Below, one piece after another: positions 1-64,000 of a stretch of 64,000 nt of DNA (position 1 is its first letter; each line of letters starts with the position of its first letter). Source of the DNA: [Bacillus] enclensis (GTDB taxonomy: Bacteria; Bacillota; Bacilli; Bacillales; Bacillaceae_B). The stretch is taken from positions 124,001 to 188,000 of the forward strand of contig NZ_KQ758486.1 in the NCBI RefSeq assembly GCF_001456935.1, given 5' to 3'. Both the position numbers and the translations under genes were made by a program. Under the pieces are notes generated by a model that was not told the origin of the DNA, ran no database searches, and saw only the letters and a program-made list of their open reading frames with translations.

Positions 1-9
1 GGCTGAACA

Positions 10-1446
10 ATGGCTGGAAAGGGGATCGGTATGATGGAGCTGACATTACAATGGGGCGGGGTCCTGATGGCCATCGGATGGATGGTCCTCGGCTATATGG
101 TCCTCGTCATATCCTTTTATTCTCTTTTACTCTTGATCTCCTTCGTCCAATTAAGGAAGACCTATCAGCTGGATGAAAGGGAACCTTATGAGGAACTGCT
201 GCATCTGCATCAGACCAAACCGGTTTCAATCCTGGTTCCTGCCTATAATGAATCAGTCGGGATCATGGCCACTGTCCGGTCCCTGCTCAGTATTGAATAC
301 CCGGAATATGAAATCATCATAGTCAATGACGGGTCGACCGATGATTCCCTTGAGAAGCTCATCGAGTCTTTTCAACTGGTGAAAATAAAATGGGTCATCC
401 GTCGTCAGTTGGATACGAAGCAGGTGAAGGGGGTCTATCAATCCAGGATTTATAAAAATCTCCTCGTCGTCGATAAGGAAAATGGCGGGAAGGCAGATGC
501 CTTGAATGCCGGCATCAACGTCTCCAACTATCCTTATTTCTGTTCGATCGACGGAGACTCGGTCCTCGAAAGAACGGCATTCCTGAAGGTGATGAAGCCG
601 ATCATCGAATCAGACGGCGAAGTCATTGCTTCAGGCGGCAGCATACGAATCGCCAATGGCTGTGAGATCGAAAGCGGTGAAATCGTCAAGGTCGGGTTGT
701 CACGGTCACCGATTGTCGTCATGCAGGTGATCGAGTATTTGCGGGCCTTCCTGATGGGAAGGATCGGCCTGAGCCGTCATAACCTCCTTCTCATCGTTTC
801 CGGGGCGTTCGGCGTCTTCTCGAAGCGCTGGGTCGTGGAAGCCGGGGGCTACTCTCATACAGTCGGCGAGGATATGGAGCTTGTCGTGCGTCTGCACCGC
901 TATGTAAAAGAGCAGAAAGCAAATAAGAAAATCGTATACGTCCCGGATCCTGTCAGCTGGACAGAAGCACCGGAATCGCTGAAGTATCTGCGCAGACAAC
1001 GGAGGAGATGGCACAGGGGGCTGTTTGAAAGCCTCTGGATCCACCGCCGGCTCATTTTCAATCCGAAATACGGATCCATCGGAATGGTGTCGATCCCTTA
1101 CTTTCTCATTATTGAATTCCTGGGACCCGTGGTGGAGCTGATGGGGTATTTGGTGATGCTCCTGTCCATTTTCTTCGGAGGGGTCTACCTCGAATTTGCG
1201 ATTCTATTATTCTTGCTGTCGGTTCTTTACGGCTCCATCCTTTCGATGGCTTCCGTCCTCCTCGAGGAGTGGACCATCCGGAAGTATCCGAAGGCGTCCG
1301 ATATCATCCGCCTGTTCTTCTATTCTTTGACGGAAACACTCTGGTACCGCCCATTGACTGTCCTCTGGCGCTGTGAAGGGATCCTTGACGTGCTGCGCAG
1401 AAAGACAGGCTGGGGAGAGATGGCCAGAAAAGGAGTATCAAAATGA
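10..1446 (+). CDS. Membrane glycosyltransferase family 2 (polysaccharide synthase type)
   Basis: Processive-type GT2 enzyme that would polymerise a sugar from a nucleotide-sugar donor at the membrane. Visible motifs: one N-terminal membrane segment (about residues 15-46), PVSILVPAYNE (about 71), the VNDGSTDDS donor-binding motif (about 105), GGKADALNAG, the DGD metal-binding motif (about 180), GEDMEL (about 286) and QRRRW (about 333), followed by about three membrane segments. The QRRRW signature is that of cellulose, PNAG and hyaluronan synthases. The substrate cannot be told. The stop overlaps the start of the next gene by 4 nt, so the two are translationally coupled. The start is uncertain: ATG at 10 has its upstream region outside the window, while ATG at 31 has an AAAGGGG Shine-Dalgarno inside it, giving 471 residues. 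It belongs to an operon with the glycosidase-like protein and two-component proteins downstream. Confidence 0.88.
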   Translation: MAGKGIGMMELTLQWGGVLMAIGWMVLGYMVLVISFYSLLLLISFVQLRKTYQLDEREPYEELLHLHQTKPVSILVPAYNESVGIMATVRSLLSIEYPEYEIIIVNDGSTDDSLEKLIESFQLVKIKWVIRRQLDTKQVKGVYQSRIYKNLLVVDKENGGKADALNAGINVSNYPYFCSIDGDSVLERTAFLKVMKPIIESDGEVIASGGSIRIANGCEIESGEIVKVGLSRSPIVVMQVIEYLRAFLMGRIGLSRHNLLLIVSGAFGVFSKRWVVEAGGYSHTVGEDMELVVRLHRYVKEQKANKKIVYVPDPVSWTEAPESLKYLRRQRRRWHRGLFESLWIHRRLIFNPKYGSIGMVSIPYFLIIEFLGPVVELMGYLVMLLSIFFGGVYLEFAILLFLLSVLYGSILSMASVLLEEWTIRKYPKASDIIRLFFYSLTETLWYRPLTVLWRCEGILDVLRRKTGWGEMARKGVSK

Positions 1447-4400
1447 CAAAACTAAAACTCTATGGATTCCTGCTGTTCATTTTTGGAATCGTGCTCGTTA
1501 TCTCCTCACCATTCTGGCTCTGGCAGTTGAAGGGCGATCGGGAGCTTGAGGTCCTGATCATCGATAAGACCGTGCCGGACGCGACGTACCGGGAACATAA
1601 GGGATTGATGTGGATTCTGAATCAGCAGAAATATAGGAAGGAGGACGGAAATCCTTATAAGCTTGAAGAAGATTACGCTGGCTTCGTTCCTGGTGCGGGA
1701 GGAGGATCGGTGAAAGAACTGCCTTCTACTCTTGAAGACTATGACGCTGTCTATGTGACGGATACGTACGGTGTGTACGAGGAAGACCTCGATAACGAAA
1801 ATGTATCGGGGGAGCGTTCGTCCAAAGTATACGGAGGTATGACCGATGAAGACGTGGATGCACTGAAGCAAATGGCGGTGAATGACGGGAAAACGCTCAT
1901 GGCAGAATTCAACTCGATGGCACATCCGACGACGGAAGAAACCCGGCAGTCCTTTTATTCCCTGTTCAACTTGGAATGGTCGGGCTGGATCGGCCGCTAC
2001 TTCCCAGAATTGGACGGCAGTGAGGTCCCTGAGTGGGTCCGTGGAAACTATAAGGAACAGTACGGGGAATCCTATACGTTCAGCGGACCGGGATATGTCC
2101 TTGTCGGCAAAGACGACAAGCTGGTCATCCTTGATCAGGATGACATCGGGAAAGAAGGCGTCGTCTTTTCCACGACTTCAGAAGGTGAAAAACAGTTCGG
2201 TCAAAAATTAAAAGTACCGTACTCCTACTGGTTCGATATCGTTAATCCGGTCGCAGGGGGCGATGTGCTGGCCAATTACACATTATCCCTATCAGAAACC
2301 GGAAAGGAAACGCTGAGGGCCCTTAGTTTGCCCGAGACATTCCCGGCAGTCGTTCACAGTGAAAATAAGCGCTACGACACGTATTATTTCAGCGGCGATT
2401 ACGCCGACCATCCGGATGTTCCCGATCTCTATCAAACGGCCGGACTTCAAAAGTGGAGAAAGTGGACCGAAGCGTCAAACCCGGATAACTTGTCTGCTTT
2501 TTACTGGAAGGCTTATGTCCCTATGATGACAAGAATCCTTGAGCGTATCGAGAACGGAAAAGACCGGGTGACGCCGAAAAAACCGAAAATCAAATCTGAA
2601 AACGGTATAAAAATGGCCGGAAAAGCAGGTGCCGACTACATCCAGGTCAATAAAGACGGCAAATGGGAAGACCTTCTCATTAAAGGAGTGAATATGGGGA
2701 TTTCTAAGCCCGGTTCATTCCCTGGTGAGACGGCCATTACGAAAGAAGAATATTTAAGATGGTTCAAGCAGATCGGCGCCATGAATGCCAATGCACTGCG
2801 AGTCTACACGATTCATCCGCCTGCTTTCTATGAAGCTTTTTACGAATATAACCAAATGGCGGAAGAACCCCTTTATCTGTTCCATGGTGTGTGGGTGAAC
2901 GAGGAAATCTTCCTGGAAACGAATGATGCCTTTGCCAGGGAGAATACGGACGAATTCCGCGAAGAAATCAAGCGTACGATCGATCTCGTTCACGGGAATG
3001 CAGAGCTACCGGAAAGAAAAGGGCACGCATCCGGTGTGTACGACAAGGATATCTCACCTTATGTGCTTGGCTGGATCTTCGGTGTAGAGTGGGATCCTGG
3101 GGTGGTCCTTGCCACAAACGAAAAGCATAAGGGTCTTGAAGACTTCAAGGGGAAATATTTGACGACGGAACAAGCGGAGCCGTTCGAAATATGGCTGTCC
3201 GAAATGATAGACGAAGGGATCGCCTATGAAACCGATAAGTATAGATGGCAGCGCCCGGTCAGCTTCACGAACTGGGTGACGACAGACTTGCTTCACCATC
3301 CAAGCGAACCATCCGAAACGGAAGACATGGTGTCGGTGGATCCGAACGTGATGAAGGGGACCGGCAGCTTGCACACAGGCTTATTTGCCTCTTATCATAT
3401 TTACCCTTACTATCCGGACTTCCTGAATTATGAGCCCGAATACGTGAACTACGTGGATCACCGCGGTGAGAAGAATAACTACGCCGGCTATCTGAATGAT
3501 ATGAAAAAGGCCCATTCGATGCCGCTTTTGGTGGCAGAATTCGGGGTGCCGGGTTCAAGGGGACTCACGCACCGCAATGTCCAGGGACTGGACCAGGGCC
3601 ATCATTCTGAAAAGGAACAGGGAGAGATCAACAGCCGCCTGTTCGACGATATCGTCGAAGAAGGAGCGGCCGGCGGACTCGTCTTTGCCTGGCAGGATGA
3701 ATGGTTCAAGCGGACGTGGAACACGATGGACTACGACAACCCCGACAGGCGTCCTTACTGGTCTAATGCCCAGACGAACGAGCAGCAGTTCGGGCTCCTG
3801 AGTTTCGATCCCGGACCGGACAGGGCTTCGATGATCAAAGTGGACGGCCGTCCCGAGGACTGGGAGCTGAAGGGGATTCAGCCTGCCTTTTCAAATAGCG
3901 GCCGCGCCATGTATGTAACCAGTGATGAACGCTACCTCTATGTGAGGGTTGATACGGAGCCTATCAAGGACGAAACAGACACCTACGTTCTATTTGATAC
4001 CCTGTACGGACAGGGACAGTCTTCCATTCCCGGGGTGTCGGGGGTGAACACTTCCGGCGTGGATTTTGCCCTGCATATCGAAGGCGGGAAAAAAGCCCGC
4101 CTGCTTGTGGACAGCTATTATGATACGTTTCATTACCATTACGGTGAGGTCCTCGGCATGATCCCGCGCGAAAAATATGCGGATCAGAAGGATAATGGAA
4201 TGTATCACGGGATCAGACTTACGCTGAACAAGGAACTGAACATAGGCGGAAAGGTGCTTCCGTTTGATTCTTATGAAACCGGGAAATTGGCATTCGGGAC
4301 GGCCAATCCTGAAGATCAGGACTATGACTCTCTCACGGATATCAGTGTCAGCCCTTCAAAGGACCGTTATGAAATCAGGATTCCATGGCAGCTCTTGAAT

Positions 4401-4667
4401 ATAAAGGATCCGAGCCAGAAAGAAGCGATTGGGGATGTCTGGGAAAATGGTCTGGAGGCAGGACAAACGATTGACGGCATAAACATAGGGCTGTATGAAT
4501 CGGTTGGAGGATCTGAATTTTCTTATCCGGAAGTAAAATCAAACAATCTGGAACCTGCCGGATTTTATCATTACTCTTGGGAAACATGGAACGAGCCTTC
4601 TTATCATGAGAGGCTGAAAGAGTCCTATTTTGAAATGAAGAAAGCTTTCGAAAAAGAGGAGGAATAA
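1443..4667 (+). CDS. Large membrane-anchored glycosidase-like protein
   Basis: A 1074-residue protein with one N-terminal membrane segment (about residues 6-28), so most of it should lie outside the cell. Residues about 30-330 form a region I do not recognise. Residues about 390-780 look like a clan GH-A TIM barrel: GVNMGISKPG, LRVYTIHPP, GVEWDP (possible acid/base Glu), VAEFG (possible nucleophile Glu) and FAWQDEW. Residues about 790-1060 look like a beta-rich carbohydrate-binding or DOMON-like module. It overlaps the glycosyltransferase gene by 4 nt and precedes a receiver gene by 3 nt. By analogy with synthase-hydrolase pairs in exopolysaccharide systems, it probably trims or releases the polymer made by the upstream enzyme; this is inference. 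I cannot name a family with confidence. Confidence 0.72.
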   Translation: MTKLKLYGFLLFIFGIVLVISSPFWLWQLKGDRELEVLIIDKTVPDATYREHKGLMWILNQQKYRKEDGNPYKLEEDYAGFVPGAGGGSVKELPSTLEDYDAVYVTDTYGVYEEDLDNENVSGERSSKVYGGMTDEDVDALKQMAVNDGKTLMAEFNSMAHPTTEETRQSFYSLFNLEWSGWIGRYFPELDGSEVPEWVRGNYKEQYGESYTFSGPGYVLVGKDDKLVILDQDDIGKEGVVFSTTSEGEKQFGQKLKVPYSYWFDIVNPVAGGDVLANYTLSLSETGKETLRALSLPETFPAVVHSENKRYDTYYFSGDYADHPDVPDLYQTAGLQKWRKWTEASNPDNLSAFYWKAYVPMMTRILERIENGKDRVTPKKPKIKSENGIKMAGKAGADYIQVNKDGKWEDLLIKGVNMGISKPGSFPGETAITKEEYLRWFKQIGAMNANALRVYTIHPPAFYEAFYEYNQMAEEPLYLFHGVWVNEEIFLETNDAFARENTDEFREEIKRTIDLVHGNAELPERKGHASGVYDKDISPYVLGWIFGVEWDPGVVLATNEKHKGLEDFKGKYLTTEQAEPFEIWLSEMIDEGIAYETDKYRWQRPVSFTNWVTTDLLHHPSEPSETEDMVSVDPNVMKGTGSLHTGLFASYHIYPYYPDFLNYEPEYVNYVDHRGEKNNYAGYLNDMKKAHSMPLLVAEFGVPGSRGLTHRNVQGLDQGHHSEKEQGEINSRLFDDIVEEGAAGGLVFAWQDEWFKRTWNTMDYDNPDRRPYWSNAQTNEQQFGLLSFDPGPDRASMIKVDGRPEDWELKGIQPAFSNSGRAMYVTSDERYLYVRVDTEPIKDETDTYVLFDTLYGQGQSSIPGVSGVNTSGVDFALHIEGGKKARLLVDSYYDTFHYHYGEVLGMIPREKYADQKDNGMYHGIRLTLNKELNIGGKVLPFDSYETGKLAFGTANPEDQDYDSLTDISVSPSKDRYEIRIPWQLLNIKDPSQKEAIGDVWENGLEAGQTIDGINIGLYESVGGSEFSYPEVKSNNLEPAGFYHYSWETWNEPSYHERLKESYFEMKKAFEKEEE

Positions 4668-4670
4668 AAG

Positions 4671-5042
4671 GTGGCCAAAATTTTAGTGGCGGAAGATGAA
4701 GAAGTACTTAGAATGCTGGTGGTTGATACCTTGGAGGATGAGGGTCACGAACTTCATGAAGCGGCGGACGGCCGGGAAGCCGTCGTAAGCATCATGGAAC
4801 ATGACTATGACCTGATCCTCCTCGACTATATGATGCCATTATTCACAGGACTTGAAGTCATCGAAAAGGTAAGGAACACACCGGAGAAAAAAGACGTGAA
4901 AATCATGATGGTTTCGGCCAAAAGCCAGCAGGCGGATAAAGAACGCGTGCTGAAATCAGGTGCCGACTACTTCATTGCGAAACCATACAGCCCAATGGAA
5001 CTTGTCCAGCGGATCGAGGAAATCTTGAATGAAGAAAATTAG
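4671..5042 (+). CDS. Stand-alone response regulator receiver protein
   Basis: A 123-residue single-domain receiver of the CheY type with no output domain. Acidic pocket AEDEE (residues 7-11), phosphoacceptor Asp52 in LILLDYMMP, a conserved Ser/Thr region MMVSAKS and Lys in FIAKPYSP. The start is GTG at 4671, preceded by GAGGAGG about 8 nt upstream. It follows the glycosidase-like gene by 3 nt and overlaps the hybrid kinase gene by 14 nt. Lacking a DNA-binding domain, it would act by phosphorelay or protein contact, possibly controlling the membrane polysaccharide synthase directly; that role is inferred from position only. Confidence 0.88.
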   Translation: MAKILVAEDEEVLRMLVVDTLEDEGHELHEAADGREAVVSIMEHDYDLILLDYMMPLFTGLEVIEKVRNTPEKKDVKIMMVSAKSQQADKERVLKSGADYFIAKPYSPMELVQRIEEILNEEN

Positions 5043-7887
5043 TGGGTTTTTCCAAACAAGCCTGCGCAATCAATTCATCGGTGTGATGAGCAGCTTCATC
5101 TTTATTTTCCTGATAGGGGCTGCCTGTTTGTTTCTCTACAATCAATACATTACGGATGAATATCAAGCGGAACGAGAAAAGCTCAATGAAAAAGAAGCAG
5201 TGGCTGAACAGCTGAACAGGGCATTCAGCAAAGCCTTCTTTGATGCCAGGGGCTACGTTGCATTTGGACGGCTGGAGCTGAAGGAAAGCATTTACCGTCA
5301 GGAAATCGTAATCGAAAATACCATCGAGAAATTCAGGACGCTTGCGATCGAACCGGAGGATCAATCGTTCATCAAAGATGTAGAAGAATTCTCTGCATAC
5401 TATTTTAACCAAATCGTCGCGAATGCCATTACAAATTACGATAACGGAGATCTCGAAGCGGTAAAAAAAGCATCTGCAGACGGCGGAACTGCCACTGTTG
5501 ACACTTTTCAAAATCAGATGAACGACTATAAGGATTCAATCGAGCAAAAGAGTGATGAGGCATATGAAGAGGTGAAACGCAAGCAATCCCTCAGCCAGGG
5601 GGCCTTTGTTTTATTCATTTTCCTTATGCTCCTGGTCTTGATGCGAATCATGAGGATGCTGGCAAGACAAATCGGCACCCCGCTCAATCTGGTAGCAACG
5701 GCAGCCGAGCAGATTGCCGAGGATGAAACGAATCAGCGCTGGTCTTTTGAAAACAATCGGAAAGATGAAATCGGGAAGGTCTCGAGGGCTTTTGAAAAAA
5801 TGATCCACCGGATTCAATTGAAGGAAGAAGATTTGCTTGCCCAGAATGAGGAGCTGGTCGCCCAGCAGGATGAACTTGAATCACAGCAGTCGAAGCTTGA
5901 GCATCTGCTTACGGTTGCCAAACTTCGCGAGCAGCAGCTCGAGCGGCGCAATGAATTCATCAACGGGATTTCCTATTCCCTTAACAAACAGGAAGTGCTG
6001 GATAGCATCGTAGACACGATGTGCGGGGTCATGGACGCTTCGCGCGGAATGATTGTCCTCCTTGATGAGAAGAAGTCGCGTGCATCATGCGGGATTTCCG
6101 AAAAGGGAGTGGAGCAGTTTATCAACTATATGGATAACGGACTTCATCAACGTTTAGTTCAACAGAAGAAAGCTTTTTCGGTTAAACGTGAGCTTGTGGA
6201 GGCGGAGAAGAGCTATCATCTTGAAACGATGTATTCTTATGATCTTTTCATCCCGATATTATCGCTGAGCAAAGAGGTGGAAGCCATCATGGTCTTCAGC
6301 CGCTTCGGTCATGACTTCAGCCCGGAGGAACTGAAAGAATATAAGAGTCTCAGCAAACAGATATCGATTTCCCTTCAAAAGATCCATCTGTTTGAGGAGT
6401 CGGAAAAAGACCGCCATATGAACCAGGATATACTGAATAACATCCAGGAAGGCATCCAGCTGGTCGATAACAGCGGGAACAGCATGCTGATGAATACGAA
6501 ACTGGCGAAAATCATCCAAGGGGAGCTGTGTGCCCTGCAGCAGGCACCTTATCAAGAATGGAAACAGGCGCTTGCAAGCCGGGTTGAAGATCCGAAAATG
6601 CTTAACCGGTATTATGAGATGGTCATTGAAGCGGAAAAAGCCGGCAGGCATCTCCATACGTACCATCTCGAAGACGGCAGGACCGTCTATCAGGTGTACT
6701 CGGAGTCTCTCTACCGAGGTGATGAGAAAGTCGGCACCATCTTCGTCCACCGGGACATCACAAAGGAATTCGAAGTCGATCAGATGAAATCGGAATTCGT
6801 CTCGACGGTCAGCCATGAACTGCGAACTCCGCTTTCGAGTGTACTCGGCTTCACCGAATTGATGCTGACGAAAGACTTGAAGCCGGAAAGAACGAAGAAG
6901 TATCTGACCACCATTTATCAGGAAGCCAAACGATTGACGTCGCTGATCAATGATTTTCTTGATGTCCAGCGGATGGAGTCCGGCAGGCAGACCTTTGATA
7001 AACGGTATGAGGACATCGTCCCGATCATCCAGCATGCCATCAACACCCAGAAAGTCAATGCCCCCCATCATACATTCACTATTGAGAAAGACACGGATTG
7101 TACGATGGTCCTCGGCGATAAAGATAAATTATCACAGGCGTTCACTAACCTGATCAGCAATGCCATCAAATATTCACCTGACGGGGGAACCATCACCGCC
7201 CGGGTTTATGAAAAACAGGATATGGTGTTCATCAATATCATCGATGAAGGACTCGGCATCCCGGATGATGCCTTCCCTAAGCTGTTCACGAAATTCTACC
7301 GGGTCGACAATTCAGACCGCAGAAGGATCGGCGGCACAGGGCTGGGTCTTACAATCGTAAAGGAAATCATCGAGAATCATGACGGCAGTATCAGGGTCGC
7401 TTCTGAAATAGGGAAGGGAAGTACGTTCACGGTCTGCCTCCCGATGGTGACACTCCAGACCTTCAAGGAGGAAGAATCAAGCGGCGATGGCATGTCGATC
7501 ACGGTCATAGAGGATGACATAAACCTCGCATCGCTGCTGACTACAGAGCTTTCCGGAAGCGGATTCCAGGTGCAGCATGCGAAATCCGGAGAAGCCGCGA
7601 TTGAAAAAATCACTGAGTTTAAACCGGATGCGGTCGTCCTCGATATCATGCTCGAAGGAACCATGTCGGGATGGGACGTTCTCGAAGCCCTGAAAGCAAA
7701 TGAAGAGCTGTGCGACATCCCGATCATCATCTCATCCGCACTCGATGAAAAAGAAAAAGGCATCACACTCGGGGCAGTTGATTACCTTGTGAAACCCTAT
7801 CACCCAAGTGAACTGTCCAAGACCATTCTTCATCTGCTCCTGAAAAGCGGGAGGAATGGGGAAGTGCTGATACCTTTTAAAAATTGA
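5029..7887 (+). CDS. Hybrid sensor histidine kinase with GAF/PAS and C-terminal receiver
   Basis: A 952-residue membrane hybrid kinase. Order: membrane segment (about 12-36), extracytoplasmic sensor of about 150 residues, membrane segment (about 188-210), HAMP (about 212-265), coiled coil (about 262-305), GAF-like (about 305-450), PAS-like (about 465-585), HisKA with His596 in VSHELRTP, HATPase (N box NLISNAIKYSP, G1 DEGLGIP, G2 GGTGLGLTIV), then a receiver with Asp872 in VVLDIML. It starts inside the preceding receiver gene (14-nt overlap). The presence of two receivers and no DNA-binding output suggests a closed phosphorelay serving the polysaccharide proteins of the same operon. The sensed signal is unknown. 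Confidence 0.9.
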   Translation: MKKISGFFQTSLRNQFIGVMSSFIFIFLIGAACLFLYNQYITDEYQAEREKLNEKEAVAEQLNRAFSKAFFDARGYVAFGRLELKESIYRQEIVIENTIEKFRTLAIEPEDQSFIKDVEEFSAYYFNQIVANAITNYDNGDLEAVKKASADGGTATVDTFQNQMNDYKDSIEQKSDEAYEEVKRKQSLSQGAFVLFIFLMLLVLMRIMRMLARQIGTPLNLVATAAEQIAEDETNQRWSFENNRKDEIGKVSRAFEKMIHRIQLKEEDLLAQNEELVAQQDELESQQSKLEHLLTVAKLREQQLERRNEFINGISYSLNKQEVLDSIVDTMCGVMDASRGMIVLLDEKKSRASCGISEKGVEQFINYMDNGLHQRLVQQKKAFSVKRELVEAEKSYHLETMYSYDLFIPILSLSKEVEAIMVFSRFGHDFSPEELKEYKSLSKQISISLQKIHLFEESEKDRHMNQDILNNIQEGIQLVDNSGNSMLMNTKLAKIIQGELCALQQAPYQEWKQALASRVEDPKMLNRYYEMVIEAEKAGRHLHTYHLEDGRTVYQVYSESLYRGDEKVGTIFVHRDITKEFEVDQMKSEFVSTVSHELRTPLSSVLGFTELMLTKDLKPERTKKYLTTIYQEAKRLTSLINDFLDVQRMESGRQTFDKRYEDIVPIIQHAINTQKVNAPHHTFTIEKDTDCTMVLGDKDKLSQAFTNLISNAIKYSPDGGTITARVYEKQDMVFINIIDEGLGIPDDAFPKLFTKFYRVDNSDRRRIGGTGLGLTIVKEIIENHDGSIRVASEIGKGSTFTVCLPMVTLQTFKEEESSGDGMSITVIEDDINLASLLTTELSGSGFQVQHAKSGEAAIEKITEFKPDAVVLDIMLEGTMSGWDVLEALKANEELCDIPIIISSALDEKEKGITLGAVDYLVKPYHPSELSKTILHLLLKSGRNGEVLIPFKN

Positions 7888-7901
7888 AGACCACTTTTGA
7901 A

Positions 7902-7947
7902 GGCCCGTCCCAGACTGCGTTATCGCAGTCTGGGACGGGCCTTTTGT
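7902..7947 (+). terminator. Intrinsic terminator of the polysaccharide/kinase operon
   Basis: A perfect 18-bp stem (7902-7919 with 7924-7941), loop TTAT, then a T-rich run. It lies 14 bp after the kinase stop and ends the four-gene operon. Confidence 0.93.
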
Positions 7948-8010
7948 GTTTATGGAAGCCTCTTTTCGCATATTCCTTATAAGAGGTGATAAAATACTCA
8001 GATAATGCCT

Positions 8011-8292
8011 TTATTTGTCCTCATAGTTCAGATGGTAACTGCAATTGTCATAAGCCGAAAACAGGAATGCTTTAATTCATATGATTGAAATTCCTTGTAA
8101 AATTCATCGAGAGTAGCTTCACCTCTACTAATTCTATGTTGATTAGTACAGGCAAAAGTTTTAATATTATTTTCCTTTAAAATTTGTAATGCATCTCTAC
8201 TGAACGAATATAGGGAGAAATCTTTTGGATGTATAAATTGTCCATTGCCATAGTTCCATCACGGGGTCAACAAAAACTGTTTCAATATTCAT
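8011..8292 (-). pseudogene. Decayed HAD-IIIA family phosphatase
   Basis: No intact reading frame, but conceptual translation of the minus strand across frames recovers a HAD-IIIA hydrolase. It begins MNIETVFVD; after a 2-nt insertion comes RDGTM (the DxDGT nucleophile motif), and after another shift GNGQFIHPKDFSLYSF, then KENNIKTFACTNQ and ISRGEATLDEF, and after a third shift YDNCSYH, which resembles the family's DNCxCRKP. The usual C-terminal part is missing. At least three frameshifts plus truncation make it a pseudogene. The rest of the gap (7948-8010 and 8293-8575) shows no gene; it is AT-rich and should hold the promoter of the following gene. Confidence 0.78.
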
Positions 8293-8575
8293 TGGTATGG
8301 TATTCCCCCTTTTATTACCATATTCAACTTTCCTGGCCGTTAGCTGAATAAAGCCTCTCTTTATATAATACCATAAAAAGTAAATTATTCCTTATATTAA
8401 TTAACAGCAACAATCATTACGAAAAGAGTCTTGTAAATTATTTAAAGCTGATGTAATTTCCGTGTAAAATCTTTGTAGGAAGCTATCATTCCTTCTAATT
8501 TGCTTTTAAAATGCTAGTGAAAAGGGATAATGCCAAATTATTTCTTTATCACAGATAGTCATTAGGAGGAATCGT

Positions 8576-9502
8576 ATGAGAAACGTCATGGCATTACTTA
8601 CAGGTGTTTTGTTCATCAGTATGATATCAACGGCAGTAGTTGCGGAAGATAATCAGAATCTGGAAGGTTCATTCAAAGAGCTTTCACGTAATACTGAATG
8701 GAAAAAAACAAATCGGATTGAGCTTCAATTCAATGCCTATCATCCTCAAGGAATGACAAAGGTTGGGGATACATACTATATGTCTTCTGTAGAAATCCTT
8801 GAAAAACCCGAGAAATATGAGACTCCTAAAAATGGATATGACCGGTCTGCCGGGAAAGGTATCGGCCACTTATTCATTTTCGATGAGCAGGGGGAATTAT
8901 TGAAAGATATTAAGCTGGGCGAAGCTGATATGTATCACCCGGGCGGAATTGACTTTGATGGGGAAAATATTTGGGTCCCTGTTGCAGAATATCGTCCAGA
9001 TAGTGAGTCGATTATCTATAAAGTTGATACAGATACACTTAAAAGCAAAGAAGCATTCCGTGTGAATGACCATATCGGCGGCGTCGTTCATGACGATAAA
9101 ACGGGGAAAAATCTCGGTGTCAGCTGGGGATCCCGTGAATTCTATGAATGGGGAAAACAGGGTAAAAAGTTGAAGAAAGAAAAGAATGACAGCCACTTCA
9201 TCGATTATCAAGACTGTGAGAATGCAGGCGGAGGGAAAATGATTTGCAGTGGTATCGCAGAATTGAACAATCCGGCATCCGAAACAGGAAAATACGAACT
9301 TGGCGGTTTAGCGCTGCTGGATATGAAAGACTTTTCTGTTGAACATGAAGTCCCTCTTGCTGAGTTTTCTTCCGAAGGGCATGTCATCACTCGTAATCCA
9401 GTCTTTCTAGAAGAATCTGATGGCAGACTTCAACTTTTTGCTGTACCTGATGATGACGAAGCGTCGCTTGTCATTTATGAGACAGGTATAGATGAGGAAT
9501 AA
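8576..9502 (+). CDS. Secreted DUF6454 family protein
   Basis: A 308-residue protein with a clear Sec signal peptide (hydrophobic residues 4-22, likely cleavage near VVAED). The mature part has repeated beta-rich motifs (HPGGIDFDGENIWVPVAEY, KVDTDTLKS, GGVVHDDKTGKNLGVSWGSREFYEW) typical of beta-propeller-like DUF6454 proteins. The start ATG is preceded by AGGAGG about 8 nt upstream. It is monocistronic, with its own terminator downstream. The biochemical function is unknown; by its fold it could bind or turn over an extracellular ligand. Confidence 0.82.
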   Translation: MRNVMALLTGVLFISMISTAVVAEDNQNLEGSFKELSRNTEWKKTNRIELQFNAYHPQGMTKVGDTYYMSSVEILEKPEKYETPKNGYDRSAGKGIGHLFIFDEQGELLKDIKLGEADMYHPGGIDFDGENIWVPVAEYRPDSESIIYKVDTDTLKSKEAFRVNDHIGGVVHDDKTGKNLGVSWGSREFYEWGKQGKKLKKEKNDSHFIDYQDCENAGGGKMICSGIAELNNPASETGKYELGGLALLDMKDFSVEHEVPLAEFSSEGHVITRNPVFLEESDGRLQLFAVPDDDEASLVIYETGIDEE

Positions 9503-9569
9503 ACAAAGGCATTCGCTATTTTAGGAACCTCACTTAAACTTAGACAAGTGCACCACATCACCATTCTGT

Positions 9570-9606
9570 AAAATGATTTCGTAGTTGCTGCGGGGTCATT
9601 TTTTTG
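9570..9606 (+). terminator. Terminator of the DUF6454 gene
   Basis: A 12-bp stem (9570-9581 with 9591-9602) including three G-U pairs, a 9-nt loop and a T run. Confidence 0.6.
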
Positions 9607-9706
9607 TAAGGGATTTTCTCGTAACAAGTATTCGTTGTTGTAGACAGTCTAAATAGTCTACAGTATTAATACGAAAAGCAACAATCTATTAGAAAACAGC
9701 CTTATG

Positions 9707-9737
9707 AAAAAAACCCCGACGGCATAATTCGTCGGGG
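9707..9737 (-). terminator. Terminator of clpP
   Basis: On the minus strand, CCCCGACG pairs with CGTCGGGG around a 7-nt loop, followed by seven T. It lies 20 bp past the clpP stop. Confidence 0.92.
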
Positions 9738-9756
9738 CAGACTCTTGATAAGAGTA

Positions 9757-10353
9757 TTATTTATTGTTCATATCGTTGCGTGTGATGATGCGGTCGATCA
9801 AACCATACTCCTTCGCGCGCTCGGCAGTCATGAAGTTGTCGCGGTCCGTATCTTTCGCAATGACTTCAAGCGGCTGGCCAGTGCGGTCTGCGAGGATCTG
9901 GTTCAGTTTTTCACGAAGGAATAGAATGCGCTTCGCAGCGATTTCGATTTCCGTCGCCTGACCTTGTGCTCCTCCAAGCGGCTGATGGATCATGACTTCT
10001 GCATTCGGAAGGGCAAGTCGCTTGCCTTCAGCACCTGCTGCAAGAAGGAATGCACCCATTGAAGCGGCCATACCGATACAGATTGTTTGTACATCAGGCT
10101 TGATGTATTGGATCGTATCATAGATCGCCATACCTGCCGTGATGCTTCCGCCAGGTGAGTTGATATAGATGGAGATATCTTTCTCCGGATTTTCAGACTC
10201 CAGGAATAGAAGTTGTGCTACAATGGAGTTCGCCACATTATCATCGATGGCGCTTCCAAGCATGATGACACGGTCTTTCAGAAGACGGGAATAAATGTCA
10301 TATGCACGTTCGCCGCGGTTCGTTTGTTCAATAACTGTAGGAATTAAGTTCAT
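9757..10353 (-). CDS. clpP: ATP-dependent Clp protease proteolytic subunit
   Basis: Serine peptidase that forms a double heptameric chamber and degrades proteins delivered by ClpX, ClpC or ClpE in the cytoplasm. From the chosen start it is 198 residues, the usual Bacillus length. The catalytic triad is in place: Ser98 in GMAASMG, His123 in MIHQPLGG and Asp172. The ATG at 10353 has AAGGAGG upstream; the longer open frame begins in the promoter region and is not used. A SigA promoter and CtsR box lie upstream, so it should be derepressed by heat and protein stress. Confidence 0.97.
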
Positions 10354-10417
10354 CCTTCGTTCCTCCTTAAAGTACACTTTTTTATTTGTATTTAATACAT
10401 ATTCACTTTGTACTGTA

Positions 10418-10447
10418 ATCATACACTGTTGGTCAATAAAGGTCAAA
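10418..10447 (-). promoter_or_regulatory. clpP SigA promoter with CtsR box over the -35
   Basis: On the minus strand TTGACC (10446-10441) and TATGAT (10423-10418) are separated by 17 nt. The plus strand of 10431-10447 reads GGTCAATAAAGGTCAAA, one mismatch from the CtsR consensus RGTCAAANANRGTCAAA. The operator covers the -35, so CtsR binding should block RNA polymerase. ctsR itself is outside the window. Confidence 0.88.
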
Positions 10448-10595
10448 CCTGACGCATCAGTGATTCTTACACTATGTAATCCTTTCTACATCATACCCAT
10501 CCATTCCTTTTTTAAACAGAGAAAACGTATTGCATTCCTGAAAAAAGTACATTATAATATACTTTCGTACGATAGTTTTACAAGATCATTTACAT

Positions 10596-10667
10596 GCCCT
10601 CGTGGTGCAACGGATAGCACGTAAGATTCCGGTTCTTAAAATGGGGGTTCGATTCCCTCCGAGGGCG
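10596..10667 (+). tRNA. trnR-CCG: tRNA-Arg (anticodon CCG)
   Basis: A 72-nt cloverleaf: acceptor arms GCCCTCG and CGAGGGC, anticodon stem TAAGA/TCTTA with loop TTCCGGT giving anticodon CCG (codon CGG), and T-arm GGGGGTTCGATTCCCTC. The CCA end is not encoded. It stands between clpP and a degraded integrase, a common insertion point for islands. Confidence 0.96.
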
Positions 10668-10671
10668 TACT

Positions 10672-10721
10672 AAAGACCTTGTGTTTGTTGAGTTTATCAG
10701 CGGACATGGGGTCTTTTTTTG
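10672..10721 (+). terminator. Terminator after tRNA-Arg
   Basis: AAAGACC pairs with GGTCTTT across a long loop, followed by a T run, 5 nt after the tRNA. Confidence 0.65.
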
Positions 10722-10791
10722 TTTCTGATGTTTGGGTGCTTTTCAAATGTTTATACCACGCAACGAATAACACGCAATGGGAGGAATAAAC

Positions 10792-11588
10792 GTGCAAGAA
10801 GAAAAGCAACGACTAGCACCAGTCGATCTAAAAGCGGTACAGACACCAACATTGAGAACTGAATAGATTACATGAAAAATAAAAGAGCAACCTCCTCGAT
10901 GAATGCTCGTATGAGAACAGGTAGAACGTTCTTTAGTTTTTGTATGAAGAAGAGTTACGTTGATAAGAACCCATTTGGGGGTGTTCCTCAACTTAGGAAA
11001 TGTCATATCATTGGGGCAACATTCACAAAAAAGCAATTAGAAAAGTTATTAAGCGCTCCAGATATAACTCAATTTGTTGGACTTCATGATCTTGCTATAA
11101 TGCTAACCTTTGCACATGTGGGGCTCCGTTTAAAGGAACTATGCACTTTAAAGGTACCAGACGTTATATTCGACGGTAATGGAGAGGTCATCATCCAACA
11201 GACAAGAATCATTATGCAAGACGAAAATCGATGACGAAGAGGCTGAAAACTGTTTTAAAAGCTTATTGTGAGGAGCGGGGAATACTTGAGAACGATGCTT
11301 TGTTTGTAAGTGTCGAGAATGCCCTATAAGCCCTCGAACTGTTCTAGGAAGGTTGAATAGTACTATGGAGTCCTTTCAAGCGTAGAAAAAGAGGTTTAGG
11401 TGTGGCCACACGCTTTTAGAAGGACGTTCTGTAGATTAAAAGTTGAAGCAGGGGTGAATTTGTTTGTGCTGCAATGACTAACTGGTCATCGAGAGCTTGA
11501 AACGCTTTAACTATATGTACAGATATATGGGAAGGATCTGAAGGAGGCAATTGAGAAAGGGTTTGAATATGCTAACATAAAATACTAA
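10792..11588 (+). pseudogene. Degraded tyrosine recombinase (integrase)
   Basis: Remains of an XerC/phage-type tyrosine recombinase in several frames. A GTG at 10792 with GGGAGG upstream opens an N-terminal piece that stops at 10864. A second piece from 10872 carries the SAM-like DNA-binding region and the first catalytic Arg in GLRLKEL. After a frameshift near 11230, further pieces contain HAFRRTF (His-x-x-Arg) and, past an in-frame stop, LTGH (His) and LYVQIYGKDLKEA (Tyr nucleophile), again after a stop. All catalytic boxes are recognisable but cannot be read through. It sits next to the tRNA-Arg 3' end and probably brought in the island that follows. Confidence 0.85.
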
Positions 11589-11623
11589 CGGGCTTTAAAT
11601 TATAGAGTATAAGTATGGAAGAT

Positions 11624-11653
11624 AAGGGAGCGGTCAATTGTCTGCTCTTTTTT
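11624..11653 (+). terminator. Probable terminator after the integrase remnant
   Basis: An 8-bp stem (AAGGGAGC with GCTCTTTT, two G-U pairs) followed by a short T run. Confidence 0.5.
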
Positions 11654-11726
11654 ATCGATTTGCACACAATTTTACAAGAAAACAATCTTAATAATGTCTA
11701 ATTTTCTCCTGGGGAGTTGATGCATA

Positions 11727-13517
11727 TTGAAATACAGAGAAATAGCAGTTGACGATTGTGTTAAATTGATTAACGCTGATGGTAACTACAATAAGAGGAT
11801 AAAGGACTCTATAGACAAACTGGCAGAATGCATAGAGTCAAGAGGACATAAGTTGTTAAGTTCTTATAAAGGGAATAAAACAGCAGTGTTGATTGATTTC
11901 AAGTGTGGGCATGAACCAAGAAGGGTTACACCGAAAGATTACAAAAAGAAGAATGGGGTAGGATGTGACAGATGTAGTGGTCATAGTTCAGAGCAAGCAA
12001 GAGAGGATTTCTTTAAGCGACTGGAAGACAAAGGACATAAATTATTAAGTGGATATATTAATAATACAGAAGAAGTATTAATAGATTTTAAATGTGGTCA
12101 CAAACCATCAAAAAAAACGCCTAAGGCATACAAGCTTGGACAAGAGTGTGTAAGATGTAGTGGTCACAGTTCAGAGCAAGCAAGAGAGGATTTCTTTAAG
12201 CATCTGGAAGACAAAGGACATGAATTATTAAGTGAATATATTAATAATACAGAAGAAGTATTAATAGATTTTAAATGTGGTCACGAACCATCTAAGAAAA
12301 CACCTAAGGCATACAAGCTTGGACAAGAGTGTGTAAGATGTAGTGGTCACAGTTCAGAGCAAGCAAGAGAGGATTTCTTTAAGCATCTGGAAGACAAAGG
12401 ACATGAATTATTAAGTGAATATATTAATAATACAGAAGAAGTATTAATAGATTTTAAATGTGGTCACGAACCATCTAAGAAAACACCTAAGGCATACAAG
12501 GTTAGACAAGAGTGTGTAAGGTGTAGCGGTCATAGTCCAGTACAAGCCAAAGAAGATTTCATTAAAATGTTAGTGGATAATGGTCATGAATTACTAAGTG
12601 ATTATGTCAATAACACTCATGAGGTGTTAATAGATTTTAAATGTGATCACAAGCCATACATGAGAACACCAAAGGAATATAAAAGTGGGAGAGTGTGTCC
12701 GAGGTGTGGAAATAACAGCGACACTAAAGTAGCGAAAGAAGATTTCTTGGCATTATTAAAAAGTAATGGTCATAGGTTGCTAAGTAAATATATCGACAAC
12801 ACGACAATAGTTTTAATTGATTTTAAGTGTAGTCATAAACCATCTACTGTAACACCAAAGTCTTATAAAAGTGGGAATGGGTTATGTAAGAAATGTAACT
12901 TAAATAAAGACTGGTATAAGCAGAGCGAAGAATCTTTAAAAAGTTTATTAGAGAAGGTGAAGAAAAATAACCATAAGCTGCTTAGTAAGTACATAGATAC
13001 TAATACTAAAGTATTAATAAACTTTAATTGCGGACATAATCCAAGCTGGGTATATCCACATCGCTATAAGAATGGTCAAAAGTGTCAGCAATGCAACAAG
13101 GTAAATAGTAGAGGCGAAATTGTAATTAAGGGTTATCTAAAGAAGAATAAGTTAAGATTTAAGCCACAGTTTACATTTGGTGACTTGGTATATAAAGGTA
13201 AGTTAAGATTTGATTTCGCTGTTTATAAAGATAAAGAGTTGTATTCTTTAATAGAATTTGATGGCAGACAACACTTCACATTAGTTGATCATATGGGTGG
13301 AGAAGATTATTTTAAAGAAATTCAAATGAAAGATAAATTAAAGAATAACTATTGCTTAGAAAACAATATTAGATTAATCAGAATTAAGTATACTAAGTTT
13401 GACGAGATCGAATACATTTTAGAGCGAGAGTTTGCAATTGATTCGGAAAAATCAAGTGATGTCATCTCTTTCTATCCCAAAGTTGGTTACTATGATTCTA
13501 GCTTGAGGAACAATTAG
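11727..13517 (+). CDS. Seven-repeat zinc-finger protein with C-terminal PD-(D/E)XK/Vsr-like nuclease domain
   Basis: A 596-residue protein I cannot assign to a named family. After a ~35-residue lead it has seven repeats of 61-66 residues. Each has GHxLLSxY, a VLIDFKCxH core and a CxxC pair, so each probably folds as a treble-clef-like zinc module (one Cys and His plus two Cys). The C-terminal ~115 residues look like a Vsr/EDxHD-type nuclease: Glu in SRGE, Asp in LRFDFAV, EFDGRQH, Asp in MKDKLKNNYC, then IRLIRIKY. The layout (DNA-reading repeats plus a small nuclease) recalls homing endonucleases. The start is a TTG at 11727, 10 nt after GGGGAG; there is no in-frame ATG near it. Very low GC marks it as acquired. 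It lies alone between integrase and resolvase remnants. Confidence 0.75.
   Translation: MKYREIAVDDCVKLINADGNYNKRIKDSIDKLAECIESRGHKLLSSYKGNKTAVLIDFKCGHEPRRVTPKDYKKKNGVGCDRCSGHSSEQAREDFFKRLEDKGHKLLSGYINNTEEVLIDFKCGHKPSKKTPKAYKLGQECVRCSGHSSEQAREDFFKHLEDKGHELLSEYINNTEEVLIDFKCGHEPSKKTPKAYKLGQECVRCSGHSSEQAREDFFKHLEDKGHELLSEYINNTEEVLIDFKCGHEPSKKTPKAYKVRQECVRCSGHSPVQAKEDFIKMLVDNGHELLSDYVNNTHEVLIDFKCDHKPYMRTPKEYKSGRVCPRCGNNSDTKVAKEDFLALLKSNGHRLLSKYIDNTTIVLIDFKCSHKPSTVTPKSYKSGNGLCKKCNLNKDWYKQSEESLKSLLEKVKKNNHKLLSKYIDTNTKVLINFNCGHNPSWVYPHRYKNGQKCQQCNKVNSRGEIVIKGYLKKNKLRFKPQFTFGDLVYKGKLRFDFAVYKDKELYSLIEFDGRQHFTLVDHMGGEDYFKEIQMKDKLKNNYCLENNIRLIRIKYTKFDEIEYILEREFAIDSEKSSDVISFYPKVGYYDSSLRNN
11973..12704 (+). 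repeat. Tandem 183-bp repeats inside the zinc-repeat gene
   Basis: The TGTAG(T/C)GG anchor recurs at 11973, 12156, 12339 and 12522, exactly 183 bp apart. The units 12156-12338 and 12339-12521 differ at only about three positions, pointing to recent duplication or ongoing copy-number change. The flanking units have diverged. Confidence 0.93.
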
Positions 13518-13649
13518 ACTTAGAATTAGTCTAATTTACTTTCAATTAGGAAGTAGTAGCGAAGATAAGTGTTAATAGAAAATAGAGTTTAAGAGAGTTT
13601 ACCTCTATATAACGTGTAAAAAAATGGGTTTAGCATTACAAAAATGGGT

Positions 13650-14018
13650 ATCTCAAGACGCTGTATTCCTAACGATTTAACTAGAACTAGTAGAAATTTT
13701 AGAATCAAAAAGAGTTCAACTAGTTTCAATTAAATAATATCGTCAATTCAACTGCAACAGGCAGACTAATGCTAAAATGATGAGTGCGATAAACGATTTT
13801 GAACCTGAAAATATGCTCGAAAGACAACGTGAAGGAATCGCAATTGCCAAAGCAGAAGGAAAGTATAAAGGACGAAAAAAAGTATCATCCCAGCCTTTGA
13901 CAAGCATTATCAATGATATATGAATCGAGAACTATCGAAATCTCGACTTGCTAAAGAACTAGGAGTATCCAGACCTACATTAAATAAGTTAATAAAAGAA
14001 CATCAACAATTAAGCTAA
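13650..14018 (+). pseudogene. Degraded serine recombinase (resolvase/invertase)
   Basis: Frame-broken remains of a Hin/TnpR-type resolvase. Recognisable pieces are DLTRT, LVEILESKRVQLVSIK, STATGRLMLKM, MMSAINDFEPENMLERQREGI, AKAEGKYKGRKK and, in another frame, the C-terminal helix-turn-helix SRLAKELGVSRPTLNKLIKEH. The N-terminal catalytic Ser region is missing. The rest of the 13518-14269 gap holds nothing else I recognise apart from two hairpins. Confidence 0.82.
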
Positions 14019-14019
14019 T

Positions 14020-14047
14020 AAAGGGACTCCCCAAGGGTCTCTTTATT
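14020..14047 (+). terminator. Weak terminator after the resolvase remnant
   Basis: A ten-pair stem AAAGGGACTC with GGGTCTCTTT (two G-U pairs), loop CCCAA, and a short AT-rich tail. Confidence 0.4.
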
Positions 14048-14194
14048 TGATTTTAACTAAGGGGGTCTATTTCCACGTATTTACTAATTTCTTTGTAAGG
14101 TTTTCATCCACACATCAAAAAAAGTTATTTTTAGAAGATCCTACTACCTTAAATCTATATTCGGGTGGGAAATTCAATTTATTGGGGAGAGAAA

Positions 14195-14230
14195 TAAAAT
14201 ACCCTTATTCAAAGAAACATGAATAAAGGT
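14195..14230 (-). terminator. Probable terminator of the OLD-type gene
   Basis: On the minus strand ACC(T)TTATTC pairs with GAATAA(G)GGT, followed by ATTTTATTT. It lies about 40 bp past the stop of the gene ending at 14270. Confidence 0.55.
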
Positions 14231-14269
14231 AAATAGCAATCAGCTGTTAAAATCTCTTCATTAAGTAAA

Positions 14270-16189
14270 TTATACTGCTTGGAATAAAGTGTTTAAACCT
14301 AAGGAATTAAACTTTTCTTCTCCAATAACAAATTTAAAGAACCTTAATAGTTTTTCTTGGTAGTTCTCGAAATCATCTGTGATAAGTTTAGTAGCCTTCC
14401 AAGGTTTATCATCATTCCATTCTTGCTCGAAAATATCACCTTCAAAATTCGGTTGATGGGTAAGACGGAATGTTTCGTCCCCGATTGCGTTTATAATATT
14501 TAAGTTGTTTCCTTCATTTAAATCTTGGTTATCAAGGTCGTGTATCAGGTAGGATTGTATACCAAAGTGAAGTAATACTTCATGGTAAGCTTTCTGAGTT
14601 AGTTTACCATTGCATGGAATTACTGAAACTTCCCTCAGTATCTTCTCAAGTTCATCCGAAATCTCTGGGCGAAGTTCCTGTATTTTATCCTTAATGGCTG
14701 TAATACTCGCAACTTCACAATCTCCCTCGACTAGAATTACCCTCTTGGCGAAGAATGCTTCGAGTGTAGTAGTGTTGAAGTTCAAAAGCATCCTCATTCT
14801 ACTTCGTTTCTCTCTAGCAGTTTGCCCATTGAATATGTTTTCAGTAACCTGTCTAACCCTTGTTGAGAGGTTTTCATCTCTTTGCATGACTACTATTCCT
14901 TGATGTCTGTCCGCTAAGTCTATAAAGTTTTCTGAATGTGATGTGCAAACGACTTGTGCTAAAGGATGTTTTGAGATTTGGACTAAAGAATCACGCATTT
15001 TACGTTGGAGATGTGGATGAAGGTAAATTTCAGGTTCTTCCACTAAAAATAAAAAACTTCTTTTCCAAACATCAGTAGTTGCATCCGCTGCTACTTCCTC
15101 TAGGGTGTTTTGGGTTAGTTGTTCTGCCATGAGTTCTAATAGGGAAAGTATAAGCATCCTTTGCACTCCGTTGCCTTGTTGGCTAGGAAGAGTTAGTAGA
15201 TCATTATGCTTAAGATAAATGTTTGAATTTAAATGTAATTTTTCCATTACCTCTGGTACGTCAAAGTCTACATTTGCTTCAATATCCATTAATCGTTTAA
15301 GTTTTCTACTCAGTTTATCCTCGAGATTTAGTACTTCTGTATGGCGTGTACCTTCATTGAAAATGTTCTTGAGGGAAGCGAGAGATGCCCTAAATTCTCG
15401 AATCTCCTGAGTCTGGTTTAAATGGTGTTCAAATAAGGCAGAAGTTATTTGATTTGCTGCTGATTTACTCTTGTTTGCGTCTGCTTCTTCATCTATCAAT
15501 TTTACAGCAGGAACATAAATAACTTTTGGCATAATTGACCTAATGTTCGAAGAAAAACCGTTAGGATTTCTCATCCAATCAACTTCACCTTCAGAAACAA
15601 GGGTTGGATTATTTAGGTAAACATATTGTATAAAATCCTCTTTTTTAGATTTGGGGATAGTTCCTGTCGTTATTTGCTGTTCACGACAATAACTCTCATA
15701 TTGATTATATAATGGTGTTGGAACACCGTTAAACATACCCGTATTCCAAGTCCTTTCCATGTCAAGCTCGGATATATATCGATTGGGAATGAAAACTTCA
15801 AAGGGAATTTCACTATCTTTGAGGTTAGGGGAAGACCAAATCCGCCGTATCCGTAATTCATTATTATAAATATACGGTTTAATAAACCTATTATTTCTAT
15901 CAGCATGATTAAAGTCATCAAAAACCAATAATACTTCCATATTCATAGATGGATTCGTTGGCTCGTTTTTAAAAGGAAACATATCGATAGAAGGTGTATT
16001 AGGAGTATCTGTTTCAGGTAAAAATAACTTTAAAGCCTCTAGAAGTGATGACTTACCTATGTTGTTTTCTCCAATAATTGTGACAAAATCAGAAGCCCCT
16101 TCCCCATCTACTCTTGGAAAAGTTATGGTAGATGCCTCATCATGACCAAGATTCTTGAAATTTTTGATTGTAAAATCTTTTATCCTCAT
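14270..16189 (-). CDS. Standalone OLD-family ATP-dependent endonuclease
   Basis: A 639-residue protein of the Overcoming Lysogenization Defect family, pairing an ABC-type ATPase with a Toprim nuclease. The N-terminal half has Walker A GENNIGKSS (residues 40-48), an ABC-signature-like SQQGNGVQRM, Walker B FLFLVEEPE and the switch His in CTSHSENF. The C-terminal half has Toprim residues: Glu in VILVEGDCE and DLDNQD. No UvrD-type helicase (the Gabija partner) lies beside it, which fits class 1 OLD. Family members restrict phages in some cases; a defence role here is inferred from the family and the island location. The ATG has GGAGGG upstream. GC is lower than in the surrounding core genes. Confidence 0.86.
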   Translation of the reverse strand: MRIKDFTIKNFKNLGHDEASTITFPRVDGEGASDFVTIIGENNIGKSSLLEALKLFLPETDTPNTPSIDMFPFKNEPTNPSMNMEVLLVFDDFNHADRNNRFIKPYIYNNELRIRRIWSSPNLKDSEIPFEVFIPNRYISELDMERTWNTGMFNGVPTPLYNQYESYCREQQITTGTIPKSKKEDFIQYVYLNNPTLVSEGEVDWMRNPNGFSSNIRSIMPKVIYVPAVKLIDEEADANKSKSAANQITSALFEHHLNQTQEIREFRASLASLKNIFNEGTRHTEVLNLEDKLSRKLKRLMDIEANVDFDVPEVMEKLHLNSNIYLKHNDLLTLPSQQGNGVQRMLILSLLELMAEQLTQNTLEEVAADATTDVWKRSFLFLVEEPEIYLHPHLQRKMRDSLVQISKHPLAQVVCTSHSENFIDLADRHQGIVVMQRDENLSTRVRQVTENIFNGQTAREKRSRMRMLLNFNTTTLEAFFAKRVILVEGDCEVASITAIKDKIQELRPEISDELEKILREVSVIPCNGKLTQKAYHEVLLHFGIQSYLIHDLDNQDLNEGNNLNIINAIGDETFRLTHQPNFEGDIFEQEWNDDKPWKATKLITDDFENYQEKLLRFFKFVIGEEKFNSLGLNTLFQAV

Positions 16190-16628
16190 TGTATCCCTCC
16201 TAATATTCTAAGAATTAAAATTCGACAGAGAATCCCATAAACCTTCAAAATATCCAAAATTTGTGAAAAGAATGGATTTCAATTATGATCCTAGGAATCG
16301 TTGTGAAAAGAGAGAATTGAGGGAAACAATTGAGGGAAATATTGTTTGTTGTGTTCTCGTACATCCTTCATTGAAGAGAGTCAAACATATTAAAATATAT
16401 TGAGCCAGAGATGATTCCATTTTAGCAACACTGAGGATTCTCTGCATAATTGGTAGAATTGTAGTTTATGTAAATGACAAGAATTCTTAGCATCTGAAGC
16501 ATCCACGCAGTGGCGATTCATCTTTCATACTTCTACCACATAAAATGAATGTGAAGAAACCGTTACCAAACAATTCCCATTAACGAAACCCCCGATTTCA
16601 TGTAAAATGAGGGGAGGAGGTTAGAAGG
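16190..16628. other. Gene-free gap between the island and rpoN
   Basis: No gene is visible in these 439 bp. A possible rpoN promoter is TTAACG (16580-16585), 17 nt, TAAAAT (16603-16608), which would give a very short leader reaching the GGAGGAGG ribosome site. A short direct repeat (AATTGAGGGAAA) occurs near 16315-16340. I found no second copy of the tRNA-Arg 3' end that would mark an island attachment site. Confidence 0.5.
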
Positions 16629-17951
16629 ATGAATTTGAACACAGGATTATGGCAGAAACAACAACTAAAGCTTCAGATGACCCAAGAGCTAAAGCAGGCC
16701 ATCACCATCCTCCAGTATTCCACGTTGGAACTGAATGCTTTCCTCGAAACAAAGGCATTGGAGAATCCCCTCATACAAATAGAAGACCCCATCACAGACA
16801 TTCCCGTCCGGGGAGAGTCTTATCAATATAAAAGTAAACATGAGACCGATTTTACCGAGTTTCTATCAGTCTCAAAGAAAACGCTGGAGGAGCATCTTTT
16901 TCTTCAATTGAATTTGAAATCGTTTTCATGTCATGAGCTGAAAATCATGAAAGACTTGTTTTACAGCCTGGATGAAAACGGATATCTGCATATTGAAACG
17001 GAAGACTTCCTTTTCCGGCATGATCTGCAAACCGACCAGCTCCAATACTATATTGACAGTCTGCAAGAATTGGATCCTGCAGGCATAGGGGCCCGTTCCC
17101 TGCAGGAGTGCATTTCCCTCCAGTTAAAGCGAAGAGAGGCCGCAGAGCTTGCCCGAACGATCGTAGAAGAACATTTCGATGATTTTGCCGCGAAAAAATG
17201 GAAGGGGATTGCGAAGGATTTGGATGTCGACCTGAAGGAAATCCAGAAGGCCGCAGATCTCATCCGGGAGTGCAATCCACGTCCCGGTGCACTATACAAC
17301 GACGGACCTTCTCATTACATCGTCCCTGAATTGGTCGTGAAAACATCGGGTGGGAATGAAGTCTCTGTTTCCCTTTTTGACGGGACGACTGTCAAGGTGA
17401 TCTATAATGAAGAATACAAAGATTTCCTCGAGCATCACCCCGATAAGGAAACCGTACGTTACCTGAGGGAGAAGGACCAGGAATTCCAATGGCTACTTCA
17501 AAACCTGCAGCAGAGGAAACAGACGATTCTAAAAGTGGGTAAATTGATTGTCGAAAAGCAGAAATCATTCTTCCTCGAAGGGCCGGCCGGTCTGCAGCCG
17601 CTTACACTGAAGGAAGTGGCCGATGAAGCGGGAGTCCATGAATCGACGGTAAGCCGCGCGGTCAAGGGTAAGTATATGCAGACCCCCTATGGAATCTATG
17701 AAATGAAGTACTTCTTCAGTGCCGCCATCAAAACGCTGAGCTCAGAAGACTCCGGAGCGGCTTCATCCACTGCCATCAAAAATGAATTACAGCGCCTGGT
17801 GGATGAGGAAGATAAGAAAAAACCGCTTTCCGATCAGAAAATCGTCAATATGCTCATCGACAAAGGCTTTGATGTCTCGCGCCGGACGATCGCCAAATAC
17901 CGTGACCAGCTGGGGATTTCTTCGTCTACGATGAGGAAGCGGTATGAATAG
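16629..17951 (+). CDS. rpoN: RNA polymerase sigma-54 factor
   Basis: A 440-residue sigma-54 (SigL in Bacillus), which directs RNA polymerase to -24/-12 promoters and needs an enhancer-binding ATPase. The N-terminal activator-contact region is Gln/Leu-rich (QKQQLKLQMTQELKQAITILQ). The central core-binding part follows, then a helix-turn-helix (TLKEVADEAGVHESTVSRAV) and the RpoN box SRRTIAKYR near the end. The ATG is preceded by GGAGGAGG. In Bacillus SigL drives catabolic operons such as levanase and arginine use. No obvious -24/-12 promoter was found in this window. Confidence 0.97.
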   Translation: MNLNTGLWQKQQLKLQMTQELKQAITILQYSTLELNAFLETKALENPLIQIEDPITDIPVRGESYQYKSKHETDFTEFLSVSKKTLEEHLFLQLNLKSFSCHELKIMKDLFYSLDENGYLHIETEDFLFRHDLQTDQLQYYIDSLQELDPAGIGARSLQECISLQLKRREAAELARTIVEEHFDDFAAKKWKGIAKDLDVDLKEIQKAADLIRECNPRPGALYNDGPSHYIVPELVVKTSGGNEVSVSLFDGTTVKVIYNEEYKDFLEHHPDKETVRYLREKDQEFQWLLQNLQQRKQTILKVGKLIVEKQKSFFLEGPAGLQPLTLKEVADEAGVHESTVSRAVKGKYMQTPYGIYEMKYFFSAAIKTLSSEDSGAASSTAIKNELQRLVDEEDKKKPLSDQKIVNMLIDKGFDVSRRTIAKYRDQLGISSSTMRKRYE

Positions 17952-18025
17952 AATGAAATGAACCTTGCGTATAGACATTGTCGTAATAGGCTGGTGAATT
18001 TTGTTGGGATTCGGATAGTATGATG

Positions 18026-18145
18026 AAAACGGACAATCTTTTGAGAATACGGAAAAAAAGTTTAAAATACGGACATTTTTTCTTATATTCGGACGAAAAA
18101 TCAAATTTGCCGACAATCTTACCAAAACCGACAAAATCCGTTGGC
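18026..18145. repeat. Intergenic array with 20-bp period, CGGAC core
   Basis: The core CGGA or CCGA starts at 18030, 18050, 18070, 18090 and 18110, exactly 20 bp apart, with a looser copy near 18128. Spacers are AT-rich and differ from unit to unit. No open frame or terminator explains it. It fills the gap between rpoN and the glutaredoxin gene. Confidence 0.7.
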
Positions 18146-18195
18146 TTGGTCAACCGCCCAAGCCATTTGGACCTTACCATCATATATAGTAATAT

Positions 18196-18241
18196 CAGTT
18201 GTACCAGGTATAAAGAACATGTTTTGTAACTGGTACAACTG
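18196..18241. promoter_or_regulatory. Perfect 12-bp inverted repeat upstream of the glutaredoxin gene
   Basis: CAGTTGTACCAG (18196-18207) and CTGGTACAACTG (18230-18241) are exact complements separated by 22 nt. There is no T run, so it is not a normal terminator. It lies 60 bp before the glutaredoxin start and could be an operator for a two-site regulator. The regulator is unknown. Confidence 0.55.
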
Positions 18242-18300
18242 ACCAACAAAAGTACCACCCCTTAAATCATTCGCAAATCACTAAACGGAGGACCAAACCA

Positions 18301-18546
18301 ATGAACCCAGTCATCTTCTACACCAGAAACCAATGCCATCTCTGCACCGATGCGAAACTGAACCTGAAACTCGTCCAGGACGACTTGGAATTCGAGATCA
18401 TCGAGAAGGATATCGACGAGAGTGACGAGCTGACGGAGCGGTTCGGACTCATGATCCCTGTGGTGGAATATGACGGTGAAATCATTCAGTACGGGCAAAT
18501 TGACTATTTTACACTGAGTAAACGTTTACATGAAAAAACTCAGTAG
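18301..18546 (+). CDS. Glutaredoxin family protein
   Basis: An 81-residue thioredoxin-fold protein with the redox pair CHLC (residues 13-16) after a short beta strand (VIFYTRNQ), a conserved cis-Pro region MIPVVEYDGE, and a GQIDYFTLSKRL helix. It should be a small cytoplasmic thiol-disulfide carrier. The ATG follows an ACGGAGGA ribosome site. Its place between rpoN and cggR is seen in other Bacillaceae. Its partner is not known. Confidence 0.88.
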   Translation: MNPVIFYTRNQCHLCTDAKLNLKLVQDDLEFEIIEKDIDESDELTERFGLMIPVVEYDGEIIQYGQIDYFTLSKRLHEKTQ

Positions 18547-18553
18547 TTTCTAG

Positions 18554-18582
18554 TTGAAATGCGATTTCCATACTGATAGAAT
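18554..18582 (+). promoter_or_regulatory. SigA promoter of cggR-gapA
   Basis: TTGAAA (18554-18559), 17 nt, TAGAAT (18577-18582). It lies just upstream of the CggR operator, so CggR would act as a roadblock downstream of initiation, as in B. subtilis. Confidence 0.75.
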
Positions 18583-18620
18583 TGACGTTGAAAGCAGGGA
18601 TGAATTTTTTTTGGAGGCAG

Positions 18621-18656
18621 TGGGACATAATATGTCTATGCGGGACTTTTAGAGTC
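18621..18656 (+). promoter_or_regulatory. CggR operator
   Basis: The sequence reads TGGGAC-N6-TGTC-N4-CGGGAC-N6-AGTC. This matches the known direct-repeat CggR operator (CGGGAC-N6-TGTC-N4 twice) with two substitutions. CggR releases it when fructose-1,6-bisphosphate is high. Confidence 0.92.
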
Positions 18657-18773
18657 CAACCGGACATAAGCCACATTTTTATCAACAACAATGGAAGGCT
18701 GCGTTTAATGCATATCCATTGTGGAATTACTATAAAGTGGCAGTCACTCACTCCATGTAAGGAGCTTTTACCG

Positions 18774-19796
18774 ATGGAATCCATTATAGATATACAAAAG
18801 CGATTATTACCCGACCTGCTTGAAGTTATGCAAAAGAGGCATCAGATTCTCCGTTCGATTCAATTCTTACAGCCGGTCGGCCGCAGGAGCTTAGCGCAGA
18901 ACCTCGGGCTGACGGAACGGGTGTTGAGAAGTGAAGTGGAATTCCTGAAGAATCAGGATCTCATCTCGATCAAGACGTCCGGGATGATCATGACCGAAGA
19001 CGGCATGAAGCTCCTCGACAGGATTGAAAACATGATGAGAGAGATTTCAGGAATCAATGAAATGGAGAAAAGATTACAGTCTTTACTCAATCTTAATGAA
19101 ACTGTCATCGTTCCTGGGAATAGTGATGAGTCTCCCTGGGTAAAAGAAGAATTGGGGCGTGCGTCTGCTTTTAGTATGAAACAGCGCCTTGAGGGGAATA
19201 ATATCATCGCTGTGACCGGCGGTTCGACCATGGCGGCTGTCGCAGAAATGCTGACACCCGACTTTTCCGGATCCGACACGCTGTTTGTTCCTGCGCGCGG
19301 CGGAATCGGGGAAGATGTAAAGAACCAGGCCAACACGATCTGTGCAAAGATGGCAGAGCATACAGGGATGCGCCACCGCGTATTGTATGTTCCCGATCAG
19401 GTGAGTAAAGAAGTCTACAAATCCTTTTTGAAGGAACCGATGATCAAAGAGGTCTTGAATTTAATCAAGTCGGCGAACATGGTTCTTCATGGAATTGGAG
19501 ATGCTATTACAATGGCTGAAAGACGCAAGACGTCACCGGATGATTTTGAAAAAATCACGGCGGGTCACGCTGTCGGTGAAGCGTTCGGCTACTATTTCGA
19601 TGAGTCGGGGGAAGTGGTACATAAAGTGCCGACCATCGGACTCCAGCTTGAAGACCTGAAGCATATCAATCATGTGTTTGCGGTTGCCGGCGGCAGCTCG
19701 AAAGCGAAAGCGATCCGGGCATATTTAAAGAGTGCTCCCTCTTCAACCATCCTGATCACGGATGAAGGAGCAGCGAAAGAGCTTTTAAAAGGCTGA
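18774..19796 (+). CDS. cggR: Central glycolytic genes regulator (SorC family)
   Basis: A 340-residue repressor, the B. subtilis length, from the ATG at 18774 with AAGGAG upstream; the longer frame runs through its own operator and is rejected. The N-terminal winged helix (about 25-85: GRRSLAQNLGLTERVLRSEVEFLKN) binds DNA. The rest is a SorC-type effector domain (VTGGSTMAAVAEML, VPARGGIGEDVKNQANTI, AVAGGSSKAKAIRAYL) that binds fructose-1,6-bisphosphate. It autoregulates the cggR-gapA transcript and through it glycolytic flux. Confidence 0.97.
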   Translation: MESIIDIQKRLLPDLLEVMQKRHQILRSIQFLQPVGRRSLAQNLGLTERVLRSEVEFLKNQDLISIKTSGMIMTEDGMKLLDRIENMMREISGINEMEKRLQSLLNLNETVIVPGNSDESPWVKEELGRASAFSMKQRLEGNNIIAVTGGSTMAAVAEMLTPDFSGSDTLFVPARGGIGEDVKNQANTICAKMAEHTGMRHRVLYVPDQVSKEVYKSFLKEPMIKEVLNLIKSANMVLHGIGDAITMAERRKTSPDDFEKITAGHAVGEAFGYYFDESGEVVHKVPTIGLQLEDLKHINHVFAVAGGSSKAKAIRAYLKSAPSSTILITDEGAAKELLKG

Positions 19797-19851
19797 AGCC
19801 TTTTGAAATATAAAAATCATCCTTACACACACTAAAGGAGGAAATAATATT

Positions 19852-20859
19852 ATGGCAACTAAAATTGGTATTAACGGATTTGGACGTATTGGACGTAACG
19901 TATTCCGTGCAGCACTTAAAAACGATAACGTAGAGGTAGTGGCAGTCAACGACTTGACTGATGCAAACATGCTTGCTCACCTTTTACAATATGATACAGT
20001 TCACGGAACTCTTGAAGAGAAAGTAACTGTTGACGGTGACACTCTTGTTATCGGCGATAAAAAAGTAAAAGTACTTGCTGAGCGCGATCCTGCTCAACTT
20101 GGCTGGGGCGACCTTGGTGTAGAAGTGGTTGTTGAATCAACTGGCCGTTTCACAAAGCGTGCAGACGCTGCGAAACACCTTGAAGCTGGTGCGAAGAAAG
20201 TCATCATCTCTGCTCCTGCAACAGATGAAGACATCACAGTTGTTATGGGTGTTAACGAAGACAAGTACGATGCAGAGAACCACAACGTGATCTCTAACGC
20301 ATCTTGTACAACTAACTGCCTTGCTCCATTCGCGAAAGTCCTTAACGACAAGTTCGGAATCAAGCGTGGTATGATGACTACAATCCACTCTTACACAAAC
20401 GATCAGCAAATCCTTGATCTTCCGCATAAAGACTACCGTCGTGCGCGTGCGGCAGCTGAGAACATCATCCCTACAACTACGGGTGCTGCGAAGGCTGTAT
20501 CACTAGTTCTTCCTGAACTAAAAGGCAAATTGAACGGTGGAGCAGTACGTGTACCGACTCCAAACGTTTCTCTTGTTGACCTTGTTGCTGAACTAGACAA
20601 GAACGTTACTGCTGAAGATGTAAACGCAGCATTCAAAGAAGCTGCTGAAGGCGATCTTAAAGGAGTTCTTGCTTACAGCGAAGAGCCGTTAGTATCAACT
20701 GACTACAACGGAAGCCCTGCTTCTTCAACAATCGATGCATTATCTACTATGGTAATGGAAGACAACATGGTGAAAGTCATCTCTTGGTATGACAACGAGA
20801 GCGGATACTCTAACCGCGTAGTTGACCTTGTTGATTACATCGCTTCTAAAGGTCTTTAA
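19852..20859 (+). CDS. gapA: Glyceraldehyde-3-phosphate dehydrogenase, glycolytic
   Basis: NAD-dependent oxidation and phosphorylation of glyceraldehyde-3-phosphate in the cytoplasm. It has 335 residues, an N-terminal Rossmann motif [15 protein letters not shown], catalytic Cys152 in [12 protein letters not shown], His in TIHSYT, and a sugar-phosphate site ending in [11 protein letters not shown] strong AAAGGAGG precedes the ATG. Codon use is highly biased, as expected of a top-expressed gene. It lies in the CggR-controlled transcript, 55 bp after cggR. Confidence 0.98.
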
Positions 20860-20900
20860 TCCGACATTAATGTAAATTGACATTATCAGCACGGTGAGGA

Positions 20901-20929
20901 TGGATAAATTCTGTCCCACCCTCTATAAT
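20901..20929 (+). promoter_or_regulatory. Candidate internal promoter for pgk
   Basis: TGGATA (20901-20906), 17 nt, TATAAT (20924-20929). A perfect -10 with a 4/6 -35. Transcription would start about 5 nt before the strong hairpin at 20941. Confidence 0.5.
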
Positions 20930-20940
20930 GGAAAGGGATG

Positions 20941-20976
20941 AAGGGGAGCGGGGAAGATTCCCCACTCCCTTTTTCT
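20941..20976 (+). terminator. Strong hairpin between gapA and pgk
   Basis: GGGAGCGGGGA (20944-20954) pairs with 20959-20969 with one C-A mismatch, flanked by A-T pairs and a T run. It could end most cggR-gapA transcripts, giving gapA excess over pgk, or act as a protective 5' stem on the downstream mRNA. Confidence 0.72.
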
Positions 20977-21036
20977 TGTTCCTATACTGAATTTTCTTTT
21001 CATTATGAAAAGAAACACAAAAGGAGGCCTTTTACG

Positions 21037-24552
<3,516 letters not shown>

Positions 24553-24598
24553 ATTGTAGAAACAGTACTTTGCAGGGGCCAGCGGGTTCATATCCAGA

Positions 24599-24722
24599 GT
24601 TGATTGGAGCGGAAGGCACTCGACTATTGCGGGATATGCGGGACAGGTGAGACCCCGCAGGCGAAGCCAAGGAGGCTCACCGCCCGCCCCGCGGAAAGCG
24701 AGTGCTTGAAGCGTAAATCAAC
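24599..24722 (+). repeat. Palindromic intergenic element, copy A
   Basis: Outer arms GTTGATT/AATCAAC and inner arms AGGCACTCG/CGAGTGCTT. The inner arms differ from the common form of the family (GTGCAAGAC/GTCTTGCAC), yet still pair. The conserved middle GTGAGACCCCGCAGGCGAAGCC...GGAGGCTCAC is kept. Lies between gpmI and eno. Confidence 0.85.
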
Positions 24723-24761
24723 GGCCCTTTTTCGAAGAGTATGATAAAAACCCAACTATAA

Positions 24762-26069
<1,308 letters not shown>

Positions 26070-26091
26070 TTGAAGTTTTAATTAGTGAGGG

Positions 26092-26121
26092 CAGCCCCGT
26101 TGGTGACGGGGCTGTTTTTTT
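26092..26121 (+). terminator. Terminator of eno and the glycolytic operon
   Basis: CAGCCCCGT pairs with ACGGGGCTG around TGGTG, followed by seven T. Confidence 0.95.
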
Positions 26122-26331
26122 CTGTTATGGGGTGTCGCGTGGTGTGTGCTGCCGGACTGAGCGCTCGGTCGGGCAGGGGGGAGACTGATCAGCGGCTGTA
26201 GAAGCAGTTTATCTTCTGAATGCGTTCGTTTTACCTGTTTTTTATTAAAAATAGACAAATTAGTCTTTAAAAGAGTTGCCAAGGTGCAATACAGAGGTCA
26301 TATATTTGATGGAATCTCCTTCTGCAACGGT

Positions 26332-26452
26332 TTTCATGCAACTTATCCAACTTTGCATTCCACATTTTGAATTTACGTGCAACTTTTACAAAATACGTTC
26401 CAGTTTTCTAAAATACGTGCAACTTTTCATTTTTATGCACCACTTAGAATCA
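26332..26452. repeat. Intergenic array with 20-bp period, ACGTGCAACTTTT core
   Basis: ACGTGCAACTTTT or ACGTTCCAGTTTT begins at 26375, 26395 and 26415; looser copies begin at 26355 and 26435, all 20 bp apart. The rest of the 26122-26677 gap shows no gene and should hold the secG promoter. Confidence 0.68.
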
Positions 26453-26677
26453 TTCTAATCTGCCAGCGAAGTACCATACCCGAAATGTCCAAAACCTTTA
26501 TTTGTCTGTTTTTAACTGTCCCGATTCTAACAGATATATGTTTCATTCCGGCCCGAAAAAAATCCCACTCCTCCCAAACCCAACACTTTCCACAATTATG
26601 CGAATATTACCTTGTCCGTACCATGTCCCTATGGTAAACTAAGAATGTTGTAATGTTCGTATCAGGAGGTGGGACTC

Positions 26678-26905
26678 ATGCACGCTTTATTAGTCACTTT
26701 GCTTATCATTGATTCAATTGCCCTTATCGCTTTGGTTTTACTTCAATCAGGTAAGAGTGCTGGACTTTCAGGGGCCATCTCTGGTGGTGCAGAACAGCTT
26801 TTCGGAAAACAGAAAGCACGCGGTATCGACTTGGTATTACACCGGATCACCATCGTGCTGGCGGTATTATTCTTTATTTTAACAACTGCAATCGTTGCGA
26901 TATAA
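26678..26905 (+). CDS. secG: Preprotein translocase subunit SecG
   Basis: A 75-residue membrane protein with two membrane segments (about 3-22 and 52-73) and the conserved loop [24 protein letters not shown]. It stimulates the SecYEG protein channel. The ATG at 26678 is preceded by AGGAGG with ideal spacing; the GTG at 26669 overlaps that site. It has its own terminator, then a repeat copy, before the est gene. Confidence 0.96.
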
Positions 26906-26908
26906 TAC

Positions 26909-26942
26909 AAAACCTGATCTCTAATAGGGTCAGGTTTTTTTA
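26909..26942 (+). terminator. Terminator of secG
   Basis: AACCTGATC pairs with GGTCAGGTT (one G-U) around a 7-nt loop, then a T run. Confidence 0.88.
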
Positions 26943-26959
26943 TTTTTATCCCTATAATG

Positions 26960-27090
26960 CCGCTATTGATTTCCGTGCAAGACTTCGCTTTCCGCGGGTA
27001 GCCCGTGAGCCTCCTCGGCTTCGCCTCCGGGGTCTCACATAAGCTACATTTCCCGCAGGAGTCTTCGTCTTGCACTCCAATCAACCGCTG
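26960..27090 (-). repeat. Palindromic intergenic element, copy B
   Basis: Same family as copies A and C-F but inverted. Arms GTGCAAGAC/GTCTTGCAC, middle GTGAGACCCC...GGAGGCTCAC. Lies between secG and est. Confidence 0.88.
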
Positions 27091-27163
27091 ATAACGCGCT
27101 AAAATAAAAAGCGAAATATTGGATTGTAACCACAATCTTTGCTAAAAATAAAGAGTAAACCAT

Positions 27164-27338
27164 TTAAACGATCGTTTAACTCATTGAACCCATACGCATC
27201 AAGGGTTCGCCAATCTTAATCAAACGTTTGTTTAAAAAAACAAACCGAAATCCCATTACATAAACAAATCTTTTAAACAATCGTTTAAACCGTTGTAGCC
27301 CGCCTCATCAACACTGGATGGAGTTAATCAAACGTTTG
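27164..27338. promoter_or_regulatory. Four regularly spaced palindromes upstream of est
   Basis: TTAAACGATCGTTTAA (27164-27179), TTAATCAAACGTTTGTTTAA (27216-27235), TTAAACAATCGTTTAA (27273-27288) and CAAACGTTTG (27329-27338) have centres 54, 55 and 53 bp apart, close to five helical turns. Two types alternate. They look like TetR-type operators. The last lies 30 bp before the est start. The cognate regulator is not evident in the window. Confidence 0.65.
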
Positions 27339-27368
27339 TTTAAATTCAGAGAAAAGGAGTCACACTAT

Positions 27369-28115
27369 ATGAAGACCGTTTTACCAAAGCCATTTACATT
27401 CGAAGCCGGCCCGAGAGCCGTTTTGCTGCTGCACGGATTCACCGGCAACTCGGCAGATGTGAGGATGCTCGGCCGCTATCTTGAAAAGAAAGGATACTCT
27501 TCACACGCACCTCATTATAAAGGACATGGTGTACCGCCTGAAGAGCTGGTTCATACAGGCCCTGAAGACTGGTGGCAGGATGTCATGAACGGATATCAGC
27601 ATCTGAAGGATAAAGGCTACGAAGAAATCGCCGTTGCCGGACTGTCATTGGGTGGGGTATTTTCCTTGAAATTAGGTTACACTGTACCTGTAAAGGGTAT
27701 TGTACCAATGTGTGCGCCTATGTATATAAAAAGTGAAGAAGTCATGTATAAAGGGGTCGTGGAATACGCCCGCGAATTTAAGAAATTTGAAGGAAAACAG
27801 GAAGATCAAATTGAAAAGGAAATAGAAGAGTTCAAGAAGACACCGATGAATACGTTGAAAGCTCTACAGGAACTGATTGCCGATGTACGCGGGAATGTCG
27901 ACATGATCTATTCACCGACATTTGTCGTACAGGCAAGACATGATCATATGATTAATACCGATTCTGCCAACATTATTTATGATAACGTTGAATCGGACGA
28001 AAAGGACTTAAAATGGTACGAAGAATCGGGTCATGTCATTACACTGGATAAGGAAAAAGAGCAGCTTCATGAAGATGTGTACAATTTCCTTGAAAAATTG
28101 GATTGGACTGTTTAA
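27369..28115 (+). CDS. est: Carboxylesterase (Est30/YvaK type)
   Basis: A 248-residue alpha/beta hydrolase that cleaves short to medium carboxylic esters; the same length as B. subtilis YvaK and close to Geobacillus Est30. Nucleophile Ser93 in GLSLGG, oxyanion region [11 protein letters not shown], catalytic Asp in QARHDHMI and His in ESGHVITLD. The ATG at 27369 has AAAAGGAG upstream; the longer frame would start inside the fourth palindrome. It lies 27 bp before rnr and is likely co-transcribed with it. Confidence 0.94.
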
Positions 28116-28142
28116 TGAATAGCAAGAGCAGGAGGGAATGTC

Positions 28143-30470
28143 ATGGACGAAAATATTAAAGAGCATGTGGATAAACTCCTTTCCTACATGAGAGATGAGG
28201 CCTATAAGCCGCTGACGGTACAGGAGTTGGAGGAAGCATTCGGAATCGAGGGCTCCACCAATTTCAAGGATTTTGTAAAGGCGCTTGTCGTGATGGAAGA
28301 GAAGGGTCTTGTGGTGCGTACCCGCAGCAACCGGTATGGGCTGCCGGAAAAAATGAATCTGGTAAGAGGAAAGGTTTCCGCCCATGCGAAAGGATTCGCT
28401 TTCGTCATACCTGAGGAATCGGGCATGGATGATATCTTCATCCCTCCGAATGAAACAAACAACGCGATGCACGGGGACATCGTCCTTGTACGTGTGTCAT
28501 CGAACTCGTCGGGTTCAAGACGGGAAGGGACCATCGTCCGGATCGTGGAACGCGGTGTCGATCAGATGGTCGGTACGTTCACTCAAAGCAAACACTTTGG
28601 ATTCGTCATCCCTGATGATAAGAAGTTTGCAAGCGACGTCTTTATCCCTAAGTCCGCCCAAAAGGGAGCTATCGAGGGACATAAGGTTGTCGTGAAGCTA
28701 ACGGCTTATCCTGAAGGCCGGAAGAGTGCAGAAGGGGAAGTAGTTGAAATCCTCGGTCATAAAAATGATCCCGGCGTCGATATCCTGTCGATCATTCATA
28801 AACACGGCATCACGGTCGAGTTTCCTGAAGAAGTGATGGAACAGGCAAATAATGTACCCGATACGATCGACGAATCCGAGATTCCGAATAGAAGGGACCT
28901 GCGTGACCAGACGATCGTTACGATTGACGGAGCGGATGCAAAGGACCTTGATGATGCGGTCACGGTGACAAAGCTCGACAACGGCAACTACAAGCTTGGA
29001 GTACATATCGCCGATGTCACCTACTATGTAAAAGAAAGCTCTCCTATCGATCAGGAAGCATTTGACCGCGGAACGAGTGTATACCTGGTAGACCGGGTCA
29101 TCCCGATGATCCCGCACCGACTCTCAAACGGAATCTGTTCATTGAATCCGCAGGTGGACCGTTTGACACTTTCCTGTGACATGGAAATCTCACCGGATGG
29201 GGATGTCGTCAAACACGAAATCTTCCAGAGTGTGATCAAGACGACGGAAAGAATGACGTACTCTGATGTAAATAAAATTCTTGTCGACAAAGACGAAGAG
29301 CTCCGCAAGCATTATGAGCCGCTAGTGCCGATGTTCGAGCAGATGGAAGACCTTGCCCAGATCCTCCGTACAAAACGGATGAAGCGGGGCGCGATCGACT
29401 TTGATTTTAAAGAAGCAAAAGTCCTTGTCGATGATGAAGGTGAACCGACGGATGTCGTCCTTCGTGAACGTTCAGTTGCGGAAAAGCTGATCGAAGAATT
29501 CATGCTCGTCGCCAACGAAACGGTGGCGGAACATTTCCACTGGATGGAAGTACCGTTCATTTACCGAATCCACGAAGATCCGAAAGAAGACAAGCTGCAG
29601 CGTTTCTTCGAGTTCATCACGAACTTCGGATTGATTGTAAAAGGCACAGCCAATACCGTACACCCTCGTGCCCTTCAGGAAATCATTGAAGACGTACAGG
29701 GTAAATCGGAAGAAATGGTTGTTTCCACGATGATGCTTCGTTCGATGCAACAGGCGAAATACGATCCTGAGAGCCTTGGTCACTTTGGACTGGCGACAGA
29801 GTTCTACACTCATTTCACATCGCCGATCCGCCGTTACCCTGACCTGATCGTCCATCGTCTGATCAGAACGTACCTGATTGAAGGGAAAATTGATCAAGCG
29901 ACCCGCGATAAATGGGGAGCTCAAATGGGCAATATCGCTCAGCATACTTCAAGCCGCGAGCGCCGTGCCGTTGACGCAGAGCGCGAAACGGATGAACTGA
30001 AAAAAGCAGAGTACATGGAAGACAAGGTAGGGGAAGAGTACGACGGGATCATCTCTTCTGTCACGAACTTCGGTATGTTCGTCGAACTGCCTAACACGAT
30101 CGAAGGTCTGGTCCATGTCAGCTACATGACAGACGATTACTACCGATTCGACGAACGGCACCTTGCCATGATCGGCGAGCGGACAGGCAACGTCTTCCGC
30201 ATAGGTGACGAAATCACGATCCGCGTCGTCAGCGTCAACAAAGACGAACGCGCCATCGACTTCGAAATCGTCGGCATGAAAAACAACCGCAGGGAACGGC
30301 CGGCCGAATCCCGCACCTTCCGCTCAGACAGCGGAAAAGGAAAATCCCCGTCACGCAAAAAAGACGACGGAGAATGGTCAACCCGACCACCCAAAAACAA
30401 CAAAAAGAAAAAGAAAAACAAAAAACACTACGAAAACGCCCCAAGAAGCAAACGTAAAAAGAAGAAATAG
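28143..30470 (+). CDS. rnr: Ribonuclease R
   Basis: A 775-residue 3'-to-5' exoribonuclease of the RNB family that degrades structured RNA and, with SmpB and tmRNA, stalled-ribosome mRNAs. Order: N-terminal winged helix (about 15-70), two cold-shock domains (about 70-230), RNB domain with the metal-binding Asp cluster in [16 protein letters not shown] (about 260) and [16 protein letters not shown] (about 560), an S1 domain (about 635-715) and a Lys/Arg-rich tail. Lying beside smpB and ssrA fits its role in trans-translation quality control. Confidence 0.97.
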
Positions 30471-30558
30471 GCTGTTTTTGTAATAGATATGCTTTTCTAT
30501 TTTTAAATGAAAAGGTTTAGCCAATGCAGATTTGGGATATTAAGATAGCTGTCCGTTC

Positions 30559-30685
30559 CAGCGATTGATTGGAGTGCAAGCCGAAGACTCCTGCGGGAAA
30601 AGCGGTGCTGGTGAGACCCCGCAGGCAAAGCCGAGGAGGCTCACCGCCCGCGGAAAGCGAAGGCTTGCACGGAAATCATTAGCGG
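30559..30685 (+). repeat. Palindromic intergenic element, copy C
   Basis: Arms GTGCAAGCC and GGCTTGCAC: relative to the common form both arms changed in step (A to C, T to G), keeping the pairing. It occupies most of the rnr-smpB gap (30471-30819); the rest holds the smpB leader and no gene. Confidence 0.88.
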
Positions 30686-30819
30686 TATTTAGGACAGAAT
30701 TATATATTTCGCATAGCTGGGAGCAAAGCTAATCCTTTGCTCCTTTCCTTTTCATACAAATCCTCACTAAAATATGAGATAATAAAAAGCACGACAGAAA
30801 GAGAAAAGAGGGGATCCAC

Positions 30820-31293
30820 ATGCCAAAGGGAGAAGGCAAACTCATTGCCCAAAACAAAAAAGCACGCCATGACTTCACAGTCGAAGAAACATACGAAGCG
30901 GGACTCGTCCTCCAGGGAACCGAAATCAAAGCCATCCGTGCCGGACGCGTGAACCTGAAGGATTCATTCGCACGCATCAGAAACGGCGAAGTCTTCGTTC
31001 ACCACATGCACATCAGCCCGTATGAACAGGGAAACCGCTACAACCACGAACCGCTTAGGACACGCAAGCTCCTTCTGCACAAAAAGCAAATCAGTAAGCT
31101 GATCGGCGAAACGAAGGAAGCAGGCTACTCGCTCGTACCATTGAAACTCTATATTAAAAATGGTGTAGCAAAACTTCTTATCGGCCTTGCCAAAGGTAAG
31201 AAGAAGTATGATAAGCGTGAAGATCTGAAACGCAAAGAAGCAAATCGTTCTATCCAGCGTGAATTGGCACAAAGACAAAAGGGAATGTACTGA
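30820..31293 (+). CDS. smpB: SsrA-binding protein
   Basis: A 157-residue OB-fold protein that binds the tRNA-like domain of tmRNA and places it in the A site of stalled ribosomes. Conserved blocks: NKKARHDF near residue 10, [51 protein letters not shown] and a basic tail [19 protein letters not shown]. The ATG is preceded by AGAGGGGATC. ssrA follows by 131 bp. Confidence 0.97.
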
Positions 31294-31310
31294 TTTCCGA
31301 AATCTTACAA

Positions 31311-31338
31311 TTGCATTCTGCTGTAGATTTGTTATAAT
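31311..31338 (+). promoter_or_regulatory. SigA promoter of ssrA
   Basis: TTGCAT (31311-31316), 16 nt, TATAAT (31333-31338). Predicted start near 31345 would give an 80-nt leader removed by RNase P to make the mature 5' end. Confidence 0.7.
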
Positions 31339-31424
31339 AATAGATGTCGCAAGGTAATCAAGCGACTGCAAGAACAATTGAATAAGTGACCAGATTGAAC
31401 TTATTCTCTCCCGTTCTTCCCTTT

Positions 31425-32064
31425 GGGGACGTTACGGATTCGACAGGGATAGTTCGAGCTTGGGTCGCGAGCCGTAGGGATCGTCTACGTTAAAACGTCA
31501 AAGCCAATAATAACTGGCAAATCAAACAATAACCTAGCTTTAGCAGCGTAATAGCGCTTTAGCTGTTCCTCCCTCCATCGCCTATGTGGTAGGGTAAGGG
31601 ACTCACTCTTAGTAGGCTACGCCGGATTCCACCGTCTGAGGATGAAGGAAGAGATTAATCAGACTAGCTGCATGGACGCCCGTCGATAGGCAGAAATTGC
31701 AGTGAACTCGCGAATATATCGACTACGCTCGTAGACGCCTAAGTGCCGATGTTTCTGGACGTGGGTTCGATTAGTAATTAGTCGCCTTATGTGGCAACAC
31801 ATAAGTGAAAATTTGGCTTTATCGGTGAAACCTAAGTCACACACAGTGTGATATGGCAATGCCGAGCGGTATGTGGAGTAATCCAACAGCCGTGTATCGA
31901 CTTATAGGCTGCCATCCTGGCAGTACTAGGATGCGGGATCCTGTCTGACATCAGATAAAATCTATATTCCGCATAATACGCCAAAGGACCTCTGCTACAC
32001 AGGTTCAAGATATAGTCAGTGCCATGTCGAAAGCATGGAAGTGCACGTCCCACCGTCTCCACCA
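31425..32064 (+). ncRNA. ssrA: Transfer-messenger RNA, interrupted by a group I intron
   Basis: tmRNA rescues stalled ribosomes and tags the nascent peptide for ClpXP. The mature 5' end GGGGACG (31425) pairs with CGTCTCC (32054-32060), and CCA is encoded. The exons are 31425-31771 and 32048-32064 (364 nt joined). The tag frame starts at the resume codon GGC 31516 and encodes GKSNNNLALAA, with tandem stops TAA TAG at 31549-31554; the first Ala comes from the charged tmRNA. The T-arm GTGGG-TTCGAT/T-CCCAC is split in the loop by a 276-nt intron, so the gene needs splicing to become functional. Confidence 0.95.
31772..32047 (+). mobile_element. Group I intron in the tmRNA T-loop, without ORF
   Basis: A 276-nt insert splitting the T-loop of ssrA. 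The 5' exon ends in U and the intron ends in G (the terminal guanosine rule of group I introns). The CGAU at the exon end can pair with GTCG (31781-31784), giving the U-G pair of P1. A P2-like hairpin CTTATGTG-GCAA-CACATAAG has a GNRA loop (31786-31805). Core-type segments are GGTGAAACCTAAGT with TCACAC-ACA-GTGTGA, ATGGCAATGCCGAGC, and CAGGTTCAAGATATAGTC, which resembles the S/P7 region of subgroup IA introns. CCATG/CATGG near the end fits P9. It contains no endonuclease frame. Confidence 0.92.
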
Positions 32065-32090
32065 AATACATATTTGGTGGTTTTTATTTT
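32059..32090 (+). terminator. Terminator of ssrA overlapping the mature CCA end
   Basis: CCACCAAATA (32059-32068) pairs with TATTTGGTGG (32071-32080), then TTTTTATTTT. The 5' arm takes in the last six nucleotides of mature tmRNA, including the first two acceptor-stem pairs and CCA. Confidence 0.9.
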
Positions 32091-32179
32091 GTCTTAATTT
32101 TTATAAGTTATGATTAATAAAATTCTAATCAGGCTCTCTTGAGGTTGGTCTTTTTTTAAAAACACCAACTTATAAATAC

Positions 32180-32596
32180 TTATAAATTGAAAAACCCTTC
32201 TTCAAAATCCATTTTGCGTTTTAAACACTCCTTACTGTACTTTCCATTTCGCTTTGTAACTTTGTTATAGTGCTCAAGAATCCAGGCTGCCCGCTTTTTC
32301 TTTTTTTCTACCCTTAAATAGGGTGTCACTTCTTTTAGAATATTTAGGACATTATTTTTATTCTTTATTGTAAACGAGTATGAGTTTAAATGTCTGGAAG
32401 GGTTATAGTTCTTCTTTTTGGAGATATGACCGGTGGTTAATTTTTGGATGTATTCAAGAAGTTCTAAATCTGTGGACGCAATCGAAATACACGGTCTCCT
32501 ATGTTCATTTTCATGGATGCGGGTAAGTGTTATGGATCCTTCTCCATCGATAATACCTGCTAAATAGGCAGCTTCCCAATCCTTCAAATTTATCAT
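32180..32596 (-). CDS. Single-motif LAGLIDADG homing endonuclease
   Basis: A 138-residue protein with one LAGLIDADG motif, YLAGIIDGEG (residues 11-20), whose Asp/Glu would bind the catalytic metal; single-motif members act as homodimers. The remainder (ISIASTDLELLEYIQKLTTG, SYSFTIKNKNNVLNIL, YLRVEKKKKRAAWILEHY) has the beta-rich DNA-reading layout and a basic tail. It lies outside the ssrA intron, 115 bp past the tmRNA end and antisense to it. The ribosome site is weak (ACAGGGG close to ATG). Lower GC than neighbours. It may have mobilised the intron. A maturase role is less likely given its position. Confidence 0.88.
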   Translation of the reverse strand: MINLKDWEAAYLAGIIDGEGSITLTRIHENEHRRPCISIASTDLELLEYIQKLTTGHISKKKNYNPSRHLNSYSFTIKNKNNVLNILKEVTPYLRVEKKKKRAAWILEHYNKVTKRNGKYSKECLKRKMDFEEGFFNL

Positions 32597-32787
32597 CCCC
32601 TGTCTTCTCTACTTACATCACTTTTCCCTAAAATAGAAGATAGTGAACCTATTTTGGGACAGGTTTATTTTTTTGATTACTTTAGCTTGCAGAGGTAAAT
32701 CGATGTGAAACTCTAAAATTTTTACAAGTCCCCCTTCACCAATATCGTGAAGGTCTGGCACTCATTTTTTAAAGGAAATGACCTAAT

Positions 32788-32829
32788 AATATATTGCATA
32801 TTTCAATAAAGTCTTTTTTCCTGTATAAT
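32788..32829 (+). promoter_or_regulatory. gntR promoter with shared palindromic operator
   Basis: AATATATTGCATATT (32788-32802) overlaps the -35 TTTCAA (32801-32806); after 17 nt the -10 is TATAAT (32824-32829). The palindrome fits RATATATTGCATATY, also found upstream of brnQ, so the GntR protein probably represses itself. The rest of the 32597-32867 gap shows two terminator-like hairpins (near 32650 and 32745) and no gene. Confidence 0.68.
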
Positions 32830-32867
32830 TTTTCATACCAAATGAATTTCCAGAAAGGCTGATTTCT

Positions 32868-33518
32868 ATGCCCATACCAACAAACCATTCAAAACCCGTG
32901 CGCCAATCTGCCAAGGAAAATGCGTTCAACCAGATCCAGGAGTGGATCATTGATGGAACTTTGAGTCCTGGCGAAAAATTGAATGATACTGAACTTGCGA
33001 ATGCATTAGGAAGCAGCAGGACGCCGATACGTGAATCGCTGCAACTTCTGGAAGTGCAGGGGTTTGTCAAAATGTACCCTGGTAAGAGTACGGAAGTCAC
33101 AGAAATCGAACGTGAAGCAATCAAGGATCTGCTCCCTCCTTTGGCAGCCTTGCAGGCTTTGTCCGCTGAACTGGCAATCGGTCAGATAACAGAGGAGCAG
33201 CTGAAACAGCTCGAAGATATCAATGAACATTTCGCAAAGTTGATTCATTCAAATAATGCCTACGCTGCCTTAAAAGTGGATGAAGAATTTCACCAGGTCA
33301 TTATTGAAATAACCAAAAATACATATATCAAAAACATGGTAAAATCCTTGCAGGCACATGTTCGAAGGCATTTTTTCCATGATTCCATTATTTTAACCGA
33401 AAGATCCATCGAGGAACATAAAGCCATTATTACCGCCATGAAAAATGGTGAAAAGGATAAGGCAGCAGCCATCATGAAAGATAACTGGCTCGGTACACTG
33501 GAGGACTTTCAAGCATAG
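32868..33518 (+). CDS. GntR family regulator (FCD/FadR subfamily)
   Basis: A 216-residue repressor-type protein. The N-terminal winged helix (about 17-80: LSPGEKLNDTELANALGSSRTPIRESLQLLEVQGFV) binds DNA; the C-terminal all-helical FCD domain (about 90-210) has the metal/ligand pattern DEEFHQVI ... HVRRHF ... EEHKAIITAM. It converges on brnQ, sharing a two-way terminator, and both genes carry the same palindrome at their promoters. It is likely a regulator of BrnQ, sensing an amino-acid-related ligand; that is inference. Confidence 0.92.
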   Translation: MPIPTNHSKPVRQSAKENAFNQIQEWIIDGTLSPGEKLNDTELANALGSSRTPIRESLQLLEVQGFVKMYPGKSTEVTEIEREAIKDLLPPLAALQALSAELAIGQITEEQLKQLEDINEHFAKLIHSNNAYAALKVDEEFHQVIIEITKNTYIKNMVKSLQAHVRRHFFHDSIILTERSIEEHKAIITAMKNGEKDKAAAIMKDNWLGTLEDFQA

Positions 33519-33524
33519 ACAAAT

Positions 33525-33563
33525 GAAAAGCCGGCCCCGCACATGTGGAGGCCGGCTTTTTCC
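33525..33563. terminator. Bidirectional terminator between gntR and brnQ
   Basis: AAAAGCCGGCC (33527-33537) pairs with GGCCGGCTTTT (33550-33560); A and T runs flank both sides. Confidence 0.93.
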
Positions 33564-33571
33564 TATGTTCT

Positions 33572-34930
33572 TTAAGCATGAACCGGGGCTTTTCTTTGGA
33601 AGTGACTGATGAAACCGGTAACGATAATCACGGCAATAGCCGGCAATAGCCACCCAAGCCCTTGATTGTACAGTGGCAATGTCTGTTCATAGAAAACGAC
33701 AATTGGCTGCATCCAGCTGAAATACTCAATTCCAAATGAGTCGCAGAACGACTTGAGACCATCAAAGATACTGATTAAAAATGTAACCGCGATGGTGGAA
33801 CTGTAAACAATCGTTGCGTGACTAAACAATGGAGACAGAAATGTCAGGATGATCAGCACAATCGCCAGTGGATATAAGAACATCAGGACCGGTATAGAGT
33901 AGGAGATGATATTTGCCAATCCAAAGTTCGCAATCACGAAGGTAATTGTGGCAAAAAAGACTACAAGTTTCTGATAACTGATCTTCGGGAACAACGTATG
34001 AAAATATTCGGCATTGGCCACTGTCAATCCGATCGCCGTTGTCAGACATGCCAATATGATGGCAATCGCAAGCATAACAGAACCAAGTATGCCGAAGTAG
34101 TGGGAGGCAGCGTTACTCAAAATCGGTCCGCCGGTTTCAAAGGTTCCATAAACCTGTGTACTTGTTGCCCCTAGATAAGCAATTCCAACATAAATTACAG
34201 CGAGCAGGAATATGGCAATACTGCCTGCTTTAACAGTTGCTCTGAGAATATCGGTATTCGAAGTTACGCCCATTGCACGGATCGCGTTTATCACGATAAT
34301 ACCAAATACCAATGATGCAAGAGCATCCATGGTATTATAACCTTCCAGAAAACCAGTGATAAATGAGCCATTCGTATAAGCAGCTTCCTGCGGTGCTTCC
34401 ATGCCTCCCATCGGATTGGCTATTGCAGCCGTAAGAAGAACGGCAAGCATGACCACAAGTCCGGGTGCCAAAAACTTGCCGACATTATCAACAAGTTTGG
34501 CTGGTTTCAGTGAGAACAAGAGAACCACACCAAAAAATAGTAAGGTGAAAATAAAGAGTCCCATTTGCTGTGAAGACTCATTTATAAAAGGAGCTATTCC
34601 CACCTCGTACGCAACGGTACCCGTGCGAGGAGATGCGAAGAACGGCCCGATGGTCAGATAAAGCAGTGACGTGAAACCCACCGCATAAACCGGGTGTACA
34701 CGGCTTGAAAGTTCCTGAAGGTTACGGCTCCCAGAGAAACTCATTGCGATGATTCCGAGCAGCGGAAGTCCCACTCCTGTAATTAAAAACCCAATGATGG
34801 ACGGCCAGAGATTGGTTCCTGCATTTTGACCCAGCTGTGCCGGGAAGATCAGGTTTCCAGCGCCGAAAAATAATGCGAAAAGCATGACACCAATGGTTGC
34901 GTATGATGAAAAAGTCAATTTTCCCTTCAT
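33572..34930 (-). CDS. brnQ: Branched-chain amino acid carrier BrnQ
   Basis: A 452-residue membrane carrier of the LIVCS family with about twelve hydrophobic segments, importing leucine, isoleucine and valine with sodium or protons. Typical family text: MLFALFFGAGNLIFPAQLGQNAG at the start and FMEGYNTMDALASLVFGI-like EGYNTMDALASL in the middle. The ATG at 34930 has AGGAGG upstream. Two copies of a palindrome matching that of the neighbouring GntR gene lie in its promoter. Confidence 0.96.
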   Translation of the reverse strand: MKGKLTFSSYATIGVMLFALFFGAGNLIFPAQLGQNAGTNLWPSIIGFLITGVGLPLLGIIAMSFSGSRNLQELSSRVHPVYAVGFTSLLYLTIGPFFASPRTGTVAYEVGIAPFINESSQQMGLFIFTLLFFGVVLLFSLKPAKLVDNVGKFLAPGLVVMLAVLLTAAIANPMGGMEAPQEAAYTNGSFITGFLEGYNTMDALASLVFGIIVINAIRAMGVTSNTDILRATVKAGSIAIFLLAVIYVGIAYLGATSTQVYGTFETGGPILSNAASHYFGILGSVMLAIAIILACLTTAIGLTVANAEYFHTLFPKISYQKLVVFFATITFVIANFGLANIISYSIPVLMFLYPLAIVLIILTFLSPLFSHATIVYSSTIAVTFLISIFDGLKSFCDSFGIEYFSWMQPIVVFYEQTLPLYNQGLGWLLPAIAVIIVTGFISHFQRKAPVHA

Positions 34931-34973
34931 GAAGTATGCCTCCTATGATGAAATATTTAAGAATAATAATTTC

Positions 34974-35033
34974 GATATGCAATATATCACTGGAAACTAT
35001 CATACTCCCCTGATATGCATAATGCAATATATT
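34974..35033 (-). promoter_or_regulatory. brnQ promoter with two copies of the GntR-type operator
   Basis: On the minus strand the -35 TTGCAT (35027-35022) and -10 TATGAT (35004-34999) are 17 nt apart. The -35 lies inside AATATATTGCAT (35033-35022), and GATATATTGCATATC (34988-34974), a palindrome, sits just after the start. The same 15-mer pattern overlaps the gntR -35. Confidence 0.75.
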
Positions 35034-35058
35034 TCAGAAAATTTTCATATGTAAACTA

Positions 35059-35253
35059 ATGACGTTTGGGAATACTACAATAATATATTCCTCTATCATA
35101 GGAGGCAGCCGAAAAGGTGAGATTCTTAGAGAACTCTTGATTGAAGAAATATCGGCTGGAAATATAAAACCATTAATAGAAAAGATTGAAAAGAAAAAGA
35201 AAATCGCCGGATTAATGGCGGGTAAGATAAAATTAAAAGATGATTCAAAATAG
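35059..35253 (+). CDS. Possible small protein, doubtful
   Basis: A 64-residue open frame with a basic, helical C-terminal half (IEKIEKKKKIAGLMAGKIKLK). No ribosome site stands before the ATG at 35059; an AGGAGG at 35099 lies inside the frame without a well-placed in-frame start. I recognise no family. It may be chance. Confidence 0.25.
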   Translation: MTFGNTTIIYSSIIGGSRKGEILRELLIEEISAGNIKPLIEKIEKKKKIAGLMAGKIKLKDDSK

Positions 35254-35320
35254 CATCCTCCAGGGGAATCGGATGAACCTGCCTGTTTTCTATAGTATTA
35301 ACTCTCTGGCATAAGTAGTT

Positions 35321-35527
35321 TTATATCCTGATCACCAAATAATCCCCATTCGTCATCTGCACAACATCAGCTTTTAACCCTTTCGCTATATCTACGGTCA
35401 TCTGTTTTAATTCTTCAAGGTCCTCGCTGTATAGAAGAAGCGGTCCGCCGCTTATGACCCGGTCACGGTCTGAGGTTAAGTATGCCAATATTTGATAAGG
35501 CGGCTTCATTGAATTTTCCCTGCCCAT
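35321..35527 (-). CDS. Small partner (capping complex subunit type) of the YIEGIA protein
   Basis: A 68-residue protein, PPYQILAYLTSDRDRVISGGPLLLYSEDLEELKQMTVDIAKGL and so on. This matches the small protein encoded beside YIEGIA-domain proteins in many spore formers and named for that link. It starts 6 bp after the YIEGIA stop, so the two form an operon. The function is not known to me. Confidence 0.75.
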   Translation of the reverse strand: MGRENSMKPPYQILAYLTSDRDRVISGGPLLLYSEDLEELKQMTVDIAKGLKADVVQMTNGDYLVIRI

Positions 35528-35533
35528 GCAGAA

Positions 35534-36451
35534 TCATCCTTTCAAGTTGGTTTTCATCACAGCATGAGATTTCTTTGTGCTTTCGAGCAATGGACATTTT
35601 TTTACGGCTTCGATGAAGGCATCCATATCGCGCTTGATTGGAACCAAGGTGATCATGACTTTCCCGTCCACATAATCTTTTCTGGTGAACTGATAGCGTT
35701 TGACACCTAGTGCCCTGCACGCTTCGAATAAAGCTGCCTGCCGCTGTCCGAAGTTATCGAGGCTGATCCTGAAATGATTTTCTTTAGGATAGATGACGAC
35801 GGCCATTCCTTCTTCAGAAAACAGCTTTTCGGCGTTGTCCGTTCCGAGCAGATTGCTGACATACATATCATCTACGTACAGGGAAGACTGTTTCACGGTC
35901 ACTTTTCCTTCTTTCACTTCCGCAATATCCCCGATCGTTTTGCCTTTTGTAAATCTCTGCAAATAATAAAGCAGTGCGAAACCAGCAAGCGCGCCGCCTG
36001 CAATGCATACCCAAAGATTTTTCACATCGAATGCGTTATGAAGAAGAGAAATCACGAGCGACGTGACGAGTGCCGTGATGAATGCAAGATAATTCCTGGC
36101 TTCGAATGTTTTGGCGATCCCATCTATGTATGCTTTTCCCCGGTAGGTGAATTCCGTTTCCTCCAAGTCGCTCAAGCTTTCCTTCTCCATTTTCCGGACA
36201 TCCCTGAATTGCTGGAGTGCCAGCGTAAGAAACGTCACTGCCACAAAATTTTTACTTAATAAGGCAGGGATGGCCACTGCCCCGAGGGCCGCTGCCACAA
36301 AACCGGTAATGATTTGTATCAGATATCCATTCGGGTAGCTCGGATATTGCCTGAAATCTTCTTTTATCGTTATGATCCTGGCGATGGTTCCAATCACAAT
36401 CGCACTGGTGATGGTGTATAGTTCGGGAGTCGTTAATCCAGCTGGTTCCAT
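35534..36451 (-). CDS. YIEGIA family membrane protein
   Basis: A 305-residue protein with several membrane segments in the N-terminal two thirds and a soluble C-terminal domain. The family signature appears as YIDGIAKTFEARNYLAF (about residue 105). I chose the ATG at 36451 because GAGGTG precedes it; the ATG at 36472 lacks a ribosome site. The family is common in spore-forming Firmicutes and its role is undefined. It is paired with the 68-residue protein downstream. Confidence 0.86.
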   Translation of the reverse strand: MEPAGLTTPELYTITSAIVIGTIARIITIKEDFRQYPSYPNGYLIQIITGFVAAALGAVAIPALLSKNFVAVTFLTLALQQFRDVRKMEKESLSDLEETEFTYRGKAYIDGIAKTFEARNYLAFITALVTSLVISLLHNAFDVKNLWVCIAGGALAGFALLYYLQRFTKGKTIGDIAEVKEGKVTVKQSSLYVDDMYVSNLLGTDNAEKLFSEEGMAVVIYPKENHFRISLDNFGQRQAALFEACRALGVKRYQFTRKDYVDGKVMITLVPIKRDMDAFIEAVKKCPLLESTKKSHAVMKTNLKG

Positions 36452-36594
36452 TAGGTAACACCTCGATTTCATGGATGCAATCGAGATTAGTATGAGGAAA
36501 CGGCCTGTTTATTATGCGATATGGGAGCCGGGGAAAGAAGTTTATCATAAGTTGAGAATAATCATTCAACAAAAAAGAACCAGGCAGCAATTGC

Positions 36595-37437
36595 CTAGTT
36601 CCTCTTCGATTTAAAATAACTCCTCGCTGTCATATAGCTCAGCAGCGCGACGGTAAGGATGGACAAAATCATGTGTAAGGAAGATGTGATAGGGCTGAGT
36701 TCCTCCGTTTTAACTACAAATCCTCCGAACGTGGCAAGTGCAGCCAGCAAAATCAGCAGTAAAGCTGATTTCTTCATCACATTGAACCTTATGGATAAGA
36801 AAAGGGCATAGCCGATATAGAAAAGAGTCAGCAATCCCAATATTCCGTGGACCAGATAGACAACGTTTGCAAGCGCGAATTCCGTGTGATTCACCTCAAA
36901 GATCTGTTCGCTGAGCCGGAAATGCTTAAAGATTGCACCGATCAGTATTTCACTCATCAGGGCGGCAAAGCCGATGATCAGTGGTTTTTTTATTTCCTTG
37001 TATTTAATGTCATAGGTTCGATCGCTTAATCCTGCATAAAGGAAGACCAGGGAAATCAATAGAAACAGACTGAACATCACATCGAGCGTCGTGAATCCGG
37101 TTGGTGTCCCGAGCAGCACATTCATCCCGCCGATCATCGCCTGCGTAAACAGGAGCAGCAAGGAAAGGATCGAGATGAATTTCACCTGCTTCACCGACGT
37201 TTTCTTCCAGGCCAGGATGGCGTTGATTAAGATGAACAGACCAAGCAGGGTCGTGAATAACCGGTGGGAATATTCAATTATGATATGGTAGTCCGTGATA
37301 TCCGGAATGACTTTACCATTGCAGATCGGCCAATCCGTACCGCAGGCGTCGCCTGAGTTGGTCGCCACGACCAGATTGCCGAGAACCAGGGCTGCAATCG
37401 TCAGGAAGACCGTAAATAATGAGAATTTATTTTTCAT
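36595..37437 (-). CDS. ctaA: Heme A synthase-like protein (COX15/CtaA)
   Basis: A 280-residue membrane protein with about eight segments. CtaA oxidises the C8 methyl of heme O to make heme A. Family marks: GDACGTDWPICNG loop with a Cys pair, heme-ligand His in EYSHRL, NHTEFALAN with a later VHGILG, and SLHMILS near the end. Slightly shorter than B. subtilis CtaA (about 306). It stands alone, not next to ctaB or the oxidase genes, so it may be a second copy. The heme would serve aa3-type oxidases such as the Qox complex in this window. Confidence 0.85.
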   Translation of the reverse strand: MKNKFSLFTVFLTIAALVLGNLVVATNSGDACGTDWPICNGKVIPDITDYHIIIEYSHRLFTTLLGLFILINAILAWKKTSVKQVKFISILSLLLLFTQAMIGGMNVLLGTPTGFTTLDVMFSLFLLISLVFLYAGLSDRTYDIKYKEIKKPLIIGFAALMSEILIGAIFKHFRLSEQIFEVNHTEFALANVVYLVHGILGLLTLFYIGYALFLSIRFNVMKKSALLLILLAALATFGGFVVKTEELSPITSSLHMILSILTVALLSYMTARSYFKSKRN

Positions 37438-37608
37438 TTCATAAAAGTCCTTTCATATTTGAATCGCCTATATTGATGTCTGTTCATATACTATCAGCTT
37501 GGCCGGCTTCCTACAAAAGATAGGTATAGAGTTCACATAACGTTCATCATTTATCAAAAAATAAGGCAAGCGGTCATCCTCACTTTTTTCCAAAATCAAA
37601 GGAACGCA

Positions 37609-37670
37609 TTGACACAGGAAGTATATTTTTTTATCATTTAATTATAATATATGAACACATTATCATATAT
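37609..37670 (+). promoter_or_regulatory. Promoter and metal-sensor operator of the czrA-cadA pair
   Basis: TTGACA (37609-37614), 17 nt, TATCAT (37632-37637). Downstream, ATATATGA (37647-37654) and TCATATAT (37663-37670) form an inverted repeat around 8 nt, the usual ArsR/SmtB-type operator. Confidence 0.85.
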
Positions 37671-37693
37671 AAGAATAGAATGGGAGTGTCAAC

Positions 37694-38062
37694 ATGGGAA
37701 AAGATAAGGATAAGAAGCATGAGTTGGACACACAGCATCATGATGAAATAGAAGATACAAAAGAAACTTGCGTGGAAATCGATGAAGAAACACTGTTCAT
37801 CGTGACCCAGACGTTCAAAGCTTTATCTGAACCAACACGGGTGCGGATTCTGCACTTATTGGCTCAAAAAGAGCATTCAGTGAATGAGATTGCCGAGAAG
37901 CTGTCATTGCTTCAAACCACGGTTTCCCATCAGCTGCGCTTCCTGAAAAATCTGCGCCTGGTGAAATATCGACGGGAAGGCACGACATTGTATTATTCAG
38001 CTGATGACGATCATGTGATGAACATGCTCCAGCAAACCATGCACCATGCCAGACACCACTAA
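37694..38062 (+). CDS. czrA: ArsR/SmtB family zinc-type sensor (CzrA-like)
   Basis: A 122-residue winged-helix repressor: [43 protein letters not shown] (recognition helix) and the wing [12 protein letters not shown]. The C-terminal helix has the alpha-5 metal motif [18 protein letters not shown], that is Asp-x-His with His-x2-His, as in zinc-sensing CzrA. The N-terminal extension has one Cys but not the CadC Cys set. It releases its operator when zinc or cobalt binds, freeing the efflux ATPase gene 20 bp downstream. Confidence 0.92.
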
Positions 38063-38082
38063 GTATCATGGGGGAGTTCAAG

Positions 38083-40191
38083 ATGGACGAATATAAACTT
38101 CAGGGACTTTCGTGCGGAAATTGCGCGAGGGAAATGGAAGAAGAAATCAATAAGCTTGAAAACGGGGAAGGATCAAGGATCCTGTATAACAGCAGCAAAC
38201 TGGTGCTCGCCAAGGGAGTCGACATGCAAAAAGTCGAAAAGATCCTTTCCTCGGATGGTGCAGCCATTATCAGAAGTCATGATGACAGTGAAGCCGGCGG
38301 CCATGAACATGACCACGCTCATGCTCATACGCATGATAGCAGCTCAAAAATCAAGATCCTGCTGGGGATTTCAGCCATCATCTTTTTGTCTGCCATTTAT
38401 GTCGATACCCAGTGGAATAATCTTGTCCCGGTCTTCATGTATCTTACTGCGGCCGCTACGAGCGGGTACCCTACGTTCATTAAAGGGGCCAAGAACTTAC
38501 TAAAGTTTAAGTTCAACATCGACACACTCATGACCATCGCCCTGATCGGTGCATTTTCCATCGGCGAGTGGAAGGAAGGTACACTTGTTGCGATCCTGTT
38601 CGGAGTCAATGAACTGTTGGAAGGCATGGGGATGGAAAAGGCAAGGAAATCGATGGAGGAACTCTTGAAGGTAGCACCTAAGGAAGCGATCCTTATAGAG
38701 GGTGACATAGAAAGGGTCGTCCCGATCGAAACCCTTAAAACCGGCGACCTTGTCCTTGTGAAATCCGGACAGAAAATCCCGTCGGATGGAATCGTCGCAG
38801 CCGGGAAGAGCTCGGTCAATGAAGCGGCCATCACCGGGGAAGCCATGCCGGTTGAAAAAGAGCCGGATGAGAAGGTCTTCGGGGGAAGCATCAACAATGA
38901 AGGTGTACTGAAAGTGAAAATCACGAAGGAATACAAAGATTCTTCCCTTGCAAAAATCCTTCATTTGGTCGAAGAGGCTCATGAAACGAAGACGCCGACA
39001 GAACAGTTCATCAATCGGTTTGCACGCTATTATACACCGCTCATCATGATCATTGCGGCTCTCGTGATGGTCGTCCCGCCGCTGTTCATGAACGGCGATT
39101 GGGGGGCATGGTTTTATCAGGGCCTTGCCGTACTGATCGTCGGCTGCCCATGTGCTTTGATCCTTTCATCTCCAATCGCGATTGTCTCGGGAATTGCCCG
39201 TAATGCCAAAAACGGCATCCTTGTAAAAGGCGGCGTATTCCTTGAGCAGCTCGGTAAGATCGATACGATCGCTTTTGACAAAACAGGAACGCTGACAAAA
39301 GGCCATCCGTATGTGGAAAAAACAATCGTATATGATGTAGAGAATTTTTACCGGATTGCCGGTTCGATTGAAAAGACATCGTCCCACCCGATTGCTAAAG
39401 CGGTCATTGAAAAAATCAGCCGGGAAAACATCACATACTCAGAACCCGAAGAAATCAATACGATATCAGGCCAAGGGGTTTCCGCAGTGATCGAGGGAAC
39501 TACCTATAAGGTGGGAAATGAGAAAAGCCTCGGCTTTACTTTATCTCAACAGACGGAAACGGATATCAATTCATTGAAGGATGCCGGCTATACCTTAGTG
39601 ATCGTTTCAGATGAAGAGAAGGTATTAGGGGTCTTTGGCATCACTGATGAGATCCGCGAAGAAAGCAAGGGAATCATTTCCGAACTTTATTCAGCAGGCA
39701 TCAACAATGCCGTCATGCTGACAGGTGATCACCATAAGACCGCTGAAAAGGTGGCAAAGCAAGTAGGTTTGACTGACTACTACGCGAATCTTCTGCCTGA
39801 CGAAAAAGTTGCCAAGGTGAAGGAGCTGACGGCAAAAGGAAAGACTGCGATGGTTGGGGACGGCATCAATGATGCGCCGGCACTTGCCACGGCGGATCTC
39901 GGTATCGCAATGGGGAAAGGAACGGACAGCGTTATTGAAACCGCAGATATCGTCCTGATGCAGGACCACCTCGGCAAGCTGCCGTCTGCCATCACGATTT
40001 CAAAACGCGTCAACAAGATCATCAAGCTGAACATTTCACTTGCGCTCGGATTGAAGCTGATTGCACTGTTACTGACCATTCCGGGGCTGCTGACACTATG
40101 GATTGCCATCCTTTCAGACATGGGTGCTACCATCCTGGTGACATTGATCAGTCTCACGATTATGATCGGAGAAAAAAGAGGTGCAGCTTAG
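38083..40191 (+). CDS. cadA: Heavy-metal P1B-type ATPase (Zn/Cd/Pb exporter)
   Basis: A 702-residue efflux pump. The ATG at 38083 has GGGGGAG upstream and is preferred over 38068. Order: HMA domain with GLSCGNC (Cys11, Cys14), a His-rich linker (HEHDHAHAHTHD), transmembrane segments, TGEAMP phosphatase loop, the CPC metal site in VGCPCALIL, phosphorylation site DKTGTLT, TGDHHKTAEKVA and GDGINDAPALATADLGIAMG. The CPC motif marks the CadA/ZntA subgroup. Regulated with the upstream sensor. Confidence 0.95.
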   Translation: MDEYKLQGLSCGNCAREMEEEINKLENGEGSRILYNSSKLVLAKGVDMQKVEKILSSDGAAIIRSHDDSEAGGHEHDHAHAHTHDSSSKIKILLGISAIIFLSAIYVDTQWNNLVPVFMYLTAAATSGYPTFIKGAKNLLKFKFNIDTLMTIALIGAFSIGEWKEGTLVAILFGVNELLEGMGMEKARKSMEELLKVAPKEAILIEGDIERVVPIETLKTGDLVLVKSGQKIPSDGIVAAGKSSVNEAAITGEAMPVEKEPDEKVFGGSINNEGVLKVKITKEYKDSSLAKILHLVEEAHETKTPTEQFINRFARYYTPLIMIIAALVMVVPPLFMNGDWGAWFYQGLAVLIVGCPCALILSSPIAIVSGIARNAKNGILVKGGVFLEQLGKIDTIAFDKTGTLTKGHPYVEKTIVYDVENFYRIAGSIEKTSSHPIAKAVIEKISRENITYSEPEEINTISGQGVSAVIEGTTYKVGNEKSLGFTLSQQTETDINSLKDAGYTLVIVSDEEKVLGVFGITDEIREESKGIISELYSAGINNAVMLTGDHHKTAEKVAKQVGLTDYYANLLPDEKVAKVKELTAKGKTAMVGDGINDAPALATADLGIAMGKGTDSVIETADIVLMQDHLGKLPSAITISKRVNKIIKLNISLALGLKLIALLLTIPGLLTLWIAILSDMGATILVTLISLTIMIGEKRGAA

Positions 40192-40224
40192 AAGAAAGAA
40201 ACTGATCGACTAGCATATGAATTG

Positions 40225-40279
40225 AAAAAAGCTGGACTATCATTCAATGGCAGAATTTGAATAAGTCCAGCTTTTTTTA
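40225..40279 (+). terminator. Terminator of cadA
   Basis: AAAAAAGCTGGACT pairs with AGTCCAGCTTTTTT, with inner ATTCAA/TTGAAT pairing; A and T runs on both sides make it two-way. It may also be the 5' part of the larger repeat module holding copy D. Confidence 0.9.
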
Positions 40280-40320
40280 GTGTGATTTTGTTTGAGCTTG
40301 TCTAAAGTTTGTAGTTTGTT

Positions 40321-40450
40321 CCAGCGGTTGATTGGAGTGGAAGACGAAGACTCCTGCGGGAAGAGTAGCTTATGTGAGACCCCGCAGGCTTGCCGAGGAG
40401 GCTCACGGGCTACCCGCGGAAAGCGAAGTCTTGCACGTAAATCATTAGCG
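40321..40450 (+). repeat. Palindromic intergenic element, copy D
   Basis: Family arms GTGGAAGAC and GTCTTGCAC, with one broken pair in this copy. The middle GTGAGACCCCGCAGGC...GAGGAGGCTCAC is conserved. It fills much of the cadA-iron transporter gap (40192-40675). Confidence 0.88.
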
Positions 40451-40590
40451 TTGTTTATAATCCACTCTAAAATGTTCGTCTTTAGACATTGGATTTTTAG
40501 TCTGCTCCCAACTTCTTTTTTAGAATCAATGTATTTTGTCACGGAAATGTCATAATAATCCGGGGGAACCGATTAAGAAGCAAAATTTTA

Positions 40591-40641
40591 TTGACGGAAC
40601 ATGAAGGGCTATGTAAAATCAATAAGTGAGAATAATTATCA
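40591..40641 (+). promoter_or_regulatory. Promoter and Fur box of the iron ABC transporter
   Basis: TTGACG (40591-40596), 17 nt, TAAAAT (40614-40619). TGAGAATAATTATCA (40627-40641) matches the Fur 7-1-7 consensus TGATAATNATTATCA with one mismatch. The operon should be induced by iron starvation. Confidence 0.92.
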
Positions 40642-40675
40642 TTTTCAAATACATACATAAGGGTGGAAACAAGAG

Positions 40676-41749
40676 ATGAACATATCAAAACTGCTAAAGC
40701 CTTTTATTGCAACAACGGCATTAACTCTTGCACTTGCCGGGTGCGGCGGACAAGACAATTCTGAGGGCGCAAAAGACAACGCTTCCAAAAAAGAAGAAAA
40801 GGTAGTCAATGTATACACTGCCAGACATTATGAAGCTGACGATCAAGTATATAAAGACTTCACAGAAGAGACAGGCATCAAGGTCAACGTCGTCAAAGGT
40901 GAAGCGGAAGAACTTATCGAGCGTCTGAAGCGCGAAGGGGAAAGTACGGAAGCGGACTTATTCATCACTGTCGACGGCGGTGTGCTTGCCCACGCAAAAG
41001 ACAATGATATTCTTCAGGCGGTTGAATCCGATGTTGTGAACGAAAACGTCCCTGAAACGTTCCGTGATAAGGAAAACAAATGGATCGGGATGGCGACAAG
41101 GGCCCGCGTCATCGTCTATTCAAAAGACCGTGTGTCAGAAGATCAATTATCGACTTACGAAGACCTGACAAGTGACAAATGGAAAGGCAAAGTGCTTGCC
41201 CGTTCATCGACAAGCCTTTACAATCAGTCGCTGCTTGCTTCTTTCATCGAATTGAATGGTGAAAAAGAGGCTGTAAAATGGTCAGAAGGCATCGTGAAAA
41301 ACTTCGCCCGCCAGCCGGACGGCGGTGACCGCGATCAGGCGAAAGCCATTGCAGCCGGTGTAGGTGATGTAGGAATCATGAATACCTACTATGTAGGCCT
41401 GATGGCTAATTCCGAAGATCCTGAGGAAAAGAAAGTAGCAGAAGGCCTGGGCGTATTCTTCCCTAACCAGGAGACTAACGGCACTCATGTCAATGTCAGC
41501 GGAATCGGTCTGACGAAGCACAGTAAGCATCCTGAAAATGCCGTGAAGCTGATTGAATATATGACAAGTAAAGATGCTCAGGAATATTTGGCTGCAAACA
41601 ACTATGAATTCCCGGTAAATGCCGAAGCGAAAAAACCTGAAATCCTTGAGTCATGGGGCAAGTTCAGAATTCAGGATCTGGACTTTGATACTCTGGGGAA
41701 ACATAATCAAAAAGCCATTGAAATCTTTAATAAAACAGGCTGGAAATAA
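40676..41749 (+). CDS. Iron(III) ABC transporter substrate-binding lipoprotein
   Basis: A 357-residue solute-binding protein of the FbpA/FutA type. Lipobox LALAGC with lipid-bearing Cys23. VVNVYTARHYEADD begins the mature fold, and the iron-ligand Tyr pair lies in MNTYYVGLM; QPDGGDRDQAKAIAAG is typical of the family. A Fur box stands upstream and permease and ATPase genes follow, so it delivers ferric iron to the permease. Confidence 0.95.
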   Translation: MNISKLLKPFIATTALTLALAGCGGQDNSEGAKDNASKKEEKVVNVYTARHYEADDQVYKDFTEETGIKVNVVKGEAEELIERLKREGESTEADLFITVDGGVLAHAKDNDILQAVESDVVNENVPETFRDKENKWIGMATRARVIVYSKDRVSEDQLSTYEDLTSDKWKGKVLARSSTSLYNQSLLASFIELNGEKEAVKWSEGIVKNFARQPDGGDRDQAKAIAAGVGDVGIMNTYYVGLMANSEDPEEKKVAEGLGVFFPNQETNGTHVNVSGIGLTKHSKHPENAVKLIEYMTSKDAQEYLAANNYEFPVNAEAKKPEILESWGKFRIQDLDFDTLGKHNQKAIEIFNKTGWK

Positions 41750-41751
41750 TC

Positions 41752-43398
41752 ATGAGAATACAATCTGTTAAACATTTTTTTCGAAAAGATTTTAACGGAT
41801 GGTGGCTGGTAAGCTTGATCGGGGCAGCAATCATATTGCTGCCCATCTTGTTTATCTTTTTTTCTATTTTCCAGGAACCGAATGAAAACTGGTATCAAAT
41901 AAAAGAATATCTCTTGAAAAATTATGCCGCCAATTCGATTATCCTCGTTTTGTTGACGGGGTTATTTACAGCGGTTCTGGGAGTCAGCCTCGCTTGGATC
42001 GTTGCCGCTTATGATTTTCCGATGAGACGCTTTTTCAGCTGGGGGCTCCTTCTTCCGCTGGCGATCCCGCCATATATTGCAGCTTATACCTACCGGACGA
42101 TGCTGAGTTACACGGGAGTCGTTCAGGTGACATTAAGGAATCAGTTTGATTATCAGATTGATCCGGAGTGGCTGGCAATCTCCTCCCTGAGAGGCGCCGT
42201 CTTCATCTTTACAATTTTCCTATTTCCATATGTTTATATCATGTGCAGGGCATTCCTCGAAAACCAGAGCGCTTCTTTCCTTGAAAATGCCAGGCTTCTG
42301 GGGAGGAAACCGTTCTCGATATTTGTAAGGATCGTACTCCCGCTGTCAAGGCCGGCAATGGTGGCAGGCGCTGTGCTCGTGGTGTATGAAGTGCTGAGTG
42401 ACTATGGTGTGACAAGTTACTTTGGCATTCACACGATCACAACGGCGATATTTCAGACATGGTTCGGGATGTATGACGCAGACTCGGCAATGAGGCTTGC
42501 TGCCTGGCTGATGGTCATTGTGGTTGGGTTATTTTTCATCGAAAAATGGCTCAGGCAGGGGAGAAGATATAGTATCGGCAGTAAAGCAAGGCCGCTTGCA
42601 CGTCAGCGGCTGAGAGGGCTGCCTGCTGCAGCTGCTTTCGCTTATTGTCTCTTGATCTTCCTACTCGGCTTCCTCATCCCCGTAATCCAGCTCTTGGCGT
42701 GGTCCAAGCTTACATTTGCGAAAGTATGGGATGATTCATTTTTCACCTTATTGAATCAGACGGTTTATGTCGCACTGATAGCGACGGTACTCATTCTATT
42801 ATTTGCAGTGATCCTTGCGAATGTGACGCGCACTCAATCATCCGGGACGTACATCTTATCGAAACTGGCTACCGCTGGCTATTCGATCCCCGGTGCGATC
42901 ATAGCGATCGGGATCCTTGCCCTGTTCATAGAACTTGATTCACTGCTTGCACCATTTTACTCTTATATGGGGTGGGGCAATGCCCCCCTCATTCTGAGCC
43001 TGTCCCTTTCCATGCTCGTGATCGGATATACGATCCGCTTTATGGCAACGGGTTATAATGCGGTGGAAGTCGGGTTTGAGAAAATCGGGCCAAAATATAC
43101 GGAAGCGTCAAGAATGCTCGGTTTCGGGGTGACGAAAACCTTTTTCAAAGTGGATCTGCCTTTGATCAAAGGAGCTTTATTCAGCGGATTCATCCTGACT
43201 TTCGTTGAGATCATTAAAGAACTGCCCCTGGCTCTCTTGCTCAGGCCGTTTAATTTTGACACACTTGCTACGAAAACATACCAATATGCAAAAGATGAAA
43301 TGATACATGAAGCAGCCATCCCGTCCCTGATGATCATTCTGTTAAGTGTCGTATCAGTGGCGGTATTCCAAATGATTGATAGGAAGGTGAAGAAATGA
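41752..43398 (+). CDS. Iron(III) ABC transporter permease
   Basis: A 548-residue fused permease with about twelve membrane segments in two six-segment halves. Each half carries an EAA-type loop for the ATPase (ENARLLGRKPFSIFVRIVLPLSRPA and YTEASRMLGFGVTKTFFKVDLPLIKGA). This matches FbpB/SfuB-type iron permeases. It starts 2 bp after the binding protein and overlaps the ATPase gene by 4 nt. Confidence 0.95.
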   Translation: MRIQSVKHFFRKDFNGWWLVSLIGAAIILLPILFIFFSIFQEPNENWYQIKEYLLKNYAANSIILVLLTGLFTAVLGVSLAWIVAAYDFPMRRFFSWGLLLPLAIPPYIAAYTYRTMLSYTGVVQVTLRNQFDYQIDPEWLAISSLRGAVFIFTIFLFPYVYIMCRAFLENQSASFLENARLLGRKPFSIFVRIVLPLSRPAMVAGAVLVVYEVLSDYGVTSYFGIHTITTAIFQTWFGMYDADSAMRLAAWLMVIVVGLFFIEKWLRQGRRYSIGSKARPLARQRLRGLPAAAAFAYCLLIFLLGFLIPVIQLLAWSKLTFAKVWDDSFFTLLNQTVYVALIATVLILLFAVILANVTRTQSSGTYILSKLATAGYSIPGAIIAIGILALFIELDSLLAPFYSYMGWGNAPLILSLSLSMLVIGYTIRFMATGYNAVEVGFEKIGPKYTEASRMLGFGVTKTFFKVDLPLIKGALFSGFILTFVEIIKELPLALLLRPFNFDTLATKTYQYAKDEMIHEAAIPSLMIILLSVVSVAVFQMIDRKVKK

Positions 43399-44093
43399 AC
43401 ATCCTTACGATCAATAATCTGACCTTTTCTTTTCCAAAGTCACGTAACCCCGTGATAGAAGAGTTTTCTTTTTCCATGAATGAGGGAGAAATCGTTGGGA
43501 TCCTCGGTGAAAGCGGAAGCGGAAAAAGTACGCTCCTCCGCTTGATTTCCGGCCTGGAAATCCCTCGAGGAGGCACCATCGAAATCGCAGGCAGGGAAGT
43601 GGCCGGCGAGAAGACGTTCGTTCAGCCTGAAAACCGGGGAGTGGGCATGGTGTTTCAGGATTATGCCCTTTTCCCTCATATGTCGGTAAGGGATAACCTC
43701 CTTTTCGGATTGTCCCGGCTTCCAAGGAAAGAAAGGAATCCCCGTGTGAGGGAGATGCTTGAGCTTATACAGATGACAGAGTTCGAGAAAAGATATCCCC
43801 ATCAGCTGAGCGGTGGACAGCAGCAGCGGATCGCGCTGGCCAGGGCACTTGCCCCCAAGCCGGAACTGCTGCTGATGGATGAGCCATTCAGCAATCTGGA
43901 TGCAAGCCTGAAGGGTGCCATCAGGGATGAACTCCGAACCATATTGAAGAAGGCAAACATGACCTGTATCATGGTCTCGCATGACAAAGAAGACGTACAG
44001 GCCATTTGCGACAGGAGCCTTGTTTTTGGAAAAAAGGATGACCCTCTGCAGCAGACCCCCGGTAATGACTGGGAGCTCACTTTTTTAAAGTAG
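43395..44093 (+). CDS. Iron(III) ABC transporter ATP-binding protein, short form
   Basis: A 232-residue ABC ATPase: Walker A GESGSGKST (about 37), Q-loop GMVFQDYALFPHMSV, signature LSGGQQQRIALARAL, Walker B LLLMDEPFSNLD and switch His in VSHDKED. FbpC-type proteins are usually near 350 residues; the C-terminal regulatory domain is absent here and the stop is followed by a terminator. It powers iron import with the two upstream genes. Confidence 0.94.
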   Translation: MNILTINNLTFSFPKSRNPVIEEFSFSMNEGEIVGILGESGSGKSTLLRLISGLEIPRGGTIEIAGREVAGEKTFVQPENRGVGMVFQDYALFPHMSVRDNLLFGLSRLPRKERNPRVREMLELIQMTEFEKRYPHQLSGGQQQRIALARALAPKPELLLMDEPFSNLDASLKGAIRDELRTILKKANMTCIMVSHDKEDVQAICDRSLVFGKKDDPLQQTPGNDWELTFLK

Positions 44094-44136
44094 ATTTTAT
44101 CTTTAGGAGACTGGAACAAAAGTAATTTAGTCTAGT

Positions 44137-44186
44137 AAAACCCGAACTAACTTGCATGAGATGAGGCAAATTAGTCCGGGTTTTTA
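44137..44186 (+). terminator. Terminator of the iron transporter operon
   Basis: AAACCCG-AA-CTAA pairs with TTAG-TC-CGGGTTT, with an inner TTGC/GCAA pair, then T residues. Related hairpins precede repeat copies D and F. Confidence 0.82.
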
Positions 44187-44220
44187 ATTTGTTCATTGTC
44201 CATTTAGGATTTAGTTCTTT

Positions 44221-44351
44221 CCAGCGGTTGATTGGAGTGCAAGACGAAGACTCCTGCGGGAAGAGTAGCTTATGTGAGACCCCGGAGGCGAAGCCGAGGA
44301 GGCTCACGGGCTACCCGCGGAAAGCGAAGTCTTGCACGGAAATCATTAGCG
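44221..44351 (+). repeat. Palindromic intergenic element, copy E
   Basis: Canonical form: GTGCAAGAC ... GTCTTGCAC, with GTGAGACCCCGGAGGCGAAGCC ... GGAGGCTCAC in the middle. It occupies the gap before aspA (44094-44531) along with the terminator above. Confidence 0.9.
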
Positions 44352-44531
44352 TTATTTAGTGTTCATTCTAAAAGGTTTCCCTGTAAACCATGTCTTTAAA
44401 GTTTTGCCTCACCCTCTTGCTTTATTTTGTCAGTCAGTTTATGGCAAAGAGTAAAAAGCGTTGCTTCCTTACTCAAATATTGATAGAATCTCGTTGGTGG
44501 TACTGAAAACGCACACAAAAGGGGTAGAGAC

Positions 44532-45962
44532 ATGACGACTGCTACTAGCGGATACAGAATAGAAAAAGATTTCCTCGGGCAAAAAGAAGTGCCTGAGAAT
44601 GTATATTATGGAATACAGACGCTCAGGGCGGTGGAGAACTTCCCTGTGACAGGTTATAGAATTCATAAAGAAATGATTGACGCGCTCGCCGTTGTCAAGA
44701 AAGCGGCGGCGCTTGCGAATATGGAGACGACACGCCTTTATAAAGGAATCGGCGACGCTATCGTCCAGGCTTGTGATGATATTCTCGCAGGGAAGCTGCA
44801 TGAGCATTTCATCGTCGACCCGATTCAGGGAGGCGCCGGTACGTCCATCAATATGAATGCGAATGAAGTCATCGCCAATCGTGCACTTGAACTGCTTTCC
44901 CACCATAAAGGGGAATACGGGAAAGTAAGCCCGAACAGTCACGTGAATATGGCACAGTCGACCAATGACGTCTTCCCGACGGTCATCCATATCTCCACAT
45001 TGAAACTGTTGGACAAGCTCCTGATCACGATGGAGGATATGCTGGCCGTCTTTAAAAAGAAGGCACAGGAATTCGACCATGTCATCAAGATGGGCAGGAC
45101 CCATCTTCAGGATGCCGTTCCTGTCCGTCTCGGTCAGGAGTTCGAGGCGTACAGCCGCGTTGTTGAGCGTGATATCAAGCGCATCGGACGTACGCGCGAG
45201 CATCTGTACGAAGTGAATATGGGTGCGACGGCAGTGGGAACAGGATTGAATGCCGACCCTGAATATATTCAAAGTGTCGTGAAGCATCTGGCTGACATCA
45301 GCGGGCTGCCTTTGACTGGTGCCGAGCACCTTGTCGATGCGACACAGAATACGGATGCCTATACAGAGGTATCTTCTACATTGAAGGTATGTATGACGAA
45401 TATGTCCAAGATCGCAAATGATCTGCGCCTGATGGCTTCAGGACCGCGTGCAGGCCTGGGTGAGATCTCCCTTCCTGCGAGGCAGCCGGGTTCGTCGATC
45501 ATGCCTGGAAAAGTGAATCCGGTCATGCCGGAGCTCATCAATCAAGTGGCATTCCAGGTGATGGGGAATGACCAGACCATTTCCCTTGCTTCTGAAGCAG
45601 GGCAGCTTGAACTGAATGTGATGGAACCGGTCCTTGTATTCAACCTTCTTCAATCCATCAGCATCATGAATAACGCGTTCAGAAGCTTCACCGACAACTG
45701 CCTGAGCGGCATCGAAGCAAATGAGACACGCATGAAGGAATATGTGGAAAACAGCGTCGGAATCATCACCGCGGTGAATCCGCATCTCGGTTACGAAGTC
45801 GTTTCCAGGATTGCAAGGGAAGCGATCCTGAAAGGGAAATCGGTACGGGAACTTTGCCTGGAATACGATGTTCTGACAGAGGAAGAACTTGATTTGATCT
45901 TGAACCCTTATGAAATGACGAATCCCGGGATCGCAGGCCGTGTCTTGTTTGATCGGGAATAA
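44532..45962 (+). CDS. aspA: Aspartate ammonia-lyase
   Basis: A 476-residue member of the fumarase/aspartase superfamily converting L-aspartate to fumarate and ammonia. N-terminal RIEKDFLGQKEVPENVYYGIQTLRAVENFPVTG, GGAGTSINMNANEVIANRA, SPNSHVNMAQSTNDVFPT and the catalytic-loop signature GSSIMPGKVNPVMPE are characteristic of AspA rather than fumarase. The ATG has AAAAGGGG upstream. It stands alone, without an ansA beside it. Confidence 0.95.
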   Translation: MTTATSGYRIEKDFLGQKEVPENVYYGIQTLRAVENFPVTGYRIHKEMIDALAVVKKAAALANMETTRLYKGIGDAIVQACDDILAGKLHEHFIVDPIQGGAGTSINMNANEVIANRALELLSHHKGEYGKVSPNSHVNMAQSTNDVFPTVIHISTLKLLDKLLITMEDMLAVFKKKAQEFDHVIKMGRTHLQDAVPVRLGQEFEAYSRVVERDIKRIGRTREHLYEVNMGATAVGTGLNADPEYIQSVVKHLADISGLPLTGAEHLVDATQNTDAYTEVSSTLKVCMTNMSKIANDLRLMASGPRAGLGEISLPARQPGSSIMPGKVNPVMPELINQVAFQVMGNDQTISLASEAGQLELNVMEPVLVFNLLQSISIMNNAFRSFTDNCLSGIEANETRMKEYVENSVGIITAVNPHLGYEVVSRIAREAILKGKSVRELCLEYDVLTEEELDLILNPYEMTNPGIAGRVLFDRE

Positions 45963-45987
45963 ATGATATTGCCTGTCTTTTTACAGG

Positions 45988-46040
45988 AAAAAAGCTTGCA
46001 GACAAAATCCGTAAATCGGATCTAGTCTGCAAGTTTTTTT
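45988..46040 (+). terminator. Terminator of aspA
   Basis: AAAAAAGCTTGCAGAC and GTCTGCAAGTTTTTTT pair (one bulge) with an inner ATCCG/CGGAT stem. The T run is long. Confidence 0.92.
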
Positions 46041-46228
46041 GCTTTGATGGGTATTATTCAGGGCCGGGGAGCAAATCATTCCGGGCAATGTAACCTCCTT
46101 TAGTTCAGCGTGTTGGAAATCTTTTCTGCACTCTATGGCCTCTGGCTTGTTTTCTTCTTTATAGAAAGGGTAATGGAATATGGGGAAATAAGACAAAGTT
46201 TTAAAGGAAGAGGAGGACTGGGGTTTAC

Positions 46229-47764
46229 ATGAGTAAGAAGCGTTTGATCGATTACAGAATTTTTCTTCCCTCATTACTGATTGTAATGGGGATCAGTATT
46301 CCATTTGCCTTTTATGAGGCAGAGTCTTTGGAGCTGTTGAACTCCATCTTTAATACGATTGTGGATGTATTCAGCTGGGGCTATCTCTGGTATGGGGTGA
46401 TCCTCGTGGCAGCGGCATTATATTTTTCTTTTTCAAAATATGGAAAGGTCGTCCTCGGGGATCCGGCCGAGAAGCCCAGATTTACTTTATTCGAATATGC
46501 ATCGATTTTGATTGCGATGGGGATAGGATCCACGATCATGAGGACGGGGATGCTACAATGGACTTCCGTTGCAAACGATCCGCCTGCGGGAGTGGATCCC
46601 GGATCTGCAGAGTCATTACTTTGGGGTAATTCCTACAGCATGTTCCTGTGGGGCTTTCAGGTGTTCGCGATCTTTGTGATGATCGCGCCGGCAATGGGAT
46701 ATGTCCTTCACGTGCAAAAACGCCCATTAATGAGAATTTCAGAAGCATGCAGGGTCCTGTTTGGTGACAGGTTTACAGATGGATGGGGCGGAAAGGTCCT
46801 CGATATCTTATTCCTTATCAGTATATTGACAGGTGCCGCCGTGACGCTTGGGCTTGGTGCTCCGATTATTACATATAATTTATCGAGTCTGTTAAATATG
46901 GAAGTCACCTTTGGTATGACGATCATCGTCACTGCTGTCTGGGTATTTTTATTTTCGCTGAGTGCGTACCTGGGGATCGAGAAGGGCATTAAACGCTTAA
47001 GTACACTTAATATGTATTTGGCTGGACTATTTGCCGTTTTGATCCTCATTGCAGGACCCGGTGTCTTTATTTTGAATTATTTTACCGACAGTGTTTCATT
47101 TTTATTGAGTCATTATCTTACCTTTTCTTTAAATACGGATTCCGTTCACGGAGGTGAGCCATCCCATGTCCAGAGCAATACTGTATTCTGGTTCGCCTAC
47201 AGCGCGACTTGGGCGATGCTTCACAGTGTATTTGCAGCTAAAATATCAAAGGGACGGACGATCAAAGAGATGATCCTTACCTACCTCCTGGCACCGACTA
47301 TGATCTCCTGGATCGCCACAGGTGTTCTGGGTGGACTCGGAGTGCACCGCTATCTGACTGGGGAACTGTCCATCCTGAAGCTTGTCAGGCAGGATGAAAG
47401 GATGGCTGCGATCCCGGAAATTCTAAATACACTGCCTATCGGCGGCATCATGATTGTTATCTTTATCATCGTCGCACTCATATTCCTCACTACAACACTT
47501 GATTCTACTACCTATACCGTAGCGGCATATACAAGTACCAGGGATATGAGTCAACATGAGCCGGCCAAACTTCTCCGCATCGTGATCGCAGGGGTTATTG
47601 CAGGTCTTGCTCTATTACTTATGCGCATAGGCGGACTGGCGCCGCTCGAAGTGATCTCGGGGCTCATGGGCCTGCCGATCATCGTGGTCCAATTTATTTT
47701 GATTTATGCTGCCAAAAAGATGATGGATGAAGATCAGGCATGGAAATATAATATCCGGAAATAA
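46229..47764 (+). CDS. BCCT family betaine/choline/carnitine transporter
   Basis: A 511-residue secondary transporter with about twelve membrane segments (OpuD-like). The substrate-region signature is NTVFWFAYSATWAMLHSVFAAKISKGRTIKEM, and the N-terminal GIGSTIMRTGMLQWT is family text. It imports an osmoprotectant such as glycine betaine, with sodium. The exact substrate is not decidable. The ATG has GAGGAGG upstream with slightly long spacing. Confidence 0.9.
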   Translation: MSKKRLIDYRIFLPSLLIVMGISIPFAFYEAESLELLNSIFNTIVDVFSWGYLWYGVILVAAALYFSFSKYGKVVLGDPAEKPRFTLFEYASILIAMGIGSTIMRTGMLQWTSVANDPPAGVDPGSAESLLWGNSYSMFLWGFQVFAIFVMIAPAMGYVLHVQKRPLMRISEACRVLFGDRFTDGWGGKVLDILFLISILTGAAVTLGLGAPIITYNLSSLLNMEVTFGMTIIVTAVWVFLFSLSAYLGIEKGIKRLSTLNMYLAGLFAVLILIAGPGVFILNYFTDSVSFLLSHYLTFSLNTDSVHGGEPSHVQSNTVFWFAYSATWAMLHSVFAAKISKGRTIKEMILTYLLAPTMISWIATGVLGGLGVHRYLTGELSILKLVRQDERMAAIPEILNTLPIGGIMIVIFIIVALIFLTTTLDSTTYTVAAYTSTRDMSQHEPAKLLRIVIAGVIAGLALLLMRIGGLAPLEVISGLMGLPIIVVQFILIYAAKKMMDEDQAWKYNIRK

Positions 47765-47773
47765 GAAAAATAC

Positions 47774-47813
47774 AAAAAACCTCTCATCGTTTAACTGCGA
47801 AGAGAGGTTTTTT
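47774..47813. terminator. Bidirectional terminator
   Basis: AAAAAACCTCTC pairs with GAGAGGTTTTTT. The stop codon of the minus-strand gene (47791-47793) lies in the loop, so the hairpin serves both convergent genes. Confidence 0.92.
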
Positions 47814-48303
47814 GTACTCTTTCGGGTTGATGATCAGGCTTGAACCGGCCGGAAAAAACTTTTTCGTATAAGAATTGAAACCCGTACATGGAAATGGACT
47901 TAGCTAAAAAGAGCAATGAAAGCTGTAATCTGGTGAATTTTCTTAATGTTACATACTTGATTTTCTTGAACCAATTCAGCATGACAATGGTGAAAAAGGC
48001 GTCTACGATTAAATTGGTGACGAAATAGGACATGAATTTTCCATATGTGAATTTAAAAATCCATAGTGACCCGATAAAGAAAGGCCCAAAGATTAAAGGC
48101 AGTTCAGCCAGGACATTCGGTTTAAGAGATGAAGAGAACGACCACCAATTCCTTTTCTCAGCCACACTGCCTTCCACCAATAGATAGATGCTCATAAAAA
48201 ATGTACCAGGCAAAAAACGCTTAAATGTTTTGCTGCCGATAAACGGGAGGGACAACCAGGGGAGCAGGGCCATCAGCAGGATCAACAGGTTTCTTTTTTT
48301 CAT
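47791..48303 (-). CDS. Unknown membrane protein
   Basis: A 170-residue protein from the ATG at 48303 (AAAGGGTG upstream). Four or five hydrophobic segments (LLILLMALLPWLSLPFI, FFMSIYLLVEGSV, LIFGPFFIGSLWIFKF, YFVTNLIVDAFFTIVML, LQLSLLFLAKSISMYGF) and a basic C-terminal tail. I do not recognise a family. It is convergent to the BCCT gene and divergent from the DUF2935 gene. Confidence 0.7.
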   Translation of the reverse strand: MKKRNLLILLMALLPWLSLPFIGSKTFKRFLPGTFFMSIYLLVEGSVAEKRNWWSFSSSLKPNVLAELPLIFGPFFIGSLWIFKFTYGKFMSYFVTNLIVDAFFTIVMLNWFKKIKYVTLRKFTRLQLSLLFLAKSISMYGFQFLYEKVFSGRFKPDHQPERVQKTSLRS

Positions 48304-48445
48304 AACAGACACCCTTTACATAATAGTGGTGGTTTTATTTTTCCTTTTCCATGAAGATTTTATGTGTCTTTACAGTTGATTTTGAAAGAGTGCCTTCTTT
48401 TTTACTTCCCCTCAAAATATATACATATAAAAAGGGGGTTAAGAT

Positions 48446-49273
48446 GTGGCAAAACAAATGATCACGTTGTGGGAGGAGCACTTATTCTGGCTGGAAGTGC
48501 TGCAGGACCACGCATATTTCATCCGGGATAATCTTTCTCCGGCGGAAACGGAGTATGTAAAAGTTGCAGAGCGGTACATTCAGAAGTTTGGAGGGCTGAT
48601 TGAACAATTGAATTCTGTTCCCCGTGGCGCAGGTCCTGGGGATGAAGCCATGATCCGATTTTCAAGGGACGTGTGGCCGGTGGCAAAAGGGTACTTTGAG
48701 TTTGAAGGGATGCTTCAGTCATTGAGGATCGATAATAAAGTGAATCTCAATCTGTCACCGACCTATCTGAACGGAACGCTGGCTGAAAATCAGGAGTACC
48801 TGCGGTTTCTCGGGTTTCTTGTGGAGGGGAAGGAACCCGAGCCGCTTCATCTGGTCGAATTGATGGACCTGTGGCTCGAGGATCAGCTCGGCCACGCATT
48901 GTTATTCCAGAACATGCTCGATCCCATCGAAATCGGGGCGAACAGGCGTGCAGAAGCGTATATCGATCAATATCAGGTATTTATCATTCAAAACCGGCAT
49001 CTGAAAGGATATCTGAGATTCAAGCAGCCCGGCTTTGCCCGGCAGAGGGAATTCGCACTCGAGGTAGGACAGACGACATTGGAGATGAGCCAATATATAT
49101 CCGGGATGGTGGAAAAATATAAAAAGAAGAAACTCCTCAACAAAACCACCCTCCGTTTCCTGGAGCACCACTTTCCCGAAACCTGTTACTTCATCAAAAG
49201 ACTCAGTTATTTTTCACCAAAGCTGAAAGAAGCCGCGGGACAATGCTCTTTGAAGAGGGCTTCATATTTGTGA
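48446..49273 (+). CDS. DUF2935 family protein
   Basis: A 275-residue helical protein: WEEHLFWLEVLQDHAYFIRDNLSPAE near the start and a second similar half (LEDQLGHALLFQNMLDPIE...), each helix bearing His/Glu residues that could bind metal as in helical-bundle proteins. The start is GTG at 48446, after AAGGGGG; the ATG two bases earlier is out of frame. Found in Bacillaceae; function unknown. Confidence 0.85.
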   Translation: MAKQMITLWEEHLFWLEVLQDHAYFIRDNLSPAETEYVKVAERYIQKFGGLIEQLNSVPRGAGPGDEAMIRFSRDVWPVAKGYFEFEGMLQSLRIDNKVNLNLSPTYLNGTLAENQEYLRFLGFLVEGKEPEPLHLVELMDLWLEDQLGHALLFQNMLDPIEIGANRRAEAYIDQYQVFIIQNRHLKGYLRFKQPGFARQREFALEVGQTTLEMSQYISGMVEKYKKKKLLNKTTLRFLEHHFPETCYFIKRLSYFSPKLKEAAGQCSLKRASYL

Positions 49274-49290
49274 AAGGGATGGAGAGACAA

Positions 49291-49341
49291 AAGTACCCGG
49301 ACAAATTTGCATTTTAAGAGGCAATTTTGTCCGGGTACTAA
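49291..49341 (+). terminator. Hairpin after the DUF2935 gene
   Basis: GTACCCGGACAAA pairs with TTTGTCCGGGTAC with inner TTGC/GCAA-like pairing; no clear T run. Related in sequence to the hairpin before copy E, so it may belong to the repeat module. Confidence 0.6.
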
Positions 49342-49374
49342 TTTGTTCAAATGGACATCTGAATTTAGCTTCTT

Positions 49375-49554
49375 CCAGCGGTTGATTGGAGTGCAAGACG
49401 GAGACTCCTATCAGAAAAGTGGAAGGGCTTTGCTCAGAGGCTTATGGCATGTGCCTCTAAGCCCTGGAACTGGACAGTTCCTCTATCCGTTAATAGGAGG
49501 AGGCTCACCAGCCGCCCGCGGAAAGCGGAGTCTTGCACGGAAATCATAAGCGGT
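49375..49554 (+). repeat. Palindromic intergenic element, copy F, enlarged variant
   Basis: Outer arms GTGCAAGAC/GTCTTGCAC are canonical, but the middle is replaced by about 50 extra bases that again fold: CTCCTAT/ATAGGAG, AGGGCTT/AAGCCCT enclosing AGAGGC/GCCTCT, and GGAACTG-GA-CAGTTCC. The result is a branched structure in place of a simple stem. Confidence 0.82.
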
Positions 49555-49771
49555 AGTTGCAAGCCTTTACTTAAAATGTTCGCCTTTATGGGATGATTTT
49601 TACTTATGTCCCAGCTTCTTTTTAGTGTGTGAACCATCCATTTATATATTTTAGGAATATAAAAATAGCTGAGTTAATTTTTTGGGGTACCTCAATGACA
49701 AAACTATAAAATAACTGTCACAAATAGTCCTCGAATATCAGTATAATTCTGAATAATCAATCCATAAAACG

Positions 49772-49813
49772 CTCTCAATGCTATTTAAAAATAGTGTTGG
49801 GAGTCATTTTTTT
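49772..49813 (+). terminator. Terminator-like hairpin upstream of qox
   Basis: A 14-bp stem with three G-U pairs (49772-49785 with 49790-49803) and seven T. No gene precedes it directly; it may end read-through or a short RNA, or attenuate a distal promoter of qox. The rest of the 49555-49968 gap shows no gene. Confidence 0.65.
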
Positions 49814-49977
49814 GCCTCTTGAGCAATTCTTTCCAACATTGTTACCGTTTTGTGAATAACTTTCGTCTAAATTTCGAAAATCAGGTTACAGTTCGGTTAA
49901 AGGGGGGTACCTTCTTAAAAGAATTTGATAATATGATGCTACATCTGTTAAATACGAAGTAAAGGAAGGTGAACCCT

Positions 49978-51003
49978 TTGTTTGATAAATTCAAGCCATA
50001 CCTGATTGTGCTGATCAGTCTGGTTTCATTATTTTTTATCATCATATTCAGTTCGGGAAGCGAGATGATCGTTCTCGATCCGAAAGGGCCTGTCGGGGCT
50101 GTTCAAAAAGATTTGATCATGCTGTCGATTTACTACATGCTTGGCATCATGGTCGTTGTTCTATCATTCTTTACATTTATTCTATTAAGATATAGAAGCA
50201 GCCGGAAAGGTGATTACAGGCCTGAGATGCATGGAAGCACGAAGCTTGAGATCATCTGGACGCTGATTCCTGTGTTGATCGTCATCGCTTTGTCGATCCC
50301 GAACACAAAGGCTTTATATGAACTGAAAGAAGCACCGAAAGCGACCGCGCACAAGGATCCGATCGTAATCCATGCGACTGCTGTCGACTGGAAATGGATC
50401 TTCAGTTATCCGGAAGAGGGGATCGAGACGGTGAACTATGTGAATGTTCCCGAAGATCACCCAATCCTGTTCAAGGTGACCGCTGCGGACTCCATGGCTT
50501 CATTCTGGGTGCCGCAAATCGGAGGCCAGATTTACGGGATGCCGGGAATGGTGAATGACTTATACTTACAGGCGGATGAGCCTGGAACATATGACGGCCG
50601 CAACTCGAACTTCACGGGTGAAGGCATGACCCACCAGACGTTCGATTTTGTGGCGATGAAAGAAGGAAAGTACGAAGACTGGGTGAAAGAGGTCCAGGAC
50701 AGCGAACCGAAGCTGGATAAAAAGACGTATGAAAAGCTCATGCTTCCTGGTACGGTTGATGAAATGACGTTCTCTTCCACTCACTTATCCATTGTTGATC
50801 ATGGCAAGAATTCGGAATATGCATTTGCCATCCGTGAAAAATACGGTGTGACTGATAAATCGTACGGTGCGAGCGAGGATGCTGAATCCTCCCACAGCGG
50901 ACACGGAGGCCATGGCAATGACGAAAGCCAAGAGGGTCACAAAAAAAGTGACGATGACATGGAAGATATGCAGCACGAATCCAACGAAGGACACGAGCAT
51001 TAA
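49978..51003 (+). CDS. qoxA: Menaquinol oxidase aa3-600 subunit II
   Basis: Subunit II of the proton-pumping aa3-type quinol oxidase. Two membrane segments near the N-terminus, LDPKGPVG, then a cupredoxin domain (HATAVDWKWIFSYPEEGIETVNY, ADSMASFWVPQIGGQIYGMPGM, FTGEGM) without the copper-A Cys/His ligands, which is why it is a quinol and not cytochrome c oxidase. I favour TTG at 49978, 8 nt after AAAGGAAGG; GTG at 49969 overlaps that site. Odd: the lipobox Cys of B. subtilis QoxA is absent (FIIIFSSGS), and the C-terminal tail is rich in His, Asp and Glu. Confidence 0.93.
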   Translation: MFDKFKPYLIVLISLVSLFFIIIFSSGSEMIVLDPKGPVGAVQKDLIMLSIYYMLGIMVVVLSFFTFILLRYRSSRKGDYRPEMHGSTKLEIIWTLIPVLIVIALSIPNTKALYELKEAPKATAHKDPIVIHATAVDWKWIFSYPEEGIETVNYVNVPEDHPILFKVTAADSMASFWVPQIGGQIYGMPGMVNDLYLQADEPGTYDGRNSNFTGEGMTHQTFDFVAMKEGKYEDWVKEVQDSEPKLDKKTYEKLMLPGTVDEMTFSSTHLSIVDHGKNSEYAFAIREKYGVTDKSYGASEDAESSHSGHGGHGNDESQEGHKKSDDDMEDMQHESNEGHEH

Positions 51004-51022
51004 GAAAGGAGGACCACTCTAG

Positions 51023-52987
51023 ATGATTGATTTTATAAAAGATAATTTAATCCTCAATGATCCGTTGATCCTTGGAGCCAATATCTCCATTGTGTTCACT
51101 GTCATCGCGATTGTCGCTACACTGACGTATTTCAAAAAGTGGAAGTGGCTTTGGAACGACTGGATCACGAGTGTTGATCATAAAAAGATAGGTATCATGT
51201 ATATCCTTGCCGCATTGATCATGCTCTTCCGCGGAGGGGTCGATGCATTATTGATGAGGGCCCAGTTGACGGTGCCTAATAACGAGTTTTTATCTTCACA
51301 GCACTATAACGAAATCTTTACGACTCATGGTACGATCATGATCCTGTTCATGGCGATGCCATTTTTACTTGGATTGATGAACGTTGTCGTACCGCTTCAG
51401 ATCGGTGCGAGGGACGTTGCGTTCCCATACTTGAATAACCTGAGTTTCTGGTCATTCATGTTCGGGGCGATCCTGTTCAATATGTCATTCGTATTCGGAG
51501 GATCGCCGGATGCGGGCTGGACGAACTATGCACCGCTTGCGATCGAGGGAAGTCACGGACCGGGCATCAACTATTACCTGCTCGGGCTTCAGATTTCAGG
51601 TATCGGTACATTGCTGACAGGTATCAACTTCGTGGTGACGATCATCAAGATGCGTGCGCCGGGCATGACCCTGCTTCGCATGCCGATGTTCACCTGGACG
51701 ACTTTGATTACTGCATTCATCATCGTGTTTGCATTCCCGATCTTGACTGTCACACTTGCGCTGATGACATTTGACCGTTTGTTCGGTACACATTTCTTCA
51801 CGCTTGCGGACGGCGGGAACCCGATGCTTTGGTCTAACCTGTTCTGGTTATGGGGACATCCGGAAGTATATATCGTTATCCTGCCTGCTTTCGGTATCTT
51901 CTCGGAAATCATTGCGACATTTGCAAGAAAAACATTGTTTGGCTATCGATCTATGATTATCTCACTTGCTGCCATTTCACTGCTCAGCTTCATCGTGTGG
52001 GTCCATCACTTCTTTACAATGGGCGGAAGTGCGGCAGTGAACAGTGTATTCTCGATCACCACGATGGCAATCGCCATTCCGACCGGGATCAAAATATTCA
52101 ACTGGCTTGGGACCCTTTATAAGGGAAGGATAGAGTTTACGACTCCGATGATGTGGTCTGTCGCGTTCATCCCGACATTCCTGATCGGCGGGGTGACTGG
52201 TGTCATGCTCGGTATGGCTGCAGCTGACTTCCAGTATCACAACAACTACTTCCTGGTAGCCCACTTCCACTACACATTGATCGCCGGTGTCGTATTTGCC
52301 TGCTTCGCGGGACTTGTTTACTGGTATCCGAAGATGTTCGGCATCAAGATGAACGAACGAATCGGGAAATGGGCTTTCTGGTTCTTCTCGATCGGATTCA
52401 ACGTATGTTTCTTACCGCAATTCGTACTTGGATTTGCCGGTATGCCTAGACGTGTGTACACATACGGACCTGAAGACGGCTGGACAGCATTGAATGTCAT
52501 CTCTTCTGTAGGTGCATTCGGCATGGGTGTCGGCTTCATGATCATCGTGTACAACGTATATTACAGCTACCGTTATGCAAAACGTGAAATGACGGGCGAT
52601 GCCTGGGACGGCCGCACACTTGAGTGGGCGACAAGCTCAGCAATCCCTCCTCACTACAACTTTGCTCATGTACCGGAAGTGAAGAATGTCGATGCATTCC
52701 ACTACATGAAGCAGGAATGGAAAGAAAGAGGAAAGCCTGAAGAACCTGAATACAAACCGATCCACATGCCGAACAATGCAGGCGTGCCGTTCATCATGTC
52801 CGGTCTCTTCTTTGTTGCAGGATTCGGACTTGTGTTCGAACTATTCTGGCTTGCGATCATTGCGCTCGTCGGGATCTTTGGAACGATGGCACACCGTTCA
52901 CTTACTTCACACAAGTATGATAAAGGCTATTATGTAAGCGTGGATGAGATAGAAAAAACTGAAAATCGGTTCAAGAGGGAGGCGTGA
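51023..52987 (+). CDS. qoxB: Menaquinol oxidase subunit I
   Basis: A 654-residue heme-copper subunit with about 14-15 membrane segments carrying low-spin heme a, heme a3 and copper-B. Key stretches: [33 protein letters not shown] (His-Tyr crosslink region), WVHHFFTMG (copper-B His pair) and [12 protein letters not shown] (heme ligands). Starts 19 bp after qoxA with AAGGAGG. Reduces oxygen to water using menaquinol. Confidence 0.97.
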
Positions 52988-52989
52988 GT

Positions 52990-53601
52990 ATGGCACATAG
53001 TACAAATGTAGATCCAAACACGCCACTGGAATATCAATCGGAAATCGGGAAACTGAATATCTTCGGTTTCTGGATTTTCCTCGGAGCGGAAATGGCGCTC
53101 TTCGCCACGATTTTCGCGACGTTCTTTGCCCTTGAAAGTGGAACGGTTGGCGGTCCGCTTCCTGGTGAAGTGTTTGATCTTAAGAATACAATCATCATGA
53201 CGATGCTTCTGTTGATCAGTAGTTTCACGTCAGGATTATCGATAAATGAATTAAGAAGAAGAAACGTCAAGGGCATGATGGTCTGGCTGATCATCACACT
53301 ACTCTTCGGCGCCGGGTTCCTTTACATGGAGATTTCGGAGTTCATCCATCTGATCCATGAAGGAGCTGCCATGGGAACCAATGCATACTGGTCTTCATTC
53401 TATCTGTTGACCGGAACGCACGGACTTCACGTAACATTGGGTATCCTCTGGATCACCCTTGTCATGTTCCAGGTGAAGAAGCAGGGGCTCAACCCTGATA
53501 CTGCTAAAAAACTATTTGTATCCAGCTTGTACTGGCACTTCCTTGATTTCGTATGGATCTTCGTGTTTACAAGCGTATACTTGTTAGGGATGGTGGGATA
53601 A
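52990..53601 (+). CDS. qoxC: Menaquinol oxidase subunit III
   Basis: A 203-residue membrane protein with five segments: GFWIFLGAEMALFATIFATFFAL, LLLISSFTSGLSI, and LLTGTHGLHVTLGILWI. The ATG at 52990 has GAGGGAGG upstream; the GTG at 52984 is too close to it. It begins 2 bp after the qoxB stop. Confidence 0.96.
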   Translation: MAHSTNVDPNTPLEYQSEIGKLNIFGFWIFLGAEMALFATIFATFFALESGTVGGPLPGEVFDLKNTIIMTMLLLISSFTSGLSINELRRRNVKGMMVWLIITLLFGAGFLYMEISEFIHLIHEGAAMGTNAYWSSFYLLTGTHGLHVTLGILWITLVMFQVKKQGLNPDTAKKLFVSSLYWHFLDFVWIFVFTSVYLLGMVG

Positions 53602-53602
53602 T

Positions 53603-53902
53603 ATGTCAAACAACACATCAAACCACGGCCGTATACCTTGGACTCAAATCATTGGATTCTTCTTGTCAGTCGGATTGACATTCCTCGCAGTCTGGTGGGG
53701 ACTATACACTGACCTTGCCCGCGGAACCATCGTGGCCATCGTCTTTGTCCTGGCCTTCCTCCAGGCGGCAATCCAGCTGTTCATGTTCATGCACGTAACC
53801 GAAGGAGAAGGAAGATGGCAGGTCGGCAAAATGCTGTCAGCAGCCTTCATCGCCATCGTCATCGTAGCAGGATCCGTCTGGGTCATGAACAGCATGCACT
53901 AA
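53603..53902 (+). CDS. qoxD: Menaquinol oxidase subunit IV
   Basis: A 99-residue protein with three membrane segments (QIIGFFLSVGLTFLAVWWGLY, IVAIVFVLAFLQAAIQLFMFMHV, AAFIAIVIVAGSVWVM), typical of the COX4-pro family. Starts 1 bp after qoxC and ends the operon. Confidence 0.95.
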   Translation: MSNNTSNHGRIPWTQIIGFFLSVGLTFLAVWWGLYTDLARGTIVAIVFVLAFLQAAIQLFMFMHVTEGEGRWQVGKMLSAAFIAIVIVAGSVWVMNSMH

Positions 53903-53940
53903 AATGGGTCAGTGGGGACAGGTACCCTGTCCCAAAAATG

Positions 53941-53978
53941 AAAAAGGAAGCTTCTGTTATCAGAGGCTTCCTTTTTTT
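53941..53978 (+). terminator. Terminator of qoxABCD
   Basis: A 13-bp stem (AAGGAAGCTTCTG with CAGAGGCTTCCTT, loop TTAT) and a T run. Just before it GGGACAGGTACCCTGTCCC (near 53915) is a small separate palindrome. Confidence 0.92.
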
Positions 53979-54042
53979 ATATTTTTAGAGAGATGATTTT
54001 TTTCACACCGTGATGAGAGAAGGCACTGACGAAAAATTTTAA

Positions 54043-54079
54043 ACAAAAAATGGTCAGGCACTATCTTATGCCTGACCAT
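54043..54079 (-). terminator. Terminator of the phosphodiester glycosidase-like gene
   Basis: On the minus strand ATGGTCAGGCA pairs with TGCCTGACCAT, followed by six T. Confidence 0.9.
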
Positions 54080-54088
54080 CATTGTTCA

Positions 54089-55654
54089 TTACTTTAAAAG
54101 GAAGATTCCATCAGAAACCGGACGCTCACCAGTGGTATCTGATGGTTTGTTTACTAGTGTTCCGCCAACGACCATTGCAGAAGACCCTCCGCCATCAAGG
54201 TTCAACCCTTTAACCGCCCCGAGGGACTGGAGAATTTGAGCACTTTCAAAGAAATTTACACCGATGCTTTCTTCGGGATTGCGGCCTTCAACTGTGACAA
54301 GCAGGATATTTCCGTTTTCTTTAATGCCGGCAAATGATCTTGGGTGACGATATTGTGCAAAGTGATAGTAGAAATCCTTGCTCCAGGCAAAACCCTCTTC
54401 ACGTGCCGGAATATCAATCTTGCCTTCATCCATCAGTTGGGGTGCTCCTCCAATGATATCTAAACTGGATGGTGTCTGAATCTGCTTCCCATCTGCTGTT
54501 ATGCTTTTGGTAATCGTCAATGTTTCCCCTTTTGAAACAGTGTTTTTAAGCCATTCTGCCTGGCCGCCTGTTGCTGAAAGGACGATTCCGCTTTCAGGGA
54601 TTTTGTGACCTCGCTGATTGAAGGTCTCCACAACTTCTCCTTTCGAATTCAAAACAGCTTCAAAACCGTCTCCTTTTGGAGTAACCTCCCCAAAATAAGA
54701 GTTGTATTCAATGATTTCTTCTTGATCGGTACAGGTCACATCATGCTTTGGCTCAATGGTTTCGATGTCACCGACCCCGCCGCAGCTCCTGATCAATCCA
54801 GGTTTTCGGTTGATGCCGTCAATCACAGCCGTTTCACCGCTTTCGGTTTTTAATTGTGATGAGGTGGACGTTTCTGCTATCTCTGCAGCATTATCTGAAA
54901 GAAGAAGGCTTGTGCGATTCCCAATCGCTTCACTTACCAATTGGCCGTTGACTACTGAAATGCCAGCTGGATCCCCTGGTACACCATCAGTTGAACCTAC
55001 TACGAAGTAGCCGCCATTCATCCCGGCTAATGCTTGAGTCCGAGCAGCCATGGAAGAAACCGTTTCACGCCCGGTTATACTATCATTTGCAAGGACATTC
55101 GTCAGTTCACCTTCAAATTCTTCAGGGTCGATTTCAAGCACATCAACCTTCCACGGGCCAGTTGTTTTTGTGGTTCCGTCATATTCCGAGAATGTGACCT
55201 TTGCTTTTTCATAACCACTCGATTTCAATTGGTCAGCGTGCTCTTTTGCGTTACTTTCTTTTTCAAATTCACCCGAACGAACCACATAACCAACATCTTT
55301 TACTTCTACATCCGTATATTTTGAATGTTTATTCTTCACCTTATGGAGCATTGCATTGAACCCTTTTTCATTTACCTCTTTTAAAAGTGAGTCTGCTTGT
55401 TCCTTTGTTTCAAGAAATGCTACATCCACCGTATAATAGTCTTTTTTTGAAGAGTAACCTCTACTAATGTCGGTATACGTAACTCCTTTGGCTAATTGCT
55501 TTGTATTTCGTGATTCTGGCAAATTGGATATTCCGATCGAAAGAGTCTCTTTAGATGTCGTTGCCTGTGTTTCTTTTTCTTCTATCCCAAACGAAAAAAT
55601 AGCAGAAAGTGATAGAGCAGAGACAATGGCTGTTTTTACAATAGGTCCATACAT
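54089..55654 (-). CDS. Secreted phosphodiester glycosidase (NAGPA-type) with SPOR-like repeats
   Basis: A 521-residue exported protein. The ATG at 55654 has GGAGG upstream; the ATG at 55672 lies before it. Signal peptide about residues 1-30. Residues about 60-150 hold two SPOR-like repeats (YYTVDVAFLETKEQADSLLKEV and VGYVVRSGEFEKESNAKEHADQL), which bind denuded glycan in peptidoglycan. The rest is an NAGPA domain: AGMNGGYFV, GDPAGISVVNGQLVSEAIG, RHPRSFAGI and the NLDGGGSSAMVVGG catalytic-region motif. It may cleave sugar-phosphodiester links in cell-wall glycopolymers; the exact substrate is unknown. Confidence 0.88.
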   Translation of the reverse strand: MYGPIVKTAIVSALSLSAIFSFGIEEKETQATTSKETLSIGISNLPESRNTKQLAKGVTYTDISRGYSSKKDYYTVDVAFLETKEQADSLLKEVNEKGFNAMLHKVKNKHSKYTDVEVKDVGYVVRSGEFEKESNAKEHADQLKSSGYEKAKVTFSEYDGTTKTTGPWKVDVLEIDPEEFEGELTNVLANDSITGRETVSSMAARTQALAGMNGGYFVVGSTDGVPGDPAGISVVNGQLVSEAIGNRTSLLLSDNAAEIAETSTSSQLKTESGETAVIDGINRKPGLIRSCGGVGDIETIEPKHDVTCTDQEEIIEYNSYFGEVTPKGDGFEAVLNSKGEVVETFNQRGHKIPESGIVLSATGGQAEWLKNTVSKGETLTITKSITADGKQIQTPSSLDIIGGAPQLMDEGKIDIPAREEGFAWSKDFYYHFAQYRHPRSFAGIKENGNILLVTVEGRNPEESIGVNFFESAQILQSLGAVKGLNLDGGGSSAMVVGGTLVNKPSDTTGERPVSDGIFLLK

Positions 55655-55769
55655 GATATAACCTCCATACATTTTTTTGATTCACCATAATGCTAGGGGA
55701 GATTTAATAACAGAAGATTACACGGGAATAAATATTTGGTTAATTCCGATTTTTTCTTGTGAAAAGATG

Positions 55770-55820
55770 TTGACATTGGAATCTTCTTACAATAATATAA
55801 TGATTGATTGATCAATCAAT
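55770..55820 (+). promoter_or_regulatory. Promoter and operator of the tetR-mfs pair
   Basis: TTGACA (55770-55775), 17 nt, TAATAT (55793-55798), followed at once by the perfect 18-bp palindrome ATTGATTGATCAATCAAT (55803-55820). This is the expected place for TetR autorepression. Confidence 0.87.
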
Positions 55821-55842
55821 TTTTAAAAGGGAGAGATTTCAC

Positions 55843-56466
55843 ATGTCCGCATCACTTTCACTCGAAGAAAAAAAGAAACGTAAAAGGGCGTTGATCCTTC
55901 AGGCTGCTGTGAAATTGTTCAGCGAAAACGGCTTCGCCGAGACCCCGATCGCGGCGGTTGCTAAGGAGGCTGGCGTCAGTTTTGGCACCGTTTTTACGTA
56001 CTTCGAAACAAAGGATGTGCTGTTCGAGGCATCGGTGCTTGAGCCGCTGGAAGAGATAAAGCCTTATTTTTATGAAATAGAAGAACGCTATAGCGGGAAC
56101 CCGAAGGAGATGATAAAAGAAATGATCCATTGTCAGGTCGATCTGTTTTCAAGGAGCATGGATTATCTGCGTCTGATCCAGCAGGTGCTGGCGAGGCCGG
56201 ACAGATATCCCGAGCTCTTCAAGGAACTTGATGATTTTGTAAATGTGTTTATCGATAAAATCTATCCGGTCATCGCCGAAGGCCAGGAGATGGGATTCTT
56301 CTATAAAGATGCCCCGCCTCTGATCGCCCAGTCGTATCTTTCCCTGATCAACGGGATGCGATTGACCTTCATCGATGACTATACAAACCTCGTTTGGAAC
56401 GATATGAAGATCCAGGCGCTGCGGCTGTTTGGACCGGTCTCGAACGCAAGGGAGGAAATGCAATGA
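55843..56466 (+). CDS. TetR/AcrR family regulator
   Basis: A 207-residue repressor. The ATG at 55843 has AAAGGGAGAG upstream; the longer frame begins inside the operator. N-terminal helix-turn-helix FSENGFAETPIAAVAKEAGVSFGTVFTYFETKDVLFE; variable C-terminal ligand domain. Its stop overlaps the MFS start (ATGA), so the pump is translationally coupled and likely induced by a pump substrate. Confidence 0.94.
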   Translation: MSASLSLEEKKKRKRALILQAAVKLFSENGFAETPIAAVAKEAGVSFGTVFTYFETKDVLFEASVLEPLEEIKPYFYEIEERYSGNPKEMIKEMIHCQVDLFSRSMDYLRLIQQVLARPDRYPELFKELDDFVNVFIDKIYPVIAEGQEMGFFYKDAPPLIAQSYLSLINGMRLTFIDDYTNLVWNDMKIQALRLFGPVSNAREEMQ

Positions 56467-57746
56467 AACTGAGGGACATCCATCCCAACATTAAATTGAG
56501 GCTGGGCATTCAGTTCCTGGGCGGGCTTGTATCCATGGCCGTCATCCCGTTCCTGGCCATTTATTTTTCTAAGAAAATCGGGGCAGCCGAAACCGGGATC
56601 ATCCTCATCCTGACTGTCATCAGCGGCGTGATCGGAGGATTCATCGGCGGGCATGTGTCCGACAAGATCGGCCGCCGGAGCATCATGATCTATTCGGAAA
56701 TCGGCGTGCTCGTCACCTATCTCTTGATCGCTTTCTGCAACTCCCCCTGGTATGATCTGCCGTATGTATCCGCGGTGTTTTTCGTCTTCAATATGTTTGC
56801 AGGCGGGATGCTGCAGCCGGCTGCCCAGGCGATGATCATCGATGTGACGGATACCGAGTCCAGGAAGCTCGTGTTCACGATCAGCTACTGGCTGGGGAAC
56901 CTTGCCACCGCACTTGGGGGCATCATGGGTGCCTTCCTGTTTAAAAGCTATTTATTCGAACTGTTCATCGGGATATCGGCCATCTCGCTTTTATCCGTCG
57001 TCATCACTTTTTTCTTCATCTCAGAAACCTACACACCAGCTCCCGTCAAGCCTTCAACAGGAAAAAGAAAATCTTCACCCTTCGATTTTTTAAAAAGCTA
57101 TTCTGCCGTTATAAAAGACAGACTGTTCATGTTTTACATCGTTGGTGCCGTGTTCATTTTTACCCTTGAACAGTCATTGACCAACTATATCGGGATCCGC
57201 CTTGAGCGGGATATCCCCGAGCAGGGGGCAACACTATTCGGCCTTGACTTCACAATCGACGGCACAAAGGTACTCGGATTCCTTAAAACCGAAAATACCC
57301 TGCTCGTCGTCCTGTTGTCCGCGGTTGTTTTATACCTTTTTAAAAAATGGAAAGACAAGTGGAATCTCGTGACGGGCATGTTCATCTTTTCCGTCAGTTT
57401 CAGCGCACTGGCCTTCATCAGCAATATATGGATTCTCTTCATCCTCATCTTCGTGGGTACGATCGGCGAGCTCATGTATGTACCGGTGAAACAGGCCATG
57501 ATCGGCGAACTTGCCCCGTCCAACGCACGAAGTACGTACATGGCATTTTACAGCCTGACCTTTTACGGTGCGATGATCATCGCGTCGCTTTTAATCATCG
57601 TCGGCGAATGGATCAGTCCGGTGATGATGGGCGGTATACTGCTCATTCTCGGCTTAACAGGAACTTGCCTCTATTATTTCATCACGAGGTCGCTTGAAGG
57701 GCGGGAAGCGGTCACCGAGGAACTGAAGTCGTCCGTTCCTTCTTGA
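56463..57746 (+). CDS. MFS family drug-type exporter
   Basis: A 427-residue transporter of the major facilitator superfamily with about twelve segments. GGHVSDKIGRRSIMIYSEIG is the motif A loop between segments 2 and 3, and GELMYVPVKQAMIGELAPSNARSTYMAFYSL is typical of DHA1 pumps. Start ATG 56463 overlaps the tetR stop. The substrate is not known. Confidence 0.92.
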   Translation: MKLRDIHPNIKLRLGIQFLGGLVSMAVIPFLAIYFSKKIGAAETGIILILTVISGVIGGFIGGHVSDKIGRRSIMIYSEIGVLVTYLLIAFCNSPWYDLPYVSAVFFVFNMFAGGMLQPAAQAMIIDVTDTESRKLVFTISYWLGNLATALGGIMGAFLFKSYLFELFIGISAISLLSVVITFFFISETYTPAPVKPSTGKRKSSPFDFLKSYSAVIKDRLFMFYIVGAVFIFTLEQSLTNYIGIRLERDIPEQGATLFGLDFTIDGTKVLGFLKTENTLLVVLLSAVVLYLFKKWKDKWNLVTGMFIFSVSFSALAFISNIWILFILIFVGTIGELMYVPVKQAMIGELAPSNARSTYMAFYSLTFYGAMIIASLLIIVGEWISPVMMGGILLILGLTGTCLYYFITRSLEGREAVTEELKSSVPS

Positions 57747-57750
57747 CATG

Positions 57751-57783
57751 AAAAAAGGACACGGAGTTTTATCCGTGTCCTTA
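57751..57783 (+). terminator. Terminator of tetR-mfs, with a decayed duplicate
   Basis: AAGGACACGGA pairs with TCCGTGTCCTT. A second, degenerate copy of the same hairpin starts near 57804 (GGACACGGAATTTTATCCACATCC), 46 bp on. Confidence 0.88.
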
Positions 57784-57872
57784 ATGCGCAGTCGCTTCAA
57801 GCTGGACACGGAATTTTATCCACATCCTAAAAGTGCTGCCGATTCAACTGGGACAGTGAACCTGTCCCGATG

Positions 57873-58535
57873 TTAATGGGGCATATTCCCCGGCTGCTGG
57901 GGAGCGGTTGTATAGCTCTGCAGCATCTGGGCCATATCCTGGTCGTTCAGCTGCGGCACCTGATAGTAGCCGTGTTTGTTCTGATACAAGAAAATCTCAT
58001 AGCTCATTTCAATGAAGTTCGGCACACTGTCCGCAACGACGCGGCGAAGTACCGGATTGGTCATCTCAAGGGCCGTCATTGCAAGCAGGGTCGCAAGCGA
58101 TTTGGTCTGTCCGAGCATATAGGCAGACAGTCCTTTATCGGACAGTTCATTAACCGACTGGTTCGGTTTCTTTGGCTGCCCCGGCTTGATGCCGTAAACC
58201 GTGTCGTTGGTTTGGGTCATTTTATATTGCTGGGTAGGAACCTGAGGGTCGCGCCCCGTTGAAAAGCTGCCTACGATTGTGTTGTACATCGTCGTAACGA
58301 ATGTGGATTGGCGTTTGACGATCTCGTTCAGCTCGGGATCCTGGATATGCTGATCATACATTTGATATTGATCAAGCATGCTGATGATCCCTGCAATCAC
58401 CTCGTGGGCATCAAATAATTCGTGGCCGCCGTGGTTTTTATTCGGCTGGTTCATGGTTTGATTATTCATTCCCATTCCCTGCTTGGGAGTCGGATTCATA
58501 TTAGTCTGGTTTTGCTGATTTTGTTGATTTAACAT
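57873..58535 (-). CDS. CotF-family spore coat protein
   Basis: A 220-residue protein with an Asn/Gln/Met-rich lead (LNQQNQQNQTNMN...) and the CotF-type helical domain (HELFDAHEVIAGIISMLDQYQMYDQHIQDPELNEI, ALEMTNPVLRRVVADSVPNFIEMSYEIFLYQNKHGYYQVPQL). The ATG at 58535 follows AGGAGGG; the longer frame is not favoured. It would be part of the spore coat and expressed in the mother cell late in sporulation. It marks the organism as a spore former. Confidence 0.92.
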   Translation of the reverse strand: MLNQQNQQNQTNMNPTPKQGMGMNNQTMNQPNKNHGGHELFDAHEVIAGIISMLDQYQMYDQHIQDPELNEIVKRQSTFVTTMYNTIVGSFSTGRDPQVPTQQYKMTQTNDTVYGIKPGQPKKPNQSVNELSDKGLSAYMLGQTKSLATLLAMTALEMTNPVLRRVVADSVPNFIEMSYEIFLYQNKHGYYQVPQLNDQDMAQMLQSYTTAPQQPGNMPH

Positions 58536-58691
58536 GATGTTTCCCTCCTGAATCGTAGTAGACATCCTCATTAGATTTCCCTCGGATACAGATAATCATG
58601 TATGGTTTTGATGAAAAACAGGCAAGCGGCTACTACAAGGCGGCCTGTCCGAATATACTAGGAAGAAGTTTTATCAGAGGTGATTTCAAAG

Positions 58692-59321
58692 ATGAGCGTA
58701 TTTATAAGTTATATCGTACTGGGGTTATCGCTGTCCGCACCGATGGGACCGATCAATGCCCTGCAATTGGACAAGGGGATCCGGCTTGGATTCTGGCATG
58801 CCTGGCTGGTGGGCGTTGGCGGAATGGCTGCGGATGCAGTCTTCATGCTTCTCATCTACTTCGGGCTAGCACAGTTTGTGGACACGCCTATTGTTCAACT
58901 GTTTTTATGGATGTTCGGATTTTTTGTACTCGTCTATACAGGCATTGAAAGTGTCGTAAAAGCAGGTGCCCCTGCCCGGGACTCTCGGCAAAGTGGGGGA
59001 GAGACGAAAGCGAAGTCATTCCGCACAGGGTTTTTCATGGCCATTTCCAATCCCCTGAGCATCCTGTTCTGGCTCGGCATTTACGGATCGATCCTGGCAG
59101 AGACAACTGAGACCTACCAAGGCGGCCAGGTCCTGATTTGCAGCATGGGAATCTTCCTAGGCATTACACTCTGGGATTTTGCGATGGCTTCAGTCGCCGC
59201 CGGAACCGGCAAGTGGTTCAGCGGGCGAATCATCAGATGGATCTCGATCATTTCCGGTCTCGTACTCATCGGGTTCGGGATTTATTTCGGTGTGAAGGCA
59301 GCGGGAATTTTGCTGTCATAG
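58692..59321 (+). CDS. LysE family amino acid exporter
   Basis: A 209-residue membrane protein with six segments and the LysE/RhtB N-terminal motif LGLSLSAPMGPINALQLDKGIRLGF. The ATG at 58692 is preceded by AGAGGTG; GTG at 58680 overlaps that site. It probably exports an amino acid or related metabolite; the substrate is unknown. Confidence 0.92.
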   Translation: MSVFISYIVLGLSLSAPMGPINALQLDKGIRLGFWHAWLVGVGGMAADAVFMLLIYFGLAQFVDTPIVQLFLWMFGFFVLVYTGIESVVKAGAPARDSRQSGGETKAKSFRTGFFMAISNPLSILFWLGIYGSILAETTETYQGGQVLICSMGIFLGITLWDFAMASVAAGTGKWFSGRIIRWISIISGLVLIGFGIYFGVKAAGILLS

Positions 59322-59384
59322 ACAGACACCCAGAACAGTGCCTCCTAATAGGATAGTGTGTAGTCCGATAGGAGGTATTCGCCC

Positions 59385-60125
59385 ATGTTACGTTCCAAAA
59401 GCTGGATTGACCTTCATTTCAATGACATGCCCCAATGGGAGCAGTCAGCCTATACCCAATTTGCACAAATGATGCATGGTGAAGAGCATCCATATCCCTG
59501 CGTGCCTGGTATACAGGGATTTCAGAAAGATATGCTCCGCTTTGGATTTGCCGATGACCCAAGGACGGATCGATCAATTGAACAGCTCGCTTCCCTGCTG
59601 AAAGAGTACGGAGAAATCTCCCGGGATACAGGGAATTATGCTTCACTGGTCGTCTTCTTTCAATCAGAAGAGCTGGAATCTGCAGACATCGATGATTATC
59701 AGGACCTGTTCTGGTCCGTATTGAATAAACTTCATGAACACGATGAAACCCCTTGGCCGGAAGGAATCGCGGAAGACCCCCATCATCACAGCTGGGAGTT
59801 TTGTTTCGGCGGGGAGCCTTACTTCGCTTTCTGTGCCACCCCTGCCCATATTAGCCGGAAAAGCCGGCATTTTCCCTGTTTCATGATCGCCTTTCAGCCG
59901 CGCTGGGTATTTGACGAGATCAACTCATCCACCGCATTCGGGCAAAAACTGAAAAAAGTCATCCGGAAGCGCCTAGTGGAATACGATGGAATCGATGCTC
60001 ATCCGAGTCTGAAATGGTACGGCCAGGAGGATAACCACGAGTGGCAGCAGTATTTCCTCAGGGATGACGATTCGTCACTGTCCAAGTGTCCGTTTATGAA
60101 TAGCCAGAAGAAGATTAAGAGTTGA
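59385..60125 (+). CDS. YqcI/YcgG family protein
   Basis: A 246-residue soluble protein with the family blocks YPCVPGIQGFQKDMLRFGFADDP, SWEFCFGGEPYFAFCATPAH and FPCFMIAFQPRWVFDEI. YqcI/YcgG relatives include heme-dependent N-hydroxylases in guanidine natural-product pathways, so a heme enzyme is possible; no natural-product genes are seen here. The ATG follows a TAGGAGG site. Confidence 0.88.
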   Translation: MLRSKSWIDLHFNDMPQWEQSAYTQFAQMMHGEEHPYPCVPGIQGFQKDMLRFGFADDPRTDRSIEQLASLLKEYGEISRDTGNYASLVVFFQSEELESADIDDYQDLFWSVLNKLHEHDETPWPEGIAEDPHHHSWEFCFGGEPYFAFCATPAHISRKSRHFPCFMIAFQPRWVFDEINSSTAFGQKLKKVIRKRLVEYDGIDAHPSLKWYGQEDNHEWQQYFLRDDDSSLSKCPFMNSQKKIKS

Positions 60126-60237
60126 GGCGCGGTCGTGGTGCTTTGGCTCTTTTTTAGTGCTTGGTTTTTTTGGGGGGTTGTACAGGGCCGGGTATTTGGG
60201 TGGCGATGAGGAAGCGGATTTGTCGAATAATCTTTAG

Positions 60238-60460
60238 TTCGCCCATATATTGTGAATTTCGCCCATAAAATCACAATTTCGCCCATATATCACGGATTTC
60301 GCTCATAAAACAGGAGTTCCGCTATCTCAGGCAAGATCTCTCATAAAACAGAGATCCCACATAATCCAGGCAGGATACACCTCTCATAAAACAGAGATCT
60401 CACATAATCCAGGCCGGATACCTCTCATATAACAGAAATTCCGGACATAATCCAGCCTGG
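60238..60460. repeat. Intergenic array with 20-bp period, TTCGCCCATA core, grading into 41-43-bp repeats
   Basis: TTCGC(C/T)CATA starts at 60238, 60258, 60278 and 60298, with a looser copy near 60317. It passes into three tandem units starting CTCTCATA at 60338, 60381 and 60422, each again with two CATAA(A/T)-type cores. No gene lies in 60126-60551. Confidence 0.75.
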
Positions 60461-60551
60461 GGCTCACCCTCATGCTGCAATCTTACATCACCGGAATGTT
60501 TTCCAGCTAGAAAGGAAAAAGTAAAAGAGGTATATAGAAGGAGGCCAGAGG

Positions 60552-61496
60552 ATGCGTAAGATTCAACCGAACTGCTGGAGCGAACATGATGAACTGAAGA
60601 CAGTCGTGGTCTGTTCCCCGACTATAATAGACGTGCCCGACCAGCGCACCGCCGATTATGTCGGCTGGGAAAAGCCCGTTCACCATGAAAAGGCGCAGGA
60701 AAACCATGAGAATATGATAAAAGCGATGGAAGATGAGGGTATTCAGGTCATCGACTACTCCCATTACTTAAAAGGCGTGAATGCCGAACTGAATCCACAT
60801 CTGCTGAACAGGGTGTTTGTGCGGGACCTTGCCTGTGTCTACGGTAACACGGTGATCCCGGGGGATGCCGGCGCGACGATGCGGGCACCGGAATATATAC
60901 ATGCGCACGGACTTTTTAAGGAATGGTTTGATGAAGAGATTTTCAACATAAAAGCCAATAACGAGATGAAAGCACTCGAAAACGGGGACGTATTCGTCCT
61001 TGATAAAAATGCAGTATTCATCAACACCGGTCTCAGGACAAGCATTGAAAGCCTTGAAGCCATCCAAAAGAGAATCTTTGCGGCAGGATTTTCAGAGATC
61101 GGCCTCATCGATCTGCCCCGGACAGGGGAGACGATGCATCTGGACATGAACTGCAATGTCGCAGGCCGTGACCTCATTGTGGCGAAAAGCTATATGCGAT
61201 TATTCCCTGTGCAAGTCGTCACTGAAAAAGACTCCTCCTACACCATGACAGGCGACTTCCTTCAACGTCACGGGTTTGAAGTTCTGTGGACGGACAAAGT
61301 GAAGCATACAGTCGCGGATATCAATTTCCTGAACCTGAATCCGGAAACGCTTCTGGTCAGTACCAAAATCAACAAGAGCATCCTTCATGACCATCCTAAA
61401 TTGAAGAATAAAAAGCTCATCGAGATCGATGTGAATGAACTGGAAAAAGGCGGAGGCGGCATCCGCTGCATGACGCTGCCGCTTGAACGCAGGTGA
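60552..61496 (+). CDS. Amidinotransferase/arginine deiminase superfamily hydrolase (DDAH-like)
   Basis: A 314-residue guanidino-modifying enzyme of the pentein fold. Markers: NRVFVRDLACVYG (Asp of the substrate site), GETMHLDMNCNV (catalytic His) and GGGGIRCMTLPL near the end (nucleophile Cys306). It resembles dimethylarginine dimethylaminohydrolase or YkgA-type proteins and likely releases citrulline or transfers an amidino group. The ATG has AGGAGG upstream. Confidence 0.9.
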   Translation: MRKIQPNCWSEHDELKTVVVCSPTIIDVPDQRTADYVGWEKPVHHEKAQENHENMIKAMEDEGIQVIDYSHYLKGVNAELNPHLLNRVFVRDLACVYGNTVIPGDAGATMRAPEYIHAHGLFKEWFDEEIFNIKANNEMKALENGDVFVLDKNAVFINTGLRTSIESLEAIQKRIFAAGFSEIGLIDLPRTGETMHLDMNCNVAGRDLIVAKSYMRLFPVQVVTEKDSSYTMTGDFLQRHGFEVLWTDKVKHTVADINFLNLNPETLLVSTKINKSILHDHPKLKNKKLIEIDVNELEKGGGGIRCMTLPLERR

Positions 61497-61508
61497 ACAG
61501 CCTGAATC

Positions 61509-61547
61509 ACCTGCTGAAAAACGGACCTTATTCAGCAGGTTAATTTC
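61509..61547 (+). terminator. Hairpin after the amidinotransferase gene
   Basis: ACCTGCTGAA pairs with TTCAGCAGGT; a third copy of CAGCAGGT follows at 61558. The T run is weak, so termination is probable but not sure. Confidence 0.5.
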
Positions 61548-61621
61548 AACTGAAGTTCAGCAGGTGAAAATATGGGAAGAATTCACCAGCTGAACCACAC
61601 TGACGTCAATAGCCGTCTAAC

Positions 61622-61660
61622 AAAATAATGGACCTCCCCGATAAAAGGGCAGGTCCATTT
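61622..61660 (-). terminator. Probable terminator of hxlR
   Basis: On the minus strand AATGGACCTGCCC pairs with GGGGAGGTCCATT (a bulge), followed by ATTTTG. Confidence 0.6.
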
Positions 61661-61663
61661 CCA

Positions 61664-62035
61664 TCACTTTTCCATAAAATCATACGAAGTCCAGCACCGG
61701 TTCATCGCGATGCCTTTCTGTTCGGCATATTCGTCTCCCCATTTGCACATTTCAAATAAGGTCGACTGCAGTTTTTTTCCCATTTCGGTCGTGGAATACT
61801 CAACCCGGGGCGGAACCTCCTGATAGACCCTTCTTGCTACAAGTCCGTGTTCCTCCAGTTCCCTGAGCTGCTGGGTCAGCATTTTCTGGGTGATGTTCGG
61901 TAATGATCGCTTCAGCTCATTAAACCTTTTCACCCCTTCATTCAGATTCCAGAGGATCAGCACTTTCCATTTTCCGCCGATGACATCGATCACGAGGTCG
62001 ATGGCGCATTGATATTCGGGGTTGAGTTCCTTCAT
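61664..62035 (-). CDS. HxlR family regulator
   Basis: A 123-residue winged-helix protein: YQCAIDLVIDVIGGKWKVLILWNLNEGVKRFNELKRSLPNITQKMLTQQLRELEEHGLV. Cys10 sits where the redox-sensing Cys of YodB-type regulators is found. It is divergent from an oxidoreductase gene, its likely target, and could sense quinones or electrophiles; this is inference. Confidence 0.93.
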   Translation of the reverse strand: MKELNPEYQCAIDLVIDVIGGKWKVLILWNLNEGVKRFNELKRSLPNITQKMLTQQLRELEEHGLVARRVYQEVPPRVEYSTTEMGKKLQSTLFEMCKWGDEYAEQKGIAMNRCWTSYDFMEK

Positions 62036-62079
62036 AGTATGACAGCGCTCCTCTCTAATGAACTATCATCATCCTAAGG

Positions 62080-62145
62080 TACCCAAACGGTAACTAGGAT
62101 ACAAAATAGTGCCTACTTGTCATTCGATTCAACAGTATATATTAT
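62080..62145 (+). promoter_or_regulatory. Promoter region between hxlR and the oxidoreductase
   Basis: TTGTCA (62117-62122), 17 nt, TATTAT (62140-62145). Just upstream an imperfect inverted repeat, GGTAACTA and TAGTGCC around about 10 nt (62088-62114), is a candidate HxlR operator. Confidence 0.6.
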
Positions 62146-62190
62146 ATACCACATGAGAAATAAATAAAGATTTGTCAGGAGTGAAGATAA

Positions 62191-63171
62191 ATGAAAGCAT
62201 TGCTTCTTAAAGATAAAGGGTTATGGAAAGACATGAAACTGGAGGAAACGGAAAAACCGGCGCCGGGTAATGGTGAGTTATTAGTCGAGGTGCATGCAGT
62301 CGGCTTGAATCCGGTCGATTATAAGACGGCCACAAATGGAATGCCAAACTGGACATACCCTCATATTCTGGGTCTTGATGTTGCCGGGGTAGTCGCAGAA
62401 GTCGGAGATGGTGTAACCGGTTGGAAAAGAGGCGACCGTATCGTCTATCATGGAGATTTTTCGAAAAAAGGCGGGTATGCAGAATTTGCTTTGATCACCG
62501 CCCATACAGCATCAAAATTGCCTGACAGCATTTCTTTTGAAGAGGCAGCTGCACTTCCTACAGCCGGATATACAGCGTATCAGGCACTTCACCGCAAATT
62601 GCCATTGGATCAAATCGACACCATCCTCATCCACGGCGGTGCCGGGGGAGTAGGCGGATTCGGCGTCCAGCTTGCAAAGCTTGCAGGGAAAACCGTCATC
62701 TCAACGGCTTCTTCACATAATCATGAGTATGTGAAATCGCTCGGTGCCGACTATGTCATCGATTATCGTGAAGAAAACGTGAAAGAGAGAGTAATGGGAA
62801 TCACGGATGGACGCGGAGTGGACGCAGTCATCGACGCGGTAAGCAGACAAAGTGCAACGGATGCACTCGATATGCTCGCCTATATGGGGCATATCGTTTA
62901 CATCGCAGGCGCACCTGACTTTACTGTGATAAAACCATTCACCAAAGTGGTATCCTACCACGAAATCGCGCTGGCGGCTGCCCATCAATCAGACGATGTC
63001 CAGGCTCAAAAGGACTTTGCGGTCATCGGCGATCACATGCTTTCCCTTCTTGCAAAAGGAAAACTGGACGCCATGCTGAAAGAAGTCATCTCACTGGAGG
63101 AAGTTCCCGATGCGCTCAACCGTTTGTCCGAACGCCATGTAAAAGGGAAGATCGTAGCGAAGCTGAAATAA
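62191..63171 (+). CDS. NADPH quinone-oxidoreductase-like alcohol dehydrogenase (MDR, zinc-free)
   Basis: A 326-residue medium-chain reductase: GroES-like N-domain (GLNPVDYKTATNG, ILGLDVAGVVAEVG) and Rossmann domain (ILIHGGAGGVGGFGVQLAKLAG). Catalytic zinc ligands are absent, as in quinone oxidoreductases. GAGTGAAGAT precedes the ATG. It likely detoxifies quinones or reactive carbonyls under control of the divergent HxlR. Confidence 0.93.
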   Translation: MKALLLKDKGLWKDMKLEETEKPAPGNGELLVEVHAVGLNPVDYKTATNGMPNWTYPHILGLDVAGVVAEVGDGVTGWKRGDRIVYHGDFSKKGGYAEFALITAHTASKLPDSISFEEAAALPTAGYTAYQALHRKLPLDQIDTILIHGGAGGVGGFGVQLAKLAGKTVISTASSHNHEYVKSLGADYVIDYREENVKERVMGITDGRGVDAVIDAVSRQSATDALDMLAYMGHIVYIAGAPDFTVIKPFTKVVSYHEIALAAAHQSDDVQAQKDFAVIGDHMLSLLAKGKLDAMLKEVISLEEVPDALNRLSERHVKGKIVAKLK

Positions 63172-63179
63172 ATTGATTG

Positions 63180-63218
63180 AAAAAAGGTGCTTATCCATAA
63201 AGGACGGGCACCTTTTGC
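63180..63218. terminator. Bidirectional terminator
   Basis: AAAAGGTGC pairs with GCACCTTTT with A and T runs on both sides; it serves the oxidoreductase and the convergent dehydrogenase gene. Confidence 0.85.
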
Positions 63219-63222
63219 ATTT

Positions 63223-64000
63223 TTATTGCTTTATTAAAAAATAGAGCTTGGATAAGTCAGCATCTGCAAGGATTTTCGGCACCGGATAAAACGGATTCGC
63301 TTCCATCAGGGCCCGCTTGACCATCAGCGGGATATCGGTTTCGGATATGCCGTCCACCTTGTCAGGGATTTTCATATCTGTATTGAGCTTCTTGATTGCA
63401 GCAATAAAGGCAGCAGCTTTTTCGGAGGCCGGATCCGTTGGCGACCCGATCCCCGCTGCATCGGCCAATTCCGCAAGCGGCTGATGGACCGACTCTCCGT
63501 AGTACTCGAGTACATAAGGGAGGATGACGGCATTCGCGAGCCCGTGCGGAACCGAATAGAATCCGCCGAGGGTATGGGCGATTGCATGGACGTACCCCAC
63601 ATATGCGCGTGTGAACGCAACTCCGGCAAGATACGATGCTTTTTGCATATTGGTACGGGCTGTGATGTTTTCCCCGTTGGAATAGGCTTCGTAAAGATTG
63701 CTGAAAATCAGGTTTACTGCCTGTTTGCTGCACTCCATCGTCTCACGCGTCCTGCTCCTGCCGATATAGGCCTCGACCGCATGCGTCAATGCATCCATTC
63801 CGGTCGTCGATGTGATGTGAGGCGGAAGTTTTACCGTAAGCAGGGGATCGAGGACCGCTATCTGCGGAATCAGCGACAAGTCGTTGATTGCATATTTTTC
63901 ATGGGTCTCCGGGTTTGAAATCACTGCTGCGATTGTCGCCTCGCTTCCCGTTCCGGCAGTCGTCGGGACGGCGGCGAGGAGGGGGAGCTTCCTTCTCACT
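63223..64000 (-). CDS. Iron-containing alcohol dehydrogenase, partial
   Basis: The C-terminal 258 residues of a group III dehydrogenase; the N-terminal Rossmann part lies beyond the window edge and the frame is open to base 64000. Visible: LAAVPTTAGTGSEAT, TTGMDALTHAVEAYIG (metal His), and HAIAHTLGGFYSVPHGLANAVILP (two more metal His). It reduces aldehydes or oxidises alcohols with NAD(P). The GTG at 63999 is an internal Val codon, not a start. Confidence 0.92.
   Translation of the reverse strand, partial: VRRKLPLLAAVPTTAGTGSEATIAAVISNPETHEKYAINDLSLIPQIAVLDPLLTVKLPPHITSTTGMDALTHAVEAYIGRSRTRETMECSKQAVNLIFSNLYEAYSNGENITARTNMQKASYLAGVAFTRAYVGYVHAIAHTLGGFYSVPHGLANAVILPYVLEYYGESVHQPLAELADAAGIGSPTDPASEKAAAFIAAIKKLNTDMKIPDKVDGISETDIPLMVKRALMEANPFYPVPKILADADLSKLYFLIKQ

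Follow-up and report, generated by a model that had tools for sequence, protein, structure and literature searches.

Group I introns in the T-loop of tmRNA, the RNA needed for rescuing stalled ribosomes, were reportedly described by Williams in 2002. Collaborative homing of F-CphI and the psbA intron is said to have been reported by Zeng, Bonocora and Shub in 2009, and in phage T4 the enzyme mobE, reportedly of the HNH type, is said to bring about trans homing of the intron with the defunct I-TevIII. The homodimeric LAGLIDADG endonucleases I-MsoI and I-CreI are encoded inside rRNA introns of algae.

The portions of a recent survey considered here (Nawrocki, Petrov and Williams 2025, PMC11915505) cover 883 intron-form tmRNA sequences, mainly from Bacillota and with four T-loop subsites of insertion, the introns averaging 293 bp in 843 founding sequences. 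Endonuclease genes occur in 36 of the 883 introns; among 23 that were placed, 19 lie in P7.1 and four after P9. The survey remarks on this low fraction, a homing endonuclease gene (HEG) being carried by 4.1% of tmRNA introns versus 54% of archaeal rRNA introns. Collaborative homing has been described from phages, in the sections of the two papers drawn on here (PMC6083498, PMC3984707). In cyanophage S-PM2, the gene of the free-standing endonuclease F-CphI adjoins the intron-bearing psbA, and the intron blocks self-cleavage (same sections of PMC6083498).

The locus described here lies in a 64,000-nt stretch of the [Bacillus] enclensis genome (the window, meaning the whole stretch that was analysed). 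Its features are the following, in window coordinates.

30820..31293, plus strand: smpB, the gene of the tmRNA partner, upstream of ssrA (PF01668, 210 bits); context and host marker
31425..32064, plus strand: the whole split ssrA (tmRNA) gene, from the Rfam match, the acceptor and T-arm, and the tag frame
31425..31771, plus strand: ssrA 5' exon, running to the T-loop TTCGAT (RF00023); counterpart of nt 1-347 in the uninterrupted 364-nt genes of relatives
31516..31551, plus strand: tag reading frame GKSNNNLALAA and stop, from translation
31772..32047, plus strand: group I intron of 276 nt without an endonuclease ORF, from RF00028, empty sites, the P3/P7 core and covariation
32048..32064, plus strand: ssrA 3' exon (TCCCAC, CGTCTCC, ACCA), from the sequence; flank common to the genus except three members with CCCTC
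32059..32089, plus strand: terminator-like hairpin, CCACCAAATACATATTTGGTGG and a T run, overlapping the tmRNA 3' end; read from the sequence and similar across the genus
32180..32596, minus strand: free-standing LAGLIDADG HEG, 138 aa from ATG or 135 aa from TTG at 32587 (PF14528, PF00961, I-MsoI match)

The original prediction was that ssrA is split in its T-loop by an ORF-less group I intron of 276 nt that follows a U and ends in G, leaving a spliced RNA of 364 nt. The split is confirmed by a match to the Rfam covariance model of tmRNA (RF00023, 31433-31773, 143.5 bits, E 3.8e-57, gathering score 47) and by continuous genes in relatives. All 36 genomes of the genus have ssrA, which is split at the same T-loop position in 22 and continuous in 14, with a length of 364 nt (363 in G034). 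These empty sites, along with the usual U before the intron and G at its end, place it at 31772-32047, so the predicted ends were right to the base; exons of 347 and 17 nt give a spliced RNA of 364 nt, the foreseen length and that of the continuous genes. As read from the sequence, the acceptor strand GGGGACG (31425-31431) pairs with CGTCTCC (32054-32060), followed by ACCA up to 32064. The frame GKSNNNLALAA is presumably the tmRNA tag, from its likeness to known Bacillus tags. The second intact ssrA that had been raised as a counter-case was not found in the 4.48-Mb genome (G000, 18 contigs), where the next best of 15 hits reached 28 bits against a cut-off of 47. ARAGORN, run on the window, reported no tmRNA. 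The 3' CCA is not encoded in several ssrA genes, with or without intron (e.g. L120, L131, L150, L187; L091, L093, L094).

Comparison with Rfam by Infernal, which had been proposed along with the prediction, also detects the intron, with an Intron_gpI (RF00028) match at 31762-32038 of 38.1 bits and E 4.5e-7, below the gathering score of 50. A distant member, L200, likewise falls short of it at 46.7 bits; the gathering score is a threshold of the library and not a defining trait of group I introns. An alignment of 46 introns, 22 of the genus and 24 of the order, was built from fetched loci with a parsed 3' end (G042, with no parse at this end, was left out). RNAalifold gave most helices, and P3 and P7 were written as a pseudoknot; the resulting 75 pairs are paired in 99.3% of cells. 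Changes on both sides occur in 33 of the 75, none of 500 shuffles reached the observed values, and slid versions of the structure pair at 33–38%, in a test biased in favour of the structure since this was partly derived from the same alignment. P7 is invariant, and covariation therefore speaks neither for nor against it. All 46 introns have both the U-G pair at the 5' splice site and the G before the 3' exon; no P10 pairing was identified. Two hairpins, P7.1 and P7.2, lie between P7 and P3, which we take to suggest subgroup IA.

The predicted 276-nt group I intron is thus upheld by the RF00028 match and by a covarying core with the P3/P7 pseudoknot. Intron length ranges from 270 to 282 nt across the genus, and no endonuclease-profile match was found in any reading frame of 100 such introns. 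The prediction was also right that T-loop ssrA introns are known in bacteria; its view that shortness and lack of an ORF set this one apart does not hold, as introns inserted here are usually short in the portions of PMC11915505 considered. In gene, T-loop insertion, size, absence of an ORF and occurrence mainly in Bacillota it resembles the introns described there, and taken alone it is a member of an already described kind. An unusually long tmRNA intron, of about 425 nt and without a match to the HEG profile, was observed in L181 (G181).

The more informative part of the locus, overlooked in the original prediction, is the endonuclease gene, convergent with ssrA and with its stop 115 nt past the ssrA 3' end. 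The product matches the family profiles PF14528 (32.3 bits, cut-off 22.5) and PF00961 (31.3 bits, cut-off 23.1) and has the motif LAGIIDGEG, in which D17 and E19 are invariant among 21 sequences. The TTG start at 32587 follows GGGG by some 9 nt, and relatives are 135 aa long in most of those listed. The best PDB match by sequence is I-MsoI. A structure model (pLDDT 78.1, pTM 0.67) has I-MsoI, I-Vdi141I and I-CreI as its top Foldseek matches, with a probability of 1.00 and a moderate fold match (TM about 0.5, rmsd mostly 5–10 Å). I-MsoI and I-CreI are encoded within their introns, whereas the HEG here lies outside the intron and on the other strand. The HEG is under purifying selection, with a median dN/dS of 0.12 (15 pairs with dS <1.5). 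A public protein set holds 671 relatives, and among the 120 of 671 that were listed, those with names come mostly from genera that we take to be Bacillaceae. A phage or plasmid vector was considered and rejected: among 50,697 phage records, matches were confined to two phages (three records, 32–41% identity), and 72,556 plasmid records gave no match.

The HEG is closely linked to ssrA. Within the genus, a match is present in 11 of 36 genomes, always just downstream of ssrA and on the opposite strand. In the order, 50 of 397 drawn genomes have a match at E 1e-10. Outside the genus these number 44, of which 32 have the HEG no more than 2 kb downstream of ssrA, all convergent, and six have it on the ssrA contig at 6.6–43 kb downstream, again convergent; none lies within 2 kb upstream, one is 454 kb off on the other side, and five are on other contigs. 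Genus and order together gave 119 parsed loci in a survey of the downstream side of ssrA (G232 and G215, without a parse, were left out), 48 of which have a full or partial HEG match, every one of them (48 of 48) on the strand opposite to ssrA. Among 254 genomes drawn from the phylum, four matches fall outside the order, and all four adjoin ssrA convergently. L200 and L201 have a full-length HEG and the intron; L202 and L204 have a partial HEG beside a continuous ssrA. The T-stem differs in these four loci (AGGGG/CCCCT), indicating that the partnership does not depend on a particular stem sequence. In G422, a second, partial HEG copy (L205, G422:C12:50762-50932) was seen about 6 kb from the full-length copy beside ssrA.

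Large insertions part the two genes in some genomes (L210 in G208, L211 in G297, also G414 and G163). In G208 and G297, the stretch separating ssrA from the HEG holds, near the HEG, genes for a TnsA-TnsB fusion, a TniB/TnsC-like ATPase and two TniQ proteins, and a Mu-transpos_C match was found in the interval in four of five such genomes, being absent in G331. Ends of the TGTGAC type beside ssrA, with inverted counterparts next to the HEG on the side facing ssrA, were recognised by eye in L071 (G114), L080 (G331) and L088 (G175), and imperfect inverted-repeat-like ends, also by eye, in G208. The 3' flank of ssrA thus resembles a place where Tn7-like transposons attach. That the HEG is itself cargo of such an element is disfavoured, because the transposition genes (G208, G297) and the inverted ends (G114, G331, G175 and, imperfectly, G208) lie on the ssrA side of it. 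No copy of the ssrA end was seen beside the displaced HEGs in five loci. In G175, where ssrA and the HEG are 454 kb apart and in the wrong orientation, there was perhaps an inversion between two TGTGAC-type ends.

Collaborative homing of the tmRNA intron through the adjoining LAGLIDADG enzyme is the best reading of this locus and, in our judgement, a probable one. The tmRNA precursor would splice itself through the group I intron in the T-loop, and the free-standing enzyme would cut intronless ssrA at the insertion site or close to it. The intron, often together with the adjacent endonuclease gene, would then be copied during repair from an intron-bearing allele. As the intron would break up the cut site, the enzyme's own chromosome would be protected and the intron kept for as long as the enzyme is active; once the enzyme gene has decayed, the intron could be lost again. 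Splicing, DNA cleavage, the exact cut site and transfer by repair are all steps that we infer.

The intron and the HEG tend to occur together. A covariance model of the T-arm and the 5' part of the intron detected it in 91 of the same 397 genomes drawn from the order. One of these, G154, has a weak match (34 bits, G154:C2:4439-4521) away from its standard ssrA, whose T-arm is also standard; this match is probably not ssrA and was not fetched as a locus. Both elements are present in 45 of the 397 genomes, the HEG alone in five, the intron alone in 46 and neither in 301 (Fisher 4e-28, descent ignored), and 25 of the 28 genera with the HEG are also genera with the intron (descent ignored). Wherever a full-length HEG lies beside ssrA, the intron is present (31 of 31); 28 of the 31 are free of stops, and G033, G035 and G184 have one in-frame stop. 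A partial HEG beside ssrA is accompanied by the intron in 16 cases and stands without it in five (p 0.008, descent ignored). Uninterrupted ssrA genes have at most a HEG relic (G003, G377, L202, L204, and G056 on another contig) or a divergent relative with an open frame (G292, 0.7 kb from ssrA; G351, 8.8 kb; G148, on another contig). The base before the insertion point is C or G in G292, G351, G148, G377, G056 and L202, and T in G003 and L204. This pattern is expected if the intron shields its own ssrA and decay of the enzyme has to precede any loss of the intron.

An enzyme that persists in the absence of the intron is another possible reading of the divergent relatives, which also fit an alternative in which the HEG spreads alone into the 3' flank of ssrA by intronless homing, cutting another nearby site, while the intron hitchhikes in the repair tract. 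Homing of this kind is known for free-standing HEGs located between conserved genes, according to the sections of PMC6083498 used here. Such a mode would not predict the intron beside every one of the 31 full-length HEGs, however, and we regard it as unlikely. A different role for the protein, in aiding splicing and not mobility, must also be weighed. LAGLIDADG maturases exist, the fold matches of the model include the bifunctional I-AniI and the bI3 maturase, and a maturase would likewise account for co-occurrence and purifying selection. Nevertheless, the protein seems dispensable to the intron, as 46 of the 91 intron-bearing genomes have no HEG at E 1e-10. The invariance of D17 and E19 and the scattered distribution of the intron, which calls for mobility or much loss, also speak against a maturase, an explanation to which we give very little weight.

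Within the genus, intron-bearing genomes are dispersed across the host tree. On a tree of the 1.3 kb upstream of ssrA, its state changes 10 times over the 36 genomes; with the 13 continuous genes that have no relic, 10 changes compare with a shuffled mean of 10.7, and 206 of 500 shuffles are as low. The genome of the window, with both intron and HEG, is sister to G002, with neither. In a tree-paired comparison across the genus, the HEG changed in step with the intron in an average of 4.2 cases and against it in 0.2, the direction expected under collaborative homing but not significant with seven supported pairs differing in intron state (median p 0.125).

Pairwise distances at 29 loci with a full-length HEG were compared by rank correlation (five loci without an smpB match were dropped, none of them among the 29). 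The correlation of intron with HEG is 0.66, that of intron with smpB 0.40 and that of HEG with smpB 0.39; with tmRNA, the values are 0.50 for the intron, 0.49 for the HEG and 0.54 for smpB. Given smpB, the partial correlation of intron and HEG is 0.60, and none of 999 permutations was as high. The intron and the HEG thus track each other beyond the host gene, pointing to a history common to both and not to smpB. No signature of co-conversion was found in tmRNA distances, which in pairs differing in intron state are about those of agreeing pairs (G016 was left out of this comparison). This weighs against collaborative homing, as do the 46 of 91 intron-bearing genomes without a HEG at E 1e-10, the 44 of 78 parsed intron loci in which a closer local search downstream of ssrA still found none, and the three divergent relatives with open frames in genomes whose ssrA has no intron.

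These data bear on a further explanation, in which the intron is old, vertically inherited and lost many times, and the HEG is a bystander of a busy ssrA 3' flank. Loss probably does happen, as suggested by HEG relics beside uninterrupted ssrA (G003, G377, L202, L204), and counts of intron-state changes cannot tell gain from loss. Yet inheritance with loss leaves aside the history that intron and HEG share beyond the host, the purifying selection on the HEG, and the concentration of whole-genome HEG matches at ssrA and with introns. We consider it highly improbable.

The insertion site was compared across genomes. In 11 of the 14 continuous genes of the genus the T-arm is exactly that of the window minus the intron, and the other three have a C at -1 and GAGGG/CCCTC. 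An empty T-arm identical over its 26 nt was found in 51 of 397 genomes and a degenerate T-arm pattern in 283 of 397; C replaces the T at -1 in most of the degenerate matches listed. Taking the 51 empty sites together with the intron-bearing genomes, about 90 of 141 genomes with the exact T-arm are occupied. Exon flanks are near-identical in 99 of 100 intron loci. This was dropped as proof of DNA recognition, as most of the intronless genes listed have an identical stem but another base at -1; U at -1 is the usual splice-site rule, and the T alone thus does not demonstrate recognition by an enzyme. A palindromic target was also rejected, the joined T-arm site being weakly palindromic, with an unconvincing 6 of 11 pairs at the best centre.

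Collaborative homing can be extended, more tentatively, to a two-piece selfish element across Bacillota that holds ssrA hostage. Loss of the intron would then be lethal or costly since an uninterrupted ssrA would be cut, which would account for the lack, in this sample, of any intact close copy of the HEG beside one. The intronless ssrA genes listed commonly have C instead of T at -1, and this change might be host resistance to the intron, perhaps also to cutting. We see this extension as a possibility somewhat short of an even chance.

Like F-CphI and psbA, as presented in the sections of PMC6083498 used here, the locus pairs a free-standing endonuclease gene with a neighbouring gene that contains a group I intron. 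It differs from that system, in which an Endo VII-type enzyme accompanies a protein gene of a phage, in joining a LAGLIDADG enzyme to a chromosomal RNA gene of bacteria, in many genera. In the portions of PMC11915505 considered, HEGs are counted inside the intron and a HEG beside the gene, as here, is not mentioned. Among the papers listed by searches of the open-access literature, into which most subscription papers do not fall, none described an endonuclease gene beside tmRNA introns. As with what is said of T4 mobE, a phage system, the enzyme proposed here would move an intron in trans. What appears to be new, judging from sequence, is the combination, seen across many genera, of an intron in a chromosomal RNA gene with a convergent HEG neighbour, an arrangement resembling collaborative homing. 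To our knowledge, this would be the first case of such homing in a gene of that kind.

The locus also carries a warning for annotation, as the split ssrA was missed by ARAGORN here and a survey of HEGs limited to the intron would miss the partner. Sister species with and without the intron open homing, loss and host resistance to test. The portions of PMC11915505 considered leave open how tmRNA introns spread; if the proposed homing is true, a neighbouring enzyme gene would explain this for many Bacillota.
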